A stretch of DNA of 64,000 bases, from NCBI RefSeq assembly GCF_900188485.1, contig NZ_FZPH01000005.1:62001-126000 (forward strand), read 5' to 3'. The notes under the pieces are model-generated. The model had not been told where the DNA came from. It searched no databases and saw only the letters and a program-made list of their open reading frames with translations. Positions 1 to 64,000 of this stretch are shown in pieces. The translations under genes and the position numbers were made by a program. Each line of letters starts with the position of its first letter. Positions within the stretch are counted from its first letter, which is position 1. The stretch comes from Asanoa hainanensis. GTDB taxonomy: Bacteria > Actinomycetota > Actinomycetes > Mycobacteriales > Micromonosporaceae.

Positions 1-419
1 CGGAGCGCTATGCGCAGGGCCTGCTCGGCGGGCTGCTGTACGCGGTCGACCACCAGTACGCGGACGCGCTCACCGCCGACACGCCCCCGGTCCGCCCGCG
101 CACGGTCCGCCGCGCCATCCAGGTGATGGAGGCCGACCCGACCCATCCCTTCACCACCGCGGAGCTGGCCCGGATCGCCGGGGTCTCGGCGCGCTCGCTG
201 CAGGAGGGCTTCCGGCGGCACGTCGGCTTCTCACCGATGGGCTACCTGCAACACGTTCGCCTGGGCTACGCGCGCGACGAGCTCCGCCACCCGGTGCCCG
301 GGCGCGACACGGTGGCCGCGATCGCGCACGCGTGGGGCTTCGGCCACCTGGGCCGCTTCGCGGCGGCGTACCGCGAACGCTACGGCGAGTCGCCGTCAGC
401 CACCCTGCGCGGGCGATAA
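1..419 (+). CDS. AraC-family transcriptional regulator, C-terminal part (5' end outside window)
   Basis: The reading frame is open from base 3 and enters the window from the left, so only the last ~138 residues are seen. From about base 105 it shows the two-helix-turn-helix AraC DNA-binding domain: FTTAELARIAGVSARSLQEG (first HTH), the linker GFSPMGYLQHVRL, then VAAIAHAWGFGHLGRFAAAY (second HTH) and the typical YGESPSATLRGR end. The effector-binding domain lies outside, so the ligand and targets are unknown. AraC proteins of this type usually activate a nearby catabolic or stress gene. Confidence 0.85.
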   Translation, partial: ERYAQGLLGGLLYAVDHQYADALTADTPPVRPRTVRRAIQVMEADPTHPFTTAELARIAGVSARSLQEGFRRHVGFSPMGYLQHVRLGYARDELRHPVPGRDTVAAIAHAWGFGHLGRFAAAYRERYGESPSATLRGR

Positions 420-426
420 GCGCCTC

Positions 427-699
427 CTACTCCCCCGGGTCGCCGAGGCGGTCGCGGGAGGTGCGTTGGGCCGGGATGAAGGGTTCGGCGCGCACCGGGC
501 GCCCGTTGGGTGAGCGGAGGGTATCGAGAACCCGGTGCGCGGCCGCGAGGCCGTCTTCCGCCGTGGTGGTCAGTGCCGACGGCGTCGTGCCGGCTTCGAT
601 CCGGAGCGCGGCCTGCAGCCGGTCGTAGCGGTGCAGAAAGTCGACCGCACCGCTGAGCGCGGCCACCGCCCGCAACATGTCACCTTCGAGGTCCTGCAT
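427..699 (-). CDS. Small helical hypothetical protein (90 aa)
   Basis: An ATG preceded by GGAGGG at a good distance starts a 90-residue protein that looks mostly alpha-helical (MLRAVAALSGAVDFLHRYDRLQAALRIE, then AEDGLAAAHRVLDTLRSP). It has no signal peptide, membrane segment or motif I recognise. It is convergent with the AraC fragment, with a 7-base gap. The clear ribosome binding site and GC-biased third positions support a real gene, but the function is unknown. Confidence 0.55.
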   Translation of the reverse strand: MQDLEGDMLRAVAALSGAVDFLHRYDRLQAALRIEAGTTPSALTTTAEDGLAAAHRVLDTLRSPNGRPVRAEPFIPAQRTSRDRLGDPGE

Positions 700-790
700 G
701 GACGCGTCCCTCCCCCAGATCCGACGGACTGTAGGCCGGGGCCTGTCGTCCGTCGATCCACTTCACGCCGGGGTTATCCGGATCGCGCGC

Positions 791-1573
791 CTAGAGAAAC
801 CGCTCCACCACCTGGCGCAGGGTCGCCGGCTCGCGGCCGAGCACCCGGCGCAGGTCGTCGGTCTGGCGTTCCAACCTGCCGGCCCGGGCCAACCCCATCA
901 GGAAACCCATCGGCCCCTGGACCGCGTCCGGAGAGTCACGGTGCTCGACCGGCCGGCCGGCTTCCCGCAGCACCTCAGCGAGCTGCTGGTAGGTCCACGG
1001 CGGACCGGTCAGGTCGTACGCCCGGCCGAGGTGGCTGTCGTCCGTCAGCACGTTCACCGCGGCCTCGGCCAGGTCCGCCCGCAGCGCGGTGTTGAGGCCG
1101 CGCCCGCCGGTGGCGGAGAGCAGCACCCCGGACCCGACAACGGCCGCGTTGACGAAGGCGTCGGTGTAGAACGGGTGCCGCAGGATCGTGTGGCCCAACC
1201 CGCTGGCGACGAGCGCCCGCTCGGTCTCGTGGTGCGCCGCGTTCATCGGATCACCGCCCCGGTCGGCGCCGAGGAAGCTGGTGTACGCGACGGCGCGTAC
1301 CCCCTCGGCGACCGCCGCGTCGATCACCGCGCGGTGCTGGGCGACCCGCCGGTCGGTGGCGAGCTCGGGCGAGGAGATCAGCAGCACCCGCTCGGCCCCG
1401 GACAGCGCCGACCGCAGGCTCACCGGGTCGTCGTAGTCGCCGTGCCGGACCTCGGCACCCACCAGGTCGACAGCCGGGTCGCGGACGGCGGCCACCACCC
1501 GCGAACCCCGGGCGACCAGTTCCGCGACCACCAACCGACCCAGCGCACCCGACGCCGCGCAAACAACGATCAT
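791..1573 (-). CDS. NmrA/atypical SDR-type NAD(P)-binding protein
   Basis: The protein (260 aa from the ATG at 1573) starts with a Rossmann dinucleotide-binding strand MIVVCAASGALGRLVVAELV, whose glycine pattern GxxxxLG matches NmrA-like and NAD(P)H:quinone oxidoreductase 2-like atypical SDRs. Later segments (VRHGDYDDPVSLRSALSGAERVLLIS, then VAYTSFLGAD and YDLTGPPWTYQQLAEVL) match the same family. These proteins bind NAD(P)H and either reduce quinone-like substrates or sense redox state. An in-frame GTG at 1594 is possible but would add residues outside the fold. It is followed upstream on the same strand by an ArsR-type regulator. Confidence 0.82.
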   Translation of the reverse strand: MIVVCAASGALGRLVVAELVARGSRVVAAVRDPAVDLVGAEVRHGDYDDPVSLRSALSGAERVLLISSPELATDRRVAQHRAVIDAAVAEGVRAVAYTSFLGADRGGDPMNAAHHETERALVASGLGHTILRHPFYTDAFVNAAVVGSGVLLSATGGRGLNTALRADLAEAAVNVLTDDSHLGRAYDLTGPPWTYQQLAEVLREAGRPVEHRDSPDAVQGPMGFLMGLARAGRLERQTDDLRRVLGREPATLRQVVERFL

Positions 1574-1636
1574 GGCGGCCAGCGAACACCGCACCGGCGG
1601 ACCGCGCCACCGAGTTTCGCGCTGCGCGGCGACCGG

Positions 1637-2026
1637 TCACGGCTCCCGCGGCAACTTCGGCACGTCGGCGCGGAAGACGCTGAGCAGGATGCCGTACGCC
1701 GTCGCCGTGTCGTCGTCGATGTCCTCCGGCTCGTGTCCCCACGCCTCGAGGCGGGCGACCAGGTCCCGGGCTCGCGCCGGCGTCAACCACACATGCCGGA
1801 GCATCGTGTGCTCGGTCTCGCTGTGCTGGACGAGGCCGGCGTCGACGAGCACCTTGACGTGGTAGCCGACCGTGCCCTTCGGCGAGCCCACGGCCGCGGC
1901 CAGCTGGCCGAGCGTGGCCGGTCGCTGGCGCAGCATCGTCAACAGGCGGTGCCGCTGAGGGTGGCCGAGGGCCTTGAACTGCCGCGGCGTTCGGATCGTC
2001 ACCACTCGGCCGGGAACGGCCCGCAT
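1637..2026 (-). CDS. ArsR-like winged-helix transcriptional regulator
   Basis: The protein is a single winged helix: RQFKALGHPQRHRLLTMLRQ, then ATLGQLAAAVGSPKGTVGYH (recognition helix) and the wing VKVLVDAGLVQHSETEHTML. A C-terminal helical tail follows. No cysteine pair for metal sensing is present, so it resembles the HTH_20 group rather than metal sensors. I take the ATG at 2026 (129 aa); GTG codons at 2005 and 2002 would also retain the domain. Its start lies back-to-back with a 5'-truncated O-methyltransferase, which was probably its divergent neighbour or target. It may be cotranscribed with the NmrA-like gene downstream. Confidence 0.8.
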   Translation of the reverse strand: MRAVPGRVVTIRTPRQFKALGHPQRHRLLTMLRQRPATLGQLAAAVGSPKGTVGYHVKVLVDAGLVQHSETEHTMLRHVWLTPARARDLVARLEAWGHEPEDIDDDTATAYGILLSVFRADVPKLPREP

Positions 2027-2555
2027 GCAGGTCTCACCCGACCAGGGCGCCTTGCTGACCATCCTGACCCGGCTCACCAACGCCCGGCGGGCCGTCGAGG
2101 TCGGCGTCTTCACCGGCTACTCGACGCTGTGCATCGCGCGCGGCCTGGCACCGGGTGGGCGGCTGTTGGCCTGCGACGTGAGCGCGGAGTGGACGTCGAT
2201 CGGGCGCCCGTTCTGGGCGCGCGCCGGTGTCGACGACCGCATCGATCTCCGTCTGGCGCCGGCCCTCGAGACCCTGCGCGCCCTGCCCGCCGACGCCGAC
2301 CTCGACTTCGCGTTCGTCGACGCGCACAAGCCCGAATACCCCGCCTACTACGCCGAGATCGTGGCCCGACTGCGTCCCGGCGGCCTGATCGTGCTGGACA
2401 ACATGTTCCTCGGCGGCCGGGTGCTCGACCCGGACCGGTCCGACGAGCAGACGGCGGCCGTCCGCTCCCTGAACGCCACCATCGCCACCGACGACCGGGT
2501 GGAGGCCGTCCTGCTTCCGGTCCGCGACGGCGTGACCGTCGCCCGCCGCCGGTGA
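1974..2555 (+). pseudogene. Class I SAM-dependent O-methyltransferase, 5'-truncated
   Basis: The sequence matches the O-methyltransferase (Methyltransf_3, CCoAOMT-like) family from ARMQVSPDQGALLTIL through the SAM-binding motif VEVGVFTGYSTLCIA, the acidic motif LDFAFVDAHK and the closing LPVRDGVTVARRR. Complete members (about 220 aa) carry some 40 further residues before the AR-MQ(V/I)SP motif, forming N-terminal helices. Here the frame is closed by a TGA at 1956, and only a TTG at 1974 or the ATG at 2025 could start it. The missing N-terminus ends where the divergent regulator begins, so a deletion is likely. A shortened protein could still be made, but normal activity is doubtful. Confidence 0.7.
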
Positions 2556-2574
2556 ACGGGTCTACAGTGCCCGG

Positions 2575-2958
2575 ATGTTGTCTCGTACGCCAGGAATGTG
2601 GTGGGGCACCGCCGTCGAGGCACCCGACCCCGCCGCGTTGGCACGCTTCTACTCGACGCTGCTCGGCTGGCCCGTGGTGCACGAAGAACCGGGGACGGCG
2701 GTCGTGGCCACCGCCCCCGAAGGGCCCTTCGTGGTGTTCCAGCAGGCGACCGGCTACCGGCCGCCGGTGTGGCCGCCCGCCGACGGTGACCAGCGGCCCA
2801 TGATGCACTTCGACTTCCAGGTCGCTGACCTCGACGCCGCGGTCGCCGAGGCGGTGGCCGAGGGAGCGAAGCTCGCCGACCACCAACCCCAGGACAACGT
2901 GCGGGTGCTGATCGACCCGGCCGGCCACCCGTTCTGCGTCGTCCGCGACGACGGCTGA
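2575..2958 (+). CDS. VOC-family (glyoxalase/bleomycin-resistance-like) protein
   Basis: This 127-residue protein has the two beta-alpha-beta-beta-beta modules of the vicinal oxygen chelate fold: WWGTAVEAPDPAALARFYSTLLGW in the first half, and MMHFDFQVADLDAAVAEAVAEG with IDPAGHPFCVVRDDG in the second. VOC proteins of this size act as dimers in glyoxalase-like, dioxygenase or drug-binding roles. No neighbour identifies the substrate. The ATG at 2575 follows the methyltransferase remnant by 19 bases. Confidence 0.85.
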   Translation: MLSRTPGMWWGTAVEAPDPAALARFYSTLLGWPVVHEEPGTAVVATAPEGPFVVFQQATGYRPPVWPPADGDQRPMMHFDFQVADLDAAVAEAVAEGAKLADHQPQDNVRVLIDPAGHPFCVVRDDG

Positions 2959-3005
2959 GGGTCGGTTTGACCCTCGACCTGGTCGAGGCCCCATGATCTG
3001 CCCCC

Positions 3006-3473
3006 GTGACAGACACCGTGATGGCCGGCATCGCCGAGGCCGTGAGAATGGGGCAGGCCGGGCAGAGGACAGCGGCGAGGGATGCGCTGACGCGCCTCTG
3101 GGGCCAGGCCGACGACCCGCTGCACCGTTGCACGATCGCGCACTACCTGGCTGACCTCCAGGAGAGCCCCGAGGACGAGCTGTGCTGGGACGAGCGGGCG
3201 CTGGCCGCGGCCGCCGTGCTGACGGACGACCGGGCGCGGCAGCACGACGCGTCCTGGCAGGTCCAGGCGATGCTGCCGTCCCTGCACCTCAACCTGGCCG
3301 ACGTGCACCGCCGGCTCGGCCACGCGGACGTGGCCCCGCACCACCTCGATGCGGCGCGGGCCCTGCTCGACAGCCTGCCCGACGGCGACTACGGCACGCT
3401 GATCCGGCAAGGCTTCGACCGGGTGGAGCAGGCACTCGCCAGTGGGTCGTCCGCGCCGCTGGAGACCGCCTGA
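3006..3473 (+). CDS. TPR-like hypothetical protein
   Basis: A 155-residue, soluble, all-helical protein begins at a GTG. Paired helices such as AVRMGQAGQRTAARDALTRL, CTIAHYLADLQESPEDELCW and LHLNLADVHRRLGHADVAPH look like tetratricopeptide repeats that mediate protein contacts. No enzyme motif is seen. Similar small proteins occur widely in actinomycetes, but I know of no assigned role. It precedes a membrane protein gene on the same strand. Confidence 0.65.
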   Translation: MTDTVMAGIAEAVRMGQAGQRTAARDALTRLWGQADDPLHRCTIAHYLADLQESPEDELCWDERALAAAAVLTDDRARQHDASWQVQAMLPSLHLNLADVHRRLGHADVAPHHLDAARALLDSLPDGDYGTLIRQGFDRVEQALASGSSAPLETA

Positions 3474-3513
3474 CCGGCAGGCCCGGGCGGGCAGAAGCCA
3501 TTAGCCTGTGCCG

Positions 3514-4293
3514 ATGTCTTTGCGGTTCGTGGTCGTGATGGCTCTCGCCGCGCTGGTCGCGATCGTTGCCGCGACGGCCGGCAGCGTCGACATGGCGGTG
3601 GTCGGTGCGGCCGTCGCGTTGGGGGTGGCCGCGGTGCATCCGGCGCTGCGCGACCCGGGCGTGCCCCGGGCGACCCGCGTGCTGCTCAGCGGTGCGCTCA
3701 CGCTGTGCGCCGCTGCCGTCCTCGCCCTGCTGTGGCGGTGGCCGGTCGGCACCGACGACCTGTTCGTGTCGGTGCGGGACCCGCGCTGGCAGTGGCAGCA
3801 GTTCTGGTGGCACGCCACCGTGGCGGGTTGCCTCGTGCTGGCCGTCGGCTGTCTGGTCGGCGCGGTCAGCCGGCTCCCGCGCGAGCGGCTGCGCCACCTG
3901 GGCCCGGCCTCCGCGACCGTGGTGCCGATCACGTTGCTGGCGTTGGTGCTGCTGCCGCTGATCGTCGCTCTGGTCGGCCCGATCACCGCGGCCGTGGAGG
4001 TGGCGTGCGTCGTCGGCGGCTACGTCTGGCTCGTGCGGCGGGCGGTGCGGCGGCACGGCGCCGTCGCGATCGTCGCGGCGGGCACGACGCCGCTGGCCGT
4101 GCTGACCTGGTTCACGGTCGACGAGGCCTGGCGGAGCTGGCCGGAGCCACCCCGCGGCGACGTGTTCTACGCCGTCGCGGTGGCCGTCGACGGTGGACCC
4201 GACGTCGAGTCCGGCGGCGTCGTCGCGGCGCTGCTGGTCGGCGCCGTCCTGACCGTGCTGGCCTGTGCCCGCCTGGCCCGTGCCGCTCCCTGA
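3514..4293 (+). CDS. Polytopic membrane protein of unknown function
   Basis: The 259-residue product is largely hydrophobic, with about seven predicted membrane spans, including LRFVVVMALAALVAIVAATA at the start, VLLSGALTLCAAAVLALLW and the last span VVAALLVGAVLTVLACARLA. A tryptophan-rich extracytoplasmic loop lies near residue 90 (RWQWQQFWWHA). I do not recognise the family. An alternative GTG start at 3508 adds two residues. It ends convergently 5 bases from the DUF574 methyltransferase. Confidence 0.65.
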   Translation: MSLRFVVVMALAALVAIVAATAGSVDMAVVGAAVALGVAAVHPALRDPGVPRATRVLLSGALTLCAAAVLALLWRWPVGTDDLFVSVRDPRWQWQQFWWHATVAGCLVLAVGCLVGAVSRLPRERLRHLGPASATVVPITLLALVLLPLIVALVGPITAAVEVACVVGGYVWLVRRAVRRHGAVAIVAAGTTPLAVLTWFTVDEAWRSWPEPPRGDVFYAVAVAVDGGPDVESGGVVAALLVGAVLTVLACARLARAAP

Positions 4294-4297
4294 GCGC

Positions 4298-5098
4298 TCA
4301 GGCGCTCTTGCGGGCCACGGCGGCGTACTCGGAGACCGGGGTCTCGTCGTTGCCGCCCGGCCGCCATTGCGAGCAGGTGACCAGACCAGGCTCGAGGAGT
4401 TGCCAGCCCTCGAAGAAGCGGGCGAGGTCGGCCGGGTCGCGGACCGCCATCGGGGCTGCGCCGCTGTCGTTCCACATGGCCACCGCGCGGTCGACCGCCT
4501 CGGGGTTGACCTCGCGGGTGGGGTGCGAGACGACCAGGTAGCTGCCCACCGGCACCGCCGCGGTCAGCGCGGTCACGATCTGCCGGGCCTGGTCGTCGTC
4601 GACGACGAAGTTGAGGATGCCCAGCAGCATCACCGCGACCGGGCGGTCGAAGTCGAGCGTGCGGTCGGCGGCGGCGAGGACCGACACGGGATCGCGGACG
4701 TCGGCCTCCAGGTAGTCGGTGGCGCCGGCCGGGTCGCTGGTCAGCAGCGCCCGGGCGTGCAGCAGCACCATCGGATCGTGGTCGACGTAGACGACCCGGC
4801 AGTCGGGCGCCACGGACTGCGCGACCTCGTGGGTGTTGGCGGCGGTCGGCAGGCCGCTGCCGAGGTCGAGAAACTGGCGCACCCCGGCCTCGCCGGCCAG
4901 GTGCCGGACGGCCCGGCCGAGGAACTCCCGGTTGAACCGCGCCGACTGCACGAGCTCCGGCAGGAACGCCAGCACCTGCTCGGCCGCCGCCCGGTCCGCG
5001 GGGAAGTTGTCGGTGCCGCCGAGCAGGTAGTTCCACAGCCGCGCCGAGTGCGCGACGCTCGTGTCCAATGCGGTCAGCTCGTCCACACCGGACAGCAT
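4298..5098 (-). CDS. DUF574 (Methyltransf_19) SAM-dependent methyltransferase
   Basis: The protein (266 aa) begins MLSGVDELTALDTSVAHSAR and continues RLWNYLLGGTDNFPADR, the hallmark opening of the actinomycete-specific DUF574 family. It then shows a SAM-binding strand QFLDLGSGLPTAANTHEVA and the acidic YVDHDPMVL. These enzymes are numerous in streptomycetes and relatives and their substrates are mostly unknown. I chose the ATG at 5098 because the family starts there; an upstream extension to 5149 would overlap the divergent gene's promoter. Confidence 0.88.
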   Translation of the reverse strand: MLSGVDELTALDTSVAHSARLWNYLLGGTDNFPADRAAAEQVLAFLPELVQSARFNREFLGRAVRHLAGEAGVRQFLDLGSGLPTAANTHEVAQSVAPDCRVVYVDHDPMVLLHARALLTSDPAGATDYLEADVRDPVSVLAAADRTLDFDRPVAVMLLGILNFVVDDDQARQIVTALTAAVPVGSYLVVSHPTREVNPEAVDRAVAMWNDSGAAPMAVRDPADLARFFEGWQLLEPGLVTCSQWRPGGNDETPVSEYAAVARKSA

Positions 5099-5123
5099 AG
5101 AGGATCTCCGATACGCTCGGCCG

Positions 5124-5693
5124 GTGCTGACGGACATGACGTGGCTCAACGAGCCGGCTGACTGGTCGCTGGACGGCGACGTGCTGCGGGCCGTGACAGA
5201 GTCGAAGACGGACTTCTGGCGCGCGACCTTCTACGGCTGGACCACCGACAACGGCCATTTCTTCCACCAACCGGCGACCGGCGACTTCACCGCCGAAGTC
5301 GTCGTGTCGGCCGGGCACACGACGTTGTTCGACCAGGCCGGCATGATGGTCCGGGCCGACGAGCGCAACTGGCTCAAGACCGGCCTGGAGGTGACGTCGG
5401 GCGCTGTGCAGGTGAGCACGGTCTACACCCGCGGGTTCTCGGACCTCTCGGTCACGCCCGTCGCCGGTCCGCCGGGCGAGGTCGCCATGCGGGTCACCCG
5501 CTTCGACGACGCGCTCGCCGTGCACTGCCGCAGCGGCGACGGCCCGTGGCAGCTGCTGCGGCTGGGCCACCTCGACCTGCCCGCCACCGTGAGTGTCGGC
5601 GTCATGGCGTGCTCACCCTCGCGGGCCGGCCTGGAGGCCACCTTCCGCGGCTTCCGGATCGGTCCGCCGATCTCCCGGGAGGGCCTCGAATAG
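5124..5693 (+). CDS. DUF1349 (concanavalin-like) protein
   Basis: The protein matches the DUF1349 beta-sandwich family throughout: TWLNEPADWSLDGDVLRAVT, KTDFWRATFYGWTTDNGHFF, then QAGMMVRADERNWLKTGLEV and the end MACSPSRAGLEATFRGFRIG. Family members have a lectin-like fold and are sometimes annotated regulation-of-arabinose-type proteins, but the molecular role is not established. The start may be GTG 5124 or ATG 5136. The gap to the divergent methyltransferase is only about 25 bases, so the transcript is probably nearly leaderless. Confidence 0.8.
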   Translation: MLTDMTWLNEPADWSLDGDVLRAVTESKTDFWRATFYGWTTDNGHFFHQPATGDFTAEVVVSAGHTTLFDQAGMMVRADERNWLKTGLEVTSGAVQVSTVYTRGFSDLSVTPVAGPPGEVAMRVTRFDDALAVHCRSGDGPWQLLRLGHLDLPATVSVGVMACSPSRAGLEATFRGFRIGPPISREGLE

Positions 5694-5697
5694 CGCG

Positions 5698-6267
5698 TCA
5701 GCTGAAGCGTTCCGTGGTCAGGGGCACCAGACCCTGCCGGCGTACGGTCTCCGTCAGCTCGCGCAGCAGCGGCCCGACGGCGTGGTCGGCGTCCGTCGCC
5801 AGCAGGACCGTGACGTCGAGGCCCCAAGCGATGCCGCCCACGCGGCGCAGGGTCCAGCTGACGAGGTCGTCCCCGATGCGCCGGCTATGCTCCGGACCCG
5901 GATCCATGGCCAGGTCCTTCGCGAACAGCACCCGGTAGACCCGCCGTTCGCGGAACCCGTCCGGTGCCTCCGCCGGCCCCAACCGCAACGGCGCCGAGGT
6001 CGGGAACGGCTCGTAGCCGGCGAGTGATCGCAGCGCCGCCTCGTCGGGCAGGGACCCACCACCGAGCCGCCGGTACGCGGACTCCCCGCCCGCACGGTCG
6101 GTGGGCGTCAGACGCGCGAGCGACTCCGGGTCGGCACGCAGCGCGAGGCCGGACGACGCCGACCAATGCCCCCGCCAGACCGCGCCGCGCAGGCCCACCG
6201 TCGAGTGGTCCGGTGCGCGCACGAACTCCTCGACGAGGACGCCGTCGCCCAGCAGGTAGTAGTCCAT
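5698..6267 (-). CDS. Hypothetical protein, third gene of the M20 peptidase operon
   Basis: From the ATG at 6267 a 189-residue soluble protein is encoded, starting MDYYLLGDGVLVEEFVRAPD. It mixes strands and helices; I see no catalytic motif and do not recognise the family. It lies 7 bases downstream of the small membrane protein gene on the same strand, so cotranscription with that gene and the M20 peptidase is likely. The longer open frame further upstream is only a shadow of the peptidase. Confidence 0.6.
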   Translation of the reverse strand: MDYYLLGDGVLVEEFVRAPDHSTVGLRGAVWRGHWSASSGLALRADPESLARLTPTDRAGGESAYRRLGGGSLPDEAALRSLAGYEPFPTSAPLRLGPAEAPDGFRERRVYRVLFAKDLAMDPGPEHSRRIGDDLVSWTLRRVGGIAWGLDVTVLLATDADHAVGPLLRELTETVRRQGLVPLTTERFS

Positions 6268-6274
6268 CCCCGCA

Positions 6275-6472
6275 TCATGCCTCGAAGTCGTCGTCGCCCG
6301 CGTGGTCGGTGGGGCGCGCCTGAGCCCCCACCAGAGCGACGAGGAAGATCCCGCCCAGGAGCCCGAAGAGCCAGAGCGGCCACTGTGGGAACAGCGCGGT
6401 GACCAGGTGCAGCGCGAGCAACGCCAAGAGGACGACGAGGACTCCCGCGACCCACCGCACGATGTCAGCCAT
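6275..6472 (-). CDS. Small two-helix membrane protein (65 aa)
   Basis: The product has two hydrophobic spans, VRWVAGVLVVLLALLALHLV and PLWLFGLLGGIFLVALVGAQ, followed by an acidic tail ending DDDFEA. Its start overlaps the 3' end of the M20 peptidase gene by 8 bases, which indicates translational coupling. The function is unknown. Confidence 0.65.
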   Translation of the reverse strand: MADIVRWVAGVLVVLLALLALHLVTALFPQWPLWLFGLLGGIFLVALVGAQARPTDHAGDDDFEA

Positions 6473-7556
6473 CGTCGCCGACCAGCCGCGCGACGAGGGC
6501 GGCGAGCAGGTCGGTGCGGTCGGCCATCGCGGCCAGGTCCACCCATTCGGACGCGGCGTGCGCGCCGCCGCCGACCGGGCCGAGGCCGTCCAGGGTCGGC
6601 ACGCCGAGGTGCGCGGTGAGGTTGCCGTCGGAGGCGCCGCCGACCGCGACGCCCGCCGGGGCGGGCAAACCGAGGCGGGCGGCCAGGTCGCGGGTCAGCC
6701 GGTGCAGGGCGGCGCCCGCCGTCGACGGAGGCATGGCGGGCCGGTGCACACCCCCGCGCACCGCGAGCGTGGTGCCCGCGCCGACCGGCCGCAGCCCGTG
6801 CACCGCCCGGTGCACGCGCTCGAGCTCGGCGTCGTCGAACGCGCGCACGTCGATCGCGACCCGGGCCGCCGCCGGGACGCTGTTCTCGCTCGTGCCGGCG
6901 GTCAGCATCGTCGGCGTGACGGTGGTGTCGCCGCGGCCGAGGCCGGCGATCGCCAGCACCTGGTGGGCGAGCTCGACGCCGGCGTTCGCGCCGGACTCCG
7001 GCTCGATGCCGGCGTGCGCGGCGCGGCCGGCGACCGCGAGGTGATAGCGGGCGGCGCCCTTGCGGGCGACCTTCAGCGCGCCGCCGGCGCTGGGCTCGCA
7101 CACCAGGGCGGCGTGCGCACCGCGGGCGGCGTGCTCGATGAGGACCCGTGACGTCGGCGACCCGATCTCCTCGTCGGCGTTAACGATTACGCTGACGCCG
7201 TCGAGCCGCGGCAGCGCCGACAGCGCGTGGAACAGCTGGACCAGGCCGGCCTTCATGTCGAAGCAGCCCGGCCCGGTGGCGCGGTCGCCGTCGACCCGGA
7301 ACGGCCACGCGGACAGCGTGCCCAGGGGCCACACCGTGTCGTGGTGGCCGAGCAGCAGGACCCGGGTGGCGCCGTGCTGCCACACGAGATGCGCGCCGGA
7401 CCGCTGCGGTGGCGAGCCGAGCAGCCGGGTGCCCAGGTCGGCGACCGCCCGGGCACTGGCGGCCGTGGCGGCGCCATCGGTCGACGGCGACTCCACGGAC
7501 ACCAGCTCGGCCAGGTCGTCGACCATCCGGGCACGACGGGATCGGAGTTCGGTCAT
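6465..7556 (-). CDS. M20-family metallopeptidase (glutamate carboxypeptidase-like)
   Basis: The 363-residue protein carries the dinuclear-zinc signature of M20 peptidases: LLLGHHDTVWPLG (His and catalytic Asp), GPGCFDMKAGLVQ (bridging Asp), VNADEEIGSP (catalytic Glu plus zinc Glu) and LVCEPS (zinc ligand region). A dimerisation insert follows (AGRAAHAGIEPESGANAGVE), and GVGGASDGN near the end precedes the last histidine region LGPVGGGAHAAS. It resembles CPG2-type exopeptidases or amidohydrolases that release C-terminal glutamate or similar acids. It is divergent from a GntR regulator that probably controls it through two sites in the 111-base gap. Confidence 0.9.
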   Translation of the reverse strand: MTELRSRRARMVDDLAELVSVESPSTDGAATAASARAVADLGTRLLGSPPQRSGAHLVWQHGATRVLLLGHHDTVWPLGTLSAWPFRVDGDRATGPGCFDMKAGLVQLFHALSALPRLDGVSVIVNADEEIGSPTSRVLIEHAARGAHAALVCEPSAGGALKVARKGAARYHLAVAGRAAHAGIEPESGANAGVELAHQVLAIAGLGRGDTTVTPTMLTAGTSENSVPAAARVAIDVRAFDDAELERVHRAVHGLRPVGAGTTLAVRGGVHRPAMPPSTAGAALHRLTRDLAARLGLPAPAGVAVGGASDGNLTAHLGVPTLDGLGPVGGGAHAASEWVDLAAMADRTDLLAALVARLVGDDG

Positions 7557-7576
7557 GGCGGCTCCTATGGTCCAGA

Positions 7577-7646
7577 TGGACTAGACAATTGAGACTGACA
7601 GCCCGCTCGACCGCTCGTCAATACTTGGACTACATTGACTAGACAT
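7577..7646. promoter_or_regulatory. Two GntR-type operator-like sites
   Basis: Two related 12-mers, TGGACTAGACAA at 7577-7588 and TTGACTAGACAT at 7635-7646, lie between the M20 peptidase and the GntR gene and share the core GACTAGACA. Both are imperfect palindromes around CTAG and resemble the HutC/DasR-type consensus TGGTCTAGACCA. One copy sits near each divergent start. I infer autoregulation and control of the peptidase operon by the adjacent GntR protein. Confidence 0.55.
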
Positions 7647-7667
7647 CTAACGGACAGGGGTGGCGGC

Positions 7668-8447
7668 ATGGCAGCGGAACAGCGCGCGGGGGCACCCGCC
7701 TACCAGCGCATCGCGGCCACCTACCGCGACCAGATCCGGTCCGGCGAGCTGACGCCCGGCGACCGGCTGCCGACGGAGGCCGACATCGCCGCCCGGTTCG
7801 GCGTCGTGCGCCAGACCGTGCGCAACGGCCTCGGCGTCCTGATCACCGACGGCCTGATCGTCGCCCGGCGGCCGCACGGCTACTTCGTGCGCGACCGCGA
7901 GCACATGGTCTACCGGCCCCAGCAGAAGTCCCGGCCCCGGCCGGCGACGCCCGCGATGGACCGCTTCTCGCAGCAGATCGTCGACGAGGGACGCACGCCC
8001 AGCCAGCTCATCCAGGTCTCGCTGATCCAGGCCGGTCCGGACCTGGCGCAGCGGCTGGGACTCGACCCGGGCGACGCGATCGTGGCCCGCCGCCGCGTCC
8101 GGCTCATCAACGGCGAGCCGACCAACCTCAACGACTCGCACTTCCCGCTCGACCTGGTGAAGGACTCCGAGATCATGTCGCCGGCCTACCTGCCCCGCGG
8201 CACCGACCAGGTGCTGGCCGAGCTCGGCCACCCGCAGCACCACGCCATCGACGAGATCTTCGTCCGGATGCCCAACCCGGAGGAGATCCACCGCCTGTCG
8301 CTCGGCCCGGGCACGCCCGTCGCGGTCCACTACGACACCGGCTACACGGCCGACGGGCGTCCCGTGCAGTGCGCGGTCAACGTCCTGCCCGGCGACCGCC
8401 ACAAAATCGTCTTCGAACGCCACTGGCCCACTACCGTGACCGCATGA
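7668..8447 (+). CDS. GntR-family (HutC-type) transcriptional regulator
   Basis: The 259-residue protein starts at the ATG at 7668, preceded by GGACAGGGG. The N-terminal winged helix reads IAATYRDQIRSGELTPGDRL, then TEADIAARFGVVRQTVRNGL and HGYFVRD. The UTRA effector domain follows from about residue 85 (IQVSLIQAGPDLAQRLGLDP, PTNLNDSHFPLDL, PTVAVHYDTGY-like end). HutC members bind small metabolites and repress adjacent uptake or catabolic genes. The divergent M20 peptidase operon is the natural candidate target. Confidence 0.9.
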   Translation: MAAEQRAGAPAYQRIAATYRDQIRSGELTPGDRLPTEADIAARFGVVRQTVRNGLGVLITDGLIVARRPHGYFVRDREHMVYRPQQKSRPRPATPAMDRFSQQIVDEGRTPSQLIQVSLIQAGPDLAQRLGLDPGDAIVARRRVRLINGEPTNLNDSHFPLDLVKDSEIMSPAYLPRGTDQVLAELGHPQHHAIDEIFVRMPNPEEIHRLSLGPGTPVAVHYDTGYTADGRPVQCAVNVLPGDRHKIVFERHWPTTVTA

Positions 8448-8656
8448 GTACGCGCGACGTCCCGGCCCGGATCGGTGACCTCCCCCCGATCGGCCGACCG
8501 GCCACCAGCGCCCTGCTCCAGGCCGGCATCACGACGCTGGCCCAGGTCGCCACGCACAGCCGCCGCGACCTGCTGGCGATGCACGGGGTCGGGCCGAAGG
8601 CGGTCACCATCCTGGCGGCGGCACTGGCCGAACGGGGTCTCGCCTTCGCGGACTGA
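8444..8656 (+). CDS. Small helix-hairpin-helix protein (70 aa)
   Basis: The ATG overlaps the GntR stop codon (ATGA at 8444-8447), so translation is coupled. The protein contains two helix-hairpin-helix-like segments, IGDLPPIGRPATSALLQAGI and RRDLLAMHGVGPKAVTILAA, the GVGPKA turn being typical of HhH DNA-backbone binding and of RNA polymerase alpha-CTD-like folds. It may be a nonspecific nucleic-acid binding protein. The role beside a GntR regulator is unknown. Confidence 0.75.
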   Translation: MSTRDVPARIGDLPPIGRPATSALLQAGITTLAQVATHSRRDLLAMHGVGPKAVTILAAALAERGLAFAD

Positions 8657-8704
8657 GTGCTGGGCCGGTTGACAACCGGGTGGGTCGACAGTGGACGATG
8701 CGGC

Positions 8705-9616
8705 GTGCGCATTCTCGTGGTCGGTGGAAGCGGTCTGGTCGGTGTCCATGTCACGGAGGTGCTGCGCGGGCGCGGGCACCAGGTGGCGACCGCGGCACGG
8801 ACCGCCGCGCCGGGCATCGACCACCTGCTCGACGTGAAGTCCGCGACGCCGGACGAGCTTCGCCGGTTGCTCGCCGGGCACGACGGTGTGGTCTACGCCA
8901 CGCGCACCGACGAGCAGCGAGGGCTGCCCAAGCCGATCTATCCCGCGTTCCGGCACGACCTCGTGGATCCCGTGGTGCGGCTGTTCACCGCGGCCCGCGC
9001 GGAGCGCCTGACCCGCGGCGTGGTGATGGGCTCCTACTACACCTACTACGACCGGCTGCACCCCCAGTGGCGGCTGCCGGAGCGGCACACGTACATCCGG
9101 TGCCGGGTCGAGCAGGCCGCCGAAGGACGGGCCGCGGCCGGGCCGGACCTGCCGGTGGCCGTCGTGGAGTTGCCGTTCGTCTTCGGCCGGGCCGGTGACC
9201 GGCTGCCCAACTGGTCCGCGCCGCTGGACCGGTGGGCCCGGTCCCGCGCACCTCTGGCGGTGCCCGCCGGCGGCTCGGCCGCCGTGTCGGCGCGCAGCGT
9301 GGCCGAGATCACGGCCGACGCGCTGGAGCAGGCCAGCGGTGCGGACCTCCCGGTCGCCGACGAGAACCTGACGTGGGCCGAGATGGTCGCGCGCATCGCC
9401 GCCGCGGTCGGCCGGCCCCGCCGCGTGCGTCGCCTGCCGGGTGCCGCGGCGCGCGCCTCGATGCGGCTGGGCGGCGCGCTACAGGCCCTGGGCCGCAAGG
9501 AGTCCGGCGTCAACCCCACGTACGCCGCGGACCTGTTCCTGACCGAACTGTTCATCGAGCCGACCACGGGCCGCGACCTGGAACCGGCCCTGCGCGACAC
9601 CTTCCCCGAGGTCTAG
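8705..9616 (+). CDS. NAD-dependent epimerase/dehydratase-like protein
   Basis: From the GTG at 8705 the protein (303 aa) opens with the Rossmann motif MRILVVGGSGLVGVHVTEVL (GxxGxxG) of extended SDRs. Later segments GVVMGSYYTYYDRLH and VVELPFVFGRAGDRLPNW match the epimerase fold, but the catalytic YxxxK tyrosine is not obvious (a YIRCR segment sits near that position), so activity is uncertain. It could act as an atypical SDR. The gene is followed by an acetyltransferase with its own strong ribosome binding site. Confidence 0.75.
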   Translation: MRILVVGGSGLVGVHVTEVLRGRGHQVATAARTAAPGIDHLLDVKSATPDELRRLLAGHDGVVYATRTDEQRGLPKPIYPAFRHDLVDPVVRLFTAARAERLTRGVVMGSYYTYYDRLHPQWRLPERHTYIRCRVEQAAEGRAAAGPDLPVAVVELPFVFGRAGDRLPNWSAPLDRWARSRAPLAVPAGGSAAVSARSVAEITADALEQASGADLPVADENLTWAEMVARIAAAVGRPRRVRRLPGAAARASMRLGGALQALGRKESGVNPTYAADLFLTELFIEPTTGRDLEPALRDTFPEV

Positions 9617-9718
9617 TGGGGACGGTCGGAAGCTCTTTGCGTTTTGGGCGTTGGCCGCACTAGCGTTCGCCGTCGCGGCTGTCGAAGCCGGACACCACCC
9701 GAACCGCAAGGAGAACAC

Positions 9719-10324
9719 GTGTCGACGAACCATCGTGTACGCCCCGCCACCGCGGCCGACGTGGCGGGCCTCAAGTCCGTCATCGCCGCGGCGTTCATGG
9801 GCGACCCGATCGCTGAGTGGGTCTTCCGGGACGAGGACCGTCGTCCGGACCACCACCTGGTGTTCTTCGGCGCGTTCGTGGACCTGGCGCTGGCCGGTGG
9901 CCGGGCCGACACGCTCGACGGGCACAAGGGACTCGCGCTCTGGCTCGACGTCGACGTCGACGCGCCGGAGTCCGACGACGACGGTGGCCTCGGCGCGGCC
10001 TTCGAGGCCGGGCTCGACGGCGAGACGCTCAAGCGGGTCGCGGAGCTCGACGTCCTGATGGTCGCCAACCACCCGCACGACCGCAGCCACGCCTACCTGC
10101 CGTTCATCGCGGTGCACCCCGACCACCAGGGCACCGGCGTGGGCGCCGCGCTGCTCGGCCACCGGCTCGCGGAGCTCGACGCCGCCGGCCGGCCCGCCTA
10201 CCTGGAGGCCAGCACCCTGCGCAACGCCGCGCTGTACGAGCGCCTCGGCTTCCAGCGGATGCCCTCGACGATCGACCTGCCGGGCGGCCCGTCGCTGTAC
10301 CCGATGTGGCGCGACCCGCGCTGA
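9719..10324 (+). CDS. GNAT-family N-acetyltransferase
   Basis: A GTG at 9719 with the strong site AAGGAG upstream starts a 201-residue GNAT protein. The acetyl-CoA binding core is clear: HAYLPFIAVHPDHQGTGVGA (Q/R-x-x-G-x-G/A type loop), then AYLEASTLRNAALYERLGF (helix alpha-4 with NxxLYxxxGF). The substrate cannot be told from sequence. Transcription is stopped by a strong hairpin just after the gene. Confidence 0.88.
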   Translation: MSTNHRVRPATAADVAGLKSVIAAAFMGDPIAEWVFRDEDRRPDHHLVFFGAFVDLALAGGRADTLDGHKGLALWLDVDVDAPESDDDGGLGAAFEAGLDGETLKRVAELDVLMVANHPHDRSHAYLPFIAVHPDHQGTGVGAALLGHRLAELDAAGRPAYLEASTLRNAALYERLGFQRMPSTIDLPGGPSLYPMWRDPR

Positions 10325-10330
10325 GCCTGC

Positions 10331-10360
10331 CGGGTGTGGCGGCCCAGGCCGCCACACCCG
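10331..10360. terminator. Hairpin terminator after the acetyltransferase
   Basis: A perfect 13-base stem (CGGGTGTGGCGGC at 10331-10343 with its complement at 10348-10360) and a 4-base loop lie 7 bases after the acetyltransferase stop. There is no U-tract, as is usual for actinomycete terminators. Confidence 0.8.
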
Positions 10361-10380
10361 CCGCGAGGTACGGTCGAAAT

Positions 10381-10683
10381 ATGCGCATTCCCACCGCCGC
10401 GGTCACCGCGGGGTCCCTGATCGGCGGCTGGCAGCTCGCCCGGCGCACCGGCATCCGGCCGCTCGGCGGCGCCGTGCTCGCGGCCGGCGGGGTGGTCGCG
10501 GGCCGGGAGTGGGCCCGGCACACAAGCCCCGCCGTGACCGGCGCGCTGCTGGCGACGTACCTCGGCGCTTTCGGTCTGTCGCACCCCCTGGCCAAGAAGA
10601 TCGGCGCCTGGCCGTCGGTGCTGGCCGTGGCGGCGCTCACGGCGGCCGCGTCCTACGTCGCGGCGGACCGCCGTCATACGTAG
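10381..10683 (+). CDS. Small glycine/alanine-rich membrane protein (100 aa)
   Basis: An ATG 20 bases after the terminator hairpin starts a 100-residue protein with three to four weakly hydrophobic spans (TAAVTAGSLIGGWQLA, LGGAVLAAGGVVAG, TGALLATYLGAFGLS and PSVLAVAALTAAASYVAA). It resembles small uncharacterised actinomycete integral membrane proteins. It overlaps the convergent deacetylase gene by 10 bases. Confidence 0.65.
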   Translation: MRIPTAAVTAGSLIGGWQLARRTGIRPLGGAVLAAGGVVAGREWARHTSPAVTGALLATYLGAFGLSHPLAKKIGAWPSVLAVAALTAAASYVAADRRHT

Positions 10684-11498
10684 TCGGTGAGCAGCGCCGG
10701 GGTGAGCCCGGCCGCGTGGATCGCCTTCAGCGCGGCGAGCAGGTCGTCCATCAGCCGCGGCCGGAAGTGCATCAGCAGCACGTCGCCGGCCTTCACCCGC
10801 TTGTCCGGTGTCTGGTAGCGCACGATTCCTTTGTCGACGGTCTCGGTCCAGTAGAAGAGCGCCTTGGCTCCACAGTCTTTCGCCGCCCGGATCGTGGTGT
10901 CGTCGTGGTCGCCGAACGGCGGGCGGAACAGCGTCGGGCGCTTGCCGAACAGGTGCTCCAGCTTGTCGGCGGAGCCGCAGATCTCCTGCCGCTGGTACGC
11001 GTACGACTTCCCGCGCAGCGACGTGTGGTGGATCGTGTGGTTCTCCACGACGCCGCCCGCCGCCTCGATGGCCTTGAAATAGGGCGTGTACTCCGTCGCG
11101 GCCGGCGAGTTCAGGAACATCGTGACCGGGATGCGGGCGTCCCGGATGAAGTCGGGCACGGCGGGCGGCCGGGCCAGCGCCCCGTCGTCGATGGTGATGA
11201 ACGCGACCTTGTCCTGGGTCGGCACGCGCAGCCAGAACGGCGGCGACCCGTTCGTCGGCAGCTTCACCGGGTGTGGCTGCACCGGCTCGTACGCGGGCGC
11301 CTTGGCCACGTACCACTCGAGGCTCTTGGGCTTGGGGCTCGCGGTCGGTGTCGGCTGTTGGGTCGGCGTGATCGACGGCGTCGGCGAGGTCGAGGGGCTC
11401 GGCGCGACGAACGCGGACTGGTGCTTCGCGGTGCAGCCACTCAGCGCCAGCAGGACCGTGAACACGGCGAGCAGCCGGGTGGCGGGTGTGAACGACAC
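10674..11498 (-). CDS. Polysaccharide deacetylase (NodB-like) lipoprotein
   Basis: The GTG-started, 274-residue protein has a lipoprotein signal (LLAVFTVLLALSGC, lipobox LSGC) and a Pro/Ser/Thr-rich tether. The NodB domain follows: KVAFITIDDGALARP (motif 1), VVENHTIHHTSLRG (metal-binding HxxxH-like motif 2), TLFRPPFGDHDD (motif 3) and DVLLMHFRP (motif 5). Such enzymes remove acetyl groups from peptidoglycan or other polysaccharides at the cell surface. The first Asp pair is TIDDG, as in active members. It is likely monocistronic. Confidence 0.87.
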   Translation of the reverse strand: MSFTPATRLLAVFTVLLALSGCTAKHQSAFVAPSPSTSPTPSITPTQQPTPTASPKPKSLEWYVAKAPAYEPVQPHPVKLPTNGSPPFWLRVPTQDKVAFITIDDGALARPPAVPDFIRDARIPVTMFLNSPAATEYTPYFKAIEAAGGVVENHTIHHTSLRGKSYAYQRQEICGSADKLEHLFGKRPTLFRPPFGDHDDTTIRAAKDCGAKALFYWTETVDKGIVRYQTPDKRVKAGDVLLMHFRPRLMDDLLAALKAIHAAGLTPALLTDYV

Positions 11499-11581
11499 GC
11501 AGGGAAACGTAGCCGTCTCATGTCATGGACTTGTCAGCGACGTGCACCGGATTCACATTTCCACCGGGCGTAGCCGGCCGG

Positions 11582-11956
11582 TCACTCCCGCTCGGCGGCC
11601 GACCGGGTCAGGCAGAACTCGTTGCCGGCGGGGTCCAACAGGACGACCCAACCGGCCCCGTCCGGCGTGCGGTGGTCGGCCAGGGTCGTCGCGCCGAGCG
11701 CGTGCAGCCGCTCGACCTCGGCGTCGCGGTCGCGGTCACCCGGCTGGAGGCAGACGTGCACGCGGTTCTTCACGGTCTTGGCCTCCGCCACGGCCTGGAA
11801 GTACAGCCGGGGCCCGCCCGGCGGCTCGATGACGACCTCGGTGTCGCCGGCGGCGAAATCCGGATCCAGCGGGTGGCCGACGACCTCACTCCAGAACCGC
11901 GCCAGGCCGTACGGATCGGCGCAGTCGAACGACACGTTGCGGATGAACGACACCAT
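11582..11956 (-). CDS. VOC-family protein (glyoxalase_6-like)
   Basis: This 124-residue protein starts MVSFIRNVSFDCADPYGLAR and continues FWSEVVGHPLDPDF, then NRVHVCLQPGDRDRDAEVER and LLDPAGNEFCLT, the standard VOC pattern of the Glyoxalase_6 group. These are common actinomycete proteins of undefined substrate. It is preceded by the small acidic lipoprotein gene about 20 bases upstream on the same strand. Confidence 0.85.
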   Translation of the reverse strand: MVSFIRNVSFDCADPYGLARFWSEVVGHPLDPDFAAGDTEVVIEPPGGPRLYFQAVAEAKTVKNRVHVCLQPGDRDRDAEVERLHALGATTLADHRTPDGAGWVVLLDPAGNEFCLTRSAAERE

Positions 11957-11976
11957 GGCCGGTCAGCGTACGTGCC

Positions 11977-12147
11977 TCAGTCGTCGTCCCCGCCGTCGTC
12001 GTCATCGTCGTCGTCTCCGTCGTCGCCGCCCGGGCAGGCGGTCAGGCTCAGCAGACCGACGGTGCCACCGGCGATCGCGAACGTGCGGCCGAAGAAGACC
12101 CGACGGCTCATCGCGGGGTTATCGGCATCGATCTCTTGGTCCTCCAT
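11977..12147 (-). CDS. Tiny Tat/lipoprotein-type secreted acidic protein (56 aa)
   Basis: The ATG at 12147 (internal ATG at 12111) starts a 56-residue protein. Residues 13-38 look like a twin-arginine lipoprotein signal: MSRRVFFGRTFAIAGG followed by a hydrophobic stretch and a cysteine in LSLTAC. After the cysteine only PGG and a run of aspartate and glycine remain (twelve Asp in the last 16 residues). A mature peptide of about 19 residues anchored by lipid would be an acidic, possibly Ca2+-binding, surface tag. GC-rich Asp codons also form a trinucleotide repeat, so length may vary. Confidence 0.6.
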   Translation of the reverse strand: MEDQEIDADNPAMSRRVFFGRTFAIAGGTVGLLSLTACPGGDDGDDDDDDDGGDDD

Positions 12148-12174
12148 CCCGGCATCATGGCAGCTGCTGCCGGG

Positions 12175-12540
12175 TCAGTCGAGGCAGTGCACCTGGACCG
12201 CGAAGTGTTGGGCCGGGCCGGCGCTCATCGCTCGATGGATGACCTGGAGCTCGACCCGGTGCCGGTCCATGGAGACCGGGTCGCCGTCCGCGCCCGCCAG
12301 GCAGGTCGGGTACGGGCCGCCGGTGTAAATCATTCCGCCGGCGTCCTGCCAGTTGTCGGCGGTCACCGACACGATGGCTTCGCTGCCGGGCGGCACGCCG
12401 TCCTGCTGGAAGAAGATCAACCGGGTCTCCTCGTTCGACCACGTCACGACGCCGGTGACGGTCTCCGTCTCGGCGGTGTGCGGGTCGACGCCGAGCCTGG
12501 CCGTCACGAAGCCGACGACCAGCGCGACGGCCACGACCAC
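12175..12540 (-). CDS. Membrane-anchored hypothetical protein
   Basis: The product has one N-terminal hydrophobic segment (VVAVALVVGFVTARLG) followed by a soluble domain of about 95 residues with two cysteines (PTCLAG and the C-terminal VHCLD) that could form a disulphide outside the cell. The GTG at 12540 directly follows the upstream protease gene's stop; an ATG at 12600 would give 141 aa but overlap that gene by 58 bases. I do not recognise the family. Cotranscription with the protease is likely. Confidence 0.6.
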   Translation of the reverse strand: MVVAVALVVGFVTARLGVDPHTAETETVTGVVTWSNEETRLIFFQQDGVPPGSEAIVSVTADNWQDAGGMIYTGGPYPTCLAGADGDPVSMDRHRVELQVIHRAMSAGPAQHFAVQVHCLD

Positions 12541-12542
12541 CG

Positions 12543-13877
12543 CTAGGCGCCAACCGCCTTCTTCGTGTAGGCCAGGCACTTCTTGCTCACCGTCTTCCAT
12601 GGCGCGCCGAGGCTGGTCGGGGACTCGTCGGCCGGTGAGCGGCCGCCGCGCAGCACCGCGTCGGTGAAGGCCATCAGCTTGGCGTGGCCGTACTGGTCGG
12701 CGATGCACCGCGTCGCGTAGAAGCCGAGCCCGTAGTGCGCCGAGACCTGCCAGTCCGGCGTCTTGTCGCCGGGGCCGAGCTGGTCGAGGTCGCCGGCGTA
12801 CCGCTTCTCCCGGATGAACCGCCGCACGTCGGACCGGCCGTCGTAGGCGCCCAGGCCGCGGCCGTCCCACTCGATGTACTCGGCCACGCCCTCCGACAGC
12901 CACCAGCGGAAGTCGTAGATCAGGCGGTAGTCGCGGCCTGCCAGGGTCGCCACGTGGCCCATCTCGTGCTTCATGATCTCCTCGGCGTACCCACCGGGGA
13001 CCGCGTCGATCCGCAGCACGATGTCGGACCGGTTCGTGGTGACCGGCAAGGCGATCCCGGCGACCCAGTCGGCGTTGCCGCCGCCGAACCACTTCTTCCA
13101 CTCGGCGGCGCCGGCGAGATAGACGATGTAGCGGTCCGGCTTCGGGCCCAGCACGTACTTGTCGGCGGTCTTCGCGGCCCGCTCGGCGGCGGGGAGGAAC
13201 GAGCGGGCGCGGGAGGCGTACGCGGCCGGCGCCGCCACCATCGCCCGACTCCCGATCGCCGCGACGAGCGTGGTCGCCTCCCACGGCATCGGGGTGTTCT
13301 TGGTGAGCTGGACCGCGGAGATGCGGGTCATCCGGAAGCCGGCGGGCGTCTCCCGCCACGTCATGTCGATCGACACCTTCTCCGGATCGCAGCCGGGCAC
13401 CACGAAGCAGTGGTCGACGGCGATCGTCACGCCCCAGTCGGGCCGGCCGTCGACGGTCTTCAGCACCCACGGGCCGCGCTCGATCCGCAGCTCGAAGCCG
13501 CTGACCCGCATCGCGCGCAGCGAGCGGAACCGGCGCTCGAGCTCGCCCCGGACGCCCTTGTCCTGCGTGACCGACACGAACCTCGCCAGGTCACCGCTGT
13601 GCATGGCGGTGTTCAGCACCGCGAGCTGCTCGGTGATCCGCTCCCCCGCCCAGGCCATCTCGATCTCCGGCGGGTCGCCGGGCTCCGGCGAGCGGGCCAC
13701 GAAGGCCGACGCCGACGGGCTCGCGGACGGCGTGGGAGCCGCCGCCACGGCGGGCTCCTCGCCTCCCGAGCGCAGCACGATCACGGCCGGCACGGCCAGG
13801 GCCGCCACGGCCAACGCCACACCCAACAGCACAGCTCGTCGCCGCCGCGGCGGCGGCGACAGTTCCCCGTTTGTCAC
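12543..13877 (-). CDS. Membrane-anchored HExxH metalloprotease-like protein
   Basis: The 444-residue protein has a basic N-terminus (PPPRRRR), one membrane span (AVLLGVALAVAALAVPAVIV), a Pro/Ser-rich linker, an NTF2-like region, and a C-terminal gluzincin domain with EEIMKHEMGHVATLAG (zinc motif HEMGH) and, 20-25 residues on, WWLSEGVAEYIEW supplying the third ligand Glu. This is the peptidase MA-like pattern. The active domain lies outside the membrane, so it may trim surface proteins. The substrate is unknown; the next gene downstream encodes another membrane-anchored protein. Confidence 0.82.
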   Translation of the reverse strand: MTNGELSPPPRRRRAVLLGVALAVAALAVPAVIVLRSGGEEPAVAAAPTPSASPSASAFVARSPEPGDPPEIEMAWAGERITEQLAVLNTAMHSGDLARFVSVTQDKGVRGELERRFRSLRAMRVSGFELRIERGPWVLKTVDGRPDWGVTIAVDHCFVVPGCDPEKVSIDMTWRETPAGFRMTRISAVQLTKNTPMPWEATTLVAAIGSRAMVAAPAAYASRARSFLPAAERAAKTADKYVLGPKPDRYIVYLAGAAEWKKWFGGGNADWVAGIALPVTTNRSDIVLRIDAVPGGYAEEIMKHEMGHVATLAGRDYRLIYDFRWWLSEGVAEYIEWDGRGLGAYDGRSDVRRFIREKRYAGDLDQLGPGDKTPDWQVSAHYGLGFYATRCIADQYGHAKLMAFTDAVLRGGRSPADESPTSLGAPWKTVSKKCLAYTKKAVGA

Positions 13878-14093
13878 GACGAGGCACAGTACGGGGTGGC
13901 CCGCAGAAATTGATCATCCGTTACGGCAGATCGAACCGCTCCGCGGACCGGTCAGGCGACGCCACGACGCTGAAGCCCGCGACGAAGCCGCTGTGTGACG
14001 CCGGCGTCGCCGCCGACGGCACCGGCTTCACACCGACTCACCCTCAGCGGCGACACCAAGCCCTTCACGGACCCGGACGGCTTCGCCTGGGCG

Positions 14094-15197
14094 TCACGGG
14101 CGGCCGAAGGCGAGGGAGTTCTCGACGCCGCGCAGGGCGGGCGGTAGGGCGACCCGGTCCACGATCTTGCCCTCGGTCGAGTAGACGACCAGCTCGGTGT
14201 TCGCCACGGCGACGAGCCGGTCCGCGGTGGCCCAGACGAAACTCCTGGCCTCGATCCCGTCGCCGGGAGTGCGGGGGAGATCGACCACCGTAGCGCCCTT
14301 GGCGGGTTCGACGATGGCGACCGCGGCGAACCCTCGCTCGTCGACGGTCTCCGCGACGACGAACCGTCCGTCCGGCGACCAGGCGGCGCTGCTCTGGACC
14401 GCTCCCGGGAACGGCTCCCGCCGGGCCCGGCCGTCGTCGACCGAGTACGCGATCATCCCCGTCGTGGGCTCTTCCACGTCCGGGAGCTCGACCTCCCAGT
14501 CGCCGGGCAGCCAGGTCGGCTGGCAGAGCTCCACGCAGGGCACGGACCGCTTCACGGTCTTCGCCTTGGCGGTGGCCGCGTCCGCCACGACGATGTTCAG
14601 CGTTCCCTGGCTGGGACCTGGCGCGGCGAAGGCGATCTGCTTGCTGTCGCGTGACCACTGTGGACTGCCGATCTCCAGCCGCGCACCGGATATCCACCGC
14701 ACGTCGTCACTTCGTACGTCGAGGATGCCCAACCGCTCGTTGTCGTCGGCGACGACGGCGAGTTTCCCGTTCGGGGACGCCCACGCCTTCGGGAAGCCCG
14801 ACGACCGGTACTTGTGGGTCCTCGGGTCGTAGATCCGGCTGCCCGACTCGTTGCTCGCGCTGGCGACGTAGACGCCGCCGGGCAAGGCGACCGCGCCGCG
14901 TGGTGCGGGCTTGGCGGCGGGCGGCGGCGTGCTGGGGGCCGGGGTGGGCGATCCGGTGGTCGCGCCGGAGGGCGTGGCCGTGGGCAGTGCGACCGGTGTT
15001 GCCGGCTGGCCGCCGGAGCCGCCGTACGCGAACGGTGCGATCACGGCCGCCATCGCCAACGCTGCGCCGGTGCCGCCGACGACGTTGCGGCGCACCCGCA
15101 TGCGCCGCGCCTGCCGCAACGCCGCAGCGGCCGGGTTGCGGTAGCGCAGGTCCTCGCCGAGGTGCCGCAGGGCTTCCGCCACTCGTTCCTCGCTCAT
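14094..15197 (-). CDS. Membrane-anchored beta-propeller protein, probable sigma-factor partner
   Basis: The 367-residue protein begins with a short cytoplasmic helical region (MSEERVAEALRHLGEDLRYR), one membrane span near residue 40 (NVVGGTGAALAMAAVIAPFA), a Pro/Thr linker and a WD40/PD40-like propeller with repeats such as SPQWSRDSKQIAFAAP and SSAAWSPDGRFVVAE. It overlaps the SigE-like sigma gene by 4 bases. That coupling and topology suggest it works as an anti-sigma or surface sensor, although no canonical zinc anti-sigma motif (HxxxCxxC) is seen. Confidence 0.78.
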   Translation of the reverse strand: MSEERVAEALRHLGEDLRYRNPAAAALRQARRMRVRRNVVGGTGAALAMAAVIAPFAYGGSGGQPATPVALPTATPSGATTGSPTPAPSTPPPAAKPAPRGAVALPGGVYVASASNESGSRIYDPRTHKYRSSGFPKAWASPNGKLAVVADDNERLGILDVRSDDVRWISGARLEIGSPQWSRDSKQIAFAAPGPSQGTLNIVVADAATAKAKTVKRSVPCVELCQPTWLPGDWEVELPDVEEPTTGMIAYSVDDGRARREPFPGAVQSSAAWSPDGRFVVAETVDERGFAAVAIVEPAKGATVVDLPRTPGDGIEARSFVWATADRLVAVANTELVVYSTEGKIVDRVALPPALRGVENSLAFGRP

Positions 15198-15721
15198 TTC
15201 ATGACCTCCAGATCGGCGTCGGATGCCAGCAGGCCCTGGCTGTTGACGAGCTCGCGGAGCCGGGCCAGGGCCCGGGAGGCCTGGCTGGCCACGGTGCCCG
15301 GGGAGCAGCCCAACACCTGGGCTACCTGTTTCTCGCTGAGGTCCTCGAGATAGCGCAGCACCAGCACGGCCCGCTGCCGGGGCGGCAGCCGCAGCAGCGC
15401 GCTGTGCACGGCGAGTCGGTCCGCCACCTGGCGGGAGAGGTCGCCGCCGGCCCCGTGGTCCGGCAGCGCGTCGACCGGGACCTCGCGCAGGCGCCGCAGC
15501 TTCCGCCAGCGCGAGACGTGGTCGTGGTACAGGATCTTCCGCACGTACATCTCGGCGCCGTGCTCGACCCTCGACCAGTGGAGTGCGGTCTTGGCCAGCG
15601 CCGTCTGCAGCAGGTCCTCGGCCGCCTGTTGGTTGCCGGTCAGCGCGTAGGCGACCCGGAGCAGGCGATGCCCGCGTTCGACGACGAACGCGGTGAACTC
15701 CCGCTCGGCTGTCTCGTCCAT
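15194..15721 (-). CDS. SigE-family RNA polymerase sigma factor
   Basis: The 175-residue protein shows region 2 (EFTAFVVERGHRLLRVAYAL, then NQQAAEDLLQTALAKTAL) and region 4 (LLRLPPRQRAVLVLRYLEDL, EKQVAQVLGCSPGTVASQAS), the pattern of the actinomycete SigE family (TIGR02983). The ATG at 15721 is favoured because GGAGGGAG lies just upstream; ATG 15742 and 15760 are alternatives. Its last codons overlap the propeller membrane gene, which likely restrains or informs it. Confidence 0.9.
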   Translation of the reverse strand: MDETAEREFTAFVVERGHRLLRVAYALTGNQQAAEDLLQTALAKTALHWSRVEHGAEMYVRKILYHDHVSRWRKLRRLREVPVDALPDHGAGGDLSRQVADRLAVHSALLRLPPRQRAVLVLRYLEDLSEKQVAQVLGCSPGTVASQASRALARLRELVNSQGLLASDADLEVMK

Positions 15722-15811
15722 GGATGCTCCCTCCACTGACATAGACAGCCGCCGAGCCAAGAACCTTGCATGCCGGACGGTACGAATGTGGAAGGCCAGT
15801 ACAGTGTGCCG

Positions 15812-16642
15812 GTGACGGACCTACGGCAGCAGATTCTCGTCGACCTCGGCGTCAAGAACACCATCGATCCCCGGGCCGAGATCCGGCAGCGGGTCGACTT
15901 CCTCAAGGCGTACCTGCGGTCGACGCCGGCCACCGGCTTCGTGCTCGGGGTCAGCGGCGGCCAGGACAGCACGCTGACGGGCCGGCTCTGCCAGCTCGCC
16001 GTCGAGGAGGCGCGGGCCGAGGGGCAGGACGCCACGTTCGTCGCGGTCCGGCTGCCGTACGGGGTGCAGGCCGACGAGGACGACGCGCAGGCCGCGCTGC
16101 GGTTCATCCGGCCCGACCGGTCGATCGTGGTCAACGTCAAGCCGAGCGCGGACGCCGTCGCGGCCGGGGTGGCGGAGGCGCTGGGCGACGACGCGAAGCT
16201 GCGCGACATCGTGCGGGGCAACATCAAGGCCCGCGAGCGCATGGTCGCCCAGTACGCGATCGCCGGGCAGCTCAACATGCTCGTCGTGGGCACCGACCAC
16301 GCGGCCGAGGCCGTGACGGGGTTCTTCACCAAGTACGGCGACGGCGGCGTCGACCTGACCCCGCTGACCGGGCTGACCAAGCGCCAGGGCGCGGCCCTGC
16401 TCAACGAGCTCGGCGCGCCGCGCAGCGTCTGGGAGAAGGTGCCCACCGCCGACCTCGAGGACGACCGGCCCGCGCTGCCCGACGAGGAGGCGCTGGGCCT
16501 GCGCTACGCGGAGATCGACGACTACCTCGAGGGCCTCGACGTCCCTGCCGACGTGGCGGCCCGGTTGGAGTCGGTCTTCCGGGCGACCCGGCACAAGCGC
16601 ACCGTGCCGGCGACGCCCGACGACGACTGGTGGCGCAGCTGA
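15812..16642 (+). CDS. nadE: NH3-dependent NAD+ synthetase
   Basis: The protein (276 aa) catalyses the last step of NAD synthesis, amidation of deamido-NAD with ATP and ammonia. The P-loop pyrophosphatase motif [20 protein letters not shown], the segment [20 protein letters not shown] and [10 protein letters not shown] are all intact. The GTG at 15812 gives [20 protein letters not shown], which aligns with the E. coli enzyme start; the in-frame ATG at 15770 would add 14 residues. Length matches the ammonia-dependent class without glutaminase domain. It is convergent with a monooxygenase gene one base away. Confidence 0.95.
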
Positions 16643-16643
16643 G

Positions 16644-16967
16644 TCAGTCCACCGCGAGCTCGCCGAGCGCCGACCAGTCGTCCTGGGGCACCGTGGCGTT
16701 GATGATCTTCGGCGTCGCGGCCAGGTAGGCCGGCAGCGTCTTCTGCGCCTGCGCGAAGTGCTCCGACCCGACGTGGGCAGCGCCGGCGTCGCCGTCGCGG
16801 AACGCCTCGACCAGCACGTACTCGGTCGGGTCGTCGAGGCTGCGCGACCAGTCGAACCAGAGGCAGCCGGCTTCGGCGCGGGTCGCCTCGGTGAAGTCGC
16901 GCGAGATGGCCGGCCACTGGTCGGCGTGCTCGGGCTTGACCCGGAACTTGGCGGTAATGAAGATCAT
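16644..16967 (-). CDS. ABM-fold quinol monooxygenase-like protein
   Basis: This 107-residue dimeric alpha/beta ferredoxin-like protein begins MIFITAKFRVKPEHADQWPA and contains TRAEAGCLWFDWSRSLDDP, YVLVEAFRDGDAGAAHVGSE and HFAQAQKTLP, the features of YgiN-like antibiotic-biosynthesis monooxygenases, including the conserved histidine pair around VGSEHF. Such enzymes oxidise quinols or small aromatics without cofactor. The substrate is unknown. Confidence 0.85.
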   Translation of the reverse strand: MIFITAKFRVKPEHADQWPAISRDFTEATRAEAGCLWFDWSRSLDDPTEYVLVEAFRDGDAGAAHVGSEHFAQAQKTLPAYLAATPKIINATVPQDDWSALGELAVD

Positions 16968-17089
16968 CCGAAGCCTCCTCGTGGCCGTTCGGCCCCGTGC
17001 GCGCCCATTCTCCCCGCGCCGGGCCCTGGTGAGTGTCGCAGAATGATCCGCACCCGCCGCACGTGCCGCCCCGGTCTATCGTCGACCGC

Positions 17090-18034
17090 GTGACCGAGAA
17101 CGTGATCGTCGACTGCGACCCCGGCCACGACGACGCCCTGGCGCTGCTGCTGGCCGTGGGCGACCCGCGGCTGCGGGTCCTGGGCGTCACCACCGTCGCG
17201 GGCAACCAGACGCTCGACAAGACGACCCGCAACGCCCTGCGGATGCTCGCGCTGGCCGGCGTCGACGGCGTCCCGGTCGCGGCCGGGTGTGACCGGCCGC
17301 TGGTCGGCGACCTCTCCGTCGCCGAGTACATCCACGGCGTGTCCGGCCTCGACGGCCCCGACCTCGACCTGCCGGTCGCCGACGTCGCCGGTGTGCACGC
17401 GGTCGAGCTGATGCGGCGGCTGATCACGGAGTCGGCCGAGCCGGTCACGCTGATCGCGCTCGGGCCGCTGACCAACGTCGCGTTGCTCCTGCGCCGCCAC
17501 CCCGAGGTCGCGCCGGGCGTACGCCGCATCGTCTTCATGGGTGGCTCGACCGGACGCGGCAACACGACGCCGTACGGCGAGTTCAACATCGTCACCGACC
17601 CCGAGGCCGCCGACATCGTGCTGCGGTCCGGGCTGCCGACCACGATGATCGGGCTCAACGTCACGCACCAGGCCCTCGCGACCGAGCGGGTCATCGCCGA
17701 CTTCCGCGGCCTGGGCACCCGCCTGGGCACGGTCTGCGCGGAGCTGATGACCTTCTTCGCGAGCGCCTACCTCCGGGAGTTCGACTTCCCGCATCCCCCG
17801 GTGCACGACCCGATCGCGGTGGCCACCGTCATCGACGCGTCGATCGTCCGGACCGTCGCGGCCCCGGTCGCCGTCGAGCTGACCGGCGCGTACACCCGGG
17901 GCGCGACGGTCGTGGACCTGCACCACCGCACCGGCGACACCCCGAACGCCGACGTCGCGGTGGGCCTGGACGTGCCGGCGTTCTGGCACCTGCTGATGAC
18001 CGCGGTGCGCCGGCTGGGCGCGCCTACGGCGTAG
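17090..18034 (+). CDS. Inosine-uridine-preferring nucleoside hydrolase family protein
   Basis: The GTG at 17090 starts a 314-residue protein with the calcium-binding aspartate cluster IVDCDPGHDDALALLLA, then VTTVAGNQTLDKTTRN, the substrate loop VAAGCDRPLVG, TLIALGPLTNVALLL, FMGGSTGRGNTTPYGEFNI and the C-terminal PVHDPIAVA, all hallmarks of the IUNH fold. It hydrolyses the N-glycosidic bond of ribonucleosides for salvage. The family member resembles RihA/B-type enzymes. It overlaps the convergent LysR stub by 11 bases. Confidence 0.92.
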   Translation: MTENVIVDCDPGHDDALALLLAVGDPRLRVLGVTTVAGNQTLDKTTRNALRMLALAGVDGVPVAAGCDRPLVGDLSVAEYIHGVSGLDGPDLDLPVADVAGVHAVELMRRLITESAEPVTLIALGPLTNVALLLRRHPEVAPGVRRIVFMGGSTGRGNTTPYGEFNIVTDPEAADIVLRSGLPTTMIGLNVTHQALATERVIADFRGLGTRLGTVCAELMTFFASAYLREFDFPHPPVHDPIAVATVIDASIVRTVAAPVAVELTGAYTRGATVVDLHHRTGDTPNADVAVGLDVPAFWHLLMTAVRRLGAPTA

Positions 18035-18308
18035 GCGACAACGCGCACGGGCAGGTCTGCCGTGCGGCCGCTCGGACGGCCTCGGCCGCGGCCAGGGCGG
18101 CGCGGGCGCTGTCGAGCGTCGCGAGCCCGGTCTTGGTCAGCTCGACGTGGTGCCGGCTGCGCTCGAACAGCGGCCGGCCGAGGTCGCGTTCGAGGGCCTG
18201 GACCGTGCGGGAGACCGCCGACTGGGCGACGCGCAGGCGGGTGGCGGCGCGGGAGAAGGAGCGTTCCTCGGCGACGGCCACGAAGGTGTGCAGATGGCGC
18301 AGGTCCAC
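18024..18308 (-). CDS. LysR-type DNA-binding domain only (94 aa)
   Basis: A GTG at 18308 starts a complete LysR helix-turn-helix: DLRHLHTFVAVAEERSFSRA, then ATRLRVAQSAVSRTVQALER and LFERSRHHVELTKTGLATL. It stops after the linker helix, whereas full LysR regulators have about 200 more residues of effector-binding domain. The start lies immediately after the stop of the CGNR gene, so the two are cotranscribed. It may be a remnant or a ligand-blind DNA-binding partner. A normal LysR gene is often divergent from DJ-1-type genes like the one at 18916. Confidence 0.75.
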   Translation of the reverse strand: MDLRHLHTFVAVAEERSFSRAATRLRVAQSAVSRTVQALERDLGRPLFERSRHHVELTKTGLATLDSARAALAAAEAVRAAARQTCPCALSPTP

Positions 18309-18309
18309 G

Positions 18310-18804
18310 TCAGGCGGCCTTTCGGCGGTTGCGGTAGGCGCGCATCGACGCCTGGGACGAACAGGCCGGGCTGCAGTAGAGGCCGGACGTGTTGCGGGTC
18401 TTGTCGAAGAAGCCGGTGTGGCAGGTGTCGTTCTTGCAGACCTTCGTCCGCGGCCACGCGCCCCGGTACGCGAGGTCCGTGACCGCGCCCAGCACCCGGG
18501 CGAAGGTGCCGAACGGGCCGCCGTGGACCGGCTCCAACCCGCACGCGTCAGCGCCGACCACCGCGACCAGCGGATAGCGCGTCGCCACCTGGCGCAGATG
18601 GCCTTCCGCCGCGGCCACCGCGCCCTCGTCGAGCGCGCAGCCGGAGTGCTCGCGCAGCAGGACGACCAGGCTGTCGCGAAGCTCCGTGGCCGCCGCCACA
18701 TCGGACGGCGCGGCGCCCGGCAGCCACTCGTCGAGCGACTCGGCGTTGACGAACGAGAGCACCAGGTCACTGGCCTCGCAGACGACCGGTGGGCAATTTT
18801 CCAC
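18310..18804 (-). CDS. CGNR zinc-finger (ABATE-type) transcriptional regulator
   Basis: The 164-residue protein has an N-terminal ABATE-like helical domain (LVLSFVNAESLDEWLPGAAP) and a C-terminal zinc-finger module RTKVCKNDTCHTGFFDKTRN, then YCSPACSSQASMRAYRNRRK. The four cysteines are present, but the canonical CGNR motif reads CSSQ here, so the name-giving residues are altered. Such proteins act as regulators of nearby stress or catabolic genes. It is divergent from the DJ-1/PfpI gene with 111 bases between. Confidence 0.85.
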   Translation of the reverse strand: MENCPPVVCEASDLVLSFVNAESLDEWLPGAAPSDVAAATELRDSLVVLLREHSGCALDEGAVAAAEGHLRQVATRYPLVAVVGADACGLEPVHGGPFGTFARVLGAVTDLAYRGAWPRTKVCKNDTCHTGFFDKTRNTSGLYCSPACSSQASMRAYRNRRKAA

Positions 18805-18915
18805 GTTAGGAGCGTAGCTCGGTCGGTCCCCACCTGATGCCCAAGAAGCATAACGAGGTGACCAGCTACGCCCCTACGGTGGCAACGTCCCTCAGCACCA
18901 AAGGAGAAACCTCCC

Positions 18916-19590
18916 ATGTCATCCGTTCTGATCGTCCTGTCCGGTGCCCGCTTCTGGACCCAGCAGGACGGCAGCCAGCGCCCCACCGGCTTCTGGGCCG
19001 AGGAGTTCACCACCCCGTACCGCACGCTGGTCGACGCCGGCATCCAGGTCACGATCGCCACCCCGGGCGGCCGCGTCCCGGTCGCCGACGAGATCAGCGT
19101 CGACGACACCCAGCGGCCCTACCTCGACGGCATTCGCGACGTGCTGGAGTCGCCGCTGCGGCTGGCCGACGTCGATCCGGCCGACTACGACGCCGTGCTG
19201 ATCCCCGGCGGCCACGGCCCCATGCAGGACCTGGCCGTGGACCCGGACGTCGCCCGCGTCCTGGAGGCGATGCTGCCCGACCCGACCAAGACCGTGGCCG
19301 CGCTGTGCCACGGGTTGGCCGCGTTCCTGCCGGCCGGCGACGCCGACGGCGGCTGGCTGTTCCGTGGCCGGCAGCTGACCTCATTCAGCGACGCCGAGGA
19401 GGAGCAGGTGGGCCTCGCGGCCAACGCACCCTGGCTGCTGGAGTCGCGGCTGCGCGCGGCCGGCGCGGTGCACAGCGCCGGACCGGCCTTCGGCTCGTAC
19501 GTCGTGGTCGACGGCAACCTGATCACGGGCCAGAACCCCCAGTCGGCGGAGGCCGCCGGCGAGGCGTTGCTGAAGGCGCTGTCGAGGTAG
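18916..19590 (+). CDS. DJ-1/PfpI superfamily protein (type 1 glutamine amidotransferase-like)
   Basis: The 224-residue protein starts behind AAGGAG and reads MSSVLIVLSGARFWTQQDGS. The nucleophile elbow is VAALCHGLAAFL with the reactive cysteine in ALCHG, the oxyanion and acidic residues lie in LIPGGHGPMQDL, and the end YVVVDGNLITGQNPQSAEAA is typical. The family includes deglycases, Hsp31-like chaperones and proteases. It is divergent from a CGNR regulator and a LysR stub, which likely regulate it. Confidence 0.9.
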   Translation: MSSVLIVLSGARFWTQQDGSQRPTGFWAEEFTTPYRTLVDAGIQVTIATPGGRVPVADEISVDDTQRPYLDGIRDVLESPLRLADVDPADYDAVLIPGGHGPMQDLAVDPDVARVLEAMLPDPTKTVAALCHGLAAFLPAGDADGGWLFRGRQLTSFSDAEEEQVGLAANAPWLLESRLRAAGAVHSAGPAFGSYVVVDGNLITGQNPQSAEAAGEALLKALSR

Positions 19591-19616
19591 TTCAGTCATT
19601 GAACTAGGCTGCGGGC

Positions 19617-20858
19617 ATGAAGCCGTTGTTGAACCGGACCGTCGCGGTCACGGGCGTCGGGGTGGTGTCGCCGGCCGGGATCGGCGCCACCGCCTTCTGG
19701 CGCGGTCTGCTGGCCCCCGCCGAACCCGACCGGGTGCGGCGGGTCGCCGACTTCGACCCGCGCCGCTGGATGTCGCACAAGGTCGCCCGGAACTCGGACA
19801 TCGTGACCCAACTGGCGATCGCCGCCGCCGACGAGGCGCTCGAGGACGCGGGCCTGCTGCCGCCGGACACCCACGACGGGCAAGCCGTCGCCGAGCGCCG
19901 GCCAGTGCCGGGCGACCCGCTCCGGGCGGCGGTCGTGCTCGGCACCGGGATCGGCGGTGTGTCCACACTGGAGACGCAGGCCGGCGTCCTCCGGGAGGCG
20001 GGCGAGCGGCGGGTGTCGCCGCACGTGATCCCGATGACGATGCCGAACGCGGCCGCGGCGGCGCTCAGCATCCGGTACGGCCTGCGGGGCAGCGCGAGCA
20101 CGGTCACCACCGCGTGCGCCGCCGGCACCGACGCGATCGCCGCCGGGGCGCGGCTGGTCAGCTCCGGGGCGGCGGACGTGGTGGTGGCCGGCGGCGCGGA
20201 CTCGAGCCTGACCCCGACCTGCATCGCCGGCTTCACCACCATGCGGGCGCTGAGCGGCAGCGGCATCAGCCGGCCCTTCGACCGCGACCGGGACGGGCTC
20301 GCGGCAGCGGAGGCGAGCGGCATCGTCGTCCTCGAGCCCCTCGAGTCGGCGCTGGCCCGCGGCGCGCACGTCTATCTGCTCGTCGCCGGCACCGCGTCGA
20401 CGGCCGACGCCCACCACGTGACCGCGCCGGCACCGGACGGCGAGGGCGCCGAGCGCTGCATGCGGCAGGCCATCGCGGACGCCGGCCTCGAACCGGACCA
20501 GGTCACCCACGTCAACGCGCACGGCACGAGCACCCCGCCGGGCGACGCGGTCGAGGCGCGGGCGATCCGCCGCGTGTTCGGCGCGTCCCGGCCGATCGTC
20601 ACCAGCGTCAAGGGCGTGACCGGCCACTCGTTCGGCGCCAGCGGTGCGGTCGAGGTGGTCGCGGTGGCCCTGACCATGCGCGAGCGGGTCATCCCGCCGA
20701 CGCAGGGCCTTGCCATCCAGGATCCGGCCCTGGACCTCGACGTCGCGCGCCGGCCGACGCCGTGGGAGCCGGGTCCGGTGCTGTCCAACAGCTTCGGCTT
20801 CGGCGGCCACAACGGCGCGCTCGTCCTCACCCCAGCTCCTGGGCCAGCCCGACGATGA
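19617..20858 (+). CDS. Stand-alone beta-ketoacyl-ACP synthase (FabF-like)
   Basis: The 413-residue protein has all KAS II catalytic residues: Cys167 in TTACAAGTDAI, His302 in VNAHGTSTPPGDAVE, Lys332 in TSVKGVTGHS and His337 in GHSFGASGA, plus the glycine-rich end SNSFGFGGHNGALVL. It condenses acyl-ACP with malonyl-ACP. No chain-length factor, ACP, ketoreductase or acyltransferase gene is adjacent, so it is not part of a visible polyketide cluster and may serve lipid synthesis. It overlaps the convergent VOC gene by 32 bases. Confidence 0.9.
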   Translation: MKPLLNRTVAVTGVGVVSPAGIGATAFWRGLLAPAEPDRVRRVADFDPRRWMSHKVARNSDIVTQLAIAAADEALEDAGLLPPDTHDGQAVAERRPVPGDPLRAAVVLGTGIGGVSTLETQAGVLREAGERRVSPHVIPMTMPNAAAAALSIRYGLRGSASTVTTACAAGTDAIAAGARLVSSGAADVVVAGGADSSLTPTCIAGFTTMRALSGSGISRPFDRDRDGLAAAEASGIVVLEPLESALARGAHVYLLVAGTASTADAHHVTAPAPDGEGAERCMRQAIADAGLEPDQVTHVNAHGTSTPPGDAVEARAIRRVFGASRPIVTSVKGVTGHSFGASGAVEVVAVALTMRERVIPPTQGLAIQDPALDLDVARRPTPWEPGPVLSNSFGFGGHNGALVLTPAPGPARR

Positions 20859-21267
20859 TCCCTTCCGGGCCGCGGACGTAGCAGAGCCGGTAGACGTCTT
20901 CGTACCGCACGACCTCGCCCACGAGCTCGGCGCCGTGGGCGCGCAGGCGGCCGACGACCTCGTCGATGTCGTCGACGGCGAACATGACGCGGCGGATGCC
21001 GAGCGTGTTCGCCGGCGCCTCCCTCGGCGAAGGGCTGATCGCCTCGGGCGTGTGGAACATCGCGAGCTCGATGCCGCCGTGCCCGTCGGGCGTCCGCAAC
21101 ATCGCGACGTCCTGCCGCACGCCTTCGACCCCGATGACGCTCTCCACCCACGAACCCTCGACCGGCCCCTTGCCCTGCAGCTCCATCCCGAGCTCGACGA
21201 AGAACGCGATGACCGCGTCGAGGTCCTCGACCACGATCAGGACGTTGTCCATCCGCTTGAGCGCCAT
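20827..21267 (-). CDS. VOC-family protein
   Basis: This 146-residue protein begins MALKRMDNVLIVVEDLDAVI and shows both VOC modules: AFFVELGMELQGKGPVEGSW and the second half RRVMFAVDDIDEVVGRLRAH with CYVRGPEGIIVGLAQELG. The first metal-site histidine is replaced by asparagine (DNVLIV), while glutamate in the last strand region is also not obvious, so metal chemistry is uncertain. It is probably a small-molecule binding or lyase-like protein. Confidence 0.82.
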   Translation of the reverse strand: MALKRMDNVLIVVEDLDAVIAFFVELGMELQGKGPVEGSWVESVIGVEGVRQDVAMLRTPDGHGGIELAMFHTPEAISPSPREAPANTLGIRRVMFAVDDIDEVVGRLRAHGAELVGEVVRYEDVYRLCYVRGPEGIIVGLAQELG

Positions 21268-21344
21268 GCCGGTGTCTCCTCTGCCGTCGGACGACCATTC
21301 ACTCCGGGACGGAGCCGCGGGGCCGTTCTCGACATACTGCGGTC

Positions 21345-21736
21345 ATGACCCTGACGACGCGGATGCTCACGCCGGAGACCTGGGACGACTTCGCCGCGCT
21401 CGTGGAGGCCAACAACGGCGTGTGGGGCGGTTGCTGGTGCATGCGCGCGGCGTACGAGGGGCGGACGAGCTGCCGGACTGGCGCATCGGGTGCGTCTTCA
21501 CGAACTCCAAGGACCGTGGCAAGGGCGTCGCCGCCGCCGCGGTCGCCGGCGCCCTCGACGAGATCAGGCACGCCGGCGGCGGTGTCGTCGAGGCCTACCC
21601 GGAGCAGACCGAGCAACGGCCACCGCAGCGCGGCGCCTACCTGCACACCGGCCCGGAGGAGCTGTACACGCGGTACGGCTTCACCCGGGTACGAAAGATC
21701 GCCAAGTGGCGCTGGGTGCTGCGAGAAATCGTCTAG
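21345..21736 (+). pseudogene. GNAT acetyltransferase pseudogene (internal deletion and frameshift)
   Basis: The first part, from the ATG at 21345, reads MTLTTRMLTPETWDDFAALV and VEANNGVWGGCWCM, the N-terminus of a well-known actinomycete GNAT protein. The rest appears in another frame from about 21465: ELPDWRIGCVFTNSKDRGKG, GGVVEAYPEQTEQRPPQRGA and YTRYGFTRVRKIAKWRWVL. Intact members have about 60 residues between these parts. The junction follows CWCM at about 21443-21470, so a deletion removed the middle and shifted the frame. Confidence 0.8.
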
Positions 21737-22242
21737 TTCTCGTAGAGCTCGTTCTCGCCGATGGCCGCCGGGCCGCCGACCTCGCCCCGGCCCAGGCGGG
21801 CCGCCGAGCCGAACATGGGTCCGCGGGCGCGTTGGACGCCGGCGAACTTGCCGAAGCCCAGCGGTTTCGGCACGTCGTCGTACACCGCTTCCATGCCGCC
21901 CTTGACCGAGTAGGTCTCGTGCCAGAAGCCCGTGCCGCCCGAGTCGCGCAGGAAGTCCAGCCACCACTGCCGGTGCGGCTCCGAGCGCGCGAACTCCAGC
22001 AGCGACGGCAGGTCGCGCCAGTACTGCCGCATGCCCATGTTCATCGGGAAGATCGAGTAGTACACGGGCTCGTGCAGCAACAGCCCGTCCGGCTTGCCGG
22101 CGACCGACTCGCTGATCTTGCGGCCGAAGCTGAAGAAGGTCCGGACGCCGTACAGGTGGTTCACGCGCATGCCTAGATAGAGCACCAGGAGGTCCGGGTA
22201 GGCGGACAGGTCGACGGTCTGCCGAGTGACTTTGGTGGGCAT
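21733..22242 (-). CDS. DUF4188 domain protein
   Basis: The 169-residue protein starts behind GGGAGCTGGAGA. The sequence VLYLGMRVNHLYGVRTFFSF, PVYYSIFPMNMGMRQYWRDL and GTGFWHETYSVKGGMEAVYD identifies the DUF4188 family, a dimeric ferredoxin-like fold related to heme-binding aldoxime dehydratase/monooxygenase-like proteins. The tryptophan and histidine in FWHETY are highly conserved. The role is unknown. It lies 13 bases after an exported alpha/beta hydrolase gene on the same strand and is probably cotranscribed. Confidence 0.82.
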   Translation of the reverse strand: MPTKVTRQTVDLSAYPDLLVLYLGMRVNHLYGVRTFFSFGRKISESVAGKPDGLLLHEPVYYSIFPMNMGMRQYWRDLPSLLEFARSEPHRQWWLDFLRDSGGTGFWHETYSVKGGMEAVYDDVPKPLGFGKFAGVQRARGPMFGSAARLGRGEVGGPAAIGENELYEN

Positions 22243-22255
22243 TCTCCAGCTCCCT

Positions 22256-23047
22256 TCAGCGGGTGGCGCGTTCGATGAGCTCGGCGGTCGCGGCGGGCTG
22301 CGAGATCATCGCGACGTGCGAGGCGCGGACCTCGCGGACGCGGGACCCGGCCCGCTGCGCCATGAATCGCTGCGTCGCCGCCGGGATCACCTTGTCATCC
22401 CGGGCGACGAGATAGAAGGAAGGAACGGTCTTCCACGCGGGCGCGCCGGACGGCTCACCCAGCGTCCGCACATCCGCGGGCCGCTGCGTCGCCCACATCA
22501 GGTCGGTCGTCGAGGTGCGCAGGTCGCCGGCGAAGACGTCGTGGAACACCTCCTGCTTGATGTAGCCGTCCACGTGACCCTCGCCGTACGGGCGGAAGTC
22601 CAGCGCCGCTTCGGTCAGCTCGGTGCCGGGGAACTTCGCCTGCACGTCCAGCAGCGACTCGCCCTGGTCGGGGGCGAACGCGGCCACGTACACGAGGGCC
22701 TTGACCGCGGGGTTGCCGGTCGCGGCGTTGGTGATGACGATCCCGCCGTACGAGTGCGCCGCCAGCACCAACGGGCCGCTCAGCGTCGCGAGGACGCTGG
22801 CCAGGTAGGCGGAGTCGGAGGCGACACCCCGCAACGGGTTCGCCGGGGCGACGACCGGGTAGCCGGCGCGGATGAGCCGCGCGGCGACGTCGTTCCAGCC
22901 GGAGGCGTCGGCGAACGCGCCGTGCACCAGCACGACGGTCGGCTTCGGCTTGTGCCCCGCGTGGGCCTGCGCCGCGGGAGCACCGAGCACAGCGCCCGTG
23001 GCGGCCGCGACGGATCCGGCCAGCAACGTGCGTCGGGTGGTCGTCAT
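22256..23047 (-). CDS. Tat-exported alpha/beta hydrolase (left arm of mirror module)
   Basis: From the ATG at 23047 (GGGAG upstream) the 263-residue protein has a twin-arginine signal MTTTRRTLLAGSVAAATGAV ending near AQAHA. The hydrolase core follows: TVVLVHGAFADASGWNDVAA (oxyanion loop), LAAHSYGGIVITNAAT (nucleophile serine in HSYGG) and a C-terminal catalytic histidine in VRASHVAMISQP. It resembles the RsbQ/esterase-like group also found at 27937, which lacks the signal. It is divergent from the SARP regulator at 23159. Confidence 0.88.
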   Translation of the reverse strand: MTTTRRTLLAGSVAAATGAVLGAPAAQAHAGHKPKPTVVLVHGAFADASGWNDVAARLIRAGYPVVAPANPLRGVASDSAYLASVLATLSGPLVLAAHSYGGIVITNAATGNPAVKALVYVAAFAPDQGESLLDVQAKFPGTELTEAALDFRPYGEGHVDGYIKQEVFHDVFAGDLRTSTTDLMWATQRPADVRTLGEPSGAPAWKTVPSFYLVARDDKVIPAATQRFMAQRAGSRVREVRASHVAMISQPAATAELIERATR

Positions 23048-23114
23048 CGAATGCGTCTCCCTCGATATCGTTTTCGGCAACCGGGCCCACCGTACGAGCG
23101 GCTAGTTGACGATC

Positions 23115-23143
23115 ACTGAACGGCGACTTCCCCGCTGTAGACT
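23115..23143 (+). promoter_or_regulatory. Candidate promoter of the first SARP gene
   Basis: ACTGAA at 23115-23120 and TAGACT at 23138-23143 are spaced 17 bases, a plausible -35/-10 pair. The GTG at 23159 lies only 15 bases after the -10, so the message would have a very short leader. Confidence 0.35.
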
Positions 23144-23158
23144 CGCCACCGCGTACGG

Positions 23159-26100
23159 GTGCAGGAGGCGCTGGTGGCAGGGCTGCGTCTGCAAATTCTC
23201 GGGCCCTTGCGGGTCTGGCGAGATGGTGTCGAAGTGGACACCGGGCCTCGGCAGCAGGCTTATCTCCTCGCGCTGCTCCTGGCCAGGGCCGGCCGGCCGA
23301 TCAGCACCGCCGAGCTGATCGAGCTGATCTGGGGCGCCGACGTGCCCTCCTCGGCCCTCAACATCCTCCAGAAATACGTGGGTACGCTGCGGCGGTTGCT
23401 CGAGCCCGCGCTGCCGGCCCGGGGCGTCGGCTCGTACCTGCAGCGGCGCGGTGGCGGCTACCTGTTCGCGGCCGGGCCCGGCGTGCTCGACGTCAGCGCG
23501 TTCCGGGAGCTCGTCGAGTCGGCCCGCGCGCGGTCCGGCGACGAGGCGCTCGACCACTACGCGCGGGCGCTCGACCTCTGGCAGGGTGCCGCCGGCGACG
23601 GGCTCACCCACCCGACCGCGACGTCCGTGTTCACCGCGCTCGACGGCGAGCTCTTCGACGCCTGCGCGGCGGCGACCGCGCTCGCCGTGTCGCTGGGCCA
23701 GCCCCGGCGCGTGTTGCGTCCGCTCCAGCTCGCCGCCCGGCTGGCACCGCTGCACGAGCCCGTCCAGTCGGCGCTCGTCACCGCCCTGGCCGCGGCCGGC
23801 CAGCAGGCCGAGGCCCTCGCGCTGTTCGCGGCGGTCCGGGCCCGGCTCGCCGACGAGCTCGGGATCGACCCCGGCCCGGAGTTGCTCGCCGCGCAGCAAC
23901 GGATCCTCCACCAGCCCACGGCGACGGCCGGCGACGGCCTGGTCGGCCGGGCCGAGGAGCTCGCGCTGCTGCACCAGGCGGTGCGGTCGGCGCTGTCCGG
24001 CGGCACGGGGCTCGCCGTCGTCGAGGGCGAGCCGGGGGTCGGCAAGACCCGGCTGCTGGAGGAGGTCACGGCGGAGGCCGAGCACCTCGGCGCGCTCGTC
24101 GTCTGGGGCCGCTGCCTGCAGGGTGATGGCACACCGGCGATGTGGCCCTGGGTGCAGGTCGTCGGCGCCCTGCTGGACAGCCTGCCCCCGGCGGCCCGCG
24201 AGCGGTGGCACGCCGGCGACCTCCGCCGCCTGCTGGAGCCGCGCGACGGGGTCGTCTCCGCGCCCGTGCTGCCCGACACCGGCGCCCAGTTCCGCCTGTT
24301 CGAACGGGTCGTCGCCCTCGTCGGGCAGGTGCGCTCCGAGCGGCCGCTGGTGCTCGTGCTCGACGACCTCCAGTGGGCCGACGTCGCCTCGCTCGGGCTG
24401 TTCGGACACCTGGCGGCCCGGCTGCCCGGTGCCACCGTCGTGCTCGGCGCGCTCCGTGACCGCGCGCCGGTGCCCGGTTCGGAGCTCGCCCGGATGCTCG
24501 CCGGTGCGAGCCGGCTCCCCCACCACCGGCGGATCAGGCTCGGCCCGCTCGGCGCCGACGAGGTGGCGGAGCTCGTGCGCCGCGAGACCGGCCAGGCACC
24601 CGGCCCCGGCGCCGCGCGCAGCATCCACGCGCGTACCGCCGGCAACCCGTTCTTCGTCCGGGAGCTCTCCCGACTCCTCGCCGGCGACGGAGACGGCGTG
24701 CTCACCGCGGACGCCGCGGCCCGCGCCGGGGTGCCGTCCACCGTGCGCGACGTCGTCCGGGACCGGATGGCCGGCCTCGACGACGACGCCGCGGGCCTGC
24801 TGCAGGTGGCCGCGCTGGTCGGCCGCGACGTCGACCTCGGGCTGCTCGCCCGGGCCGCCGCGATCGACGGGCAGACCTGCCTCGACCGGCTGGAGCCCTT
24901 GCAGGGCCTCGGATTGCTCGAGCCCGCGCCGGGCGACCCCTTCTCGTTCCGCTTCGCGCACGACCTGGTGCGCGAGTCGGTCGTCGGCGCGACGTCGCCG
25001 GTCCGCGCCACCCGGTTGCACCTGCGCGTGGCGGAGGCCCTCGCGGGCACCGACGACGAGTCCGTGGCCGAGCGCCTCGCCCACCACCTCTGGGCCGCCG
25101 GGCCGCTCGCCGACCCGGCCCGCACCGCCGACGCGCTGGTCCGCGCCGGCAGCCGGGCCGCGGCCAAGTCGGCGTTCGAGGCCGCCGAGCGGCAGCTCCG
25201 GGCGGCCGCGCAGGTGGCCAGGACGGCGGGCCTCGCGGAGTTGGAGCTGGCCGCCCTGGCGCAGTTGACGGCGGTCAGCGGCATGCGTTCCGGGTACGTC
25301 GGTTCGGCGCTGGACCTGTTGGAGCGCGCCGAGCAGCTGGCCCGGGCGCTCGGCCGGGAGCGGGAGGCGGCCGACTTCCTGTTCTCCCGCTGGGCCGCGT
25401 ACTCGCAGGGCATCCAGCTCGACCACGCCGGGCGGCTGGCCCGTCGGCTGCTCGACCAGGGCGAGGCGTCCGGCGACCCGCTCGTGCGCGCGTACGGCCG
25501 GCACGCCTGGGGCATCCACCAGTGGGACGTCGGCAACATCGGCGAGTCGTTCCGGTATCTGAGCGGCACCAGCTCGACGGTCCTCGACGACCTGCCGCAC
25601 GGCGGCGAGGACCCGCTCCGGCGCGACCTGCGGCTGCTCTGGCCGGTGATGCTCGCGCTGATGACGGCGCTGCACGGCGACGTGGCCGGCGCCCGGGTGC
25701 TGTTCGACCGGATGGAGGCCGCGGCCGACGACGACCCGTACGTCATCGCGGTCTGGTCTGCCTTCTCCGTGACGGCCGCCGCACTGGCCGGCGACGCGGC
25801 CTGGGCGATGCGCGCGGCGAAGCGCGGCATCGCCATGGACCCCGAGCGCACCTTCGTCTTCCTCGGCAGCTACCAGCGGCTGGCCCTGTGCTGGGCGCGC
25901 GCCGTGACCGGCGACGACCCGGCCGGCGCCGCGACCGAGGCCGCGGACATCATCGCCGCGACGCTGCTCGACCCACCACGCTCCGGCGTGGCCACCTGGT
26001 ACGGGTTGCTGGCCGAGATGTGGCTGGCCGCCGGGATGACCGACGAGGCAGCCGCCGCGCTCGACCGGGCCGACGTGCTCCTCGACCGCTGCGACCAGCG

Positions 26101-26257
26101 CTACGCCGAAGGGCATGTGCTGCTGCTGCGGGCCCGGCTGTTGCAGGGCCGTGGCATGCCGTTCCGGGAGGCCGCCGAGCGGGCCCGCACCCTGTCCGTC
26201 GAGCGCGAGGCCAACCTGTTCGCCGACCGCGCGCAGGACCTGCTGGCCCGGCACTGA
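23159..26257 (+). CDS. SARP/BTAD transcriptional regulator with AAA ATPase and TPR domain (1032 aa)
   Basis: The large regulator starts with a SARP-type winged helix (LRLQILGPLRVWRDGVEVDT, then LIELIWGADVPSSALNILQK), followed by the BTAD helical domain to about residue 245 (ADELGIDPGPELLAAQQRIL). An AAA-type ATPase follows with Walker A GEPGVGKT at residues 290-297 and Walker B LVLVLDDLQWAD near 397-406. The C-terminal half is helical TPR-like and lacks a LuxR HTH. Such proteins are ATP-dependent activators of secondary metabolism or nearby genes. It is divergent from a Tat-exported hydrolase and convergent with a second SARP gene. GTG 23174 is an alternative start. Confidence 0.92.
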   Translation: MQEALVAGLRLQILGPLRVWRDGVEVDTGPRQQAYLLALLLARAGRPISTAELIELIWGADVPSSALNILQKYVGTLRRLLEPALPARGVGSYLQRRGGGYLFAAGPGVLDVSAFRELVESARARSGDEALDHYARALDLWQGAAGDGLTHPTATSVFTALDGELFDACAAATALAVSLGQPRRVLRPLQLAARLAPLHEPVQSALVTALAAAGQQAEALALFAAVRARLADELGIDPGPELLAAQQRILHQPTATAGDGLVGRAEELALLHQAVRSALSGGTGLAVVEGEPGVGKTRLLEEVTAEAEHLGALVVWGRCLQGDGTPAMWPWVQVVGALLDSLPPAARERWHAGDLRRLLEPRDGVVSAPVLPDTGAQFRLFERVVALVGQVRSERPLVLVLDDLQWADVASLGLFGHLAARLPGATVVLGALRDRAPVPGSELARMLAGASRLPHHRRIRLGPLGADEVAELVRRETGQAPGPGAARSIHARTAGNPFFVRELSRLLAGDGDGVLTADAAARAGVPSTVRDVVRDRMAGLDDDAAGLLQVAALVGRDVDLGLLARAAAIDGQTCLDRLEPLQGLGLLEPAPGDPFSFRFAHDLVRESVVGATSPVRATRLHLRVAEALAGTDDESVAERLAHHLWAAGPLADPARTADALVRAGSRAAAKSAFEAAERQLRAAAQVARTAGLAELELAALAQLTAVSGMRSGYVGSALDLLERAEQLARALGREREAADFLFSRWAAYSQGIQLDHAGRLARRLLDQGEASGDPLVRAYGRHAWGIHQWDVGNIGESFRYLSGTSSTVLDDLPHGGEDPLRRDLRLLWPVMLALMTALHGDVAGARVLFDRMEAAADDDPYVIAVWSAFSVTAAALAGDAAWAMRAAKRGIAMDPERTFVFLGSYQRLALCWARAVTGDDPAGAATEAADIIAATLLDPPRSGVATWYGLLAEMWLAAGMTDEAAAALDRADVLLDRCDQRYAEGHVLLLRARLLQGRGMPFREAAERARTLSVEREANLFADRAQDLLARH

Positions 26258-26268
26258 TCGCGCGCCGG

Positions 26269-27891
26269 TCACTGATCGCGCAGCTCGGCGGCGACCGAGG
26301 CGAGGGACAGCGTCGGCCGCACGCTCAGCCCGGCGGCCACAAGGGCCAGCGTCAGCGGCAGCCGGCCGCAGTGCTGCACGATCTCGTCCACTGTGTCCAG
26401 ATCGGCGAACCCCGCCGGCCAGCCCGGCAGGACGGCCAGCCGGGCGGTGAGGATGTCCCTGGCCTCGGCCAGCTCGGGCACCTGGATCTGCAGCAGGCGG
26501 GCCCCGTCGGCCGCAGCGAGACCGATCAGGGGCCGCCGGCTGGTGACGAGGACGAGGCTGTCCGCGGCGCTCGGCAGCAACGGCCGCACCTGTTCCGCGT
26601 CGCGCGCGTCGTCCAGGATGACCAGGATCCGCTTGCGGGCGGTCAGGCTGCGGTACGTGCCGACCAGGGCCTCGTACGCGTCCGGAACCTTGGGCAGGCC
26701 CAGCGCGTACACCATGGACAGCAGGGCGTCCGGGCCCGGGAGGCCGCCGTCGTCGCCCTCCCGCCCGCGCAGGTCGAGGTGGAGCTGGCCGTCGGCGAAC
26801 ACGTCCGCGACCTGGTGCGCGAAGTGGGTGACGAGGGTCGACTTGCCGACGCCTGCGATGCCGTACACCGCGACCACCAGTGGGCTGGTCCGCCCGGTGT
26901 CACGCAGCTCCGCCGCCAGCTCGTGCAGGGCGGCCAGCTCGCGCGTCCGCCCGACGAACCTGGGCTGGTCGGGCGGCAACTGGGCCGGGCGTGGCCGGTG
27001 CTCCTTCGCGGGTACGGCCACGGCCTGGGTCAACACCTGGCGCTGCGCCTGCCGCAGCTCCTGGCCCGGGTCGATGCCGAGCTCCTCCGCGAGGTGGTCG
27101 CGGATGCCGCGGTAGGCCTCCAGCGCCTCCGCCTGGCGGCCCGCCGCCGCCAGCGTCGTCACCAGGCTGGCGTGCACCGGCTCGTGTAGGCGGCCCATCC
27201 GCGCGGCGAGCCGCAGCGGCGGCAGCACCCGGGCGGGGCAGCCGGCCCGCACCGCGACCGTGGCGGCGGCGACGGCCGCGTCGAAGAACTCGCCGTCGAT
27301 GCCGGCGAACGCGGCCGTGGCCGCCGCGCTGTCCGCCAGCGTGTCGCCGGCCGGCCCGTGGCAGAGCCGCAGCGCCTTGACGTAGTGGTCGAGCGCGTCG
27401 AGCGGCCGTTCCTGGCGCACGCGCTCCTTCGCCTGCGCGACCAGCCGGCGGAACGCCACGAGGTCGAGCGTCTGCGGCCCGGCGGTGAAGCGGTATCCGG
27501 CGTCACGTCGGGTCAGGTACGAGCCGGCCGTCCGGGTCGGCAGGTCGGGTTCGAGCAGGCGACGCAAGGCGCCGACGTACTTGTGGACGACGTTCGTGGC
27601 GCTGTGCGGCGGGTCGGCCCGCCAGATCAGGTCGACCAGGTCGGCCATGCTGATCGGGCGGCCCTCGTGGGCAAGCAGCAGGGCCAGCAGACAGCGTTGC
27701 TGGCGGGGGCCGGGGTCGAGCTCGACCTCCCCGCGCCAGACGCGCAGCGGGCCCAGGATCTGCAACCGGAGTGGGTTCTCGACGTCGATGATCGGGACGC
27801 TAGTGAACGGCTGTGGAGGAGTTGTTGACGCCGGCTGAACCGGGCGGCCGATCCCGGCCGCTCGCGACTTCAGTAGTTGTCCACAACGCAC
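26269..27891 (-). CDS. SARP/AfsR-type regulator with NB-ARC domain, C-terminally short
   Basis: The N-terminal SARP and BTAD domains closely resemble those of the convergent neighbour (shared LRLQILGPLRVWR; DLIWRADPPHSATNVVHKYV). An NB-ARC NTPase follows: RFVGRTRELAALHEL, Walker A GIAGVGKS (residues 344-351) and RILVILDDARDAEQV. The protein ends at LASVAAELRDQ, just after the GRLPLTLAL motif, whereas AfsR-type proteins continue with winged-helix and TPR segments, so it is short by several hundred residues. The start is uncertain: GTG 27891 or TTG 27765. It is divergent from a hydrolase like that of the other SARP. Confidence 0.85.
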   Translation of the reverse strand: MRCGQLLKSRAAGIGRPVQPASTTPPQPFTSVPIIDVENPLRLQILGPLRVWRGEVELDPGPRQQRCLLALLLAHEGRPISMADLVDLIWRADPPHSATNVVHKYVGALRRLLEPDLPTRTAGSYLTRRDAGYRFTAGPQTLDLVAFRRLVAQAKERVRQERPLDALDHYVKALRLCHGPAGDTLADSAAATAAFAGIDGEFFDAAVAAATVAVRAGCPARVLPPLRLAARMGRLHEPVHASLVTTLAAAGRQAEALEAYRGIRDHLAEELGIDPGQELRQAQRQVLTQAVAVPAKEHRPRPAQLPPDQPRFVGRTRELAALHELAAELRDTGRTSPLVVAVYGIAGVGKSTLVTHFAHQVADVFADGQLHLDLRGREGDDGGLPGPDALLSMVYALGLPKVPDAYEALVGTYRSLTARKRILVILDDARDAEQVRPLLPSAADSLVLVTSRRPLIGLAAADGARLLQIQVPELAEARDILTARLAVLPGWPAGFADLDTVDEIVQHCGRLPLTLALVAAGLSVRPTLSLASVAAELRDQ

Positions 27892-27936
27892 CCGTACGGT
27901 TCGGTCCGGTTCCGTCGCACAGAGGAGGACTCGACC

Positions 27937-28641
27937 ATGGTGCCCACGATCGTGCTCGTACACGGTGCGTTCGCCGACAGCAGCGGCTTCAACGCCGTCA
28001 GCCGGCGGCTACTCGACGCCGGACACCGCGTGGTCGCGGCGGCCAACCCGCTGCGCGGCCTCGCGTCCGACGCGGCGGCGGTCCGGGCGCTGCTGGACAG
28101 CATCGAGGGGCCGATCGTGCTGGTCGGTCACTCGTACGGCGGCAGCGTCATCACCGGCGCGGCGGCCGGGCACGAGCGGGTGCGGGCGCTGGTCTACCTG
28201 GGCGCGTTCATCCCCGACGCGGGCGAGAGCGCCTCCGACCTGTCCGGCAAGTTCCCGGGCAGCACGGTCGGCGACTCGCTGCGGCCGGTGCCGCTGCCGG
28301 ACGGCCAGGTCGACCTCTACTTCGACCCGGCGGTGTTCCCGGCCCGGTTCGGTGGTGACGTGCCGGAGGCGGAGGCGGCGCTCCTCGCGGTCGCGCAACG
28401 GCCGGCGTCCGGTGCCGCGCTGGGCGAGCCGGCGGCCGGTGCGCCGGCCTGGCGGTCGATTCCGAGCTACGTCCTGATCAGCGGCGCCGACCAGGTCATC
28501 CCGCCGGAGGCGCAGCACTTCATGGCCACGCGCGCCGAGGCGACCGTCGAGGTGGTCGAGGGCGCCTCGCACCTGCTGTTCGTCTCGCAGCCGGACACGA
28601 CGGCGGCGTTCATCGAGCGGGCCGTGCGCGAGACCGCCTAG
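27937..28641 (+). CDS. Cytoplasmic alpha/beta hydrolase (right arm of mirror module)
   Basis: A 234-residue hydrolase starts behind AGAGGAGG. It shows TIVLVHGAFADSSGFNAVSR, the nucleophile elbow VLVGHSYGGSVITGAAA, the acid strand YVLISGADQVIPPE and catalytic histidine in VVEGASHLLFVSQP. The protein aligns along its whole length with the Tat-exported hydrolase at 22256, for example in VVAxANPLRGxASD, but has no export signal. Related enzymes are esterases or RsbQ-like. It is divergent from the NB-ARC SARP gene. Confidence 0.9.
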   Translation: MVPTIVLVHGAFADSSGFNAVSRRLLDAGHRVVAAANPLRGLASDAAAVRALLDSIEGPIVLVGHSYGGSVITGAAAGHERVRALVYLGAFIPDAGESASDLSGKFPGSTVGDSLRPVPLPDGQVDLYFDPAVFPARFGGDVPEAEAALLAVAQRPASGAALGEPAAGAPAWRSIPSYVLISGADQVIPPEAQHFMATRAEATVEVVEGASHLLFVSQPDTTAAFIERAVRETA

Positions 28642-28690
28642 GGCGAATTCGGGTGGCCGGGCCGGCCGCCGTCGCCCATCATCGTTGTTC

Positions 28691-29236
28691 GTGGGCGTGG
28701 TGGACTCGACCGAGCGGCTGGTGCTGCGGTTGCCGGCGCCGGCCGACCTGGACCGGTTGTTCGACCTCTACTCCGACGAGCGGGTCTGGGGCCCGGACCC
28801 GTTGAGCCGGCACGAGGACCCGGCGCGGACCGCGGAGATGATCGAGAGCTGGCGAGCGGCCTGGGACCGCGACGGCCTCGGCATCTGGACCGCCTGGAGC
28901 GGCGACGAGTTCGTCGGGATCGGCGGCTGCTTCGTCCGCTACGAGGTCGCGTGGAACCTCGGCTTCCGGCTGCGCCCGGCCTGGTGGGGACGCGGGTACG
29001 CGCAGGAGATCAGCGCGGCCGGGCTGGCCGCCGCCCGCCGTCGACGGGCCGAGCTTCCGGTCACCGCGTACCTGCTCGAAGGCAACGACCGCTCGGCGCG
29101 CTCGGTCGAACGGCTGGGCCTGACCCGCGTCTGGCGCGGCCCGGACGCCGGCAACCCGGACCCGGCGGCGATCCGGCTCCTGTACAGCGACCGGCCCCTG
29201 CCGCCCGACGTGCGCATCGCCCTGACCGAGCAGTGA
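28691..29236 (+). CDS. GNAT-family acetyltransferase (RimJ/RimL-like)
   Basis: The roughly 181-residue protein shows the GNAT pattern of ribosomal-protein-type acetyltransferases: TERLVLRLPAPADLDRLFDL at the start, EFVGIGGCFVRYEVAWNLGF (beta-4), WWGRGYAQEISAAGLAAARR (acetyl-CoA loop GRGYAQE) and LEGNDRSARSVERLGLTRVW. The start codon is one of several clustered GTGs at 28691-28700. The acceptor is unknown. Confidence 0.83.
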   Translation: MGVVDSTERLVLRLPAPADLDRLFDLYSDERVWGPDPLSRHEDPARTAEMIESWRAAWDRDGLGIWTAWSGDEFVGIGGCFVRYEVAWNLGFRLRPAWWGRGYAQEISAAGLAAARRRRAELPVTAYLLEGNDRSARSVERLGLTRVWRGPDAGNPDPAAIRLLYSDRPLPPDVRIALTEQ

Positions 29237-29336
29237 GGTGGCCTAGCTCACGCAGCGGACGGTGACGTCGCTCGGCTACATTCCCCCGTAAGCACGGATC
29301 TTGACAGCACATAGATCGATTTTGCGGGGGCAATCG

Positions 29337-30629
29337 ATGCCAAGAATCATCGTGGCGGCGACTCCTCTGTTCGGCCACGTCACACCGGTCAGGCGCATCG
29401 CCGCGGACCTGGCTCGGCGTGGTCACGACGTCGTCTTCGCGACCGGACCCGAGTTCCGCGACCAGGTCGAGGAGGCGGGGCTCCGGTTCGTCGCGCTCTC
29501 CGGCATCGCGGCCTACGGGCCGGAGCGCCAGCGTGAGGTGCACGACGGACGGGTGCACCTGACGCCGGGACCGGAGCAACTCGACTTCGACTTCACCGAG
29601 GTGTTCTACCGGCCCATTCCCGAGCAGCACGCGACGATCCAGCGGGTGCTGGCCGAGGCGCCGGACGAGCCGACCGTCCTCGTCACCGACCAGTCGTTCA
29701 TGGGCCAGTGGCCCGTGCGCCTCGGTGCGCCCGGGATCAGGCCCGCCGCGTACGTCGGCATCGGGGTGGTTCCGCTCTCGATGAACAGCGTCGACACGGC
29801 CCCCTTCGGGCTCGGCCTGCCGCCGGACAGCTCGCCGGAGGGACGCGCGCGCAACGCCGTCCAGAACCGGATGGTCGGCTCGCTGTTCGCCAACTCGACC
29901 GAGTTCCTGGCCCGGATCCTGCGCGACCTGGGCGCCACCGAGCTGATGCCCTTCCCGATGGACGCGATCGTCACGCTGCCCGACCGGTTCCTCCAGCTCG
30001 CAATCAGCGACGTGGAGTACCCGCGCAGCGACGCCCCGCCCGGGCTGCGGTTCGTCGGCATGCTGCCGCCCGACCCGGCGGGGGTCCCCGGCGAGCTCCC
30101 GCCGTGGTGGGGCGACGTGCTGGCGGCCGAGCGGGTCGTGGCGGTCACCCAGGGCACCGTCTCGAACCGGGACTCGGGAATGCTGATCGAGCCGACCCTG
30201 CGGGCCCTCGCCGACCTCGACGTCCTGGTCGTGGCCACCACCGTCCGCGACGACGTCGTCCTGTCGGAGGTGCCGGCGAACGCCCGCGTGGCCAGGTTCG
30301 TGCCCCACGACCTGCTGCTGCCGCACACCGACGTGCTGGTCACGAACGGCGGCTACGGCGGGTCGCTGAAGGCGCTGAGCTACGGGGTGCCGCTGGTCAT
30401 CGCCGGCGCGAGCGAGGACAAGATCGAGGTGGCGGCCCGGCTGGCCTGGACCGGCGCGGCGATCAACCTGGTGACGGAGACCCCCACCCCGGAGGAGATC
30501 CGGACCGGGGTGGAGACGGTGCTCGGCGACGACGAGTTCCGCGCCCGCGCCCGCGAGCTACGGGCCGCGGCCGCCAGACACGACGCGTTCGACGAGATCG
30601 CGCGAACGGTCAAGGAGCTGGGCGGCTGA
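29337..30629 (+). CDS. GT1-family glycosyltransferase (macrolide/UGT type)
   Basis: The 430-residue protein begins MPRIIVAATPLFGHVTPVRR, the N-terminal acceptor domain opening with the catalytic histidine in GHVTP. The C-terminal donor domain includes VAVTQGTVSNRDSGMLIEPT, RVARFVPHDLLLPHTDVLVT and the nucleotide-sugar motif TNGGYGGSLKALSYGVPLVI, where the usual HGG reads NGG. Such enzymes transfer sugars from NDP-sugars to small lipophilic acceptors such as antibiotics or lipids. No biosynthetic cluster is adjacent, so detoxification by glycosylation is also possible. A GCGGGGG site precedes the ATG. Confidence 0.9.
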   Translation: MPRIIVAATPLFGHVTPVRRIAADLARRGHDVVFATGPEFRDQVEEAGLRFVALSGIAAYGPERQREVHDGRVHLTPGPEQLDFDFTEVFYRPIPEQHATIQRVLAEAPDEPTVLVTDQSFMGQWPVRLGAPGIRPAAYVGIGVVPLSMNSVDTAPFGLGLPPDSSPEGRARNAVQNRMVGSLFANSTEFLARILRDLGATELMPFPMDAIVTLPDRFLQLAISDVEYPRSDAPPGLRFVGMLPPDPAGVPGELPPWWGDVLAAERVVAVTQGTVSNRDSGMLIEPTLRALADLDVLVVATTVRDDVVLSEVPANARVARFVPHDLLLPHTDVLVTNGGYGGSLKALSYGVPLVIAGASEDKIEVAARLAWTGAAINLVTETPTPEEIRTGVETVLGDDEFRARARELRAAAARHDAFDEIARTVKELGG

Positions 30630-30632
30630 CGC

Positions 30633-31259
30633 TCACAACGGTTTGGCGCCCTTGCGGTCGAGGAGTTGCGTGAGGGCGCCGAGCTCGGACTGCTGGCCCG
30701 ACTTCATGCTCTCGGCTAGCCAGCGCACGTCCTCGTCGTCGCTCTGGGCCAAGGCGGCTTCGGCCATCGCGATGCCGCCCAGGTGGTGGCGGAGCATGAG
30801 CTGTCCGAACAGGACGTCGAAGTCCCGGCCGCTGGCCGCGCGGAGCCGGGTCATCTCCTCCTGGCTGGCCATGCCGGGCATCGGGCCGTCCGCGGCGTGA
30901 CCCTCGTGGTTCATCCAGGCCATCCGGGGTTGCTCGCCCGTGGGCAACAGGTCCCAGTCGCGCAACCAGGTCTGCATGATGCCGATCTGCCCGTGCTGCG
31001 TCAGCGCGATGTCGCCGCCCAGCGTGCGGACGTCCGGATCGTCGGACCGGCTGTGGGCGAGCATGCCCATCTCGACCGCCTGGGCGTGGTGCGACGACAT
31101 GTCGCGCGCGAAGCCGGCCTCGACCGAGGCGTCGTCGTGGCCGTCCTGCGCGAGCAGCCACCCACCGACGCCGCCGGCCAGGACGGCCAGCAGGACCGCG
31201 AGGGCGATCAGCACGAGGTGGCGCGGGCGGCTGTTCGAGGGCACGTCGTCATCGACCAC
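30633..31259 (-). CDS. DUF305 membrane-anchored four-helix protein
   Basis: The 208-residue protein has one N-terminal membrane span (HLVLIALAVLLAVLAGGVGG) and two DUF305 repeats: VEAGFARDMSSHHAQAVEMG and FDVLFGQLMLRHHLGGIAMA, each with the conserved HH pair and Met-rich helices. DUF305 is a ferritin-like fold often linked with copper or other metal handling outside the cell. It lies just upstream in the gene order of a metal exporter pair on the same strand, but 21 bases separate them, so joint transcription is possible. Confidence 0.85.
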   Translation of the reverse strand: MVDDDVPSNSRPRHLVLIALAVLLAVLAGGVGGWLLAQDGHDDASVEAGFARDMSSHHAQAVEMGMLAHSRSDDPDVRTLGGDIALTQHGQIGIMQTWLRDWDLLPTGEQPRMAWMNHEGHAADGPMPGMASQEEMTRLRAASGRDFDVLFGQLMLRHHLGGIAMAEAALAQSDDEDVRWLAESMKSGQQSELGALTQLLDRKGAKPL

Positions 31260-31280
31260 GCGAGCAGGGTATCGGGGCGG

Positions 31281-31934
31281 TCAGCTCGGGCAGCAGGAAC
31301 AGTCGGGGCCGGCGGCCGGGACGGCGCAGCAGGCGTCGCCGCGCCAGGCCTCGCGGCCTTCCTTGACCGCGACGGCCGCGATGGCCAGGGCCGCCACCGG
31401 GTCCGCCCAGGACCAGCCGAACAGGCTGTTCAACGCGAGGCCGACCAGCAGCACGGCGGACAGGTAGGTGCACAGCAGCGTCTGCTTGGAGTCCGCCACC
31501 GCCGACCGCGAGCCGAGCTCACGGCCGGCGCGGCGCTGGGCGTACGACAGCCAGGGCATGACCACCAGCGACACCGCCGCGAGGACCAGGCCGACGCTGG
31601 AGTGCCGTGCCTCGGCCCCGCCGAGCAGCGCCCGCACCGACTCGACCGTCACGTACGCCGCGAGGGCGAAGAACGAGAACGCGATGACCCGCAGCGCGAC
31701 CTTCTCGCGGGCCTCCGGGTCGGGCCCGGCGAACTGCCACGCCACCGCCGCCGCGGACGACACCTCGATGACCGAGTCCAGCCCGAAGCCGATCAGCGCG
31801 GTCGACGACGCCATGGTGCCGGCGGTGATCGCCACTACGGCCTCGACCACGTTGTACGCGATCGTCGCGGCCACCAGCAGCCGCACGCGCCGGGACAGCA
31901 CCGCCCGCCGCGCCACCGCCTGGCTGACGCTCAT
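31281..31934 (-). CDS. Cation diffusion facilitator-type metal exporter with Cys-rich tail
   Basis: The 217-residue protein has about six membrane spans. The second span region holds STALIGFGLDSVIEVSSAAA with the D/S metal-site arrangement (xxxxDSxxD of CDF proteins reads GLDSVIE), and a later helix contains VADSKQTLLCTYLSAVLLVG. The tail carries several cysteines (DACCAVPAAGPDCSCCPS), suggesting thiophilic metal binding. The ATG overlaps the stop of the cmtR-like gene (ATGA), so it is translationally coupled. It probably exports Cd, Pb or Zn under control of that sensor. Confidence 0.87.
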   Translation of the reverse strand: MSVSQAVARRAVLSRRVRLLVAATIAYNVVEAVVAITAGTMASSTALIGFGLDSVIEVSSAAAVAWQFAGPDPEAREKVALRVIAFSFFALAAYVTVESVRALLGGAEARHSSVGLVLAAVSLVVMPWLSYAQRRAGRELGSRSAVADSKQTLLCTYLSAVLLVGLALNSLFGWSWADPVAALAIAAVAVKEGREAWRGDACCAVPAAGPDCSCCPS

Positions 31935-32263
31935 CAGCAGCAGCCCCGCTCCGCGCTGTCGGCACACGCGACCGGGTCGACGGCCAGCACCAGGCCGAGC
32001 AGGTCGCCGAGGGCGTGCGCCAGGCGCCGGTCGGCGAGCTCGTATCGGGTGCGCCGGCCCTCGGGCACCGCGACGACGAGGCCGCAGCCACGCAGGCACG
32101 ACAGATGGTTGGACAGGTTCTGCCGGCTCGTGCCCACCAACTCGGCCAGCTCCGCCGGATAGCCGGGGCCGTCGCGCAACGCCAGCAGCAGGCGCGCCCT
32201 CGTCGGATCCGACAGCGCGTGCCCGAAACGGGCGAGCACCTGGCCGTGTGTCACCGTCTCCAT
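31934..32263 (-). CDS. cmtR: CmtR-like ArsR-family metal sensor
   Basis: The 109-residue winged-helix protein closely follows Mycobacterium CmtR: GHALSDPTRARLLLALRDGP, TSRQNLSNHLSCLRGCGLVV and YELADRRLAHALGDLLGLVL. Cys56 and Cys60 in SCLRGC match the alpha-R metal ligands Cys57/Cys61, and Cys100 in DPVAC matches Cys102; a further CysCys ends the chain. CmtR is a Cd(II)/Pb(II)-responsive repressor. The gene is coupled to a CDF exporter, and a perfect inverted repeat lies 12 bases upstream of its start. Confidence 0.9.
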   Translation of the reverse strand: METVTHGQVLARFGHALSDPTRARLLLALRDGPGYPAELAELVGTSRQNLSNHLSCLRGCGLVVAVPEGRRTRYELADRRLAHALGDLLGLVLAVDPVACADSAERGCC

Positions 32264-32274
32264 GGAACGGACGA

Positions 32275-32290
32275 TACAGCAGACGCTGTA
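32275..32290. promoter_or_regulatory. Inverted repeat operator upstream of cmtR-like gene
   Basis: TACAGC at 32275-32280 and GCTGTA at 32285-32290 form a perfect 6-base inverted repeat with a 4-base spacer, 12 bases before the cmtR-like start in the divergent gap. ArsR-family repressors bind such palindromes, so it is a good operator candidate; binding is inferred. Confidence 0.6.
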
Positions 32291-32315
32291 CTCACGCGAT
32301 GACTAGGCTTCTGGC

Positions 32316-33179
32316 ATGGAGACGCACACCCTTGCCCTGCCGGGCGTCGACCTGGTCTACGACGTGCGCGGCCCGCTGCCGCCCGCCGACGGGTGGCCCG
32401 TGCTGCTGATGATCGGCCAGCCGATGACGGCGGACGGCTTCACCGCGCTGGCCGGGCATTTCCCGGAGCGGACGATCGTCACCTACGACCCGCGCGGGCT
32501 GGGCCGCAGCGTCCGGACCGACGGTCGCACCGACAACACGCCGCAGCAGCAGGCCGCCGACCTGCACCTGCTGATCGAGGCGCTCGGCGCGGGCCCGGTC
32601 GACGTGTTCGGCAGCAGCGGCGGCGCGGTGACCGGGCTCGAACTGGTCGCCACCCATCCGGGTGACGTCGCCACGCTGGTGGCGCACGAGCCGCCGATCA
32701 ACGCGGTGCTGCCCGACGCGGCCGCCGCCGAGCGGGCCCGGGCCGGCTTCCACGAGGCGTACCAGGCGAAGGGCACCGGCGCGGGCATGGCCGCGTTCAT
32801 CGCGATGACCTCGTGGCAGGGCGAGTTCACCGACGAGTACTTCGCGCAGCCGGAGCCCGACCCGGCGATGTTCGGCATGTCCACGGAGGACGACGGCAAC
32901 CGCGACGATCCGCTGCTGTCGCAGGCCTCGTGGGCGGTCACCGACTACCGCCCGGACGCGGCCGCGCTGACGGCCGCGCCGACCCGCGTCGTGGTCGCGG
33001 TCGGCGAGGAGTCGGCGGGTACGTACACCGCGCGGACCGCCCTCGGCATGGCGGCGCTGCTCGGCCAGGAGGCCGTCGTGTTCCCGAGCCACCACGGTGG
33101 CTTCCTGGGCGGCGAGTACGGCTACGCGGGCAAGCCGGCCGAGTTCGCCGCCCGGCTGCACGAGGTCCTACTACCGTAG
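32316..33179 (+). CDS. Alpha/beta hydrolase
   Basis: The 287-residue protein shows VLLMIGQPMTADGFTALAGH (oxyanion region), TIVTYDPRGLGRSVRTDGRT, the nucleophile elbow VDVFGSSGGAVTGLELVATH and a terminal histidine in VVFPSHHGGFLGG. It belongs to the haloperoxidase/esterase-like abhydrolase group. The substrate is unknown. It is divergent from the cmtR-like gene, so the shared operator could also affect it. Confidence 0.87.
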   Translation: METHTLALPGVDLVYDVRGPLPPADGWPVLLMIGQPMTADGFTALAGHFPERTIVTYDPRGLGRSVRTDGRTDNTPQQQAADLHLLIEALGAGPVDVFGSSGGAVTGLELVATHPGDVATLVAHEPPINAVLPDAAAAERARAGFHEAYQAKGTGAGMAAFIAMTSWQGEFTDEYFAQPEPDPAMFGMSTEDDGNRDDPLLSQASWAVTDYRPDAAALTAAPTRVVVAVGEESAGTYTARTALGMAALLGQEAVVFPSHHGGFLGGEYGYAGKPAEFAARLHEVLLP

Positions 33180-33184
33180 GATTT

Positions 33185-33505
33185 ATGGGGAAATTCCTGT
33201 TCACCGCGGCGTACACCGCCGAGGGCCGCCGCGGGCTGCTCAAGGACGGCGGCAGCGGTCGGGTCGACGCCGCGCGCAAGGCGGCCGAAAGCGTCGGCGG
33301 TCGCGTCGAGGCGATGTACTACGGCTTCGGCGACCACGACGTCTACATCATCTGCGACCTGCCCGACAACAAGGCGGCGGCCGCCCTGTCGATCGCCGTC
33401 GGCGCGAGCGGCGCCCTGGACACCAGGACCGTGGTCCTGCTGACGCCCGACGAGGTCGACCGGGCGGCCCGGTCGGCGGTCGACTTCCGCGCACCCGGCG
33501 CGTGA
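33185..33505 (+). CDS. GYD-domain protein
   Basis: A 106-residue protein starting at 33185 reads MGKFLFTAAYTAEGRRGLLK, GGRVEAMYYGFGDHDVYIIC and ALDTRTVVLLTPDEVDRAAR, the GYD family pattern (FGDHDVY in place of GxYD). It has a dimeric ferredoxin-like fold; function is unassigned. It follows the hydrolase gene by 5 bases and is probably in the same operon. Confidence 0.85.
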   Translation: MGKFLFTAAYTAEGRRGLLKDGGSGRVDAARKAAESVGGRVEAMYYGFGDHDVYIICDLPDNKAAAALSIAVGASGALDTRTVVLLTPDEVDRAARSAVDFRAPGA

Positions 33506-33519
33506 CGCACCCTGGGTAG

Positions 33520-34560
33520 ATGCGGCAACGGATCGACCGGGTGGCGTTGGCCGGTGGCACCGCCCTGTCCTACGCCTCGATCGGTGCCGGCCGGCCGTTG
33601 GTCTACGTGATGGGCTGGCTCACCCATCTCCAGCTGGGCTGGGAGCTCCCGGCCGAGCGGGCGCTCTACGAGTCGCTGGCGCAGGGCTGCCGGCTCGTGC
33701 GCTACGACCGGGCCGGGTCGGGACTGTCGCCGGCCGTGGACCGCCCGGCGTCGCTGGCGTTCGAGCTGGAACAACTGGCCGCGGTCGCGGCGACGATCGA
33801 CGAGCCCTTCGACCTGATGGGTACGTCGATGGGTGCCCCGGTGGCCGTCGCCTGGGCCGCGGCCCATCCCGACACGGTCCGGCGCCTGGTGCTCTGCGGC
33901 GGCTGGGTGCGCGGTGCCGACCTGTCCCCGCCGGCCGTACGCGACCATGTCCTCGGTCTGGTCGAGGCGCACTGGGGCCTGGGCTCAGACGTGCTGACCG
34001 ACCTCTTCGCCCCCGACGCGGACCGCCCGACGCGGGCGCGGCTCGCCCGCTACCAGCGCGCGTGCTCCAGTGCCGCGACCGCGCGGGAGCTGCTGGCACT
34101 GAGCTACGAGCTCGACGTCAGCGACCGCCTCGACCAGGTGCGGGCGTCCACATTGGTGGTGCACCGCACCGGCGACCGCGCGGCACCCGTCGCGCAGGCC
34201 GAGGCTTTCGCCGCCGGCATCGCCGACGCCCGGCTGGTGCTGCTGCCGGGTCGGTCGCACCTTCCGTACGCGGGTGACCGGGACGAGCTGGTCCGGGTGG
34301 TCCGCCGGTTCCTCGGCCTGCCGGTCGGGCGGCGCAGCGGCCTGACGGCCCGCCAACGGGAGGTGGCGCAGCTGGTCAGCGAGGGGCTGACGAATCGCGA
34401 GATCGCGGCGCGCCTCGGCATCGACGAGCGCTCGGCCGAGGGACACGTCGAACGGATCCGGTTGCGCCTGGGCTTCCGGTCCCGCGCCCAGATCGCCGCG
34501 TGGTGGGGTAGTTCTACGCCTGACACGCCGGCCGCGGGCGGCGCAGAGTGGATCGTGTGA
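33520..34560 (+). CDS. Alpha/beta hydrolase fused to a LuxR-type HTH
   Basis: Residues 1-265 form an alpha/beta hydrolase: [36 protein letters not shown], the elbow [20 protein letters not shown], acid region [20 protein letters not shown] and histidine in [13 protein letters not shown]. Residues 275-335 are a LuxR/Ger[44 protein letters not shown]. The catalytic triad looks intact, so the hydrolase may be an enzymatically active or ligand-binding sensor for DNA binding. The stop overlaps the start of the methyltransferase gene (GTGA), so the pair is coupled. Confidence 0.88.
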
Positions 34561-35198
34561 CTGACACCGGCTTCGTGGTGAACCGCGCGCGTGGACCCTT
34601 CAACGCGACGTTCTTCGGCCTGCTGGGCCCGTACATCGACTGGAACGTGCGGCATCGCAAGCGGCGCGTGTTCGCGGACCTGCCGCCGACGGTCGTCGAG
34701 CTCGGCTCGGGCGTGGGCGCCAACCTCCGTTACCTGCGACCGGGCTCGACCCTCGTCGCCATCGAACCCAACGTGCCCATGCACCGGCGGCTGCGGGCGG
34801 CCGCTGCGCGCCGCGCTGTGCGGCTCGACCTGCGCGACCGGGTGGCCGAGCACACCGGCCTCGCCGACCGGAGCGCCGACTGCGTGATCTCGTCGCTCGT
34901 GCTCTGCACGGTGGCCGACCCCGCCGCGGTGCTGGCCGAGGTCCGGCGCATCCTGCGGCCCGGCGGCACGTTCCGGTTCGTGGAACACGTCGCGGCCCGG
35001 CCCGGCTCGCCCACCCGCGCCCTCCAACGGCTGCTGCGGCGGCCGTGGGCGTGGACCTTCGAGGGCTGCTCCTGCGAGCGCGACCTGGCCGGCCTGCTGC
35101 GAGCCGCCGGCTTCGCCCGGGTCGACATCGAGCCGTACCGGCTGCACAGCCCGTTCATCACCTTCAACACCCAGATCGCGGGGATCGCGTACGCGTGA
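34557..35198 (+). CDS. METTL7-like class I SAM methyltransferase
   Basis: The GTG at 34557 overlaps the upstream stop. The 213-residue protein contains the SAM-binding motif [32 protein letters not shown], the motif [20 protein letters not shown] and [20 protein letters not shown], with a late cysteine pair [17 protein letters not shown] as in METTL7-type methyltransferases, some of which methylate thiols. It is likely controlled by the hydrolase-LuxR fusion. It overlaps the convergent phosphotransferase by 35 bases. Confidence 0.87.
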
Positions 35199-36069
35199 GC
35201 AGGCGGCGCAGGGCGGCGTAGGCGGGCGGTGCCCAGGTGGGCTTGCCGCCCGGCCCACCGTCGTGGCCGATCAGGATGCCGCTCAGGACGCGGGCCATCG
35301 CCCAACCGCGGGCGCGGCGCACGGTGGCGGCATCCGGCTGGTATTCCGCGTAGCACAGGTCGACGCCGTCGTCCGGCAGCAGAAGCCAGGCTGAGGACAG
35401 GTCGTACGCTGGGTCCCCCGCGCACAGGTCGCCGAAGTCGACGACGCCGGCGATGGTGCCGTCGGCGGTGAGGACGTTCGCCGGGTGCAGGTCGGCGTGC
35501 AGCCACAGCGCCGGGCCGGTCCACGCCGGAGCGGTAACGGCGTCGTGCCAGACGGCGCGCACGGCCTCCGGGTCGGTGATCAGCCCCTGCTCGGTGGCGT
35601 AGGCCAACCCGTTGGCGAACCCCTCGGCGCGGTCGGTCAACGGCCCACCGCGCTCCCGGCCGGCGGGCGCGTCGGCCGGCGCGGGTTGGTGCAGGGCCGT
35701 CAGGAACGCCGCCAAGGACCTGGCCGCGTCGGCCTCACGCGTGACGGGGTGCAGGTCGGCGGGTGAGCCCGGCACCCAGGTGGTGACGAGCCAGGGTCGC
35801 GGGAATCGCGGGGACGGCTCGCCGAAGCGCTGTGGGACGGGGATCGGCAAGGGCAGGCGCGGCGCCAGCGCGGGCAGCCAGCGGTATTCGTTGCACAGCA
35901 ACGCGCCGGCGGTGGTCCACGGCAGGCGGACGGCCAGGTCGTCGCCGAGCCGCCACAGTTGGTTGTCCCAGCCGCGCGCGCCCAACCGCACCGGGAGTCC
36001 GGCCAGATCTGGGTGCTGCTCGCGGACGAGATCCTGGACCAGCGCCGCGGTGATCTCCACGCGCGTCAC
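35164..36069 (-). CDS. Aminoglycoside phosphotransferase-like kinase
   Basis: The 301-residue protein has the APH fold: LGARGWDNQLWRLGDDLAVR (glycine-rich loop), the catalytic loop LWLHADLHPANVLTADGTIA (HxDxxxxN) and the metal aspartate in GVVDFGDLCAGDPAYDLSSA. It phosphorylates a small hydroxylated molecule; antibiotic inactivation is possible but many family members act on sugars or cofactors. I chose the GTG at 36069; GTG 36060 also fits. It is divergent from a cobalamin riboswitch. Confidence 0.87.
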   Translation of the reverse strand: MTRVEITAALVQDLVREQHPDLAGLPVRLGARGWDNQLWRLGDDLAVRLPWTTAGALLCNEYRWLPALAPRLPLPIPVPQRFGEPSPRFPRPWLVTTWVPGSPADLHPVTREADAARSLAAFLTALHQPAPADAPAGRERGGPLTDRAEGFANGLAYATEQGLITDPEAVRAVWHDAVTAPAWTGPALWLHADLHPANVLTADGTIAGVVDFGDLCAGDPAYDLSSAWLLLPDDGVDLCYAEYQPDAATVRRARGWAMARVLSGILIGHDGGPGGKPTWAPPAYAALRRLLTRTRSPRSGC

Positions 36070-36106
36070 GGTAACGCCCGTCGCTAAACTGCGGGCCAGC
36101 GAAACT

Positions 36107-36238
36107 GACGGCTGCTGGAAGCCGGTGGGAAACCGGCGCGGTCGCGCCACTGTGACCGAACCCGTCGCGGGTTCGGAAGTCAGACCCAGCGCCGTCATGA
36201 GAAACCCGCTAACGGGACGCGAAATCCCTGGAGGTTCC
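36107..36238 (+). promoter_or_regulatory. Cobalamin riboswitch
   Basis: The RNA leader contains the hallmark segments in order: GCTGGAAGCCGGTGGGAAAC near 36114, the invariant GCGCCACTGTGACC at about 36145-36157, and GGAAGTCAGACC at 36175-36186. GACGGC at 36107-36112 pairs with GCCGTC at 36191-36196 to close the core, and CGAACCCG with CGGGTTCG forms an internal hairpin. After the core, GACGCGAAATCCC precedes the GGAGG ribosome site at 36230-36234, consistent with translational control by adenosylcobalamin-type ligand. The regulated gene is not an obvious B12 gene. Confidence 0.92.
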
Positions 36239-36778
36239 ATGACCGGCCGCGGCCGCGACCCTTCGGTGTTCGTGGCGGCCGGCACCGCGGTCGTCGGGGC
36301 GGTCGTCGCCGGCGCCCAGGTGGCCCGCACGCACACCGTCGTGCTGGTCCTGCTCGGCGTCGCGGTCTGCGCCGGTGTGCTCGGCGCGCGGGCCGTGGCC
36401 CGGCGCCGACCCGCTCGCGCCACCCTGGTGACGGACCGCCACCTCGCCGGGCGCGTCGCCGCGCTGATGCGGGCCGGCGGTTGGCGCCAGGTGGCGGTCA
36501 GGCCGGCGATGGGGCGCGTCGGCGCCGACGTGGTCGGGATCGCCGCGGACGGCCGCGGCTGGCTGCTGCGGTGCCACCAGGACGCCACGGCGCTCGACGC
36601 CGCCGACGTGTACCGCTTTACCGACGCGGCCCGCTATCTGCGGCGCGGAGACGTGACCGTCCTGGTCACCGCCGGAGCGGTGCCCGCACCGGTGCGGGAG
36701 GCGGCGTTGTCGGCCGGGGTCATGCTGATGGACTCCGCACGTCTGGCGTGGTGGGCCGACGTGCAGAGACGAGGCTAG
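36239..36778 (+). CDS. Two-span membrane protein with degenerate Mrr-type nuclease fold
   Basis: The 179-residue protein starts behind GGAGGTTCC, directly after the cobalamin riboswitch. Two membrane spans (VFVAAGTAVVGAVVAGAQVA and HTVVLVLLGVAVCAGVLGA) are followed by a domain resembling Mrr_cat/restriction-endonuclease folds: VTDRHLAGRVAALMRAGGWR, GADVVGIAADGRGWLLRCHQ, then VTVLVTAGAVPAPVREAAL. The first acidic residue is kept (GAD), but the usual QxK triad end reads RCH, so catalysis is doubtful. The link to B12 is unexplained; the leader may have been inherited from a lost cobalt or cobalamin gene. Confidence 0.75.
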   Translation: MTGRGRDPSVFVAAGTAVVGAVVAGAQVARTHTVVLVLLGVAVCAGVLGARAVARRRPARATLVTDRHLAGRVAALMRAGGWRQVAVRPAMGRVGADVVGIAADGRGWLLRCHQDATALDAADVYRFTDAARYLRRGDVTVLVTAGAVPAPVREAALSAGVMLMDSARLAWWADVQRRG

Positions 36779-36992
36779 GGTCCACCGCCTCGCGGCGCTG
36801 CCGCGGCACGTACGCCCGCGGTAGGTCGATGCTGTCGACCTCTTCCTTGCCGCCCATGGTGATCAGGTGGCGGCCCAGGTGGGCGCGCATGCCGGCCTCC
36901 CAGACGCCCTGCTCGAGGTGCGCGGGCGCGATCCAGCGGTGTGAGCCGTCGCTGTAGTGGAAATGCTCGTCGCCCCGTCCGAGGCTGCTCAT
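36720..36992 (-). CDS. Hypothetical protein (90 aa)
   Basis: From the ATG at 36992 the frame encodes MSSLGRGDEHFHYSDGSHRW, then IAPAHLEQGVWEAGMRAHLG and KEEVDSIDLPRAYVPRQRRE. Several histidines and aromatic residues cluster at the N-terminus. I do not recognise it. It overlaps the convergent membrane protein by 59 bases, which lowers confidence in its last third, where it runs into shadow sequence. Confidence 0.45.
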   Translation of the reverse strand: MSSLGRGDEHFHYSDGSHRWIAPAHLEQGVWEAGMRAHLGRHLITMGGKEEVDSIDLPRAYVPRQRREAVDPSLVSARRPTTPDVRSPSA

Positions 36993-37101
36993 CGGGTCCA
37001 CCCTCTCCGCCTTGGGCGCCGCTTCGACACGGCCCGGCGCTCGTACCGAGCCTCGCGGTTCAGGGCAGGCGAGATAACGGATACCTCGCTGACATTGCGG
37101 A

Positions 37102-37114
37102 GGCGGTATCCGCC
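37102..37114. repeat. Small inverted repeat in the 36993-37171 gap
   Basis: GGCGG-TAT-CCGCC at 37102-37114 is a perfect 5-base inverted repeat. The surrounding 179-base gap also holds GCGGATATCC and CGGATACC variants, so related sequences recur. No gene is visible in the gap. It may be an operator or part of the EamA gene's downstream region. Confidence 0.35.
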
Positions 37115-37171
37115 CGTGTCGGCGGGTAGCCACCGAGACATACGCCAGGTGGCGGATATCCAGGTGGCCAA

Positions 37172-38011
37172 TCACTGCGTGGCGCCCCGTTCACGGCGCG
37201 TTACGCCGACACTGGCCACGGAAACCAGGACGACCGCGGTGATCAGGGCAGGCCCGAGACGCTGGCCGAGGATGAGCAGGCCGGCGATCGCCGCCGCTGC
37301 CGGTTGCAGGCTCATGAGCACGGCGAAGACCCGTGTCGGCAGGCGGCGCAGGGCGATCAGCTCGAGGGCGTAGGGCACGACCGACGACAGCACGGCGACC
37401 GCGACGACGGTCGGAACCAGGCCCGGCCGGCTGAACACGTCGCCGGCGTCCGCCCAGCCGAACGGCAGGACGACCGCCGCACCGACCGCGAACGAGACCG
37501 CGAGCCCGCTCAGGCCGGGCACGGCGCTGCCCACGCGGGCGCTGAACATGATGTAGCCGGCCCCGCACGCGCCGGCCGCGAGCGCGAGCACGAGCCCGGC
37601 CAGTGGGACCTCGATCCCGGCCCGGAGGCCGAGCAGGACCACGCCCGTGCCGGCCATCAGCGCCCAGACCGCGTCGGTCGGACGCCGCGTCTGCACCAGC
37701 GAGAGCATCAGCGGCCCGACGAATGACGCGGTGACGACCACGCCCTGCGGCGCGATGCTCAGGGCCAGGTAGGTCAGCAGGTTGAGGCCGGCGGAGAACA
37801 GGCCCAGCAGCACGACGGCCCGCCACGCCTCCGCCGACCAGGTCCGCAACCGGGGACGGGTGGCGACGGCGAAGACCAGGGCCGCGATCGACAGGCGCAG
37901 CAGGAGTACGCCGGGCGGGCCCAGGTCGTCGAACAGGGTGCGCGCGAGGGCGCCGCCGACCTGAGCGCTGCACACCGACAACAGCACCAGCATCGTCGGC
38001 GTCGCCTTCAT
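37172..38011 (-). CDS. EamA/DMT-superfamily transporter
   Basis: The 279-residue protein has ten predicted membrane spans arranged as two EamA repeats, e.g. LLLRLSIAALVFAVATRP, LTYLALSIAPQGVVVTASFV, then PLAGLVLALAAGACGAGYIM and VPYALELIALRRLPTRVFAV. It resembles RhtA/YdcZ-type metabolite exporters (threonine, homoserine or drugs). The ATG overlaps the stop of the WYL regulator gene (ATGA), so the regulator probably controls it in the same operon. Confidence 0.88.
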   Translation of the reverse strand: MKATPTMLVLLSVCSAQVGGALARTLFDDLGPPGVLLLRLSIAALVFAVATRPRLRTWSAEAWRAVVLLGLFSAGLNLLTYLALSIAPQGVVVTASFVGPLMLSLVQTRRPTDAVWALMAGTGVVLLGLRAGIEVPLAGLVLALAAGACGAGYIMFSARVGSAVPGLSGLAVSFAVGAAVVLPFGWADAGDVFSRPGLVPTVVAVAVLSSVVPYALELIALRRLPTRVFAVLMSLQPAAAAIAGLLILGQRLGPALITAVVLVSVASVGVTRRERGATQ

Positions 38012-38991
38012 CAGTTGCCTTGCGGCGCCGCATAGCGGGTGGCGATCGCGGTGGCGCGGTCGTGCAGCGCGGTGCGCAGCCATTGCGGTGCGAGGACTTC
38101 CGCGTGCGCGGCGAGCTGCCACAGGGCCCATTCCGCGTGCCTGGCGTCCTGGAAGGTCACCTCCAGCCGCAGCCGGCCGTCCGCGTCGGTCTCCTCGGCC
38201 AGGACCGCCAGCGCGGTGCCGACCAGGTCCTCCCGCCGTCCCGCCGGCACCCGCACCAGCACCGTGACCTGGTCGCCGCCGGTGCGAAAGCGCGTGCTGC
38301 GGTCCTGCCAGGCCCGGCCCGGGTCGACGCGGTCCGGTCGCTCCGCGGGTTCGGCGAGCTCCTCGGCGGCCAGGACCCGCGACAGGCGGTACGTGCGGTC
38401 CGCGCCGGCCCGGCTGGCCAGCAGGTAGCCCTGCTCGCGCACCGTGACCAGGCCGATCGGGTCCACCGTGCGCCACGCCGCGGGCTGGCCCGCGGCCGCG
38501 TAGTGGATGCGCAGCTTGTGTCCGGCGAACACCGCACGCCGCACCTCCGCCACGATGGCCTCGGGCACCTCCTCGGCGACCTGGCGGCGCGCGAGCAGGT
38601 CGGTCTCCGGGTCGACGAGCAACCGTTCGACGGCGCCCGCCGCGGTGTCGCGATGGCTCTCGGGCAGCGCGTCGACCACCTTGAGCATGGCCGAGGCCAG
38701 CGCCGAGCCGAGACCGAACGCCTGGGCGCCGCGCCGCGACCCGGCGACGAGCAGGGCGAGCGCCTCGTCGTGGTTCAGGCCGGTGAGCTCGGTCCGGAGG
38801 CCGGGCAGCAACGCGAACCCGCCGTGCCGGCCGCGTTCGGCGTAGACCGGAACGCCGGCCGCGGACAGCGCCTCGATGTCGCGCAGCACGGTGCGGGTGG
38901 ACACCTCCAGCTCGTTGGCCAGCGTCGCCGCGGACAGTCGACCGCGCTGGCGCAGCAGCAGCACCAGCGAGACCAACCGGTCGGCGCGCAC
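38011..38991 (-). CDS. WYL-domain HTH transcriptional regulator
   Basis: The 326-residue protein begins with a DeoR-like winged helix MRADRLVSLVLLLRQRGRLS, ANELEVSTRTVLRDIEALSA, then has a helical linker and the WYL domain (RRAVFAGHKLRIHYAAAGQP, DPIGLVTVREQGYLLASRAG) with a WCX-type C-terminus (TRFRTGGDQVTVLVRVP). WYL regulators respond to nucleotides or other small ligands. Coupled to a transporter downstream and divergent from a broken RidA gene. Confidence 0.9.
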   Translation of the reverse strand: MRADRLVSLVLLLRQRGRLSAATLANELEVSTRTVLRDIEALSAAGVPVYAERGRHGGFALLPGLRTELTGLNHDEALALLVAGSRRGAQAFGLGSALASAMLKVVDALPESHRDTAAGAVERLLVDPETDLLARRQVAEEVPEAIVAEVRRAVFAGHKLRIHYAAAGQPAAWRTVDPIGLVTVREQGYLLASRAGADRTYRLSRVLAAEELAEPAERPDRVDPGRAWQDRSTRFRTGGDQVTVLVRVPAGRREDLVGTALAVLAEETDADGRLRLEVTFQDARHAEWALWQLAAHAEVLAPQWLRTALHDRATAIATRYAAPQGN

Positions 38992-39014
38992 GCGAAAATG
39001 ATGACAGAGGATGT

Positions 39015-39323
39015 CGTGTTTCGGCCGGCCAGACCGCGACGAGCGCCGACGGTCGCCCCCAGCACGCCGGTGACCCGGCGGCCCAGTTGACGCTGAGCCT
39101 CGACAACCTCACGGCCGTGCTCGACGCGGCCGGCATGACGCTCGCGAACCTCGTCCGGCTCACCGTCTACACCACCGACGTCGACCTGCTCCTCGCGCAC
39201 TACGGCGTGCTCGCGGCACGGTTGGGTGCCGCCGGCGTCGCACCACCCACCACGCTGCTCGGGGTGAGCCGGCTCGCCATGCCCGACCTGCTCGTCGAGC
39301 TCGAGGGCACCGCCGTCGGGTGA
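39015..39323 (+). pseudogene. RidA-family protein, 5'-truncated
   Basis: In one frame the sequence reads VSAGQTATSADGRPQHAGDP, then LTLSLDNLTAVLDAAGMTLA, LVRLTVYTTDVDLLLAHYGV and STLLGV-like PPTTLLGVSRLAMPDLLVEL, the RidA/YjgF family from the second strand on. Intact members start about 30-35 residues earlier. No start codon exists in this frame before a TTG at 39087; an ATG at 38998-39000 is in another frame. The truncation abuts the divergent WYL regulator. A fragment from 39087 would lack the first half of the fold. Confidence 0.72.
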
Positions 39324-39330
39324 CGCGGAC

Positions 39331-40443
39331 TCAGATTGTGCGCAGATCCAGCGTGTGCCACAAGGTGCGACCCAGGGCGTTGGTGGACCACCACAGCACG
39401 CCGGCCCGGTAGGACACGCTCGTCGCGGCCTCGGCGACCAGGATCGGGCGCCTGGTCTCGAGGTCGTACACGAGCAGCTCCTGTCCGCCGATCGCGGCGC
39501 CGATCGCGCTGGAGTCCTTTGACAGCACCTCGAACCGGTCCAGTGGCACCACGTCGGTGATCGAGGCGGTCGCGCCGTCGTCGGCGACCCGCAGCCGCTC
39601 CGACCCGTCGGGGCGCATCAGGTCGCTGTGCGCCGGGCCGTCGGCGGACAGCACGTACAGGCGGCACCAGGTCGGTGCGCACTGGCTCAGGCGGTCGCGG
39701 CCGGCGTCGACGTCGACCACCCGACCGGTGTCGAGGTCGCGGAGCTGGGCCTTACTCCGGCTGCTCGGGCTCACCAGCCACGGCCAGCGCGACAGCGACC
39801 ACTCGCCGGGCTCGGTGCGCACCTGGACCGGCCCGCCCTCGACGGGCACCGACCGCACCTCGGTCGCGGGTCCCCCGCCCGACGCAGTGGCCGCCGCCGT
39901 CCAGTACAGCCGGCCGGCGTTGACGACGAGGTCGGTGTCGGCGCCGTCGAACGTCGCCAGACCGGTGTCGTCGGTGATCTTCCGCGGCGGCCCGCCGGAG
40001 AGGTCCGCCCGCCACAACGTGGTGCGGGCCGCTCCGTCGGGGCCGCTGACCAGCTCCGCCCACACGAGCTCGTTCGCCACGCGTACGAACGCCGCGAACT
40101 GCGGGCCGACCGCGGCATCCAGTCGGCGCAGCTCCCGCACCGTGCCGTCGGCCGCCCGCAGCACGAGCCGCACCGACCTGCCGTCGGGGTCGACGACGGT
40201 GCCAGCGGACACGCTCGCGTCGAGGAAGTAGGCGGGGATGTACGGAACGTCGCCGGCCAGCACGCCCGGGGTGTCCGCGCGCTTGGCCTGGGGCCAGACG
40301 GCCGAGACCGACGGCGGCGGTGGCGCCGGCCGCGGTGGCCCGTCCGGGGTCTGCGCCACCAGCAGGCCGGTCGCCGCCAGCGCGGCGACCAGCGCGACCA
40401 CGCTGCGCACCGGCCGTGGCCCCGGTTGCCGCACGCCCGTCAC
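39331..40443 (-). CDS. Exported beta-propeller-like protein, paralogue A
   Basis: The 370-residue protein has an N-terminal membrane anchor or signal (VRSVVALVAALAATGLLVAQ), a Pro-rich segment and a repetitive beta-rich domain. Shared with its divergent neighbour are SVxxVWPQA, the RELRRL segment with PQFxxF, SRWPWLV, CxPTWCRxxxL and the end TLDLRTI. Two cysteines in SQCAPTWCR may form a disulphide outside the cell. No enzyme motif is seen. It may bind a ligand on the cell surface; the function is unknown. Confidence 0.72.
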   Translation of the reverse strand: MTGVRQPGPRPVRSVVALVAALAATGLLVAQTPDGPPRPAPPPPSVSAVWPQAKRADTPGVLAGDVPYIPAYFLDASVSAGTVVDPDGRSVRLVLRAADGTVRELRRLDAAVGPQFAAFVRVANELVWAELVSGPDGAARTTLWRADLSGGPPRKITDDTGLATFDGADTDLVVNAGRLYWTAAATASGGGPATEVRSVPVEGGPVQVRTEPGEWSLSRWPWLVSPSSRSKAQLRDLDTGRVVDVDAGRDRLSQCAPTWCRLYVLSADGPAHSDLMRPDGSERLRVADDGATASITDVVPLDRFEVLSKDSSAIGAAIGGQELLVYDLETRRPILVAEAATSVSYRAGVLWWSTNALGRTLWHTLDLRTI

Positions 40444-40553
40444 GCGAGCAACCGTAGCCGCGCCCCCACCGCACGGATGATCCGGCCGCCGTCGTGCGCG
40501 CGCGACCCGGAGCGGGCCGATAGGGTTCGTCGTCGACGGACGGGAGACACGGC

Positions 40554-41669
40554 GTGGTCGCTGACGGCTCGACGGGTCGTCGCCCGGTGCGCTGGACCGG
40601 GTTGTTCGCCGCCCTGGTGGCGGTGGTCTGGCTGCTGTCGCTCTCCCCCGACCGACCCCTGGACGCCGCCGCGCCCGCCGGTGTCGGGTCGGTGTGGCCG
40701 CAGGCGGTCCGCGGTTCGGTGTCGGGTTCGCTGGCCGGCGGAGAGACGTACACGCCGGGGTTCTTCCTGGCCGCCGACACCTCCATCGGCCAGGCGGTCA
40801 GCGCCGACGGCCTGGTGATCCGGCTGGTGGTCGTGCGTGGTGCCGAGCCCGCCCGTGAGCTGCGGCGGCTGCCGGCCGACAGCGCTCCGCAGTTCTTCGG
40901 CTTCGTCGCGGGTCAGGGCTGGGTGGCCTGGGCGGAGTCGGCGGAAGACGCGGAGGGCCGGCGTACGACGTCGATGTGGGTCATCGGCACCGACGCGGCA
41001 GGCGCACCGCGCCGCATCGTGGCGGACGCCGGCGACGTGCGGCAGACGGACTCGGCATACGAGCTGGCCATCGCCGACGGCCGCCTGCACTGGACGGTGC
41101 CCGGTCCTGACCCGGATCCGTCGACGGAGCTGCGCTCGGTGGTCCTCGACGGCGGCGACCCGCGCACCACGACGGTGCCCGGGATGTGGTCGCCGGTCGC
41201 GTGGCCGTGGCTGGTCGACAGCATCGACGCGGTCGCCGGGGGCCGGGTGCGGCTGCTGGACCGCGTGCGCCACGAGACCCGGGAGTTCGTGGCGGGCATG
41301 GCCGACTTCCCGTCCTGCGGCGCCACGTGGTGCCGGTCGATCATCCTGGACGACGACAACGGCGGCGGGCGGGTCGACCTGGTGCGGGTGGACGGCACGC
41401 AACGCCGCAGGATGGCGGGCCCCGACGTGGGTCTCCCGCTGACCGACGTCGCCGTCCTCGACCGCTTCGAGGTGCTGACCGGCCTCGACCCGGCGTCGGC
41501 GACCTTCCAGGGGCGCCCGTTGTCGCTCTACGACATCGCCCGGGGCACGACCGTCACGGTCGCCGCCGACGCGGTCAGCGTGCTGTGCCGGGGCGGTTTC
41601 CTCTGGTGGTCGAGCGGTTTCGAGGACCGGGTGTCGTGGACGGCCCTGGACCTGCGGACGTTGGCGTAG
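40554..41669 (+). CDS. Exported beta-propeller-like protein, paralogue B
   Basis: The GTG-started 371-residue protein mirrors the divergent gene in length and order: membrane segment WTGLFAALVAVVWLLSLSPD, GVGSVWPQAVRGS, YTPGFFLAADTSIGQAVSAD, RELRRLPADSAPQFFGFV, VAWPWLVDSIDAV, CGATWCRSIILDDD, DVAVLDRFEVL and the end WTALDLRTLA. The pair clearly arose by inverted duplication with later divergence. The role is unknown. The cysteine pair is retained. Confidence 0.72.
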   Translation: MVADGSTGRRPVRWTGLFAALVAVVWLLSLSPDRPLDAAAPAGVGSVWPQAVRGSVSGSLAGGETYTPGFFLAADTSIGQAVSADGLVIRLVVVRGAEPARELRRLPADSAPQFFGFVAGQGWVAWAESAEDAEGRRTTSMWVIGTDAAGAPRRIVADAGDVRQTDSAYELAIADGRLHWTVPGPDPDPSTELRSVVLDGGDPRTTTVPGMWSPVAWPWLVDSIDAVAGGRVRLLDRVRHETREFVAGMADFPSCGATWCRSIILDDDNGGGRVDLVRVDGTQRRRMAGPDVGLPLTDVAVLDRFEVLTGLDPASATFQGRPLSLYDIARGTTVTVAADAVSVLCRGGFLWWSSGFEDRVSWTALDLRTLA

Positions 41670-41672
41670 TCG

Positions 41673-42410
41673 TCACTGGTACTGGTTGCGCGGCGGGTCG
41701 ATCCGTACCCATGTCTGCACGTCGACGTACGGGATCTGTTCTCCGTTGACCGCGTCCGTGCCGACCTTGGCGGAGTATTTCCCGGTGACCTCGATCCAGG
41801 TGTCCGCGGGCAGGTCGACGGGGGCGCCGCCGGTCATGCCGAGTTTGATCGGCCGGCCGTCGGCCGCGCAGCACGACAGGATCATGCGCGTGAGCATGAG
41901 CTCGCCGGCGGCACCGGGGCTGACGAACCCGGTCATCTTGACCGTGCGGTCGCCGATCGAGGTGCCGTTGTCGTAGACCGCGCGGGACGCGTACTCCAGC
42001 ACGCTGATCTCGGCGGGGTCGCCCGGCGGCAGGGGCGGGTAGTCGGAGATCGCCTGGCTCGACAGCGCCGTCCCGGCCTGGCCGGCCGCGAACGAGCCCA
42101 GCGCCGGCGGCGCCACGAGCAGCAGGCCGATGACGGGCAGGACGAGCAGCCATCCGACGGCGGGCCCGTGCCCGTCGTGGTCGTGCCCGTGGCCGTCGTC
42201 GGCGCTGTCCCTGGCCTGTCCTTTTCCGAGCTGCTGGCGCAGGTCGTGGACGAGGGTCATGACCGCGGCGACGACCAGCACCGCGCCGGCCGCGATCAGG
42301 AACGGCTGGAGGCCTTCCTTGACGTACCGCAGGAAGACGTCGGTCAGGCTGGCCTTGAGCACCGCCCCGCCGAGGAGCAGCAGCACGACGCCTTGCGCTT
42401 GCCGGTTCAC
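41673..42410 (-). CDS. TIGR03943-family permease subunit
   Basis: The 245-residue protein begins MNRQAQGVVLLLLGGAVLKA (GTG overlapping the upstream stop, GTGA). Four membrane spans with a His/Asp-rich cytoplasmic loop (DDGHGHDHDGHGP) are followed by an extracellular domain with VKMTGFVSPGAAGELMLTRM, ILSCCAADGRPIKLGM and the family end YVDVQTWVRIDPP. It partners with the DUF318 permease encoded just upstream. The His loop suggests metal binding; family members are sometimes Zur-regulated, but I see no clear Zur box. Confidence 0.88.
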   Translation of the reverse strand: MNRQAQGVVLLLLGGAVLKASLTDVFLRYVKEGLQPFLIAAGAVLVVAAVMTLVHDLRQQLGKGQARDSADDGHGHDHDGHGPAVGWLLVLPVIGLLLVAPPALGSFAAGQAGTALSSQAISDYPPLPPGDPAEISVLEYASRAVYDNGTSIGDRTVKMTGFVSPGAAGELMLTRMILSCCAADGRPIKLGMTGGAPVDLPADTWIEVTGKYSAKVGTDAVNGEQIPYVDVQTWVRIDPPRNQYQ

Positions 42411-43444
42411 AGGATCACCGCTCCCACTCCGACCGCGACGAGCACCGCGACCATGAACGTGGCCGGCGAGAACCGGGTCGCGAACCGCCGGCCGAACACG
42501 CCGGTCTGCATGGAGATCAGCTTGAGGTCGACCATCGGGCCGACCACCAGGAACACCAGCCGCGAGGTCAGCGAGAACTGCGACAGGGACGCGGCGACGA
42601 ACGCGTCGGCCTCCGAGCAGATCGACAGGACCACGGCCAGGACCGCCAGCGCGAGGACCGACAGCACCGGGTTGTCGGCGAGGGTGAGCAGCCACCGCTC
42701 CGGCACCACCACGTTGATCGTGGCGGCGGCCATCGCGCCGACGACCAGGAAGCCGCCCGCGTGGATCACGTCGTGCCGCACCGCCGCCCAGAACGCGGTC
42801 AGCTTGCCGAGGCCCTCGTCGTGGCGGCGCGGCAGCCGGATCCACTCGGCCTTGCCGAGGCGCAGCCAGAGCCAGCCCATGACCATCGCGACGACCAGGC
42901 TCGCGGCGCCACGCGCGACGACCATCTCGGGGTTGTTCGGGAACGCGACCGCGGTGGCGGTCAGCACGATCGGGTTGATCGCCGGCGCGGCCAGCAGGAA
43001 CGCGAGCGCGGCGGCGGGTGTGACGCCGCGCCGGATCAGCGACCCGGCGATCGGCACGGACCCGCACTCACAGCCGGGCAGCACCACGCCGGCCACGGAC
43101 GCCACCGGCACGGCCAGCGCGGGATGCCTCGGGAGGGCCTTGGCCCAGAACGAGGGCGGCACGAACACCGCGATCACCGCGGAGAGCACGACGCCGAACA
43201 CCAGGAACGGCACCGCCTGCACCATCACGGACACGAACACGGTGGTCCAGGTCTGCAGCCGCGGGCTGGAGATGGCACCGGACACCGGGCCGCGGAACAC
43301 GACGAGCAGCACCAGCACGGCGGTGAGCACCTCGACCGACCCGATGCGGTCGCCGAAGACGCGCCGAGGGCGCTCGGGCGGTGGTTCACTCTCCCCGGTG
43401 GGGGCACCTGGGTGGTGGTGCCCTTCCGTGGTCTGGGCCGTCAC
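42407..43444 (-). CDS. DUF318-family membrane permease
   Basis: The 345-residue protein has about eight membrane spans and the signature GVVLPGCECGSVPIAGSLIR and ICSEADAFVAASLSQFSLTS, with a repeat of the P-loop-like GPMVDLKLISMQTG. DUF318 permeases associate with a TIGR03943 partner, as here, and are thought to move an ion or small metal-related substrate. The start is GTG 43444 or 43453. A His-rich N-terminus (GHHHPGAP) may bind metal. Confidence 0.87.
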   Translation of the reverse strand: MTAQTTEGHHHPGAPTGESEPPPERPRRVFGDRIGSVEVLTAVLVLLVVFRGPVSGAISSPRLQTWTTVFVSVMVQAVPFLVFGVVLSAVIAVFVPPSFWAKALPRHPALAVPVASVAGVVLPGCECGSVPIAGSLIRRGVTPAAALAFLLAAPAINPIVLTATAVAFPNNPEMVVARGAASLVVAMVMGWLWLRLGKAEWIRLPRRHDEGLGKLTAFWAAVRHDVIHAGGFLVVGAMAAATINVVVPERWLLTLADNPVLSVLALAVLAVVLSICSEADAFVAASLSQFSLTSRLVFLVVGPMVDLKLISMQTGVFGRRFATRFSPATFMVAVLVAVGVGAVIL

Positions 43445-43537
43445 GTCGGACACGGTAGCGGACAAATATCTCGTGAGGTGCTGTCCGATCGGGTCCCCGC
43501 CGTTCGTGGAGTCATCAGCCGAAGAAAAGGAGCCGAC

Positions 43538-43906
43538 ATGCCTGAGTACCTCATCGCCTTCAACGACGAGTGGGTGCCGGACCACACGGTCGAGCAGATC
43601 CAGGAGAAGGCCCGCACGGTCAGCGCGCTGGTCGACGAGATGCGGGAGGCCGGGGTGCTGGTCGTCACCGGCGGCCTCGACGACGAGGCCCCCGTGTTCA
43701 GCGTCGACCCGTCCAGCGGCACGCCGCTGTTCACCGACGGCCCGTTCGTCGAGTCCAAGGAGCACCTCGGCGGCTTCGCCGTCGTCGACGTGCCCGACGA
43801 GGAGACGGCCCGGCTGTGGGCGGGCCGGATCGCGACGGCCTGCGGCTGGCCACAGGAGGTCCACCGCTTCCGCGGGGCCACGAAACGCGGGTTCAGGGCG
43901 AGCTGA
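43538..43906 (+). CDS. YCII/DGPF-domain protein
   Basis: A 122-residue protein starts behind AAAAGGAG at 43538. It contains [40 protein letters not shown], the DGPF signature [20 protein letters not shown] and [26 protein letters not shown] proteins often accompany ECF sigma factors; here none is adjacent. The role is unknown. Confidence 0.88.
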
Positions 43907-44174
43907 GGATCCGGGTACGGGGTGCGCCGACCAGGGCGGGCGCGCGGTCGGGGTCGGACCACACCGTGGTCTGGAGGAACGCGAGGAACCGCTGGGCCGC
44001 CTCGACCGTGGCGAAGTCGAGGTCGACGGTGACGTACCGCTCGTCGTCGACCGGAAGCAGGACACGGTGCTGTTGGACTCCGGCCTGCTCGCGGGCCGCG
44101 GCGAACGAGTCGAACGCGCCTCGCCAGGTCTGGTAGTCGGTGATCGGGTGCTCGATCCGCAGCGTTGTCGGCAT
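43893..44174 (-). CDS. Small conserved hypothetical protein (93 aa)
   Basis: The protein reads [40 protein letters not shown] and [20 protein letters not shown], a ferredoxin-like dimeric alpha/beta-barrel pattern common in cyclase-like or ABM-like small proteins. It is divergent from the LuxR regulator at 44241 with a perfect palindrome in between, so it is a candidate target. It overlaps the convergent DGPF gene by 14 bases. Confidence 0.72.
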
Positions 44175-44210
44175 GCCCTGACGCTATTTCTGCCGTGTCG
44201 ACGGAGATAT

Positions 44211-44224
44211 CCCAGATATCTGGG
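44211..44224. promoter_or_regulatory. Perfect 14-base palindrome operator
   Basis: CCCAGATATCTGGG at 44211-44224 is a perfect palindrome in the 66-base gap between the LuxR regulator and the 93-residue protein. A half-like GAGATATC lies just before. It is well placed for autoregulation by the LuxR protein; binding is inferred. Confidence 0.65.
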
Positions 44225-44240
44225 TGGTTACCGTTGGCCC

Positions 44241-45137
44241 GTGACGCTTGCGGCGGCTCTCGACCGGTTGGGGCGAATCGCCGGCGCCGCGCCCGAGTCA
44301 CGCGCGCTGCGCTCGGCCGCGCTGGCCGAGCTCGGCCGGGTCGTGCCCTTCGACGCCGCCGTCTGGCCGCTGACCGACCCCGAGACCTCCGTCGGGGTGG
44401 CGCCGCTGGCCTCGGTGCCGCCGGCGCTGATGCCCGAGCTGCCGCGGCTCATCCAGCTCAAGTACCTGACCGAGGTCAACCGGTGGACCACCCTGACCGG
44501 GGCCGCCCGCCTAGAAACGCCCGCGGCGAGCCTGGTGTGGCGGGAACTGCTGCACGCCCACGGCGTCACCGACGTCGCATCGGTGGTGTTCCGGGACCGC
44601 TACGGCTGCTGGGCGTTCCTGGACCTGTGGCGGCTCGGCGGCACGTTCGCCGGCTTCGAGCTGGCGTTCCTGGACGAGCTCGCGGCGCTGCTCACGCCCG
44701 AGCTGCGACGGTGCGTCGCCGACTGCTTCCAGGCCGGGGACCCGAGCGGCACACGCGAACCCGGCCCGGTGATGCTGCTGCTCGACGCCGGGCTGCGGGT
44801 GCTCGGCCAGACGCCACGGACGGCCGACTACCTGGCGCGGCTGCTGCCGGACGGCGAGGGGGAACCGGTGCCGGCCGCCGCCTACAACGTCGCCGCGCAG
44901 CTCGTCGCCGTCGAGAACGGGGTCGACGGGCAGCCGCCGCTCGCCCGGGCCTGTGGGCTCGCCGCACGGGAGTCCGAGCTGCTGCGGCACCTGAGCACCG
45001 GCGCGGACACCCGTACCATCGCGGCCCGGATGTTCCTCAGCGAGAACACCGTGCAGGACCACCTGAAATCCATCTTCGACAAGACGGGAACCCGCAGCCG
45101 CCGCGCGTTGCTGTCCCGCGCGGCGGGCACCTCATAG
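44241..45137 (+). CDS. LuxR-family transcriptional regulator
   Basis: The 298-residue protein has an N-terminal PAS/GAF-like sensor region (RRVVPFDAAVWPLTD-like segment; FRDRYGCWAFLDLWRLGGTF, FELAFLDELAALLTPELRRC) and a C-terminal GerE HTH: GLAARESELLRHLSTGADTR, TIAARMFLSENTVQDHLKSI. The ligand is unknown. The GTG at 44241 follows a palindrome likely to be its site. It is convergent with the SGNH hydrolase, overlapping by 6 bases. Confidence 0.88.
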   Translation: MTLAAALDRLGRIAGAAPESRALRSAALAELGRVVPFDAAVWPLTDPETSVGVAPLASVPPALMPELPRLIQLKYLTEVNRWTTLTGAARLETPAASLVWRELLHAHGVTDVASVVFRDRYGCWAFLDLWRLGGTFAGFELAFLDELAALLTPELRRCVADCFQAGDPSGTREPGPVMLLLDAGLRVLGQTPRTADYLARLLPDGEGEPVPAAAYNVAAQLVAVENGVDGQPPLARACGLAARESELLRHLSTGADTRTIAARMFLSENTVQDHLKSIFDKTGTRSRRALLSRAAGTS

Positions 45138-46172
45138 CGTGAGATCCCGCAGGTCGAAGGAGTCGGCCATGGCTTGGGCACCGAGATCGTTGAGGTGCAT
45201 GCCGTCGCCGGAGTCGAAATCGCGCCTGATGTGGTCGGGACGACGGGGGTCCGCGACCGCGTGGGCCACGTCGGCGACGCCGTCGAAGACGCCGGCCGTG
45301 CGGATCCAGTCGTTGACCTGACGGCGCACGTCGACGGCCGCGCCGAACGGTCCGATGGTGGCGACGACGATCCGCAGGCCGGCCCGGTGTGCCTTGTCTG
45401 CCAGCGCGGTGAAGCCGGCAACCAGGTCATCCGCGCTCGCGGGCGGCTCACCCAGCATGCCCGGCAGGACCAGGTCGTTGATGCCGAGGTTCACCAGCAC
45501 GTGGGTCAACGCCGGTATCGGGAGCACCTCGCGGTCGAACCGCGCGAGGGCGTGGTCGCCGACGCCGTCGCGCAGCAGGCGGTTGCCGGCGATGCCGAGG
45601 TTGACGACCCAGCCGCTGGCGAGACGCCGGTTGAGGAAGTCGACGGAACGGTGGTTCGCGCCGCGCGTCGTGCCCACCCCTTCGAACCACGAGTCGCCGA
45701 AGGCCGCGGCGATCATGGTGTCCGCCGGGGCGGGGACGTCGACGCCGGAAACGACGTACCTGCCTTCCACCGCCTCGATCCGGCCATCGTTGTCGATGAT
45801 CCGCGCGAGCTCGGCCGGTCGGTGGGAGTAGGTGACCAGATCTGTCCGCTCCGGGAAGTAGAGGTCGACTCTGAGGTCGCCGCCGGCGGTGACGGGCACC
45901 TCGACCGGGTCGGAGGCGACCTCCTCACCCGGCGGGACGACGACCTGGCCGGCGCCGCCGAAGGTGAGCTTCGCGTCGGCGGCGGTCGCGGCACCGACGG
46001 TCAGCGGAGTGCGACCGAAGCGGTTCGTCAGGCGTACGCGGAAGGCTTCTCCGCCACCGGCCAGGTGCAGCACCTGACGCACGGTCTGGTCGGCGAAGCC
46101 GCGCGGCTCACCGAAATGCAGCTCTTCGTGGGGGTCCATCACCCCGGTGCGGAACGCGGCGGTCCAGATCAT
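45132..46172 (-). CDS. SGNH/GDSL-family hydrolase
   Basis: The 346-residue protein has an N-terminal beta-sandwich (TVRQVLHLAGGGEAFRVRLT) and an SGNH hydrolase domain: block I AFGDSWFEGVGTTRGANHRS with the nucleophile serine, the oxyanion glycine in NLGIAGNRLL, block III VNLGINDLVLPGM and block V SGDGMHLNDLGAQAMA with the catalytic Asp and His. It acts as an esterase on acyl sugars, lipids or polysaccharide acetates. No signal peptide is seen from the ATG at 46172, so it is probably cytoplasmic. Confidence 0.9.
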   Translation of the reverse strand: MIWTAAFRTGVMDPHEELHFGEPRGFADQTVRQVLHLAGGGEAFRVRLTNRFGRTPLTVGAATAADAKLTFGGAGQVVVPPGEEVASDPVEVPVTAGGDLRVDLYFPERTDLVTYSHRPAELARIIDNDGRIEAVEGRYVVSGVDVPAPADTMIAAAFGDSWFEGVGTTRGANHRSVDFLNRRLASGWVVNLGIAGNRLLRDGVGDHALARFDREVLPIPALTHVLVNLGINDLVLPGMLGEPPASADDLVAGFTALADKAHRAGLRIVVATIGPFGAAVDVRRQVNDWIRTAGVFDGVADVAHAVADPRRPDHIRRDFDSGDGMHLNDLGAQAMADSFDLRDLTL

Positions 46173-46192
46173 GACGTGACTGTAGCGCATTG

Positions 46193-46207
46193 GTCCAATT
46201 AATGGAC
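46193..46207. promoter_or_regulatory. Inverted repeat upstream of the SGNH gene
   Basis: GTCCA at 46193-46197 and TGGAC at 46203-46207 form an inverted repeat around ATTAA, 21 bases before the SGNH hydrolase start. The AT-rich core within GC-rich DNA suggests an operator or promoter element for that gene. Confidence 0.4.
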
Positions 46208-46281
46208 GATCCAAAAGTGTGACCAGTTCGTACCCTGGTGATTCATCCGGATTTGGGGGTTGATCGGCAGATACTGAGGCG

Positions 46282-46830
46282 GTGTCCGTAGCTCCCCCGC
46301 GTACCCGGCCGTCGCTCGTCCTGGTCCCGCTCCTGATCGGTGCCGCCGTCTCGGTCGCGCTCGGGGTTTTCGGCAGCGTGCACGAGCCCGCCGGCGAGGT
46401 CCCGTGGCAGCGACCGTTCCCGTCCATCTACGCGATGAAGGTCTGGTTCAGCCTAGGAGTCCTCCTGCTGGCCGCGGTCCAGCTCTGCACCGCCCTGTGG
46501 ATGTACGGCAAGCTCGGCGCGCGCCCCCGGCCGTGGCTGGGCCCGCTGCACCGCACCAGCGGTTATCTGGCGTTCCTGGTGAGCCTGCCGGTGGCGGCCG
46601 CGTGCCTGTGGGCGTTGGGCTTCCAGTCGTACGACGCCCGCGTCCTCACGCACAGCATCCTCGGCAGCATGGTCTACGGCGCGTTCGTGGCCAAGGTCCT
46701 CACGGTCCACAGTCGACGGTTGCCCGGCTGGGCCCTCGCGGCGGTCGCCGGCCTGCTGCTGGCCACCGTGGTCGGCGCCACCGCCAGCAGCGCGCTCTGG
46801 TACGTCGCGACGTACGGACTGCCGAGATGA
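46282..46830 (+). CDS. DUF6529-like membrane protein
   Basis: The 182-residue protein has five hydrophobic spans (LVLVPLLIGAAVSVALGVFG, VWFSLGVLLLAAVQLCTALW, TSGYLAFLVSLPVAAACLWA, HSILGSMVYGAFVAKVLTVH and ALAAVAGLLLATVVGATASS). Histidines in GPLHRTSGY, THSILG and VHSRRLPGW match the ferric-reductase/cytochrome b561-like heme ligand pattern of the DUF6529 family. It may carry heme. Its stop overlaps an ATG in the MOSC frame. Confidence 0.78.
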   Translation: MSVAPPRTRPSLVLVPLLIGAAVSVALGVFGSVHEPAGEVPWQRPFPSIYAMKVWFSLGVLLLAAVQLCTALWMYGKLGARPRPWLGPLHRTSGYLAFLVSLPVAAACLWALGFQSYDARVLTHSILGSMVYGAFVAKVLTVHSRRLPGWALAAVAGLLLATVVGATASSALWYVATYGLPR

Positions 46831-46871
46831 ATCGCGCGCGTACGGCGGTCGAGGGCGGTTACGTTGCCGGC

Positions 46872-47366
46872 GTGGGTCGGATTCTCTCGGTCGACGGCGG
46901 CGCCTCGGGCCTCGTGACCATCCACGCGCCGGGGCCCGTCTACGCTTACGCCCGGGAGGACTACGACTGGTGGCAGGCGCGGCTGAGTCGCAAGTTGGCC
47001 GACGGGCTCTTCGGCGAGCACCTGACCACCGAGGAGGTCGACGTCAACGGCGCGGTCATCGGCGAGCGGTGGCGCGTCGGCCCGCACCTGCTCCTGGAGC
47101 CAACATTTGGCCGCATCCCGGACCTCGCCTTCCAGCGCGCGATGGGCGAGCCCCGCTGGGCCAAGACCTTCGCCCGGTCGCTGCGACCCGGGGCGTACCT
47201 CCGTGTGCTCGAACCTGGTGCGATCTGCGCCGGCGACCCGGTGATCGTTTCGGACCGCCCGGCGCACGGGGTGACGATCGCGGTCGCGTACCAGGCGCAC
47301 CTCACCGAGCCCCGGCGGCGTTCCCGTGTCCGGCGTGTGGTGCCGCCGGACACGGGAACGGCCTGA
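46872..47366 (+). CDS. MOSC-domain protein with internal deletions
   Basis: The protein (164 aa from GTG 46872; ATG 46827 is also in frame) resembles YiiM-type MOSC proteins: MGRILSVDGG, VTIHAPGP, then VYAYAREDYDWWQARLSRKL, GLFGEHLTTEEVDVNGAVIG, SLRPGAYLRVLEPGAICAGD and RPAHGVTIAVAYQ. Family members have about 215 residues; here the stretch between SVDGG and VTI, and the GLGSGLVGD...HHGG stretch before VYAYA, are missing. The usual RIPC cysteine reads RIPD. Molybdenum-cofactor sulphur chemistry is therefore unlikely. The last residues are encoded inside a terminator hairpin. Confidence 0.7.
   Translation: MGRILSVDGGASGLVTIHAPGPVYAYAREDYDWWQARLSRKLADGLFGEHLTTEEVDVNGAVIGERWRVGPHLLLEPTFGRIPDLAFQRAMGEPRWAKTFARSLRPGAYLRVLEPGAICAGDPVIVSDRPAHGVTIAVAYQAHLTEPRRRSRVRRVVPPDTGTA
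47320..47359. terminator. Strong hairpin overlapping the MOSC 3' end
   Basis: A perfect 15-base stem (GTTCCCGTGTCCGGC at 47320-47334 with its complement at 47345-47359) with a 10-base loop lies between the convergent MOSC and metallophosphatase genes and can act in both directions. It is inside the MOSC reading frame, so the C-terminal RVRRVVPPDTGTA residues are encoded by terminator sequence. Confidence 0.75.
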
Positions 47367-47371
47367 CCGGT

Positions 47372-48331
47372 TCAGCGCCTGGCCACTGGGATGGCCACCT
47401 GGAAGGTCTCGATCCACTCCCGCTGGTACGTGTCGCGGCCCCGGACCACCACGGAGTCGTCGTAGACGTCCACCACCAGGCCCTGCTTCCAGTCGGCCTG
47501 GAAGAGGGTGCCGACGGTGCCGTTCGCGTCGCGGGTCTTCTGGTTGATGTAGGTGGTGGCCGGCGCCTGCACGCGCCAGTAGCCCTCGTCGTTGCCGAGC
47601 AGCGACGGGTCCGGCCCGGCGGCGAACCAGTTGAGGTCGGTGTGCAGGTGACCGTAGAAGAACACCACGTTCGGCGCGCTTCTCAGGATCGCCGCGAGCC
47701 GGTCGCGCTGCGTGGTGATCTCCGGCGGCTGGTGCAGGAAGACGAACGTCGGCCGGTCCGGGCGGGCCACGGTCTTCAACGTCCGCTCGAACCAGTCCAG
47801 CTGCGCGTCGCTGAGCAGGGCGGTCACCGTGCCACCGCTGGTCTCGCCGGTCGGGATGCCCTCGGAGCCGAGGAAGACGAACGGGATCCCCTTCAGGCTC
47901 GTCGCGTAGTACACGCTGTCGCGCCCGGCGTAGTCGAGGAACCGCTGCCGCATCAGGTCGACCGGCTCGTTCCCGTGGTACTCGTGGTTGCCGATCGCGA
48001 GGTACGTCCGCGGCGGACGGACGCTCGTCTTCAGCGTCAGGTCGAGCAGCGGGTAGTGGTGCTGCTTCCCGAGCTCGGTCAGGTCACCGATGATGACGAG
48101 CGCGTCCGCCTTCGGGGCCGCGTCGTCGAGGTCGGCCAGGGAGTCGCGCATGTCCGACATGGCGACCGGGTAGAGGTCGCTGATGTGCACGTCCGAGAGG
48201 ACATGCAGGCGCAGCTTCCGCTTGTCGTGGGCGTACGCCGGCACCACCGGTCCGAACGCGGTCGCCGCCACCGCGGCACCTCCGCCGACGAGCAACGCGC
48301 GGCGGCTGAGCGCGGGACTTTCCTTGCACAT
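47372..48331 (-). CDS. Tat-exported calcineurin-like metallophosphatase
   Basis: The 319-residue protein has a twin-arginine signal (ALSRRALLVGGGAAVAATAF) ending near AYAHD, then the metallophosphatase motifs: LHVLSDVHISDLYP (DxH), LVIIGDLTELGKQ (GDxx), YLAIGNHEYHGNE (GNHE), FVFLHQPPEI and FFYGHLHTDLNWF (GHxH). All metal ligands are present. It hydrolyses phosphodiesters or phosphomonoesters outside the cell. The orphan 5'-nucleotidase C-terminal domain gene lies 28 bases upstream, and the two may work together. Confidence 0.9.
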   Translation of the reverse strand: MCKESPALSRRALLVGGGAAVAATAFGPVVPAYAHDKRKLRLHVLSDVHISDLYPVAMSDMRDSLADLDDAAPKADALVIIGDLTELGKQHHYPLLDLTLKTSVRPPRTYLAIGNHEYHGNEPVDLMRQRFLDYAGRDSVYYATSLKGIPFVFLGSEGIPTGETSGGTVTALLSDAQLDWFERTLKTVARPDRPTFVFLHQPPEITTQRDRLAAILRSAPNVVFFYGHLHTDLNWFAAGPDPSLLGNDEGYWRVQAPATTYINQKTRDANGTVGTLFQADWKQGLVVDVYDDSVVVRGRDTYQREWIETFQVAIPVARR

Positions 48332-48359
48332 GGCCTTGTCCTTCCTGGGGCAGGCGCGC

Positions 48360-49037
48360 TCAGCGCGAGACGAGGGTGATGCGGTTCAGCACGGGTACGG
48401 GCAACGGGTTGCGGGTCGCCAGGTAGGCGGCCAGGTTGTCGAACAGCGGCCCGGGGTGCGCACCACCGACGCCGGTGACCCCCTTGACGATCAGCGGCGC
48501 GGCCGCGATGACGGGGTTGCTGCCCTTGCGGACCTTGCCGTGCTTGTCGGCCCGGTCGCGCAGCCCGTCGCTGACGGCGATCACATAGCCGGCGGCGGGG
48601 TCGACGACCTTGCCGCCGATCGTGATGGTGGCCGGGTCGACGTGCAGGCCGTTCAAAGGCTTGGCCCGCCACTGGTACGCGAGCTGACTGGACACCTGCA
48701 GCACGCTGCCGTGCTTGGCGAACTGGGCCTCCAGCGCCTGGTGGAGCTCGGCGCCGGTGAGCCGCACGACGCTGGAGCCGAGGTCCATCGGCAGCGCGTC
48801 GAGCGCGTCGCCGACGGTCACCTCCGGATGCTTCCTGCCCAGGTCGGCGCGCAGGTCGGCGGGGTCGACGAGCGTTGCCACGTTGAGGTCGAACGGCTTG
48901 GCACCGGTCTGCAAGGCGTCGGCGACCACGTCGCCGAGCGTCGACTCACCGGCCGGGTTCGGCCGGCGGGTCAACGGACCGCCCAGCACACCGACAACCG
49001 TCTCCCTCACTGACCGGTCCACATGCGCCACGGCCAC
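48360..49037 (-). CDS. Orphan 5'-nucleotidase C-terminal domain protein
   Basis: The 225-residue protein begins at the point where the 5_nucleotid_C domain normally starts (GGPLTRRPNPAGESTLGDVV ADALQ), then VTVGDALDALPMDLGSSVVR, LTGAELHQALEAQFAKHGSV, and GKVVDPAAGYVIAVSDGL. The metallophosphatase half that normally precedes it is absent, and no export signal is present. The usual NPGGIRADL reads DPADLRADL. It could be a 5'-truncated nucleotidase or a substrate-binding partner of the exported phosphatase encoded downstream, but their compartments differ. Confidence 0.78.
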   Translation of the reverse strand: MAVAHVDRSVRETVVGVLGGPLTRRPNPAGESTLGDVVADALQTGAKPFDLNVATLVDPADLRADLGRKHPEVTVGDALDALPMDLGSSVVRLTGAELHQALEAQFAKHGSVLQVSSQLAYQWRAKPLNGLHVDPATITIGGKVVDPAAGYVIAVSDGLRDRADKHGKVRKGSNPVIAAAPLIVKGVTGVGGAHPGPLFDNLAAYLATRNPLPVPVLNRITLVSR

Positions 49038-49117
49038 GGATGCCCCCTTCAGGGTTCAGACACGACGCCGAGACGGCGGCCCCGGCGATCGAACCCAGCC
49101 CAACAGGGCCTCACGAA

Positions 49118-49135
49118 TGTTTTTGATCATGAACA
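49118..49135. promoter_or_regulatory. AT-rich near-palindrome upstream of nucleotidase-domain gene
   Basis: The 18-mer from 49118 to 49135 centres on TGATCA with outer TGTT and AACA arms, an imperfect palindrome 81 bases before the 49037 start. It is AT-rich against its surroundings. It may be an operator or -10 region. The rest of the 49038-49236 gap holds no gene I can support. Confidence 0.35.
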
Positions 49136-49236
49136 AGATGACCCGATGAACATGGCGTGGCGGCGCGCCCACCCGGGATCATGTCGCGATGGCCCCCATC
49201 GTCGAGATCCACGTGCTCGCCGCCCGGCCGTTGCGC

Positions 49237-50214
49237 TCAGAGCCAACCGCGGCGTTCGGCCAGGCTGCCTGCCTGGAAGCGGCTCGATGCGCCCAGTTCG
49301 GTCATCAGCGCCTGGAGTCGGCGGTACGTCGTGCGCGTGCTCCAGCCGTTGACGCGCGCGATGGCTGTGTCGGTCAGGCCCGCCATCATCAGCGCGAGCA
49401 GTGACCGGGTCTCCTCGTCCGGCTTGGTGCGGCCGGTCGGCGCCACGTCGAGCGGCGCCGCCTGGGCCCACTCGCCCTCGAACAACGCCTCCAGCGCCGT
49501 CAGCAACGGCGACCGCCGGACGAGGTACGCGACCTGGAGGCCGCTGCGGCTCAGGTCGAACGGGATCAGGGCGTCCTGGTCGTCGCGGATGATCAGTTTG
49601 ATCGGCAGGGTCCGTCGGGTGCGCGCCTCCTCGCCGCCGCGTACCGCCGGCAGGATGTCGGTCTCCAGTTTCTGCGGCCAGGTCAGGGCGTCGAGGCTGT
49701 AGATGACGCGGTGCGCGACGCCGTCGTTCTTGTGGCGGGCGATCTGTGCCTCGGTGTTCCGGGCCGCGCCCGCGCCGCCGGGCACCTCGTAGTAGGGCGG
49801 TGTGTCGAACACGCGGACCTGGTGGAGCGCCTCCGACTCCAGGTGGGCGACCGCCGCCGCTATCGTCTGCCGGTCCGTCAGCTGCTCGATGACCAGCTCC
49901 GGGCTCGTCCGGTGCGCGCTGCGGTGGATCTCCGACAACGCGTGCACCTTGGCCCGCGCGGCGCTGAGCTCGCGCTCCCTCTGCAGAACGAGCTGGTTGA
50001 TCGCGATGTCCGGCGGTGCCGCCAGGTAGCGGGTCGGGCTGCCGCTGCCGGCCACGAGGTGTTTGTCGGTCAGGGCGGAGAGGGTCCGGGCCAGTGGGTC
50101 CGACGGGGTCGAGAGGTGGTCGGCGAGGGCGGCGACGGTCGAGCCGGGCAGGGCGACCAGTGCCTCGTAGACCCGCTCCTCGTCGTCGGACAACCCCAGG
50201 ACCCCGAGCTCCAT
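49237..50214 (-). CDS. TrmB-LuxR hybrid transcriptional regulator
   Basis: From the ATG at 50214 the 325-residue protein has an N-terminal TrmB/winged helix (LGLSDDEERVYEALVALPGS, TVAALADHLSTPSDPLARTL), a middle domain (HRSAHRTSPELVIEQLTDRQ) and a C-terminal GerE-like HTH (RSLLALMMAGLTDTAIARVN, RTTYRRLQALMTELGASSRF). Two DNA-binding modules in one chain are typical of a group of actinomycete regulators of exported protease and antibiotic genes. It is divergent from the subtilase at 50323, with a perfect palindrome just upstream of its own start. Confidence 0.85.
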   Translation of the reverse strand: MELGVLGLSDDEERVYEALVALPGSTVAALADHLSTPSDPLARTLSALTDKHLVAGSGSPTRYLAAPPDIAINQLVLQRERELSAARAKVHALSEIHRSAHRTSPELVIEQLTDRQTIAAAVAHLESEALHQVRVFDTPPYYEVPGGAGAARNTEAQIARHKNDGVAHRVIYSLDALTWPQKLETDILPAVRGGEEARTRRTLPIKLIIRDDQDALIPFDLSRSGLQVAYLVRRSPLLTALEALFEGEWAQAAPLDVAPTGRTKPDEETRSLLALMMAGLTDTAIARVNGWSTRTTYRRLQALMTELGASSRFQAGSLAERRGWL

Positions 50215-50226
50215 GGGTCCAGATTG

Positions 50227-50238
50227 TGCCAGCTGGCA
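50227..50238. promoter_or_regulatory. Perfect 12-base palindrome between regulator and subtilase
   Basis: TGCCAGCTGGCA at 50227-50238 is a perfect palindrome 12 bases before the TrmB-LuxR start and 85 bases before the subtilase start. It is a candidate operator for autoregulation and for control of the protease. Confidence 0.5.
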
Positions 50239-50322
50239 GGAAGCAGCCACATCCGGATCTTGTGACGGGGATCGACGGCTGACAGTGTTCGGCCAGCTCC
50301 TGCGCAGAAAGGAACCCCGCCG

Positions 50323-53300
50323 TTGAGAACCTCACGCACACGTCGGGCCATGGCCGTCGCGACAGCCGCGTGCCTCGCGTCGTCGCTCAGCTCCATTATG
50401 GTCGCCGATCCGGTGTCGGCCGCAGCGGGCGGCTCAGGCCGCGCGACCCACACCCTCACTCTGATCACCGGGGATGTCGTCACGGTGAACGCGACCGGTG
50501 ACCCCGGTGACAGCGGAGGGACGATCTCCGTCAAGGGACCGGACGGCGGACCCGCCGACGTGCGGATCCTGGAGTCGGCCGGTGACGTCTACGTCTTCCC
50601 GACCGCGGCCGCGCCGTACCTCGGCAAGGGCGTGCTGGACCGCCGGCTCTTCAACGTCACGGACCTGATCGCCGCCGGGTACGACGACGCGCACCGCGAC
50701 GACCTGCCGCTGATCGTCTCGTACGCCGGCGGATCGGCCGGGTTCCGCGCGAACGCCGCACTGCCGGGCGCCACGCTGGTCCAGCCGCTGGCGAGCGTCG
50801 ACGGCGCCGCCGTCACGACGGACCACGCGCGGGCACGCGACTTCTGGGCGGCGGCGACGGCCGGGACGCCGTCGTTCAAGGGCAGCGCCAGCTCCACGGC
50901 GGCGTTCGCCAACGGCATCGAGCAGATCTGGCTCGACGGCAAGGTCTACCCGGACCTGGCCGAGTCGGTCGCGCAGATCGGCGCGCCCGAGGTCTGGGCC
51001 GGCGGCGACACCGGGCAGGGTGTCGACGTCGCGGTGCTGGACACGGGCGTGGACGAGGGCCACCCCGACCTCGCGGGACGCATCGTCGAGACCCGCAGCT
51101 TCATCCCCGGCGAGGACGTCAAGGACGTCCGCGGCCACGGCACCCACGTCGCCTCCACCATCGCCGGCACGGGCGCGGCGTCGGGCGGCACGGAGAAGGG
51201 TGTCGCGCCGGGGGCGCGACTGCACATCGGAAAGGTGCTGGCCGACTCCGGTTCCGGCACCGACTCCCAGGTCCTCGCGGGCATGGAGTGGGCGGCGGTC
51301 GACCAGCACGCCAAGATCATCAACATGAGCCTGGGTACGCAGGAGCCGTCCGACGGCATGGACCCGATGTCGCAGGCCGTCAACCGGCTCAGCGCGCAGA
51401 CCGGTGCGCTGTTCGTGATCGCGGCCGGCAACACCTCCGGCTCCGGCACGGTCAGCTCGCCCGGTGCCGCCGACGCCGCCCTCACCGTGGGCGCGGTCGA
51501 CAGCGGTGACCGCCTCGCCGAGTTCTCCAGCCAGGGTCCGCGGGTCGGCGACGGCGCGCTGAAGCCGGAGGTCACCGCCCCTGGCGTCGACATCCTGGCC
51601 GCGCGGTCGCAGTACACGTCCGAAGGGGAAGGCCCCTACCTGACGATGAGCGGCACGTCGATGGCCACGCCGCACGTGGTCGGCGCCGCCGCGCTGCTCG
51701 CCGCCAAGCACCCCGAGCTCACCGGCGCCCAGCTCAAGGACCTGCTGACCAGCACCACAAAGCAGACGCCGGACTACACCGCGTTCCAGGCCGGCAGCGG
51801 CCGCGTGGACGTGGCGAACGCCGCCCGGGCCGGGGTCTTCGCCACGGCCACCGCCTCCGCCGGGCAGGACGCGTCCGGTCCGGTCAACCGTCCGGTGACG
51901 TACACCAATCTCGGTGGGACGCCCGTGACCCTCACCCTGTCGATCCCCGGCGCTCCACCGGGGATGTTCAAGCTCTCGACCGGCAAAGTCACCGTGCCCG
52001 CGCACGGCACCGCCACCGCGACCGTGACCATCGACCCGACGAACGCGCCGCGCGGGTCCGTGGGCGTCAGCGCCCAGATCCTGGCCACCGGGCCCGACGG
52101 CACGCTCGCCGCACACACCGCCGTGTCGGTCGGCGCGCTGGCCCACCGCCTGACCATCGACGTCAAGGACGCGAAGGGCCAACCCGCGTGGGCGTTCGTC
52201 ATCGCGCTGCGGGCCGGCGACCCGAACCCGATCCTGCTCGCCATCGACGGCTCGGCGAGCTTCTACACGCCGGACGACCAGTACTCGGCGCTCGGCTTCG
52301 TGGCCGTGCCCGGCCGGCACGGCCCGAACTCGATGGGGCTGGCGCTGCTCGGCGATCCCGACTTCACCCTCGACGGCGACCGGACGGTCACCCTCGACGC
52401 GGCCAAGGTCCGGCTGGTCGACGAGACCACCCCGCAGCGCAGCACCCCGACCTACCAGCGGCTCGAATACTCGCGGATGCTCCACGAGGACGGCCGCATG
52501 CACGACTTCGTGCTCGCCAGCATGTCCGTCGACAGCCTGTGGATCCAGCCGCAGGGCAAGGTGACGCACGGCGACTTCGTGGTCGGTGCGCGGTGGCGCA
52601 AGGAACAGCCGGGGCTGGCGGTGTCCGTCCGCGGCACCGACTACACCGACCTCGCGCGGCAGCGGGCCGTCGCCGCCCTCCCCGAGGGCACCCGGACCCT
52701 GCCGCTGGTCTTCGCGGGTGCCGGTGCGCCGGCGGACTACGCGGGCATCAAGGCGCGGGGCAAGGCGGTCGTCGTGCGGCGCAGCGACGAGGTGACCCCG
52801 GACGTGCTCGCCCAGGCGGCGGTCGACGCGGGCGCCAAGCTGCTGCTCGTGGCCAACGACCGGCCCGGCCGGGAGAGCCTGTGGTTCGGGACGGACGCGC
52901 TCGACGTGGCGCTCGTGGGCCTCGACGAGGGCGAGAAGCTGATCGCCCAGGCCCGGCGGCGCGACGCGACGGCGCGCGTGGAGTCACACCCGGCGCCGGC
53001 CTACCTCTACGACCTCGCGCACACCTGGCACAACGAGGTGCCCAGGAACATGGTCGTGCAGGCGTCCGGCAAGAACCTCGCGCGCATCGACCAGACGTTC
53101 GCCGGCCTCGTGCCCGGCGGCTCCGGTCAGGAATGGCGGTACGACTTCCCGGCGTACACGGAATGGGGCATCGGGAACTACGTCGACATGGCGGCCAGCG
53201 GGCGCCGCACGGACTGGGTGACCACCGACGGCGCGAACCGCTGGGGTCACGAGGTCTACGACGGGCAGTTGGGCCAGTACGGCGTCCGGCGGACCTACAA

Positions 53301-54015
53301 AGCCGGCTCCGTGTCGAGCGACAAGTGGTTCACGCCCATCCAGCGGCCGTACCTCAACAACAACTACCTCGGCCCCACGCGTACGGACGACGAGATGCGG
53401 ATCGACTTCCCGGGGTACGGCAACGCGGACCACGTCGGCGCGCTCTCGGACCAGCAGCACGCGAGCCAGACCGTGACGCTCTACCAGGGCGACACCCAGC
53501 TCGGCCGGTCCGACAACGGGCTCACCTTCTATCCCAAGGCCCCCAGCTCCGGGAAGCTGCCGTACCGCCTCGTCGTCACGAACCAGCGGGATGCGGCCCT
53601 CAGCCCCTACTCCTCCTCGACCGCGACGACCTGGACCTTCACCTCGGCCGCCCCGAAGGTCCCCGGCCAACGGGAGCTGCTTCCGCTGCTGCAGCTCGGC
53701 TACGCCGTCGACCCGTCCTCCGACGGGTTCGTGGGCCGCGACTCGACGTTCGGTGTCACCGCCGAGACGCGTGCCCCGGTCTCCGTCGGCCTGACACCGG
53801 TGTCGGTCGGCGGCGGTGGCACGCCCCGCCCACCCCGGGTCGAGGTCTCCTACGACGACGGCCGGACCTGGACCCGGCTCTCCGTGGGCCACCACGGCTC
53901 GTACCGCTGGAACGCTCCGAAGAAGGCGCAGTTCGCCTCCCTCCGGGTCAGCGCCACCGACACCACCGGCAACTCCGTCACCCAGACGATCATCCGCGCC
54001 GTCGGCCTCCGCTGA
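50323..54015 (+). CDS. Secreted subtilisin-like (S8) peptidase, 1230 aa
   Basis: A TTG at 50323 behind AAAGGA starts a protein with a Sec signal (AMAVATAACLASSLSSIMVA) and a propeptide region. The S8 catalytic triad is intact: Asp240 in VAVLDTGVDEGHPDL, His272 in GHGTHVASTIAGT and Ser446 in MSGTSMATPHVVGAAALLAA; the oxyanion Asn is in VIAAGNTSGSG. A PA-like region (KARGKAVVVRRSDEVTP) and long beta-sandwich C-terminal domains follow, ending TDTTGNSVTQTIIRAVGLR. It is an extracellular protease of the long actinomycete type. A strong terminator follows. Confidence 0.93.
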   Translation: MRTSRTRRAMAVATAACLASSLSSIMVADPVSAAAGGSGRATHTLTLITGDVVTVNATGDPGDSGGTISVKGPDGGPADVRILESAGDVYVFPTAAAPYLGKGVLDRRLFNVTDLIAAGYDDAHRDDLPLIVSYAGGSAGFRANAALPGATLVQPLASVDGAAVTTDHARARDFWAAATAGTPSFKGSASSTAAFANGIEQIWLDGKVYPDLAESVAQIGAPEVWAGGDTGQGVDVAVLDTGVDEGHPDLAGRIVETRSFIPGEDVKDVRGHGTHVASTIAGTGAASGGTEKGVAPGARLHIGKVLADSGSGTDSQVLAGMEWAAVDQHAKIINMSLGTQEPSDGMDPMSQAVNRLSAQTGALFVIAAGNTSGSGTVSSPGAADAALTVGAVDSGDRLAEFSSQGPRVGDGALKPEVTAPGVDILAARSQYTSEGEGPYLTMSGTSMATPHVVGAAALLAAKHPELTGAQLKDLLTSTTKQTPDYTAFQAGSGRVDVANAARAGVFATATASAGQDASGPVNRPVTYTNLGGTPVTLTLSIPGAPPGMFKLSTGKVTVPAHGTATATVTIDPTNAPRGSVGVSAQILATGPDGTLAAHTAVSVGALAHRLTIDVKDAKGQPAWAFVIALRAGDPNPILLAIDGSASFYTPDDQYSALGFVAVPGRHGPNSMGLALLGDPDFTLDGDRTVTLDAAKVRLVDETTPQRSTPTYQRLEYSRMLHEDGRMHDFVLASMSVDSLWIQPQGKVTHGDFVVGARWRKEQPGLAVSVRGTDYTDLARQRAVAALPEGTRTLPLVFAGAGAPADYAGIKARGKAVVVRRSDEVTPDVLAQAAVDAGAKLLLVANDRPGRESLWFGTDALDVALVGLDEGEKLIAQARRRDATARVESHPAPAYLYDLAHTWHNEVPRNMVVQASGKNLARIDQTFAGLVPGGSGQEWRYDFPAYTEWGIGNYVDMAASGRRTDWVTTDGANRWGHEVYDGQLGQYGVRRTYKAGSVSSDKWFTPIQRPYLNNNYLGPTRTDDEMRIDFPGYGNADHVGALSDQQHASQTVTLYQGDTQLGRSDNGLTFYPKAPSSGKLPYRLVVTNQRDAALSPYSSSTATTWTFTSAAPKVPGQRELLPLLQLGYAVDPSSDGFVGRDSTFGVTAETRAPVSVGLTPVSVGGGGTPRPPRVEVSYDDGRTWTRLSVGHHGSYRWNAPKKAQFASLRVSATDTTGNSVTQTIIRAVGLR

Positions 54016-54031
54016 CCCTCCACCCCTCCGT

Positions 54032-54062
54032 GCGGCCCGTCCCCTTCTCGGGGGCGGGCCGC
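54032..54062. terminator. Hairpin terminator after the subtilase
   Basis: A 13-base stem (GCGGCCCGTCCCC at 54032-54044 against GGGGGCGGGCCGC at 54050-54062, one G-U pair) with a 5-base loop follows the subtilase stop by 16 bases. Confidence 0.8.
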
Positions 54063-54085
54063 GTTAGTGACCTGGGCCACTGAAA

Positions 54086-54112
54086 GTCACAGACCGCCGA
54101 ACGAGCGGTGTC
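54086..54112 (+). promoter_or_regulatory. Candidate ECF41-type promoter
   Basis: GTCACA at 54086-54091 and TGTC at 54109-54112, spaced 17 bases, resemble the published ECF41 promoter pattern (TGTCACA ... CGTC). It lies 35 bases before the oxidoreductase gene, which is followed by an ECF41 sigma gene, so it could be the cognate promoter. A second GTCACA at 54118 lacks a partner. Confidence 0.5.
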
Positions 54113-54147
54113 TCGTGGTCACACCCTGACGGAGAAGGAGAAGCCAC

Positions 54148-55350
54148 ATGGCTGAGTACACCGATGTCGTCGTGGTCGGCGGCGGATACGCCGGCGTGAT
54201 GGCGGCGAACCGGCTGACGGAGCGCGACGACGTCCGCGTGACCCTGGTCAATCCCCGGCCCGCGTTCGTCGAACGGATCCGGCTGCACCAGCTCGTCGGC
54301 GGGTCGGACGACGCGGTCGTCGACTACCAGCAGATCCTGGCCCGCGGCGTGCGGTTGGTCGTCGACACCGCCACCCGGATCGACCCGGCGGCGCGGACCG
54401 TGACGCTGGCGGGCGGGGACTCTCTCGCCTACGACTACCTCGTGTACGCCGTGGGCAGCGGAAGTGCCGAACCGACGGTGCCCGGTGCCGCGGAGTACGC
54501 GTACCCGATCTCCACCCTGGAGGACGCGCAACGCCTGCGTCCGGTCTTCGCGGGCGCGGCGGCGTCGGCCCCGGTGACGGTCGTCGGCGCCGGGTCGACC
54601 GGCATCGAGACCGCGTCCGAGCTGGCGGAGCTGGGCCGGCACGTCACCCTCGTGTGTGGACGGGTGTTCGGGGCGTACCTGCACCCTAAGACGCGTCGCG
54701 CGGTCGCCGCCCGGCTCGTCAAGCTCGGCGTGACCCTGGTCGAAGGCGCGGGCGCGACGGTGACGGGCGTGACCCGCGACGCGGTCCAGCTCGCCGACGG
54801 CCGCGACCTGCCCAGCGGCGTCACCATCTGGACCGCCGGCTTCGGCGTGCCGGACCTGGCCGCCCGCAGCGGGCTGAGCACGGACGCCGTCGGTCGAATG
54901 CTCACCGACGAGACCCTCACCAGCGTGGACGACGACCGCATCATCGCGGCGGGAGACTCGGCGGCGCCGTCGAACCTGCCGGTGCGGATGAGCTGCCAGT
55001 CCGCGATGCAGATCGGCCCGCAGGCCGCGGAGACGGTGCTGAGCCGGATCGCCGGCAAGCAGCCCGCGCGCTTCGAGGTCGGGCTGTTCGGGCAGTGCAT
55101 CAGCCTGGGCCGGGGCGGTGGAGTCGTCCAGTACGCTCGAAGGGACGACACCGTGACCGGGGTGTTCATCCTGGGCAGCCGGAGCATGGCGATGCTGAAG
55201 GAAGGCGTGTGCAAGAGCACCGTCTGGCAGCTGTCGCAGGAGGCCCGCCGGCCCGGCAAGCTCAACCTCTGGTTCAAGGACCGCCAGCGCGCCAAGGTGC
55301 TGCGCGACCGGGCCAAGGGTTCCCCGGAGGTCACCGGTCAGCCGGCATGA
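54148..55350 (+). CDS. NDH-2-like FAD/NAD(P)-dependent oxidoreductase
   Basis: The 400-residue protein starts behind GGAGAAGGAG. It has the FAD-binding GGGYAGVMAANRLTERDDVR, a second dinucleotide-binding motif VTVVGAGSTGIETASELAEL and the FAD-contact motif DDRIIAAGDSAAPSNLP. It resembles type II NADH dehydrogenase and AIFM-like enzymes, possibly a soluble quinone reductase. It is immediately upstream of an ECF41 sigma factor gene, the usual arrangement for ECF41 systems, where the partner is a carboxymuconolactone decarboxylase, oxidoreductase or epimerase. Confidence 0.9.
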   Translation: MAEYTDVVVVGGGYAGVMAANRLTERDDVRVTLVNPRPAFVERIRLHQLVGGSDDAVVDYQQILARGVRLVVDTATRIDPAARTVTLAGGDSLAYDYLVYAVGSGSAEPTVPGAAEYAYPISTLEDAQRLRPVFAGAAASAPVTVVGAGSTGIETASELAELGRHVTLVCGRVFGAYLHPKTRRAVAARLVKLGVTLVEGAGATVTGVTRDAVQLADGRDLPSGVTIWTAGFGVPDLAARSGLSTDAVGRMLTDETLTSVDDDRIIAAGDSAAPSNLPVRMSCQSAMQIGPQAAETVLSRIAGKQPARFEVGLFGQCISLGRGGGVVQYARRDDTVTGVFILGSRSMAMLKEGVCKSTVWQLSQEARRPGKLNLWFKDRQRAKVLRDRAKGSPEVTGQPA

Positions 55351-55365
55351 GGACGAGGGGTGCGG

Positions 55366-56241
55366 ATGAGTGACCCGGCCACCGATGCCTTCGTCGCGCA
55401 CCGGAACCTGCTGTTCACCGTCGCCTACGAGATCCTCGGATCCGCGGCCGACGCGGAGGACGTAGTGCAGGAGACCTGGCTCCGCTGGGTCAAGGTCGAT
55501 CTGGATCAGGTACGCGACCAGCGCGCGTACCTGATCCGGATCACCACCCGCCAGTCGCTCAACCGCATCCGCACCATGAAGAGGCGCCGGGAGGCGTACG
55601 TCGGTTCGTGGCTGCCCGAGCCGCTGCACACCGCCGCGTCCGACGACGTCGAGCTCTCCGAGAGCCTGTCGATGGCGATGATGCTCGTCCTGGAGACGTT
55701 GTCACCGACCGAGCGCGCGGTCTTCGTGCTGCGCGAGGTGTTCGAGGTCAGCTACGACGAGATCGCGGAGGCGGTCGACAAGAGCCCGACGACGGTACGC
55801 CAGATCGCCCACCGCGCCCGGCGCCACGTCGACGCCCGCCGCCCCCGCGCCAAGGTGTCACCGGTGGAGCGCCGCGCGGCCCTGGAGGCGTTCCAGCACG
55901 CGGTCGAGACCAACGACCTGCAGGCGCTGATGGCCGTGCTCGCCCCGAACGTGGTCGTGGTCAGCGACGGCGGCGGCATCAAGATCGCCGCACCGCGCCC
56001 GGTCGTGGGAGCCGAGAAGGCGATCCGGTTCTTCGTGGGCAGCATGCGCAAGGTCGGCGGCACGCTCACCACCGAGCTGACGGTCATCAACGGCAACCCG
56101 GCGCTGCTGTTCCGTGTGGACGGCGAGCTCGACGGAGTGGCGGCCCTTGGCATCGAGAACGGCCGCGTCACCGACATCTGGTACGTCCGCAACCCGGAAA
56201 AGCTCACGCGCGTCGAGTCCCCGACCCCGCTCAGCCGCTGA
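55366..56241 (+). CDS. sigJ: ECF41-type RNA polymerase sigma factor (SigJ-like)
   Basis: The 291-residue protein has region 2 (FVAHRNLLFTVAYEILGSAA, DVVQETWLRWVKVDLDQVRD), region 4 (LSPTERAVFVLREVFEVSYD, EIAEAVDKSPTTVRQIAHRA) and a fused NTF2/SnoaL-like C-terminal domain from about residue 165. The ECF41 signature motifs are all visible: WLPEPL, SDGGG and NPEKL. In ECF41 the C-terminal tail modulates activity, acting in place of an anti-sigma factor. The start at 55366 follows GAGGGG. It is encoded 15 bases after the oxidoreductase. Confidence 0.93.
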   Translation: MSDPATDAFVAHRNLLFTVAYEILGSAADAEDVVQETWLRWVKVDLDQVRDQRAYLIRITTRQSLNRIRTMKRRREAYVGSWLPEPLHTAASDDVELSESLSMAMMLVLETLSPTERAVFVLREVFEVSYDEIAEAVDKSPTTVRQIAHRARRHVDARRPRAKVSPVERRAALEAFQHAVETNDLQALMAVLAPNVVVVSDGGGIKIAAPRPVVGAEKAIRFFVGSMRKVGGTLTTELTVINGNPALLFRVDGELDGVAALGIENGRVTDIWYVRNPEKLTRVESPTPLSR

Positions 56242-56495
56242 GCCGGGACGCTCGGACCGACCAGCTCCGTCGGGGGCGTTTCTGGCGCGTGAACAGGGCG
56301 CTCGGGCAGCTCAAGTAATACTCAAGATCCGTCGTGCGTGGTCGTCGCAGCGAGAGATACACATACGCTGATCGGACCCAGCTCGCTCGCGGCCAGCCCC
56401 GATCCTTTGTGTCGAGGCGACTTTGTCGTACCTGGACGGTGCCGCGGTGAGGTCCTTCTTCGACCCCCCACCACGTGCAGAAAGAAGGAGGAAGT
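56242..56495. other. Intergenic region upstream of the carboxypeptidase
   Basis: This 254-base gap is the longest in the window. No gene is visible. It contains a partly AT-rich stretch (CAAGTAATACTCAAG near 56310) and two similar segments, CTTTGTGTCG and CTTTGTCGTA near 56404-56434, that may be promoter or operator elements for the carboxypeptidase gene. I cannot assign a precise promoter. Confidence 0.4.
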
Positions 56496-58940
56496 ATGCG
56501 ACGCAGACGACTGCGGATCGCACTTCTCGCCCTGCCCGCCCTGCTGGCGAGCAGCGTCCTTTACGCATCACCGTCCGCCGGTGCGGATACGACCGCGGCA
56601 GGGCAGGCCCAGGACGAGGCGCGCCTGGTCAAGATCGAGCTGTCCGGCGCGGCGCTGCTCGACAAGGTCAACGATGCCGGGTTCGACATCGAGCACGGCC
56701 TGAAGCGGGTGCCCAACGGCATCGAGGGTGAGGCCTTCGCGACCCCCGCGGACGTCGCCAAGCTCGAGGCGATGGGTGTCAAGATCCTCGCAGACAACGA
56801 AGGCTTCGAGTGGCCTGAAGTCGCCGACGGTGGAATAGCGGCAGCCGCGGCCGCGCGGTCCGTCCAGACCCTCAACCACGCGGAGACCGTCCGGGTCGTA
56901 CGCGCCGACTGGTTCACCACCAAGGGCCAGGGCTTCCTGTACGTCGAGGCCCGCACCACCGAAGGCGCCCAGGCCGACCCGGTCGTCGGCATGCAGCTCG
57001 AGAACGACTCGGGCCGGGGCACCAACTGGGGCTTCCCCCGCACGATGAGCCGGTTCATCGACTCCGGCGAGTACATGTTCCACCGGAACCTGTTCAAGCT
57101 GGACGCCCGTCCGCACGAGATCCGGGTGACCAGCTCGACCGGCGGCGTCGCCATCGGCAAGGTCTCCGACTGGCTCGAGGACGCTCCTCCGCCGCTGACG
57201 GACCGCCCGGGCTACCAGTCCAACTTCATCGACGGCTACAAGCACCCGCAGCAGCTGTACGCCCGTGCGGAGGAGATCGCCCAGCAGTACCCGGACATCG
57301 CCGACATCATCTACCTGCCCAACCGGACCAACGGCTACCAGCGCAAGGCGCAGGCCACGATCGGTGGCACCGGGCAGTCGGCGGTCGTCGCGAGCTCGGC
57401 CGCGTGGGGTCACCTGGGCGGCAACGACATCACCGTCGAGTTCGTCGACCGGCCCGGTGCGGACCTGCCGCTCGGGGTCGAGGTGACCGGCAAGGCCATC
57501 CGCGTCCTGCTCGCCAAGGACGCCGCCGGGGCACTGGCCAGCACGGCCGCGCAGGTGTCGACGGCGCTGGAGACCCAGTCGCAGGGCCTCGTCGACCGGG
57601 CCCACCCGTACCGCACCAACGCGGGCACCGGCATCGTCGCCGCGACGGCCAGCCCGGTGCGGCTGACCGACTCCCTCGACCAGAAGCGCGTCGGCGCGCC
57701 CGCGGGCGAGGTGCCGCGCGGTCCGAAGACGATCCCGGTCCTGCGGATCGGCAAGAACCGCGACGGCAGCAAGCCCGGCGTCCTGATCCAGGCGCAGGAC
57801 CACGCCCGTGAGTGGGTGCCGGCGACGGCCTCGCTGGAGGCGGCCGAGCGGCTGGTCCGCAACTACCGGACCGACCAGGAGACGAAGAAGATCGTCAACA
57901 ACACCGACGTCTTCTTCATCCTCTCCAACAACCCGGACGGGGCGAACTACAGCTTCTACAACTTCGCCTCGCAGCGGAAGAACATGACCAACCACTGCCC
58001 GGACGCGGACGCCGACCCCGGTCGCCGCGACTCGTGGGGTGTCGACCTCAACCGCAACTACCGGGTCGGGTCGGGCTTCGACGGCTACGACGGCGCGTCG
58101 GCGAGCTGCACGAGCGGCACCTACCAGGGTCCGGCGGAGCTGTCCGAGCCGGAGTCGAAGAACATCATCTGGCTGGTCGAGAAGTACCAGAACATCAAGT
58201 TCATGATGTCGGTGCACTCCAACGGCGGCCAGCTGTTCTGGCAGCCGGGCGCCTACATCGCGGACGGCCGCATCACGACGCCGCGCCCGCCGCTGGGCGA
58301 CGAGGCGTTCTACTGGCAGTCGGCCGGTCGCATCCTGTCGCAGGTGAAGGCGTACCGCGAGACGGTTGTCACCCCGGAGAACGTCGGCGGCTCGTCGGAC
58401 GTGCTCTACTCGTCGGCCGGCAACGTGCGTGAGGACCTCTACCACACGTACGGCATCTTCGCGTTCGGTTGGGAGGTCGGCGGCTCGGTCTACAACCCGG
58501 CCACCGGCAACTGGCAGGGCGGCTCGTTCCAGCCGGTCTGGGAGGGCGACCCGAACCTGGTGAGCGGCCACTCCGAGACGATGGAGTACGCCAACGGCCT
58601 CATGGAGATGTTCCGGGTGGCCGCGGACTGGGGCAAGGACAAGAAGGACCCGAAGTCCACGCTCGTCCCGAACGGTGGCCGGTTCACGCGTCCGGTCGAC
58701 GTGCACTTCGAGACGAACGAGCCCGCGACGATCTACTACACGACCGACGGCAGCCGGCCCACGCTCGAGTCGCCCCGCTACGAGGCGACGGAGTTCCGCG
58801 AGCCGGGCCAGATCTTCCACGTGACCGAGACGACCACGTTCCACTGGTTCTCGGTCGACGCCGCCGGCAACGTCGAGGGCAACTACGACCCCGACAAGAA
58901 CGGCAAGAACTACCGCAAGGCCACGATCACGATCCGCTAA
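56496..58940 (+). CDS. Secreted M14 zinc carboxypeptidase
   Basis: The 814-residue protein starts behind AAGGAGG with a Sec signal (LRIALLALPALLASSVLYAS). The zinc and catalytic residues of M14 are visible: His436 and Glu439 in QDHAREWVPA, Arg520 in DLNRNYRVG, His574 in MMSVHSNGGQLFW and the catalytic Glu660 in FGWEVGGS. A C-terminal chitobiase/hexosaminidase-like domain (THVHFETNEPATIYYTTDGS-like region, then RPTLESPRY) follows. It removes C-terminal residues from peptides or acts on cell-wall material outside the cell. A strong hairpin terminates the gene. Confidence 0.93.
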   Translation: MRRRRLRIALLALPALLASSVLYASPSAGADTTAAGQAQDEARLVKIELSGAALLDKVNDAGFDIEHGLKRVPNGIEGEAFATPADVAKLEAMGVKILADNEGFEWPEVADGGIAAAAAARSVQTLNHAETVRVVRADWFTTKGQGFLYVEARTTEGAQADPVVGMQLENDSGRGTNWGFPRTMSRFIDSGEYMFHRNLFKLDARPHEIRVTSSTGGVAIGKVSDWLEDAPPPLTDRPGYQSNFIDGYKHPQQLYARAEEIAQQYPDIADIIYLPNRTNGYQRKAQATIGGTGQSAVVASSAAWGHLGGNDITVEFVDRPGADLPLGVEVTGKAIRVLLAKDAAGALASTAAQVSTALETQSQGLVDRAHPYRTNAGTGIVAATASPVRLTDSLDQKRVGAPAGEVPRGPKTIPVLRIGKNRDGSKPGVLIQAQDHAREWVPATASLEAAERLVRNYRTDQETKKIVNNTDVFFILSNNPDGANYSFYNFASQRKNMTNHCPDADADPGRRDSWGVDLNRNYRVGSGFDGYDGASASCTSGTYQGPAELSEPESKNIIWLVEKYQNIKFMMSVHSNGGQLFWQPGAYIADGRITTPRPPLGDEAFYWQSAGRILSQVKAYRETVVTPENVGGSSDVLYSSAGNVREDLYHTYGIFAFGWEVGGSVYNPATGNWQGGSFQPVWEGDPNLVSGHSETMEYANGLMEMFRVAADWGKDKKDPKSTLVPNGGRFTRPVDVHFETNEPATIYYTTDGSRPTLESPRYEATEFREPGQIFHVTETTTFHWFSVDAAGNVEGNYDPDKNGKNYRKATITIR

Positions 58941-58961
58941 GAGCACCCGCGGTACGAACAG

Positions 58962-58995
58962 CCGCCGCCAGGACCGCCCATGGTCCTGGCGGCGG
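58962..58995. terminator. Strong hairpin terminator after the carboxypeptidase
   Basis: A perfect 14-base stem (CCGCCGCCAGGACC at 58962-58975 with its complement at 58982-58995) and a 6-base loop follow the M14 gene's stop by 21 bases. Confidence 0.88.
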
Positions 58996-59035
58996 TGCCG
59001 TTTCCACCGGGGCCGCTCCCGGGAAGGATCAGCGC

Positions 59036-59404
59036 ATGTCCGACGACCTGCAGGAGTTCGCGCGGCAACTGATGCGCGCGGTTCGCGACGAGGCGATCCA
59101 GAGTTGCGACAACGCCCTCACCACCGGCCCACGTACCGCCGTCGGAAGGCGCTGGTTCGACGCGACGGACGCGGCCGGCCGGGACGCGATCCGCATGGCG
59201 ATCCCGGACATCGTGGACGAGGTGATCTTCCATTTCCTGAACCGCGGAATCGACCAGGGCGCGCTGCCGCTGAGCCTTCGCACGTCCGACGGCAGCGTGG
59301 TCGATCTGGCCGCCCTCGACGACGACGGGCTCGGCGGCTGGTTCATGACGGACTGGCGCCAGAGGTATTCGGACGAACGTTTCTCGGACGACTTCTCCGA
59401 ATAG
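59036..59404 (+). CDS. Hypothetical protein (122 aa)
   Basis: An ATG behind GGGAAGGA starts a 122-residue soluble protein, MSDDLQEFARQLMRAVRDEA, with a largely helical N-terminal half (AAGRDAIRMAIPDIVDEVIF) and acidic C-terminus (RYSDERFSDDFSE). I do not recognise the family and see no motifs. It stands between the terminator of the carboxypeptidase and a dehydrogenase gene. Confidence 0.65.
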   Translation: MSDDLQEFARQLMRAVRDEAIQSCDNALTTGPRTAVGRRWFDATDAAGRDAIRMAIPDIVDEVIFHFLNRGIDQGALPLSLRTSDGSVVDLAALDDDGLGGWFMTDWRQRYSDERFSDDFSE

Positions 59405-59475
59405 CGTGGAACACGTTCGAACGCAATTTTCCGAGGTCCGGGGCCCCGATCGTCCGGATCAACTACCGTCCGCGC

Positions 59476-61272
59476 ATGGGGGATCTTCTCGATGACTACC
59501 GCAAGGTGGCTGGTGGGCTGCCCACGGACCACCGGGTGTGGCGGCTGGCCGGTCCAGGACTGGCTGATCTGGAGGGGCCGGTCAGCGAGCCGCTGCCCGT
59601 GCCCGGGCGCGACGAGTTGCTCGTGCGGCACGACGCCGTCGGCTTGAGTGTGTCCGATGCCAAGATCGCGCGGCTTGGGCTCGACCATCCGCGGGTACGC
59701 GAGTTCCCGGTCGTCCCCGGGCACGAGGTGAGCCTCACGGTGGCGTTCGTCGGTCCCGAGCTGCGCGACAGCTACGCGCCCGGCGACCGGTTCGTCGTCC
59801 AGGGCAACATGACCCTGGGCGGGGTCCCCCGTGGCTACGGGTTCGACCTGCCCGGCGGCCTCGCCCAGTACGCCGTGCTCGGGCCGGAGATGCTGCCCTT
59901 CCTCGTGCCCGTCCGGTCGAGAACCGGCTACGCCGAGGCCGCGCTGGCGGAGCCGTGGGCCTGCGTGGAGGCGTCCTACGCCGTCACGTACCGCACCACC
60001 TGGCGCGCGGGCGGCACCGTGTGGCTGACCGGTGACGGCGCCGGGATGGAGCTCGGCGAGGCGGCCGGCTGGCACCCGCGCCGGGTGCACCTCGACGTCC
60101 GCGACACGACCTTCGCGGGACGGGTGCGCGCCTGGGCGCACGGCGCCGGTGTGGAGGTCGTCGTCGGGGCGCCGCTGGACGCCGTTGACGATGTCGTCGT
60201 GCTCGGCCCCGAGCCCGAGCGGATCGAGGACGCCCTCGAAGCGCTCCTGCCGCACGGCACCTGCGCGCTCGTGACCGCCGCGCCGCTCCCCCGGCCGGTG
60301 CGGGTCGACGTGGGGCGGCTGCACTACGACGGCCTGGCTCTCTTCGGCACCGCGCAGAGCGACCTCGCGACGGCGTACGCGCCGATCCGCACCGAGCTTC
60401 TCCCCGGCGGACGCCTCTGGGTCCTCGGTGCCGGCGGCCCGATGGGTCGGATGCACATGCGGCGCGCGCTCCAGCGGGACGGGCGACCCACGAGCATCGT
60501 GGCGACCGACCGCAGCGGGCGGGCGGCGCGGGGGTTCGGCCGGATCGCGCCGGACGTGCTCTCGTTCCTGTCGGAGCGCGAGTGCGGCGACGCCGAGACG
60601 TTCGCGAAGAAGCTGAACGACGCGACGGGCGGCCTCGGATTCGACGACATCGTGGTGACGGCTCCGGCCGCGACGGCGGTCGAGACCGCGTTCGAGCACC
60701 TCGCCAACGGCGGAGTGATCAACCTGTTCGCCGGGCTCCCCCGCGGCACGCGCTGCGCGTGGGACCTGACGGCGGTCGCGCACCGCGGCGTACGCGCCAT
60801 CGGGACGAGCGGGTCGTCGGTCGCTGATCTGTGCCAGGCCCGCGACCGCATCGAGAGCGGCGCGGTCCAGCCGAACCGGTCGGTGGCCGCGATCGGCGGG
60901 CTGGACGCGGCGCCCGACGCACTGCGGGCGGTCGCCGAGGGGCGGTTCGGCGGCAAGGTGGTCATCTTTCCGAACCTGCGCGGGTCGGTGCCGCTGACCG
61001 CGCTGACCGAGCTTCGCGGCGTGCTGCCCGAGGTCGGTGACCGCCTGGACCGCATCCACTGGACCCAGGCCGCCGAGGAGGAGCTGCTCCGGGGCTCAAC
61101 CTCGGGCGTGCGAGCCGAGCGTCCCCATGGCGGCGTCGATGCCGCTGCGCCCGCCGCCGCGGCCGCGCAGCACGTGGGCGAAGCCGACCGCGACGGCGCC
61201 GCCCGCTACCGGCCCGACGACGTACGCCCACCAGGACGTCCAGTGGGTGAGCACCAGTTCGGGCCCGAGTGA
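59476..61272 (+). CDS. Zinc-type alcohol dehydrogenase-like protein with extended 3' end
   Basis: The ATG at 59476 starts an MDR-fold protein: GRDELLVRHDAVGLSVSDAK, FPVVPGHEVSLTVAFVG (GHE catalytic site), and a nucleotide-binding region RLWVLGAGGPMGRMHMRRAL. The segment VIGTSGSSVADLCQARDRIE-like (RAIGTSGSSVADL) and GGKVVIFPNLRG match sorbitol-dehydrogenase-like relatives. The family normally ends near IHWTQAAEEELL (about 540 aa); here the frame runs on to 61272, 177 bases antisense to the aquaporin gene, giving a low-complexity tail. The stop seems to have been lost. Confidence 0.82.
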   Translation: MGDLLDDYRKVAGGLPTDHRVWRLAGPGLADLEGPVSEPLPVPGRDELLVRHDAVGLSVSDAKIARLGLDHPRVREFPVVPGHEVSLTVAFVGPELRDSYAPGDRFVVQGNMTLGGVPRGYGFDLPGGLAQYAVLGPEMLPFLVPVRSRTGYAEAALAEPWACVEASYAVTYRTTWRAGGTVWLTGDGAGMELGEAAGWHPRRVHLDVRDTTFAGRVRAWAHGAGVEVVVGAPLDAVDDVVVLGPEPERIEDALEALLPHGTCALVTAAPLPRPVRVDVGRLHYDGLALFGTAQSDLATAYAPIRTELLPGGRLWVLGAGGPMGRMHMRRALQRDGRPTSIVATDRSGRAARGFGRIAPDVLSFLSERECGDAETFAKKLNDATGGLGFDDIVVTAPAATAVETAFEHLANGGVINLFAGLPRGTRCAWDLTAVAHRGVRAIGTSGSSVADLCQARDRIESGAVQPNRSVAAIGGLDAAPDALRAVAEGRFGGKVVIFPNLRGSVPLTALTELRGVLPEVGDRLDRIHWTQAAEEELLRGSTSGVRAERPHGGVDAAAPAAAAAQHVGEADRDGAARYRPDDVRPPGRPVGEHQFGPE

Positions 61273-61785
61273 GCGGGCCGGGTTCATCGACGCACCGCTG
61301 ACCGGCGCTCCCCAGAGGCCGGCCAGCGCGATGTAGCTGCCGACGCCGATGGCGGCCAGCGGGCCGATCTGCTGGGCGCCGGACGCCGTGCCGAGGATGA
61401 CGCTCACCAGCCCGGTGGTCAGCACCAGTTCCCAGATCATCGCCGTCGTCGTGGAGATGCCGGGGCCGGGCAGGGTGAGGCCTGCGGTGCCGTGCTTGCC
61501 GATCAGCGCCCACAACAGCAGCGTGGCGAGCACGGCACCGACGAACTGCGCGGCGATGTACGCGGGGACGCGCTTCCACGGGAAGTCGCCGCGCAGTGCG
61601 AACGCCACGCTGACCGCCGGGTTCAGGTGTGCGCCGGAGACCGTACCCATGAACAGGATGACGGCGCTGACCATCAGCGCCGGCGCGACGACCCGGGCGG
61701 CGGCGGGCACGGCGTCGCCGCCGAAGCGGGCGTTGACCATGCCGCCGCCGACCGCCACGAGCACGAGGAAGAACGTCCCGAGCAC
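61096..61785 (-). CDS. MIP-family aquaporin, N-terminus lost
   Basis: The channel has both NPA boxes, SGAHLNPAVSVAFALRG and SGASMNPARSLGPELVL, and six spans, e.g. LGTFFLVLVAVGGGMV, ALMVSAVILFMGTVSG, IGVGSYIALAGLWGAP and YVVGPVAGGAVAVGFA. The arginine in NPARS is typical of water or glycerol channels. The family's N-terminal residues are encoded upstream (QFDFWNDRYEGRRLFSE) in the same frame, but no ATG, GTG or TTG precedes them before the sigma factor's stop at 61843-61845; GTG 61785 at the start of the first span is the first usable codon. It overlaps the convergent dehydrogenase. Confidence 0.82.
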   Translation of the reverse strand: MLGTFFLVLVAVGGGMVNARFGGDAVPAAARVVAPALMVSAVILFMGTVSGAHLNPAVSVAFALRGDFPWKRVPAYIAAQFVGAVLATLLLWALIGKHGTAGLTLPGPGISTTTAMIWELVLTTGLVSVILGTASGAQQIGPLAAIGVGSYIALAGLWGAPVSGASMNPARSLGPELVLTHWTSWWAYVVGPVAGGAVAVGFAHVLRGRGGGRSGIDAAMGTLGSHARG

Positions 61786-61842
61786 CTCCGAGAAGAGCCG
61801 GCGCCCCTCGTACCGGTCGTTCCAGAAGTCGAACTGGCTGGC

Positions 61843-62769
61843 TCAGATGTCGTGCAGGAACAAGGTCATCCCGTGTACGCGGTCGCCGGCGGGCGTGAGC
61901 ACGATCAGCCCGCCGGGTCGTTCGTAAGCATCGCCAACGAGTCGCGACACGAACGCGGGCTGCCCGTTCATGCGAGCCGGATCCAGTCGGACGCGGAGCC
62001 CCTGGCCGGCCCGCCAGGCGGCGCTGGCGCGCAGGAACGCGGCGATCGCCGCTGGGCCGTGGTACTCGTGCGGTGCCGGCGGCATCGCCAGCCAGGCCTC
62101 GTCGGTGAGCAGGCTGACGACGGTGTCGATGTCGTCGGCGGCGAACGCTTCGGCGAACCGGTCGACCAGCCGGCGCTCCTGTGTGGACCCTGGGCCGGGC
62201 GGCGCCTCGCCGGCCGGGTCGCGGTGTCGCTCGATCGCGCCGCGCGCCCGCTGGAGCAGGCCTTTGACGGCGGTCGGTGTCGTGTCGAGCATCGGTGCGA
62301 CCGCCGCGAGCGGATAGCCCAGCACGTCGCACAGCACCAACACCGCCGCCTGCCGCGGCGTGAGCCGCTGCAACGCCGAGACGAACGCGAGCCCGATCGC
62401 CTCTCGGCCGGTGTAGCGCGCCTCGGGACCGGGGTCGGTGTCCGGGAGCAGGTCGTCCGGATACGGCTGCAGCCAGGTCACCTGACCGCGCCGGCTCGGC
62501 TCGGGCGGCTCGAACGGCGGCCGCGGCTCGGCCGGGATCCGCCGGCCGCGGTCCCGGAGCGCGTTGACGCAGCGGTTCGTGGCGATCCGGTAGAGCCAGG
62601 ACCGCACGGACGCGCGCCCCTCGAACGCGTCCAGGCCGCGCCAGGCCGCCAGCAACGTCTCCTGGAGCACGTCTTCGGCGTCCGTCACCGAGCCCAGGAG
62701 GCGGTAGCAGTGCACCAACAGCTCGCGCCGGTGCGTCGCCACCAGCTCGTCGAACGTGACCTGCGTCAC
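61843..62769 (-). CDS. ECF sigma factor with SnoaL-like C-terminal domain (SigG/SigX5-like)
   Basis: The 308-residue protein has region 2 (FDELVATHRRELLVHCYRLL, DVLQETLLAAWRGLDAFEG), region 4 (RLTPRQAAVLVLCDVLGYPL, VAPMLDTTPTAVKGLLQRAR), the motif WLQPYPDDLL typical of this group and an NTF2-like tail (VDRFAEAFAADDIDTVVSLL, WLAMPPAPHEYHGPAAIAAF). The chain ends GMTLFLHDI, about ten residues before the usual family end (RFxDxxVFxxFGLP). It is divergent from an NTF2-like gene that may be its target. Confidence 0.9.
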   Translation of the reverse strand: MTQVTFDELVATHRRELLVHCYRLLGSVTDAEDVLQETLLAAWRGLDAFEGRASVRSWLYRIATNRCVNALRDRGRRIPAEPRPPFEPPEPSRRGQVTWLQPYPDDLLPDTDPGPEARYTGREAIGLAFVSALQRLTPRQAAVLVLCDVLGYPLAAVAPMLDTTPTAVKGLLQRARGAIERHRDPAGEAPPGPGSTQERRLVDRFAEAFAADDIDTVVSLLTDEAWLAMPPAPHEYHGPAAIAAFLRASAAWRAGQGLRVRLDPARMNGQPAFVSRLVGDAYERPGGLIVLTPAGDRVHGMTLFLHDI

Positions 62770-62808
62770 AGCCGTTCCGTTCTCCGGGTCGTCGGTGTCG
62801 TTACGGGC

Positions 62809-63198
62809 ATGACCAGTTCACCATTGCAGATCGCCCTGTCCCACCACCGCGCGTGGACCAGCAAGGACCTGGCCGCGGCGATGGCCTACGTCGCGGACGA
62901 CGTCGTGCTCGACGCCCCGGCCGGGCGGCTCACGGGCATCGAGGCGTACCGCCAGTTCCTGCGGCCGTTCGCCGAGCAGTTCCTCGTCCGCGCGGAGCTG
63001 ATCGCCGCCTTCGGGGACGAGACGACGGCCCTGATCATGTACGACACGGAGACGATCCCGGCCGCGAGCGCACCGGCGGCCGAATGCGTCACGATCCGCG
63101 CCGGAAAGATCGTCCACAACCGGTTCGTCTTCGACCGGCTGCCGTTCGAGGAGTTCCGGCGCCGCCAGGCCGCGGGCGAAGCGCCCCGACTACCGTGA
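62809..63198 (+). CDS. NTF2/SnoaL-like protein
   Basis: A 129-residue protein begins MTSSPLQIALSHHRAWTSKD, with LAAAMAYVADDVVLDAPAGR, LTGIEAYRQFLRPFAEQFLV and AECVTIRAGKIVHNRFVFDR, the conical SnoaL/NTF2-like fold. It may be a hydrolase or ligand-binding protein. It starts 39 bases from the divergent sigma factor and 6 bases before the MhuD-like gene, so it is likely controlled by that sigma factor and cotranscribed with mhuD. Confidence 0.83.
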   Translation: MTSSPLQIALSHHRAWTSKDLAAAMAYVADDVVLDAPAGRLTGIEAYRQFLRPFAEQFLVRAELIAAFGDETTALIMYDTETIPAASAPAAECVTIRAGKIVHNRFVFDRLPFEEFRRRQAAGEAPRLP

Positions 63199-63203
63199 GA
63201 CGC

Positions 63204-63500
63204 ATGGCAGTAGTGAAGATCAACGCGATCGAGGTCCCCGAGGGCGCCGGCCCTGAGCTGGAGCGCCGGTTCGCCGCCCGCCTGCACGCGGTGGAGAACC
63301 AGCCGGGCTTCCTCGGCTTCGAGCTGCTGCGCCCGGTGTCGGGCGAGACCCGCTACTTCGTCTACACGAAGTGGGACAGCGAGGAGTCCTTCCAGGCGTG
63401 GGCCAACGGCCCGGCCAAGGAGGCTCACGCGGGCGCCCGATCCAAGCCGGTCGCCTCCGGCTCGACCCTGCTGGAGTTCGAGGTGGTCCAGAACGCCTGA
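63204..63500 (+). CDS. mhuD: MhuD-like heme-degrading monooxygenase
   Basis: The 98-residue protein follows mycobacterial MhuD almost throughout (MAVVKINAIEVPEGAGPELE; VENQPGFLGFELLRPVSGET; WDSEESFQAWANGPAKEAHA; SGSTLLEFEVV). The residues that position heme and activate oxygen are at the same positions: Asn7, Trp66 and His75. MhuD-type enzymes open heme to release iron. The gene lies after an NTF2-like gene in the same direction. No heme importer is adjacent. Confidence 0.93.
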   Translation: MAVVKINAIEVPEGAGPELERRFAARLHAVENQPGFLGFELLRPVSGETRYFVYTKWDSEESFQAWANGPAKEAHAGARSKPVASGSTLLEFEVVQNA

Positions 63501-63557
63501 CCGCCCGCCAGGATCGCGAGCGCGACGGGCGGCGGAGGCGGCCGCGGCGCCGCGAGC

Positions 63558-64000
63558 TCAAACCCGCGGCGGCGCGGTGGAGCCTCGTACGACCAGGTGG
63601 GTCGGCACCGTCACGCCACCGCCTCCTGGCTCTCCCGCCAGCAGCGACAGCAGCAGGCGGCCCGCGAGTCGGCCCTGGTCGTGCACCGGCTGGGCGATCG
63701 TGGTGAGGTCGGCCAGCTCGGCCATCGGGTGGTCGTCGATGCCGATCACCGACATGTCCTCCGGGATCCGCAGGCCGGCGCGCCGCAGCGTGCGGATGGC
63801 GCCCAAGGCCACCTCGTCCGAGTGGGCGTAGACGGCGGTCGGCGGGTCGCGCAGGCTCAGCAGCCGTGACATCGCGTCGGCACCGCTCAGGCCTCCCCAC
63901 GGGACGGTGACCACCAGGTCGGGGTCGGCGGGCAGGCCGGCCTCGGCCAGCGCCGCCGTGTAAGCGAGGGTGCGCCCCGGGGTCGCCGGCCAGCCGGGCT
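63558..64000 (-). CDS. LacI-family transcriptional regulator, C-terminal part (start outside window)
   Basis: The frame is open to the right edge. It shows the periplasmic-binding-like effector domain: GRTLAYTAALAEAGLPADPD, ADAMSRLLSLRDPPTAVYAH, SDEVALGAIRTLRRAGLRIP, EDMSVIGIDDHPMAELADLT and the end PTHLVVRGSTAPPRV. The DNA-binding HTH lies beyond base 64000. These regulators sense sugars and repress uptake genes. Confidence 0.9.
   Translation of the reverse strand, partial: PGWPATPGRTLAYTAALAEAGLPADPDLVVTVPWGGLSGADAMSRLLSLRDPPTAVYAHSDEVALGAIRTLRRAGLRIPEDMSVIGIDDHPMAELADLTTIAQPVHDQGRLAGRLLLSLLAGEPGGGGVTVPTHLVVRGSTAPPRV

Follow-up and report, generated by a model that had tools for sequence, protein, structure and literature searches.

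A cobalamin riboswitch upstream of a restriction-fold protein points to a putative accessory of B12-independent ribonucleotide reductase

Cobalamin riboswitches are known mainly from genes for B12 synthesis, B12 uptake, and B12-independent isozymes. In the 64,000-nt stretch of Asanoa hainanensis DNA analyzed here (the window), the first-pass annotation placed such a riboswitch in front of a gene for a 179-aa membrane protein with a degenerate Mrr-type nuclease fold. Why would a restriction-fold protein be put under B12 control? Two accounts were offered at that stage, either the loss of a cobalt or B12 gene and recapture of its leader, or an undescribed B12-linked role of the protein family. 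In the open-licence literature, searched by titles and abstract starts, no Mrr-type protein is linked with a cobalamin riboswitch. Feature coordinates are collected in Table 1.

The leader scores 43.2 bits with the Rfam model RF01482 (E 7.5e-7 over the 351 bases scanned); with RF00174 it scores 31.4 bits, where the cut-off is 31.5 (E 1.1e-5 when the whole 8.6-Mb genome was searched). Both E-values are significant, and both scores lie below the curated Rfam score. Because the RF01482 score is under the gathering score of 50, a scan of the whole window at gathering thresholds listed no match. The short cbtB riboswitch of the same genome likewise falls under both cut-offs, with 48.3 bits for RF01482 and 26.2 bits for RF00174. 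An Rfam cut-off is a curation threshold and not a property of the RNA, and we therefore class the leader as a cobalamin riboswitch by its features. It contains the conserved core GCCACUG and AAGUCAGA, and its stems carry compensatory changes. We examined the structure in an alignment of seven riboswitches, comprising three of the window-gene family, the cbtB riboswitch of this genome, and three with unidentified downstream genes. The named structure pairs 90.8% of cells, as compared with 31 to 46% when the partners are slid. Seven pairs changed on both sides, a number reached by 3 of 500 shuffles; all seven belong to either the closing or the variable stem. Further pair types were no more numerous in this alignment than in the shuffles (206 of 500). 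These data confirm, at the level of sequence and predicted structure, that the leader is a cobalamin riboswitch aptamer and more than a chance resemblance. The closing stem had earlier been drawn at 36107–36112/36191–36196, which is right to within one base. Adenosylcobalamin is the probable ligand. The hexamer upstream of the aptamer is a candidate promoter element, with counterparts in the relatives from genomes G004 (TAAGCT) and G056 (TAGACT) located 15 to 17 nt from their aptamers.

Downstream of the aptamer, the sequence CCCG-CTAA-CGGG overlaps GGGA-CGCGAAA-TCCC (P13) and is followed by a T, GGAGG, and the ATG; the first-pass annotation had read GGAGG ahead of the start codon. The two hairpins use the same GGG and are thus mutually exclusive, with predicted energies of −5.6 kcal/mol for the alternative hairpin and −3.4 kcal/mol for P13 alone. 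As the alternative hairpin is not clearly kept among relatives, it is only suggested. In the relatives from G004 and G056, the aptamer also has a ACGGGACGCGA-n-ATCCC block with GGAGG on its 3′ side, and the cbtB riboswitch of this genome is followed by a nearly identical block. Complementarity between L5 and L13 (UCGCG/CGCGA) is present in the window, G004, and G056. In the seven-riboswitch alignment, the P13 and kissing-loop pairs are conserved and show no covariation; one row (G324) is misaligned at P13, which counts against P13. According to PMC10653944, the L5 consensus is UCCCG, L13 of the P. megaterium metE example pairs as CGGGA, and the kissing loop stabilizes P13 so that the ribosome-binding site is occluded in translational examples. 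Both window loops depart from UCCCG/CGGGA, and complementarity is thus kept through change on both sides. Like the translational adenosylcobalamin riboswitches described in that source (E. coli btuB, env8HyCbl), the leader combines the aptamer core and closing stem with P13 and a possible kissing loop next to the ribosome-binding site. It differs from them in being a short form just under the Rfam cut-offs, in its UCGCG/CGCGA loops, and in controlling a gene outside the known B12 families. The window leader thus appears to have a translational-type expression platform. With plentiful adenosylcobalamin, the aptamer would dock L5 on L13, P13 would form against the Shine–Dalgarno sequence, and translation would be turned off; when B12 is scarce, an alternative fold would leave the Shine–Dalgarno sequence open and the protein would be made. 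According to PMC10653944, every corrinoid riboswitch described earlier is a repressing one, and an activating one is added there; the sign of the window switch is therefore inferred and is probably repressing.

Four other cobalamin riboswitches were found in this genome at E ≤0.001 (Table 1), so that with the window copy there are five, in a B12 regulon that otherwise looks ordinary. The likeness of its leader to the cbtB riboswitch leaves open an ancient copy from a cobalt-transporter gene.

Table 1. Features of the riboswitch-controlled gene in the window and other cobalamin riboswitches of the genome.
Feature	Position	Strand	Basis
TAAACT, −10-like hexamer, 15 nt 5′ of the aptamer	36085–36090	+	Read from sequence
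Cobalamin (AdoCbl-type) riboswitch aptamer	36106–36197	+	Covariance-model matches; compensatory changes in stems
Closing stem of aptamer	36106–36112 with 36191–36197	+	Covariance match, compensatory changes
Loop L5, UCGCG, putative kissing-loop partner of L13	36142–36146	+	5 bp complementarity with 36218–36222; kept in G004, G056
Alternative hairpin CCCG-CUAA-CGGG	36205–36216	+	Minimum-energy fold
P13 hairpin GGGA-CGCGAAA-UCCC	36214–36228	+	Motif common to G004, G056, and cbtB riboswitch
L13 loop CGCGA	36218–36222	+	Complementary to L5
Shine–Dalgarno GGAGG, one base 3′ of P13	36230–36234	+	Sequence
ATG of 179-aa gene	36239	+	Sequence
179-aa protein gene	36239–36778	+	ORF; Mrr_cat PF04471
Two hydrophobic helices	Residues 8–28 and 33–55		AlphaFold model, low to moderate confidence
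Mrr_cat restriction-endonuclease-like domain	Residues 72–172		Pfam, alignment, models
Riboswitch 5′ of nrdA-nrdB	C31		Fetched surroundings
Riboswitch 5′ of magnesium-chelatase-like gene, head of apparent cobalamin-synthesis cluster	C22:266058		By eye
Riboswitch 5′ of cbtB-cbtA	C22:276889		Under both Rfam cut-offs
Riboswitch 5′ of periplasmic-binding-protein gene, ABC-transporter genes behind	C15		Fetched surroundings

A family profile (A1), built from nine members and run on 354 Micromonosporaceae genomes with an E limit of 1e-12, separates nine intact members (178–200 bits) from everything else (at most 91.4 bits, including a fragment in G003 at 73.4 bits). Beyond Micromonosporaceae, no members were found in 394 genomes sampled at class level, where the E limit was 1e-9 and every match except that of the window gene scored at most 75.5 bits, or in 397 genomes sampled at order level (E limit 1e-20). 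All nine intact members stand under a cobalamin riboswitch, five of them via nrdA-nrdB and four (the window gene, which is that of G000, and those of G004, G056, and G075) under one of their own. The own riboswitches of G004 and G056 score 39.5 and 50.9 bits. The G075 leader reaches only 16.1 bits with RF00174 (E 0.047); with R1, a model built without G075, it reaches 51 bits (E 1.4e-11) and the aptamer is covered. P13 was not found in the G075 leader, and three of the four stand-alone copies keep both aptamer and P13. The G075 riboswitch (L071:5635–5724) also has no evident Shine–Dalgarno sequence, and its closing stem runs, on the 3′ side, right up to the presumed ATG, so that this stem itself might be the switch.

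Nuclease-like paralogues served as a control, consisting of fetched loci from which repeats of the same genome (most of L088–L108) were left out. R1 found a riboswitch in 0 of 51 loci at E ≤0.1 (best 14.4 bits, E 0.12), with matches between E 0.1 and 1 in three loci; since the loci reach at most ∼1.5 kb upstream, this control covers riboswitches of a gene's own, and one heading a long operon would be missed. R1 scores long nrdA-type riboswitches low (18.8–24.1 bits). For 12 of the 51 loci, a search against the complete Rfam set at E 0.1 also listed none. Loci this short can miss the riboswitch at an operon head, as Rfam shows none in L010 and L011, which belong to nrdAB-linked members. Homologues never preceded by this leader had been named as the outcome that would leave only a chance juxtaposition; every intact family member is riboswitch-linked, and with nine of nine members against none of 51 paralogue loci, chance juxtaposition is rejected. 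The family's place in the B12-limitation regulon is well supported by this pattern of gene neighborhoods, which also supports the earlier proposal of an undescribed B12-linked role.

The window protein matches Mrr_cat (PF04471) with E 2.9e-7 and 31.1 bits, over a cut-off of 21. In its AlphaFold model, the N-terminal helices are weak and the alpha/beta domain is confident. The membrane span of the first-pass annotation is not a family trait, as an alignment read by eye shows a two-span hydrophobic N-terminus in only two of the nine members, those of the window and G004. Glu, Asp, and Q-x-K are the catalytic residues of Mrr-type nucleases. In the window protein, D97 is kept and Q-x-K is replaced by R111-C112-H113, as had been noticed. 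Across the family alignment, the Asp is present in all nine intact members and the FE and QxK motifs in none; eight members, including the window's, read R-C-H, and the G004 member reads R-C-P. D97, R111, and C112 are invariant, the His is nearly so, and 29 alignment columns are invariant in all nine. By contrast, all 18 paralogues in the set examined, which took in 18 of 20 family-level loci, keep the FE, Asp, and QCK motifs. The site Cys is common to the QCK paralogues and the family and is not a new feature. The family thus shares with Mrr_cat restriction endonucleases, including Micromonosporaceae paralogues with a hydrophobic N-terminus, a common fold, the active-site Asp, and, in two of nine members, that N-terminus; it differs from the paralogues in lacking FE and QCK, in its riboswitch linkage, and in mostly lacking the hydrophobic segment. 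Values of dN/dS range from 0.25 to 0.74 over 36 pairs of members and are all <1; the values are rough because the method is simple and the G+C content high, and they show moderate constraint only. What the first-pass annotation called degenerate is more accurately a derived R-C-H site that the family conserves.

For a soluble relative encoded behind nrdAB, the model has a mean pLDDT of 89. Its best PDB matches in Foldseek are MspJI (E 1.0e-3) and EndoMS (E 2.2e-3), with Can2/Cdn1 and polymerase chain E lower among the matches; all are weak but agree with the Pfam assignment. Several of the matches are chain E of RNA polymerase I/II/V structures, which we take to be Rpb5. Rpb5 is a non-catalytic restriction-fold module, an example of this fold used without nuclease activity; the match is weak (E at least 0.026) and gives no sign of shared descent or function. 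PDB sequences yielded only two weak matches (E 0.064 and 0.88), and NCBIfam, searched with three members, only weak ones far under cut-off. Plasmid records gave three matches of <40% identity, two of them annotated as restriction endonucleases, and phage records gave none. The sequence and defence libraries searched name no function for the family. A role in anti-phage defence was considered and rejected, as PADLOC had no match for the two members tried. Retention of the fold without the nuclease motifs suggests binding rather than cutting, and the family is probably non-catalytic. Were the protein catalytically active, as a divergent phosphodiesterase or nuclease with a D/R-C-H site that is induced by B12 limitation for DNA repair, the weak fold matches to the DNA-cleaving MspJI, EndoMS, and Can2/Cdn1 and the near-complete conservation of the site would be explained; the absence of FE and of the Lys from all nine members, residues with a catalytic role in this fold, and the replacement of the His in one member make this quite unlikely.

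The main link of the family is to the B12-independent ribonucleotide reductase, which goes beyond what the first-pass annotation had in view. In five genomes (G029, G031, G054, G062, and G069), the family gene is third after nrdA-nrdB, on the same strand and 9 to 53 nt from nrdB, with some uncertainty about the start of the G062 gene. All five have a riboswitch of 97.0 to 104.5 bits located 99 to 136 nt 5′ of nrdA, by our own gene calls, and in three of them metE with its own riboswitch follows. Pfam, run on two nrdB genes and on a single nrdA and metE, confirms these assignments; BLAST grouped the remaining genes with them. The presence of the small subunit NrdB identifies a class I ribonucleotide reductase. 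Cotranscription of the family gene with nrdAB is predicted from this arrangement. The window copy stands away from nrdAB; this genome's nrdAB is on another contig, followed by a VKOR gene. A survey of nrdB in one genus located 57 places in 54 of 67 genomes, and among the 30 loci read, to ∼0.7 kb past nrdB, an intact family gene lies 3′ of nrdB in five and a remnant in one (G018). Only five of the nine members are nrd-linked. As most NrdAB systems read do not have the family gene, the protein is expected to play an accessory part and to be dispensable as a subunit.

NrdJ is the B12-dependent class II reductase and NrdAB the B12-independent class I enzyme; NrdS is an AraC-type regulator. NrdJ is encoded, over cut-off, in 13 of the 14 genomes checked, the exception being G054. 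That genome may depend on riboswitch-led NrdAB alone, or the gene may be missing from the draft. In Streptomyces coelicolor, according to PMC4991794, vegetative growth relies primarily on NrdJ, and nrdABS responds to coenzyme B12 via a riboswitch. By analogy, the family would be expected to be made with NrdAB when B12 is short. The five nrdAB-linked relatives resemble Streptomyces nrdABS in having a riboswitch-led nrdA-nrdB pair with a small third gene; they differ in that the third gene encodes a restriction-fold protein, and the window copy stands alone.

Two genomes have two nrdAB loci, each with its own cobalamin riboswitch (C16 and C70 in G031; C34 and C43 in G069), and the family gene is beside one only. 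In G031, G062, and G069 (L072–L074), riboswitch-led units form a cluster of nrdAB with the family gene, metE, a thioesterase gene, and an unknown gene, which is MerR-like in G069; the G062 cluster also contains cbtBA with its own riboswitch. Since the linked nrdAB is a second copy in G031 and G069 and lies within such a cluster, the gene might merely be carried along by a mobile B12-regulon island and have no function of its own. The 29 invariant columns, dN/dS below 1 in 36 of 36 pairs, and the retention of aptamer and P13 by most stand-alone copies render this highly improbable. Alternatively, the protein might handle cobalt or B12 itself, binding metal or corrinoid via D97, R111, H113, and D115 instead of partnering NrdAB. 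This would fit the platform that the window riboswitch shares with the cbtB riboswitch and the presence of cbtBA in the G062 cluster. It is unlikely, given that in all five clustered genomes the gene adjoins nrdB and no cobalt or B12 gene, that the His is Pro in G004, and that the Cys also occurs in QCK paralogues.

A tree of the nine members and 18 paralogues was built from domain envelopes and rooted at the midpoint; the family stem is long. The family is one clade (support 100/100). Within it, the earliest branch is G056, the next is G075, and the window then pairs with G004 (96/67); all five members linked to nrdAB fall into one nested clade (95/94). The simplest reading would be that the gene was first under its own riboswitch and later made one move behind nrdAB, exchanging one B12 control for another; B12 control thus seems to have outlived a change of address. 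The G003 genome keeps the window gene order without a counterpart of window positions ∼36069–36598, a gap that spans, and so removed together, the riboswitch and residues 1 to 115. In G018, an N-terminal remnant of ∼30 profile positions lies 3′ of nrdB. The family is narrow and has decayed at least twice, in G003 and G018. This rarity and occasional loss, together with the close likeness of the leader to the cbtB riboswitch, would be expected of a chance capture, in which a cbtBA-type leader was copied before a gene unrelated to it, with separate insertion accidents behind each of the nrdAB cases. We regard that as very unlikely, because all nine members are under B12 control in two different arrangements, none of the 51 paralogue loci is riboswitch-linked, and the control was kept through the gene's move. 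Nor would a single accidental capture, as in the earlier suggestion of a lost cobalt or B12 gene with a recaptured leader, account for a pattern of nine in nine.

The account that we consider probable on balance is a translational cobalamin riboswitch controlling a non-catalytic restriction-fold accessory of the B12-independent NrdAB, within a B12-limitation regulon. The protein would be a small domain of the restriction-endonuclease fold, with a conserved D/R-C-H site but no nuclease motifs, and it could serve NrdAB as an adaptor, as a DNA- or nucleotide-binding protein, or as a regulator. Under B12 shortage, NrdAB would take over dNTP synthesis from NrdJ. The direction of switching, the partnership with NrdAB, and the molecular role are predictions from sequence and gene context. 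More tentatively, the family may descend from a restriction endonuclease that lost its catalytic residues and came to serve class I ribonucleotide reductase as a B12-responsive partner, first under its own riboswitch and later behind nrdAB, as an undescribed accessory or regulator of B12-independent dNTP supply. Two different arrangements thereby tie an unnamed protein family to the B12 regulon, and a part played by it when NrdAB replaces NrdJ can be tested directly. The family looks like an undescribed helper for B12 shortage and, if this is true, would be a nuclease fold turned non-catalytic metabolic accessory, found via its riboswitch.

Two further observations concern other genes. The thioesterase of the three clusters is a 4HBT acyl-CoA thioesterase (Pfam on two of three), encoded ∼41 to 142 nt behind a cobalamin riboswitch at L072:13652–14113 (G031), L073:16126–16671 (G062), and L074:3882–4382 (G069), with RF00174 scores of 71.6, 109.4, and 46.8 bits, respectively. 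It may relieve acyl-CoA build-up upon failure of a B12-dependent mutase. In the window itself, positions 41673–43453 of the minus strand encode an ArsP_1-type permease with a DUF1980 protein directly behind.
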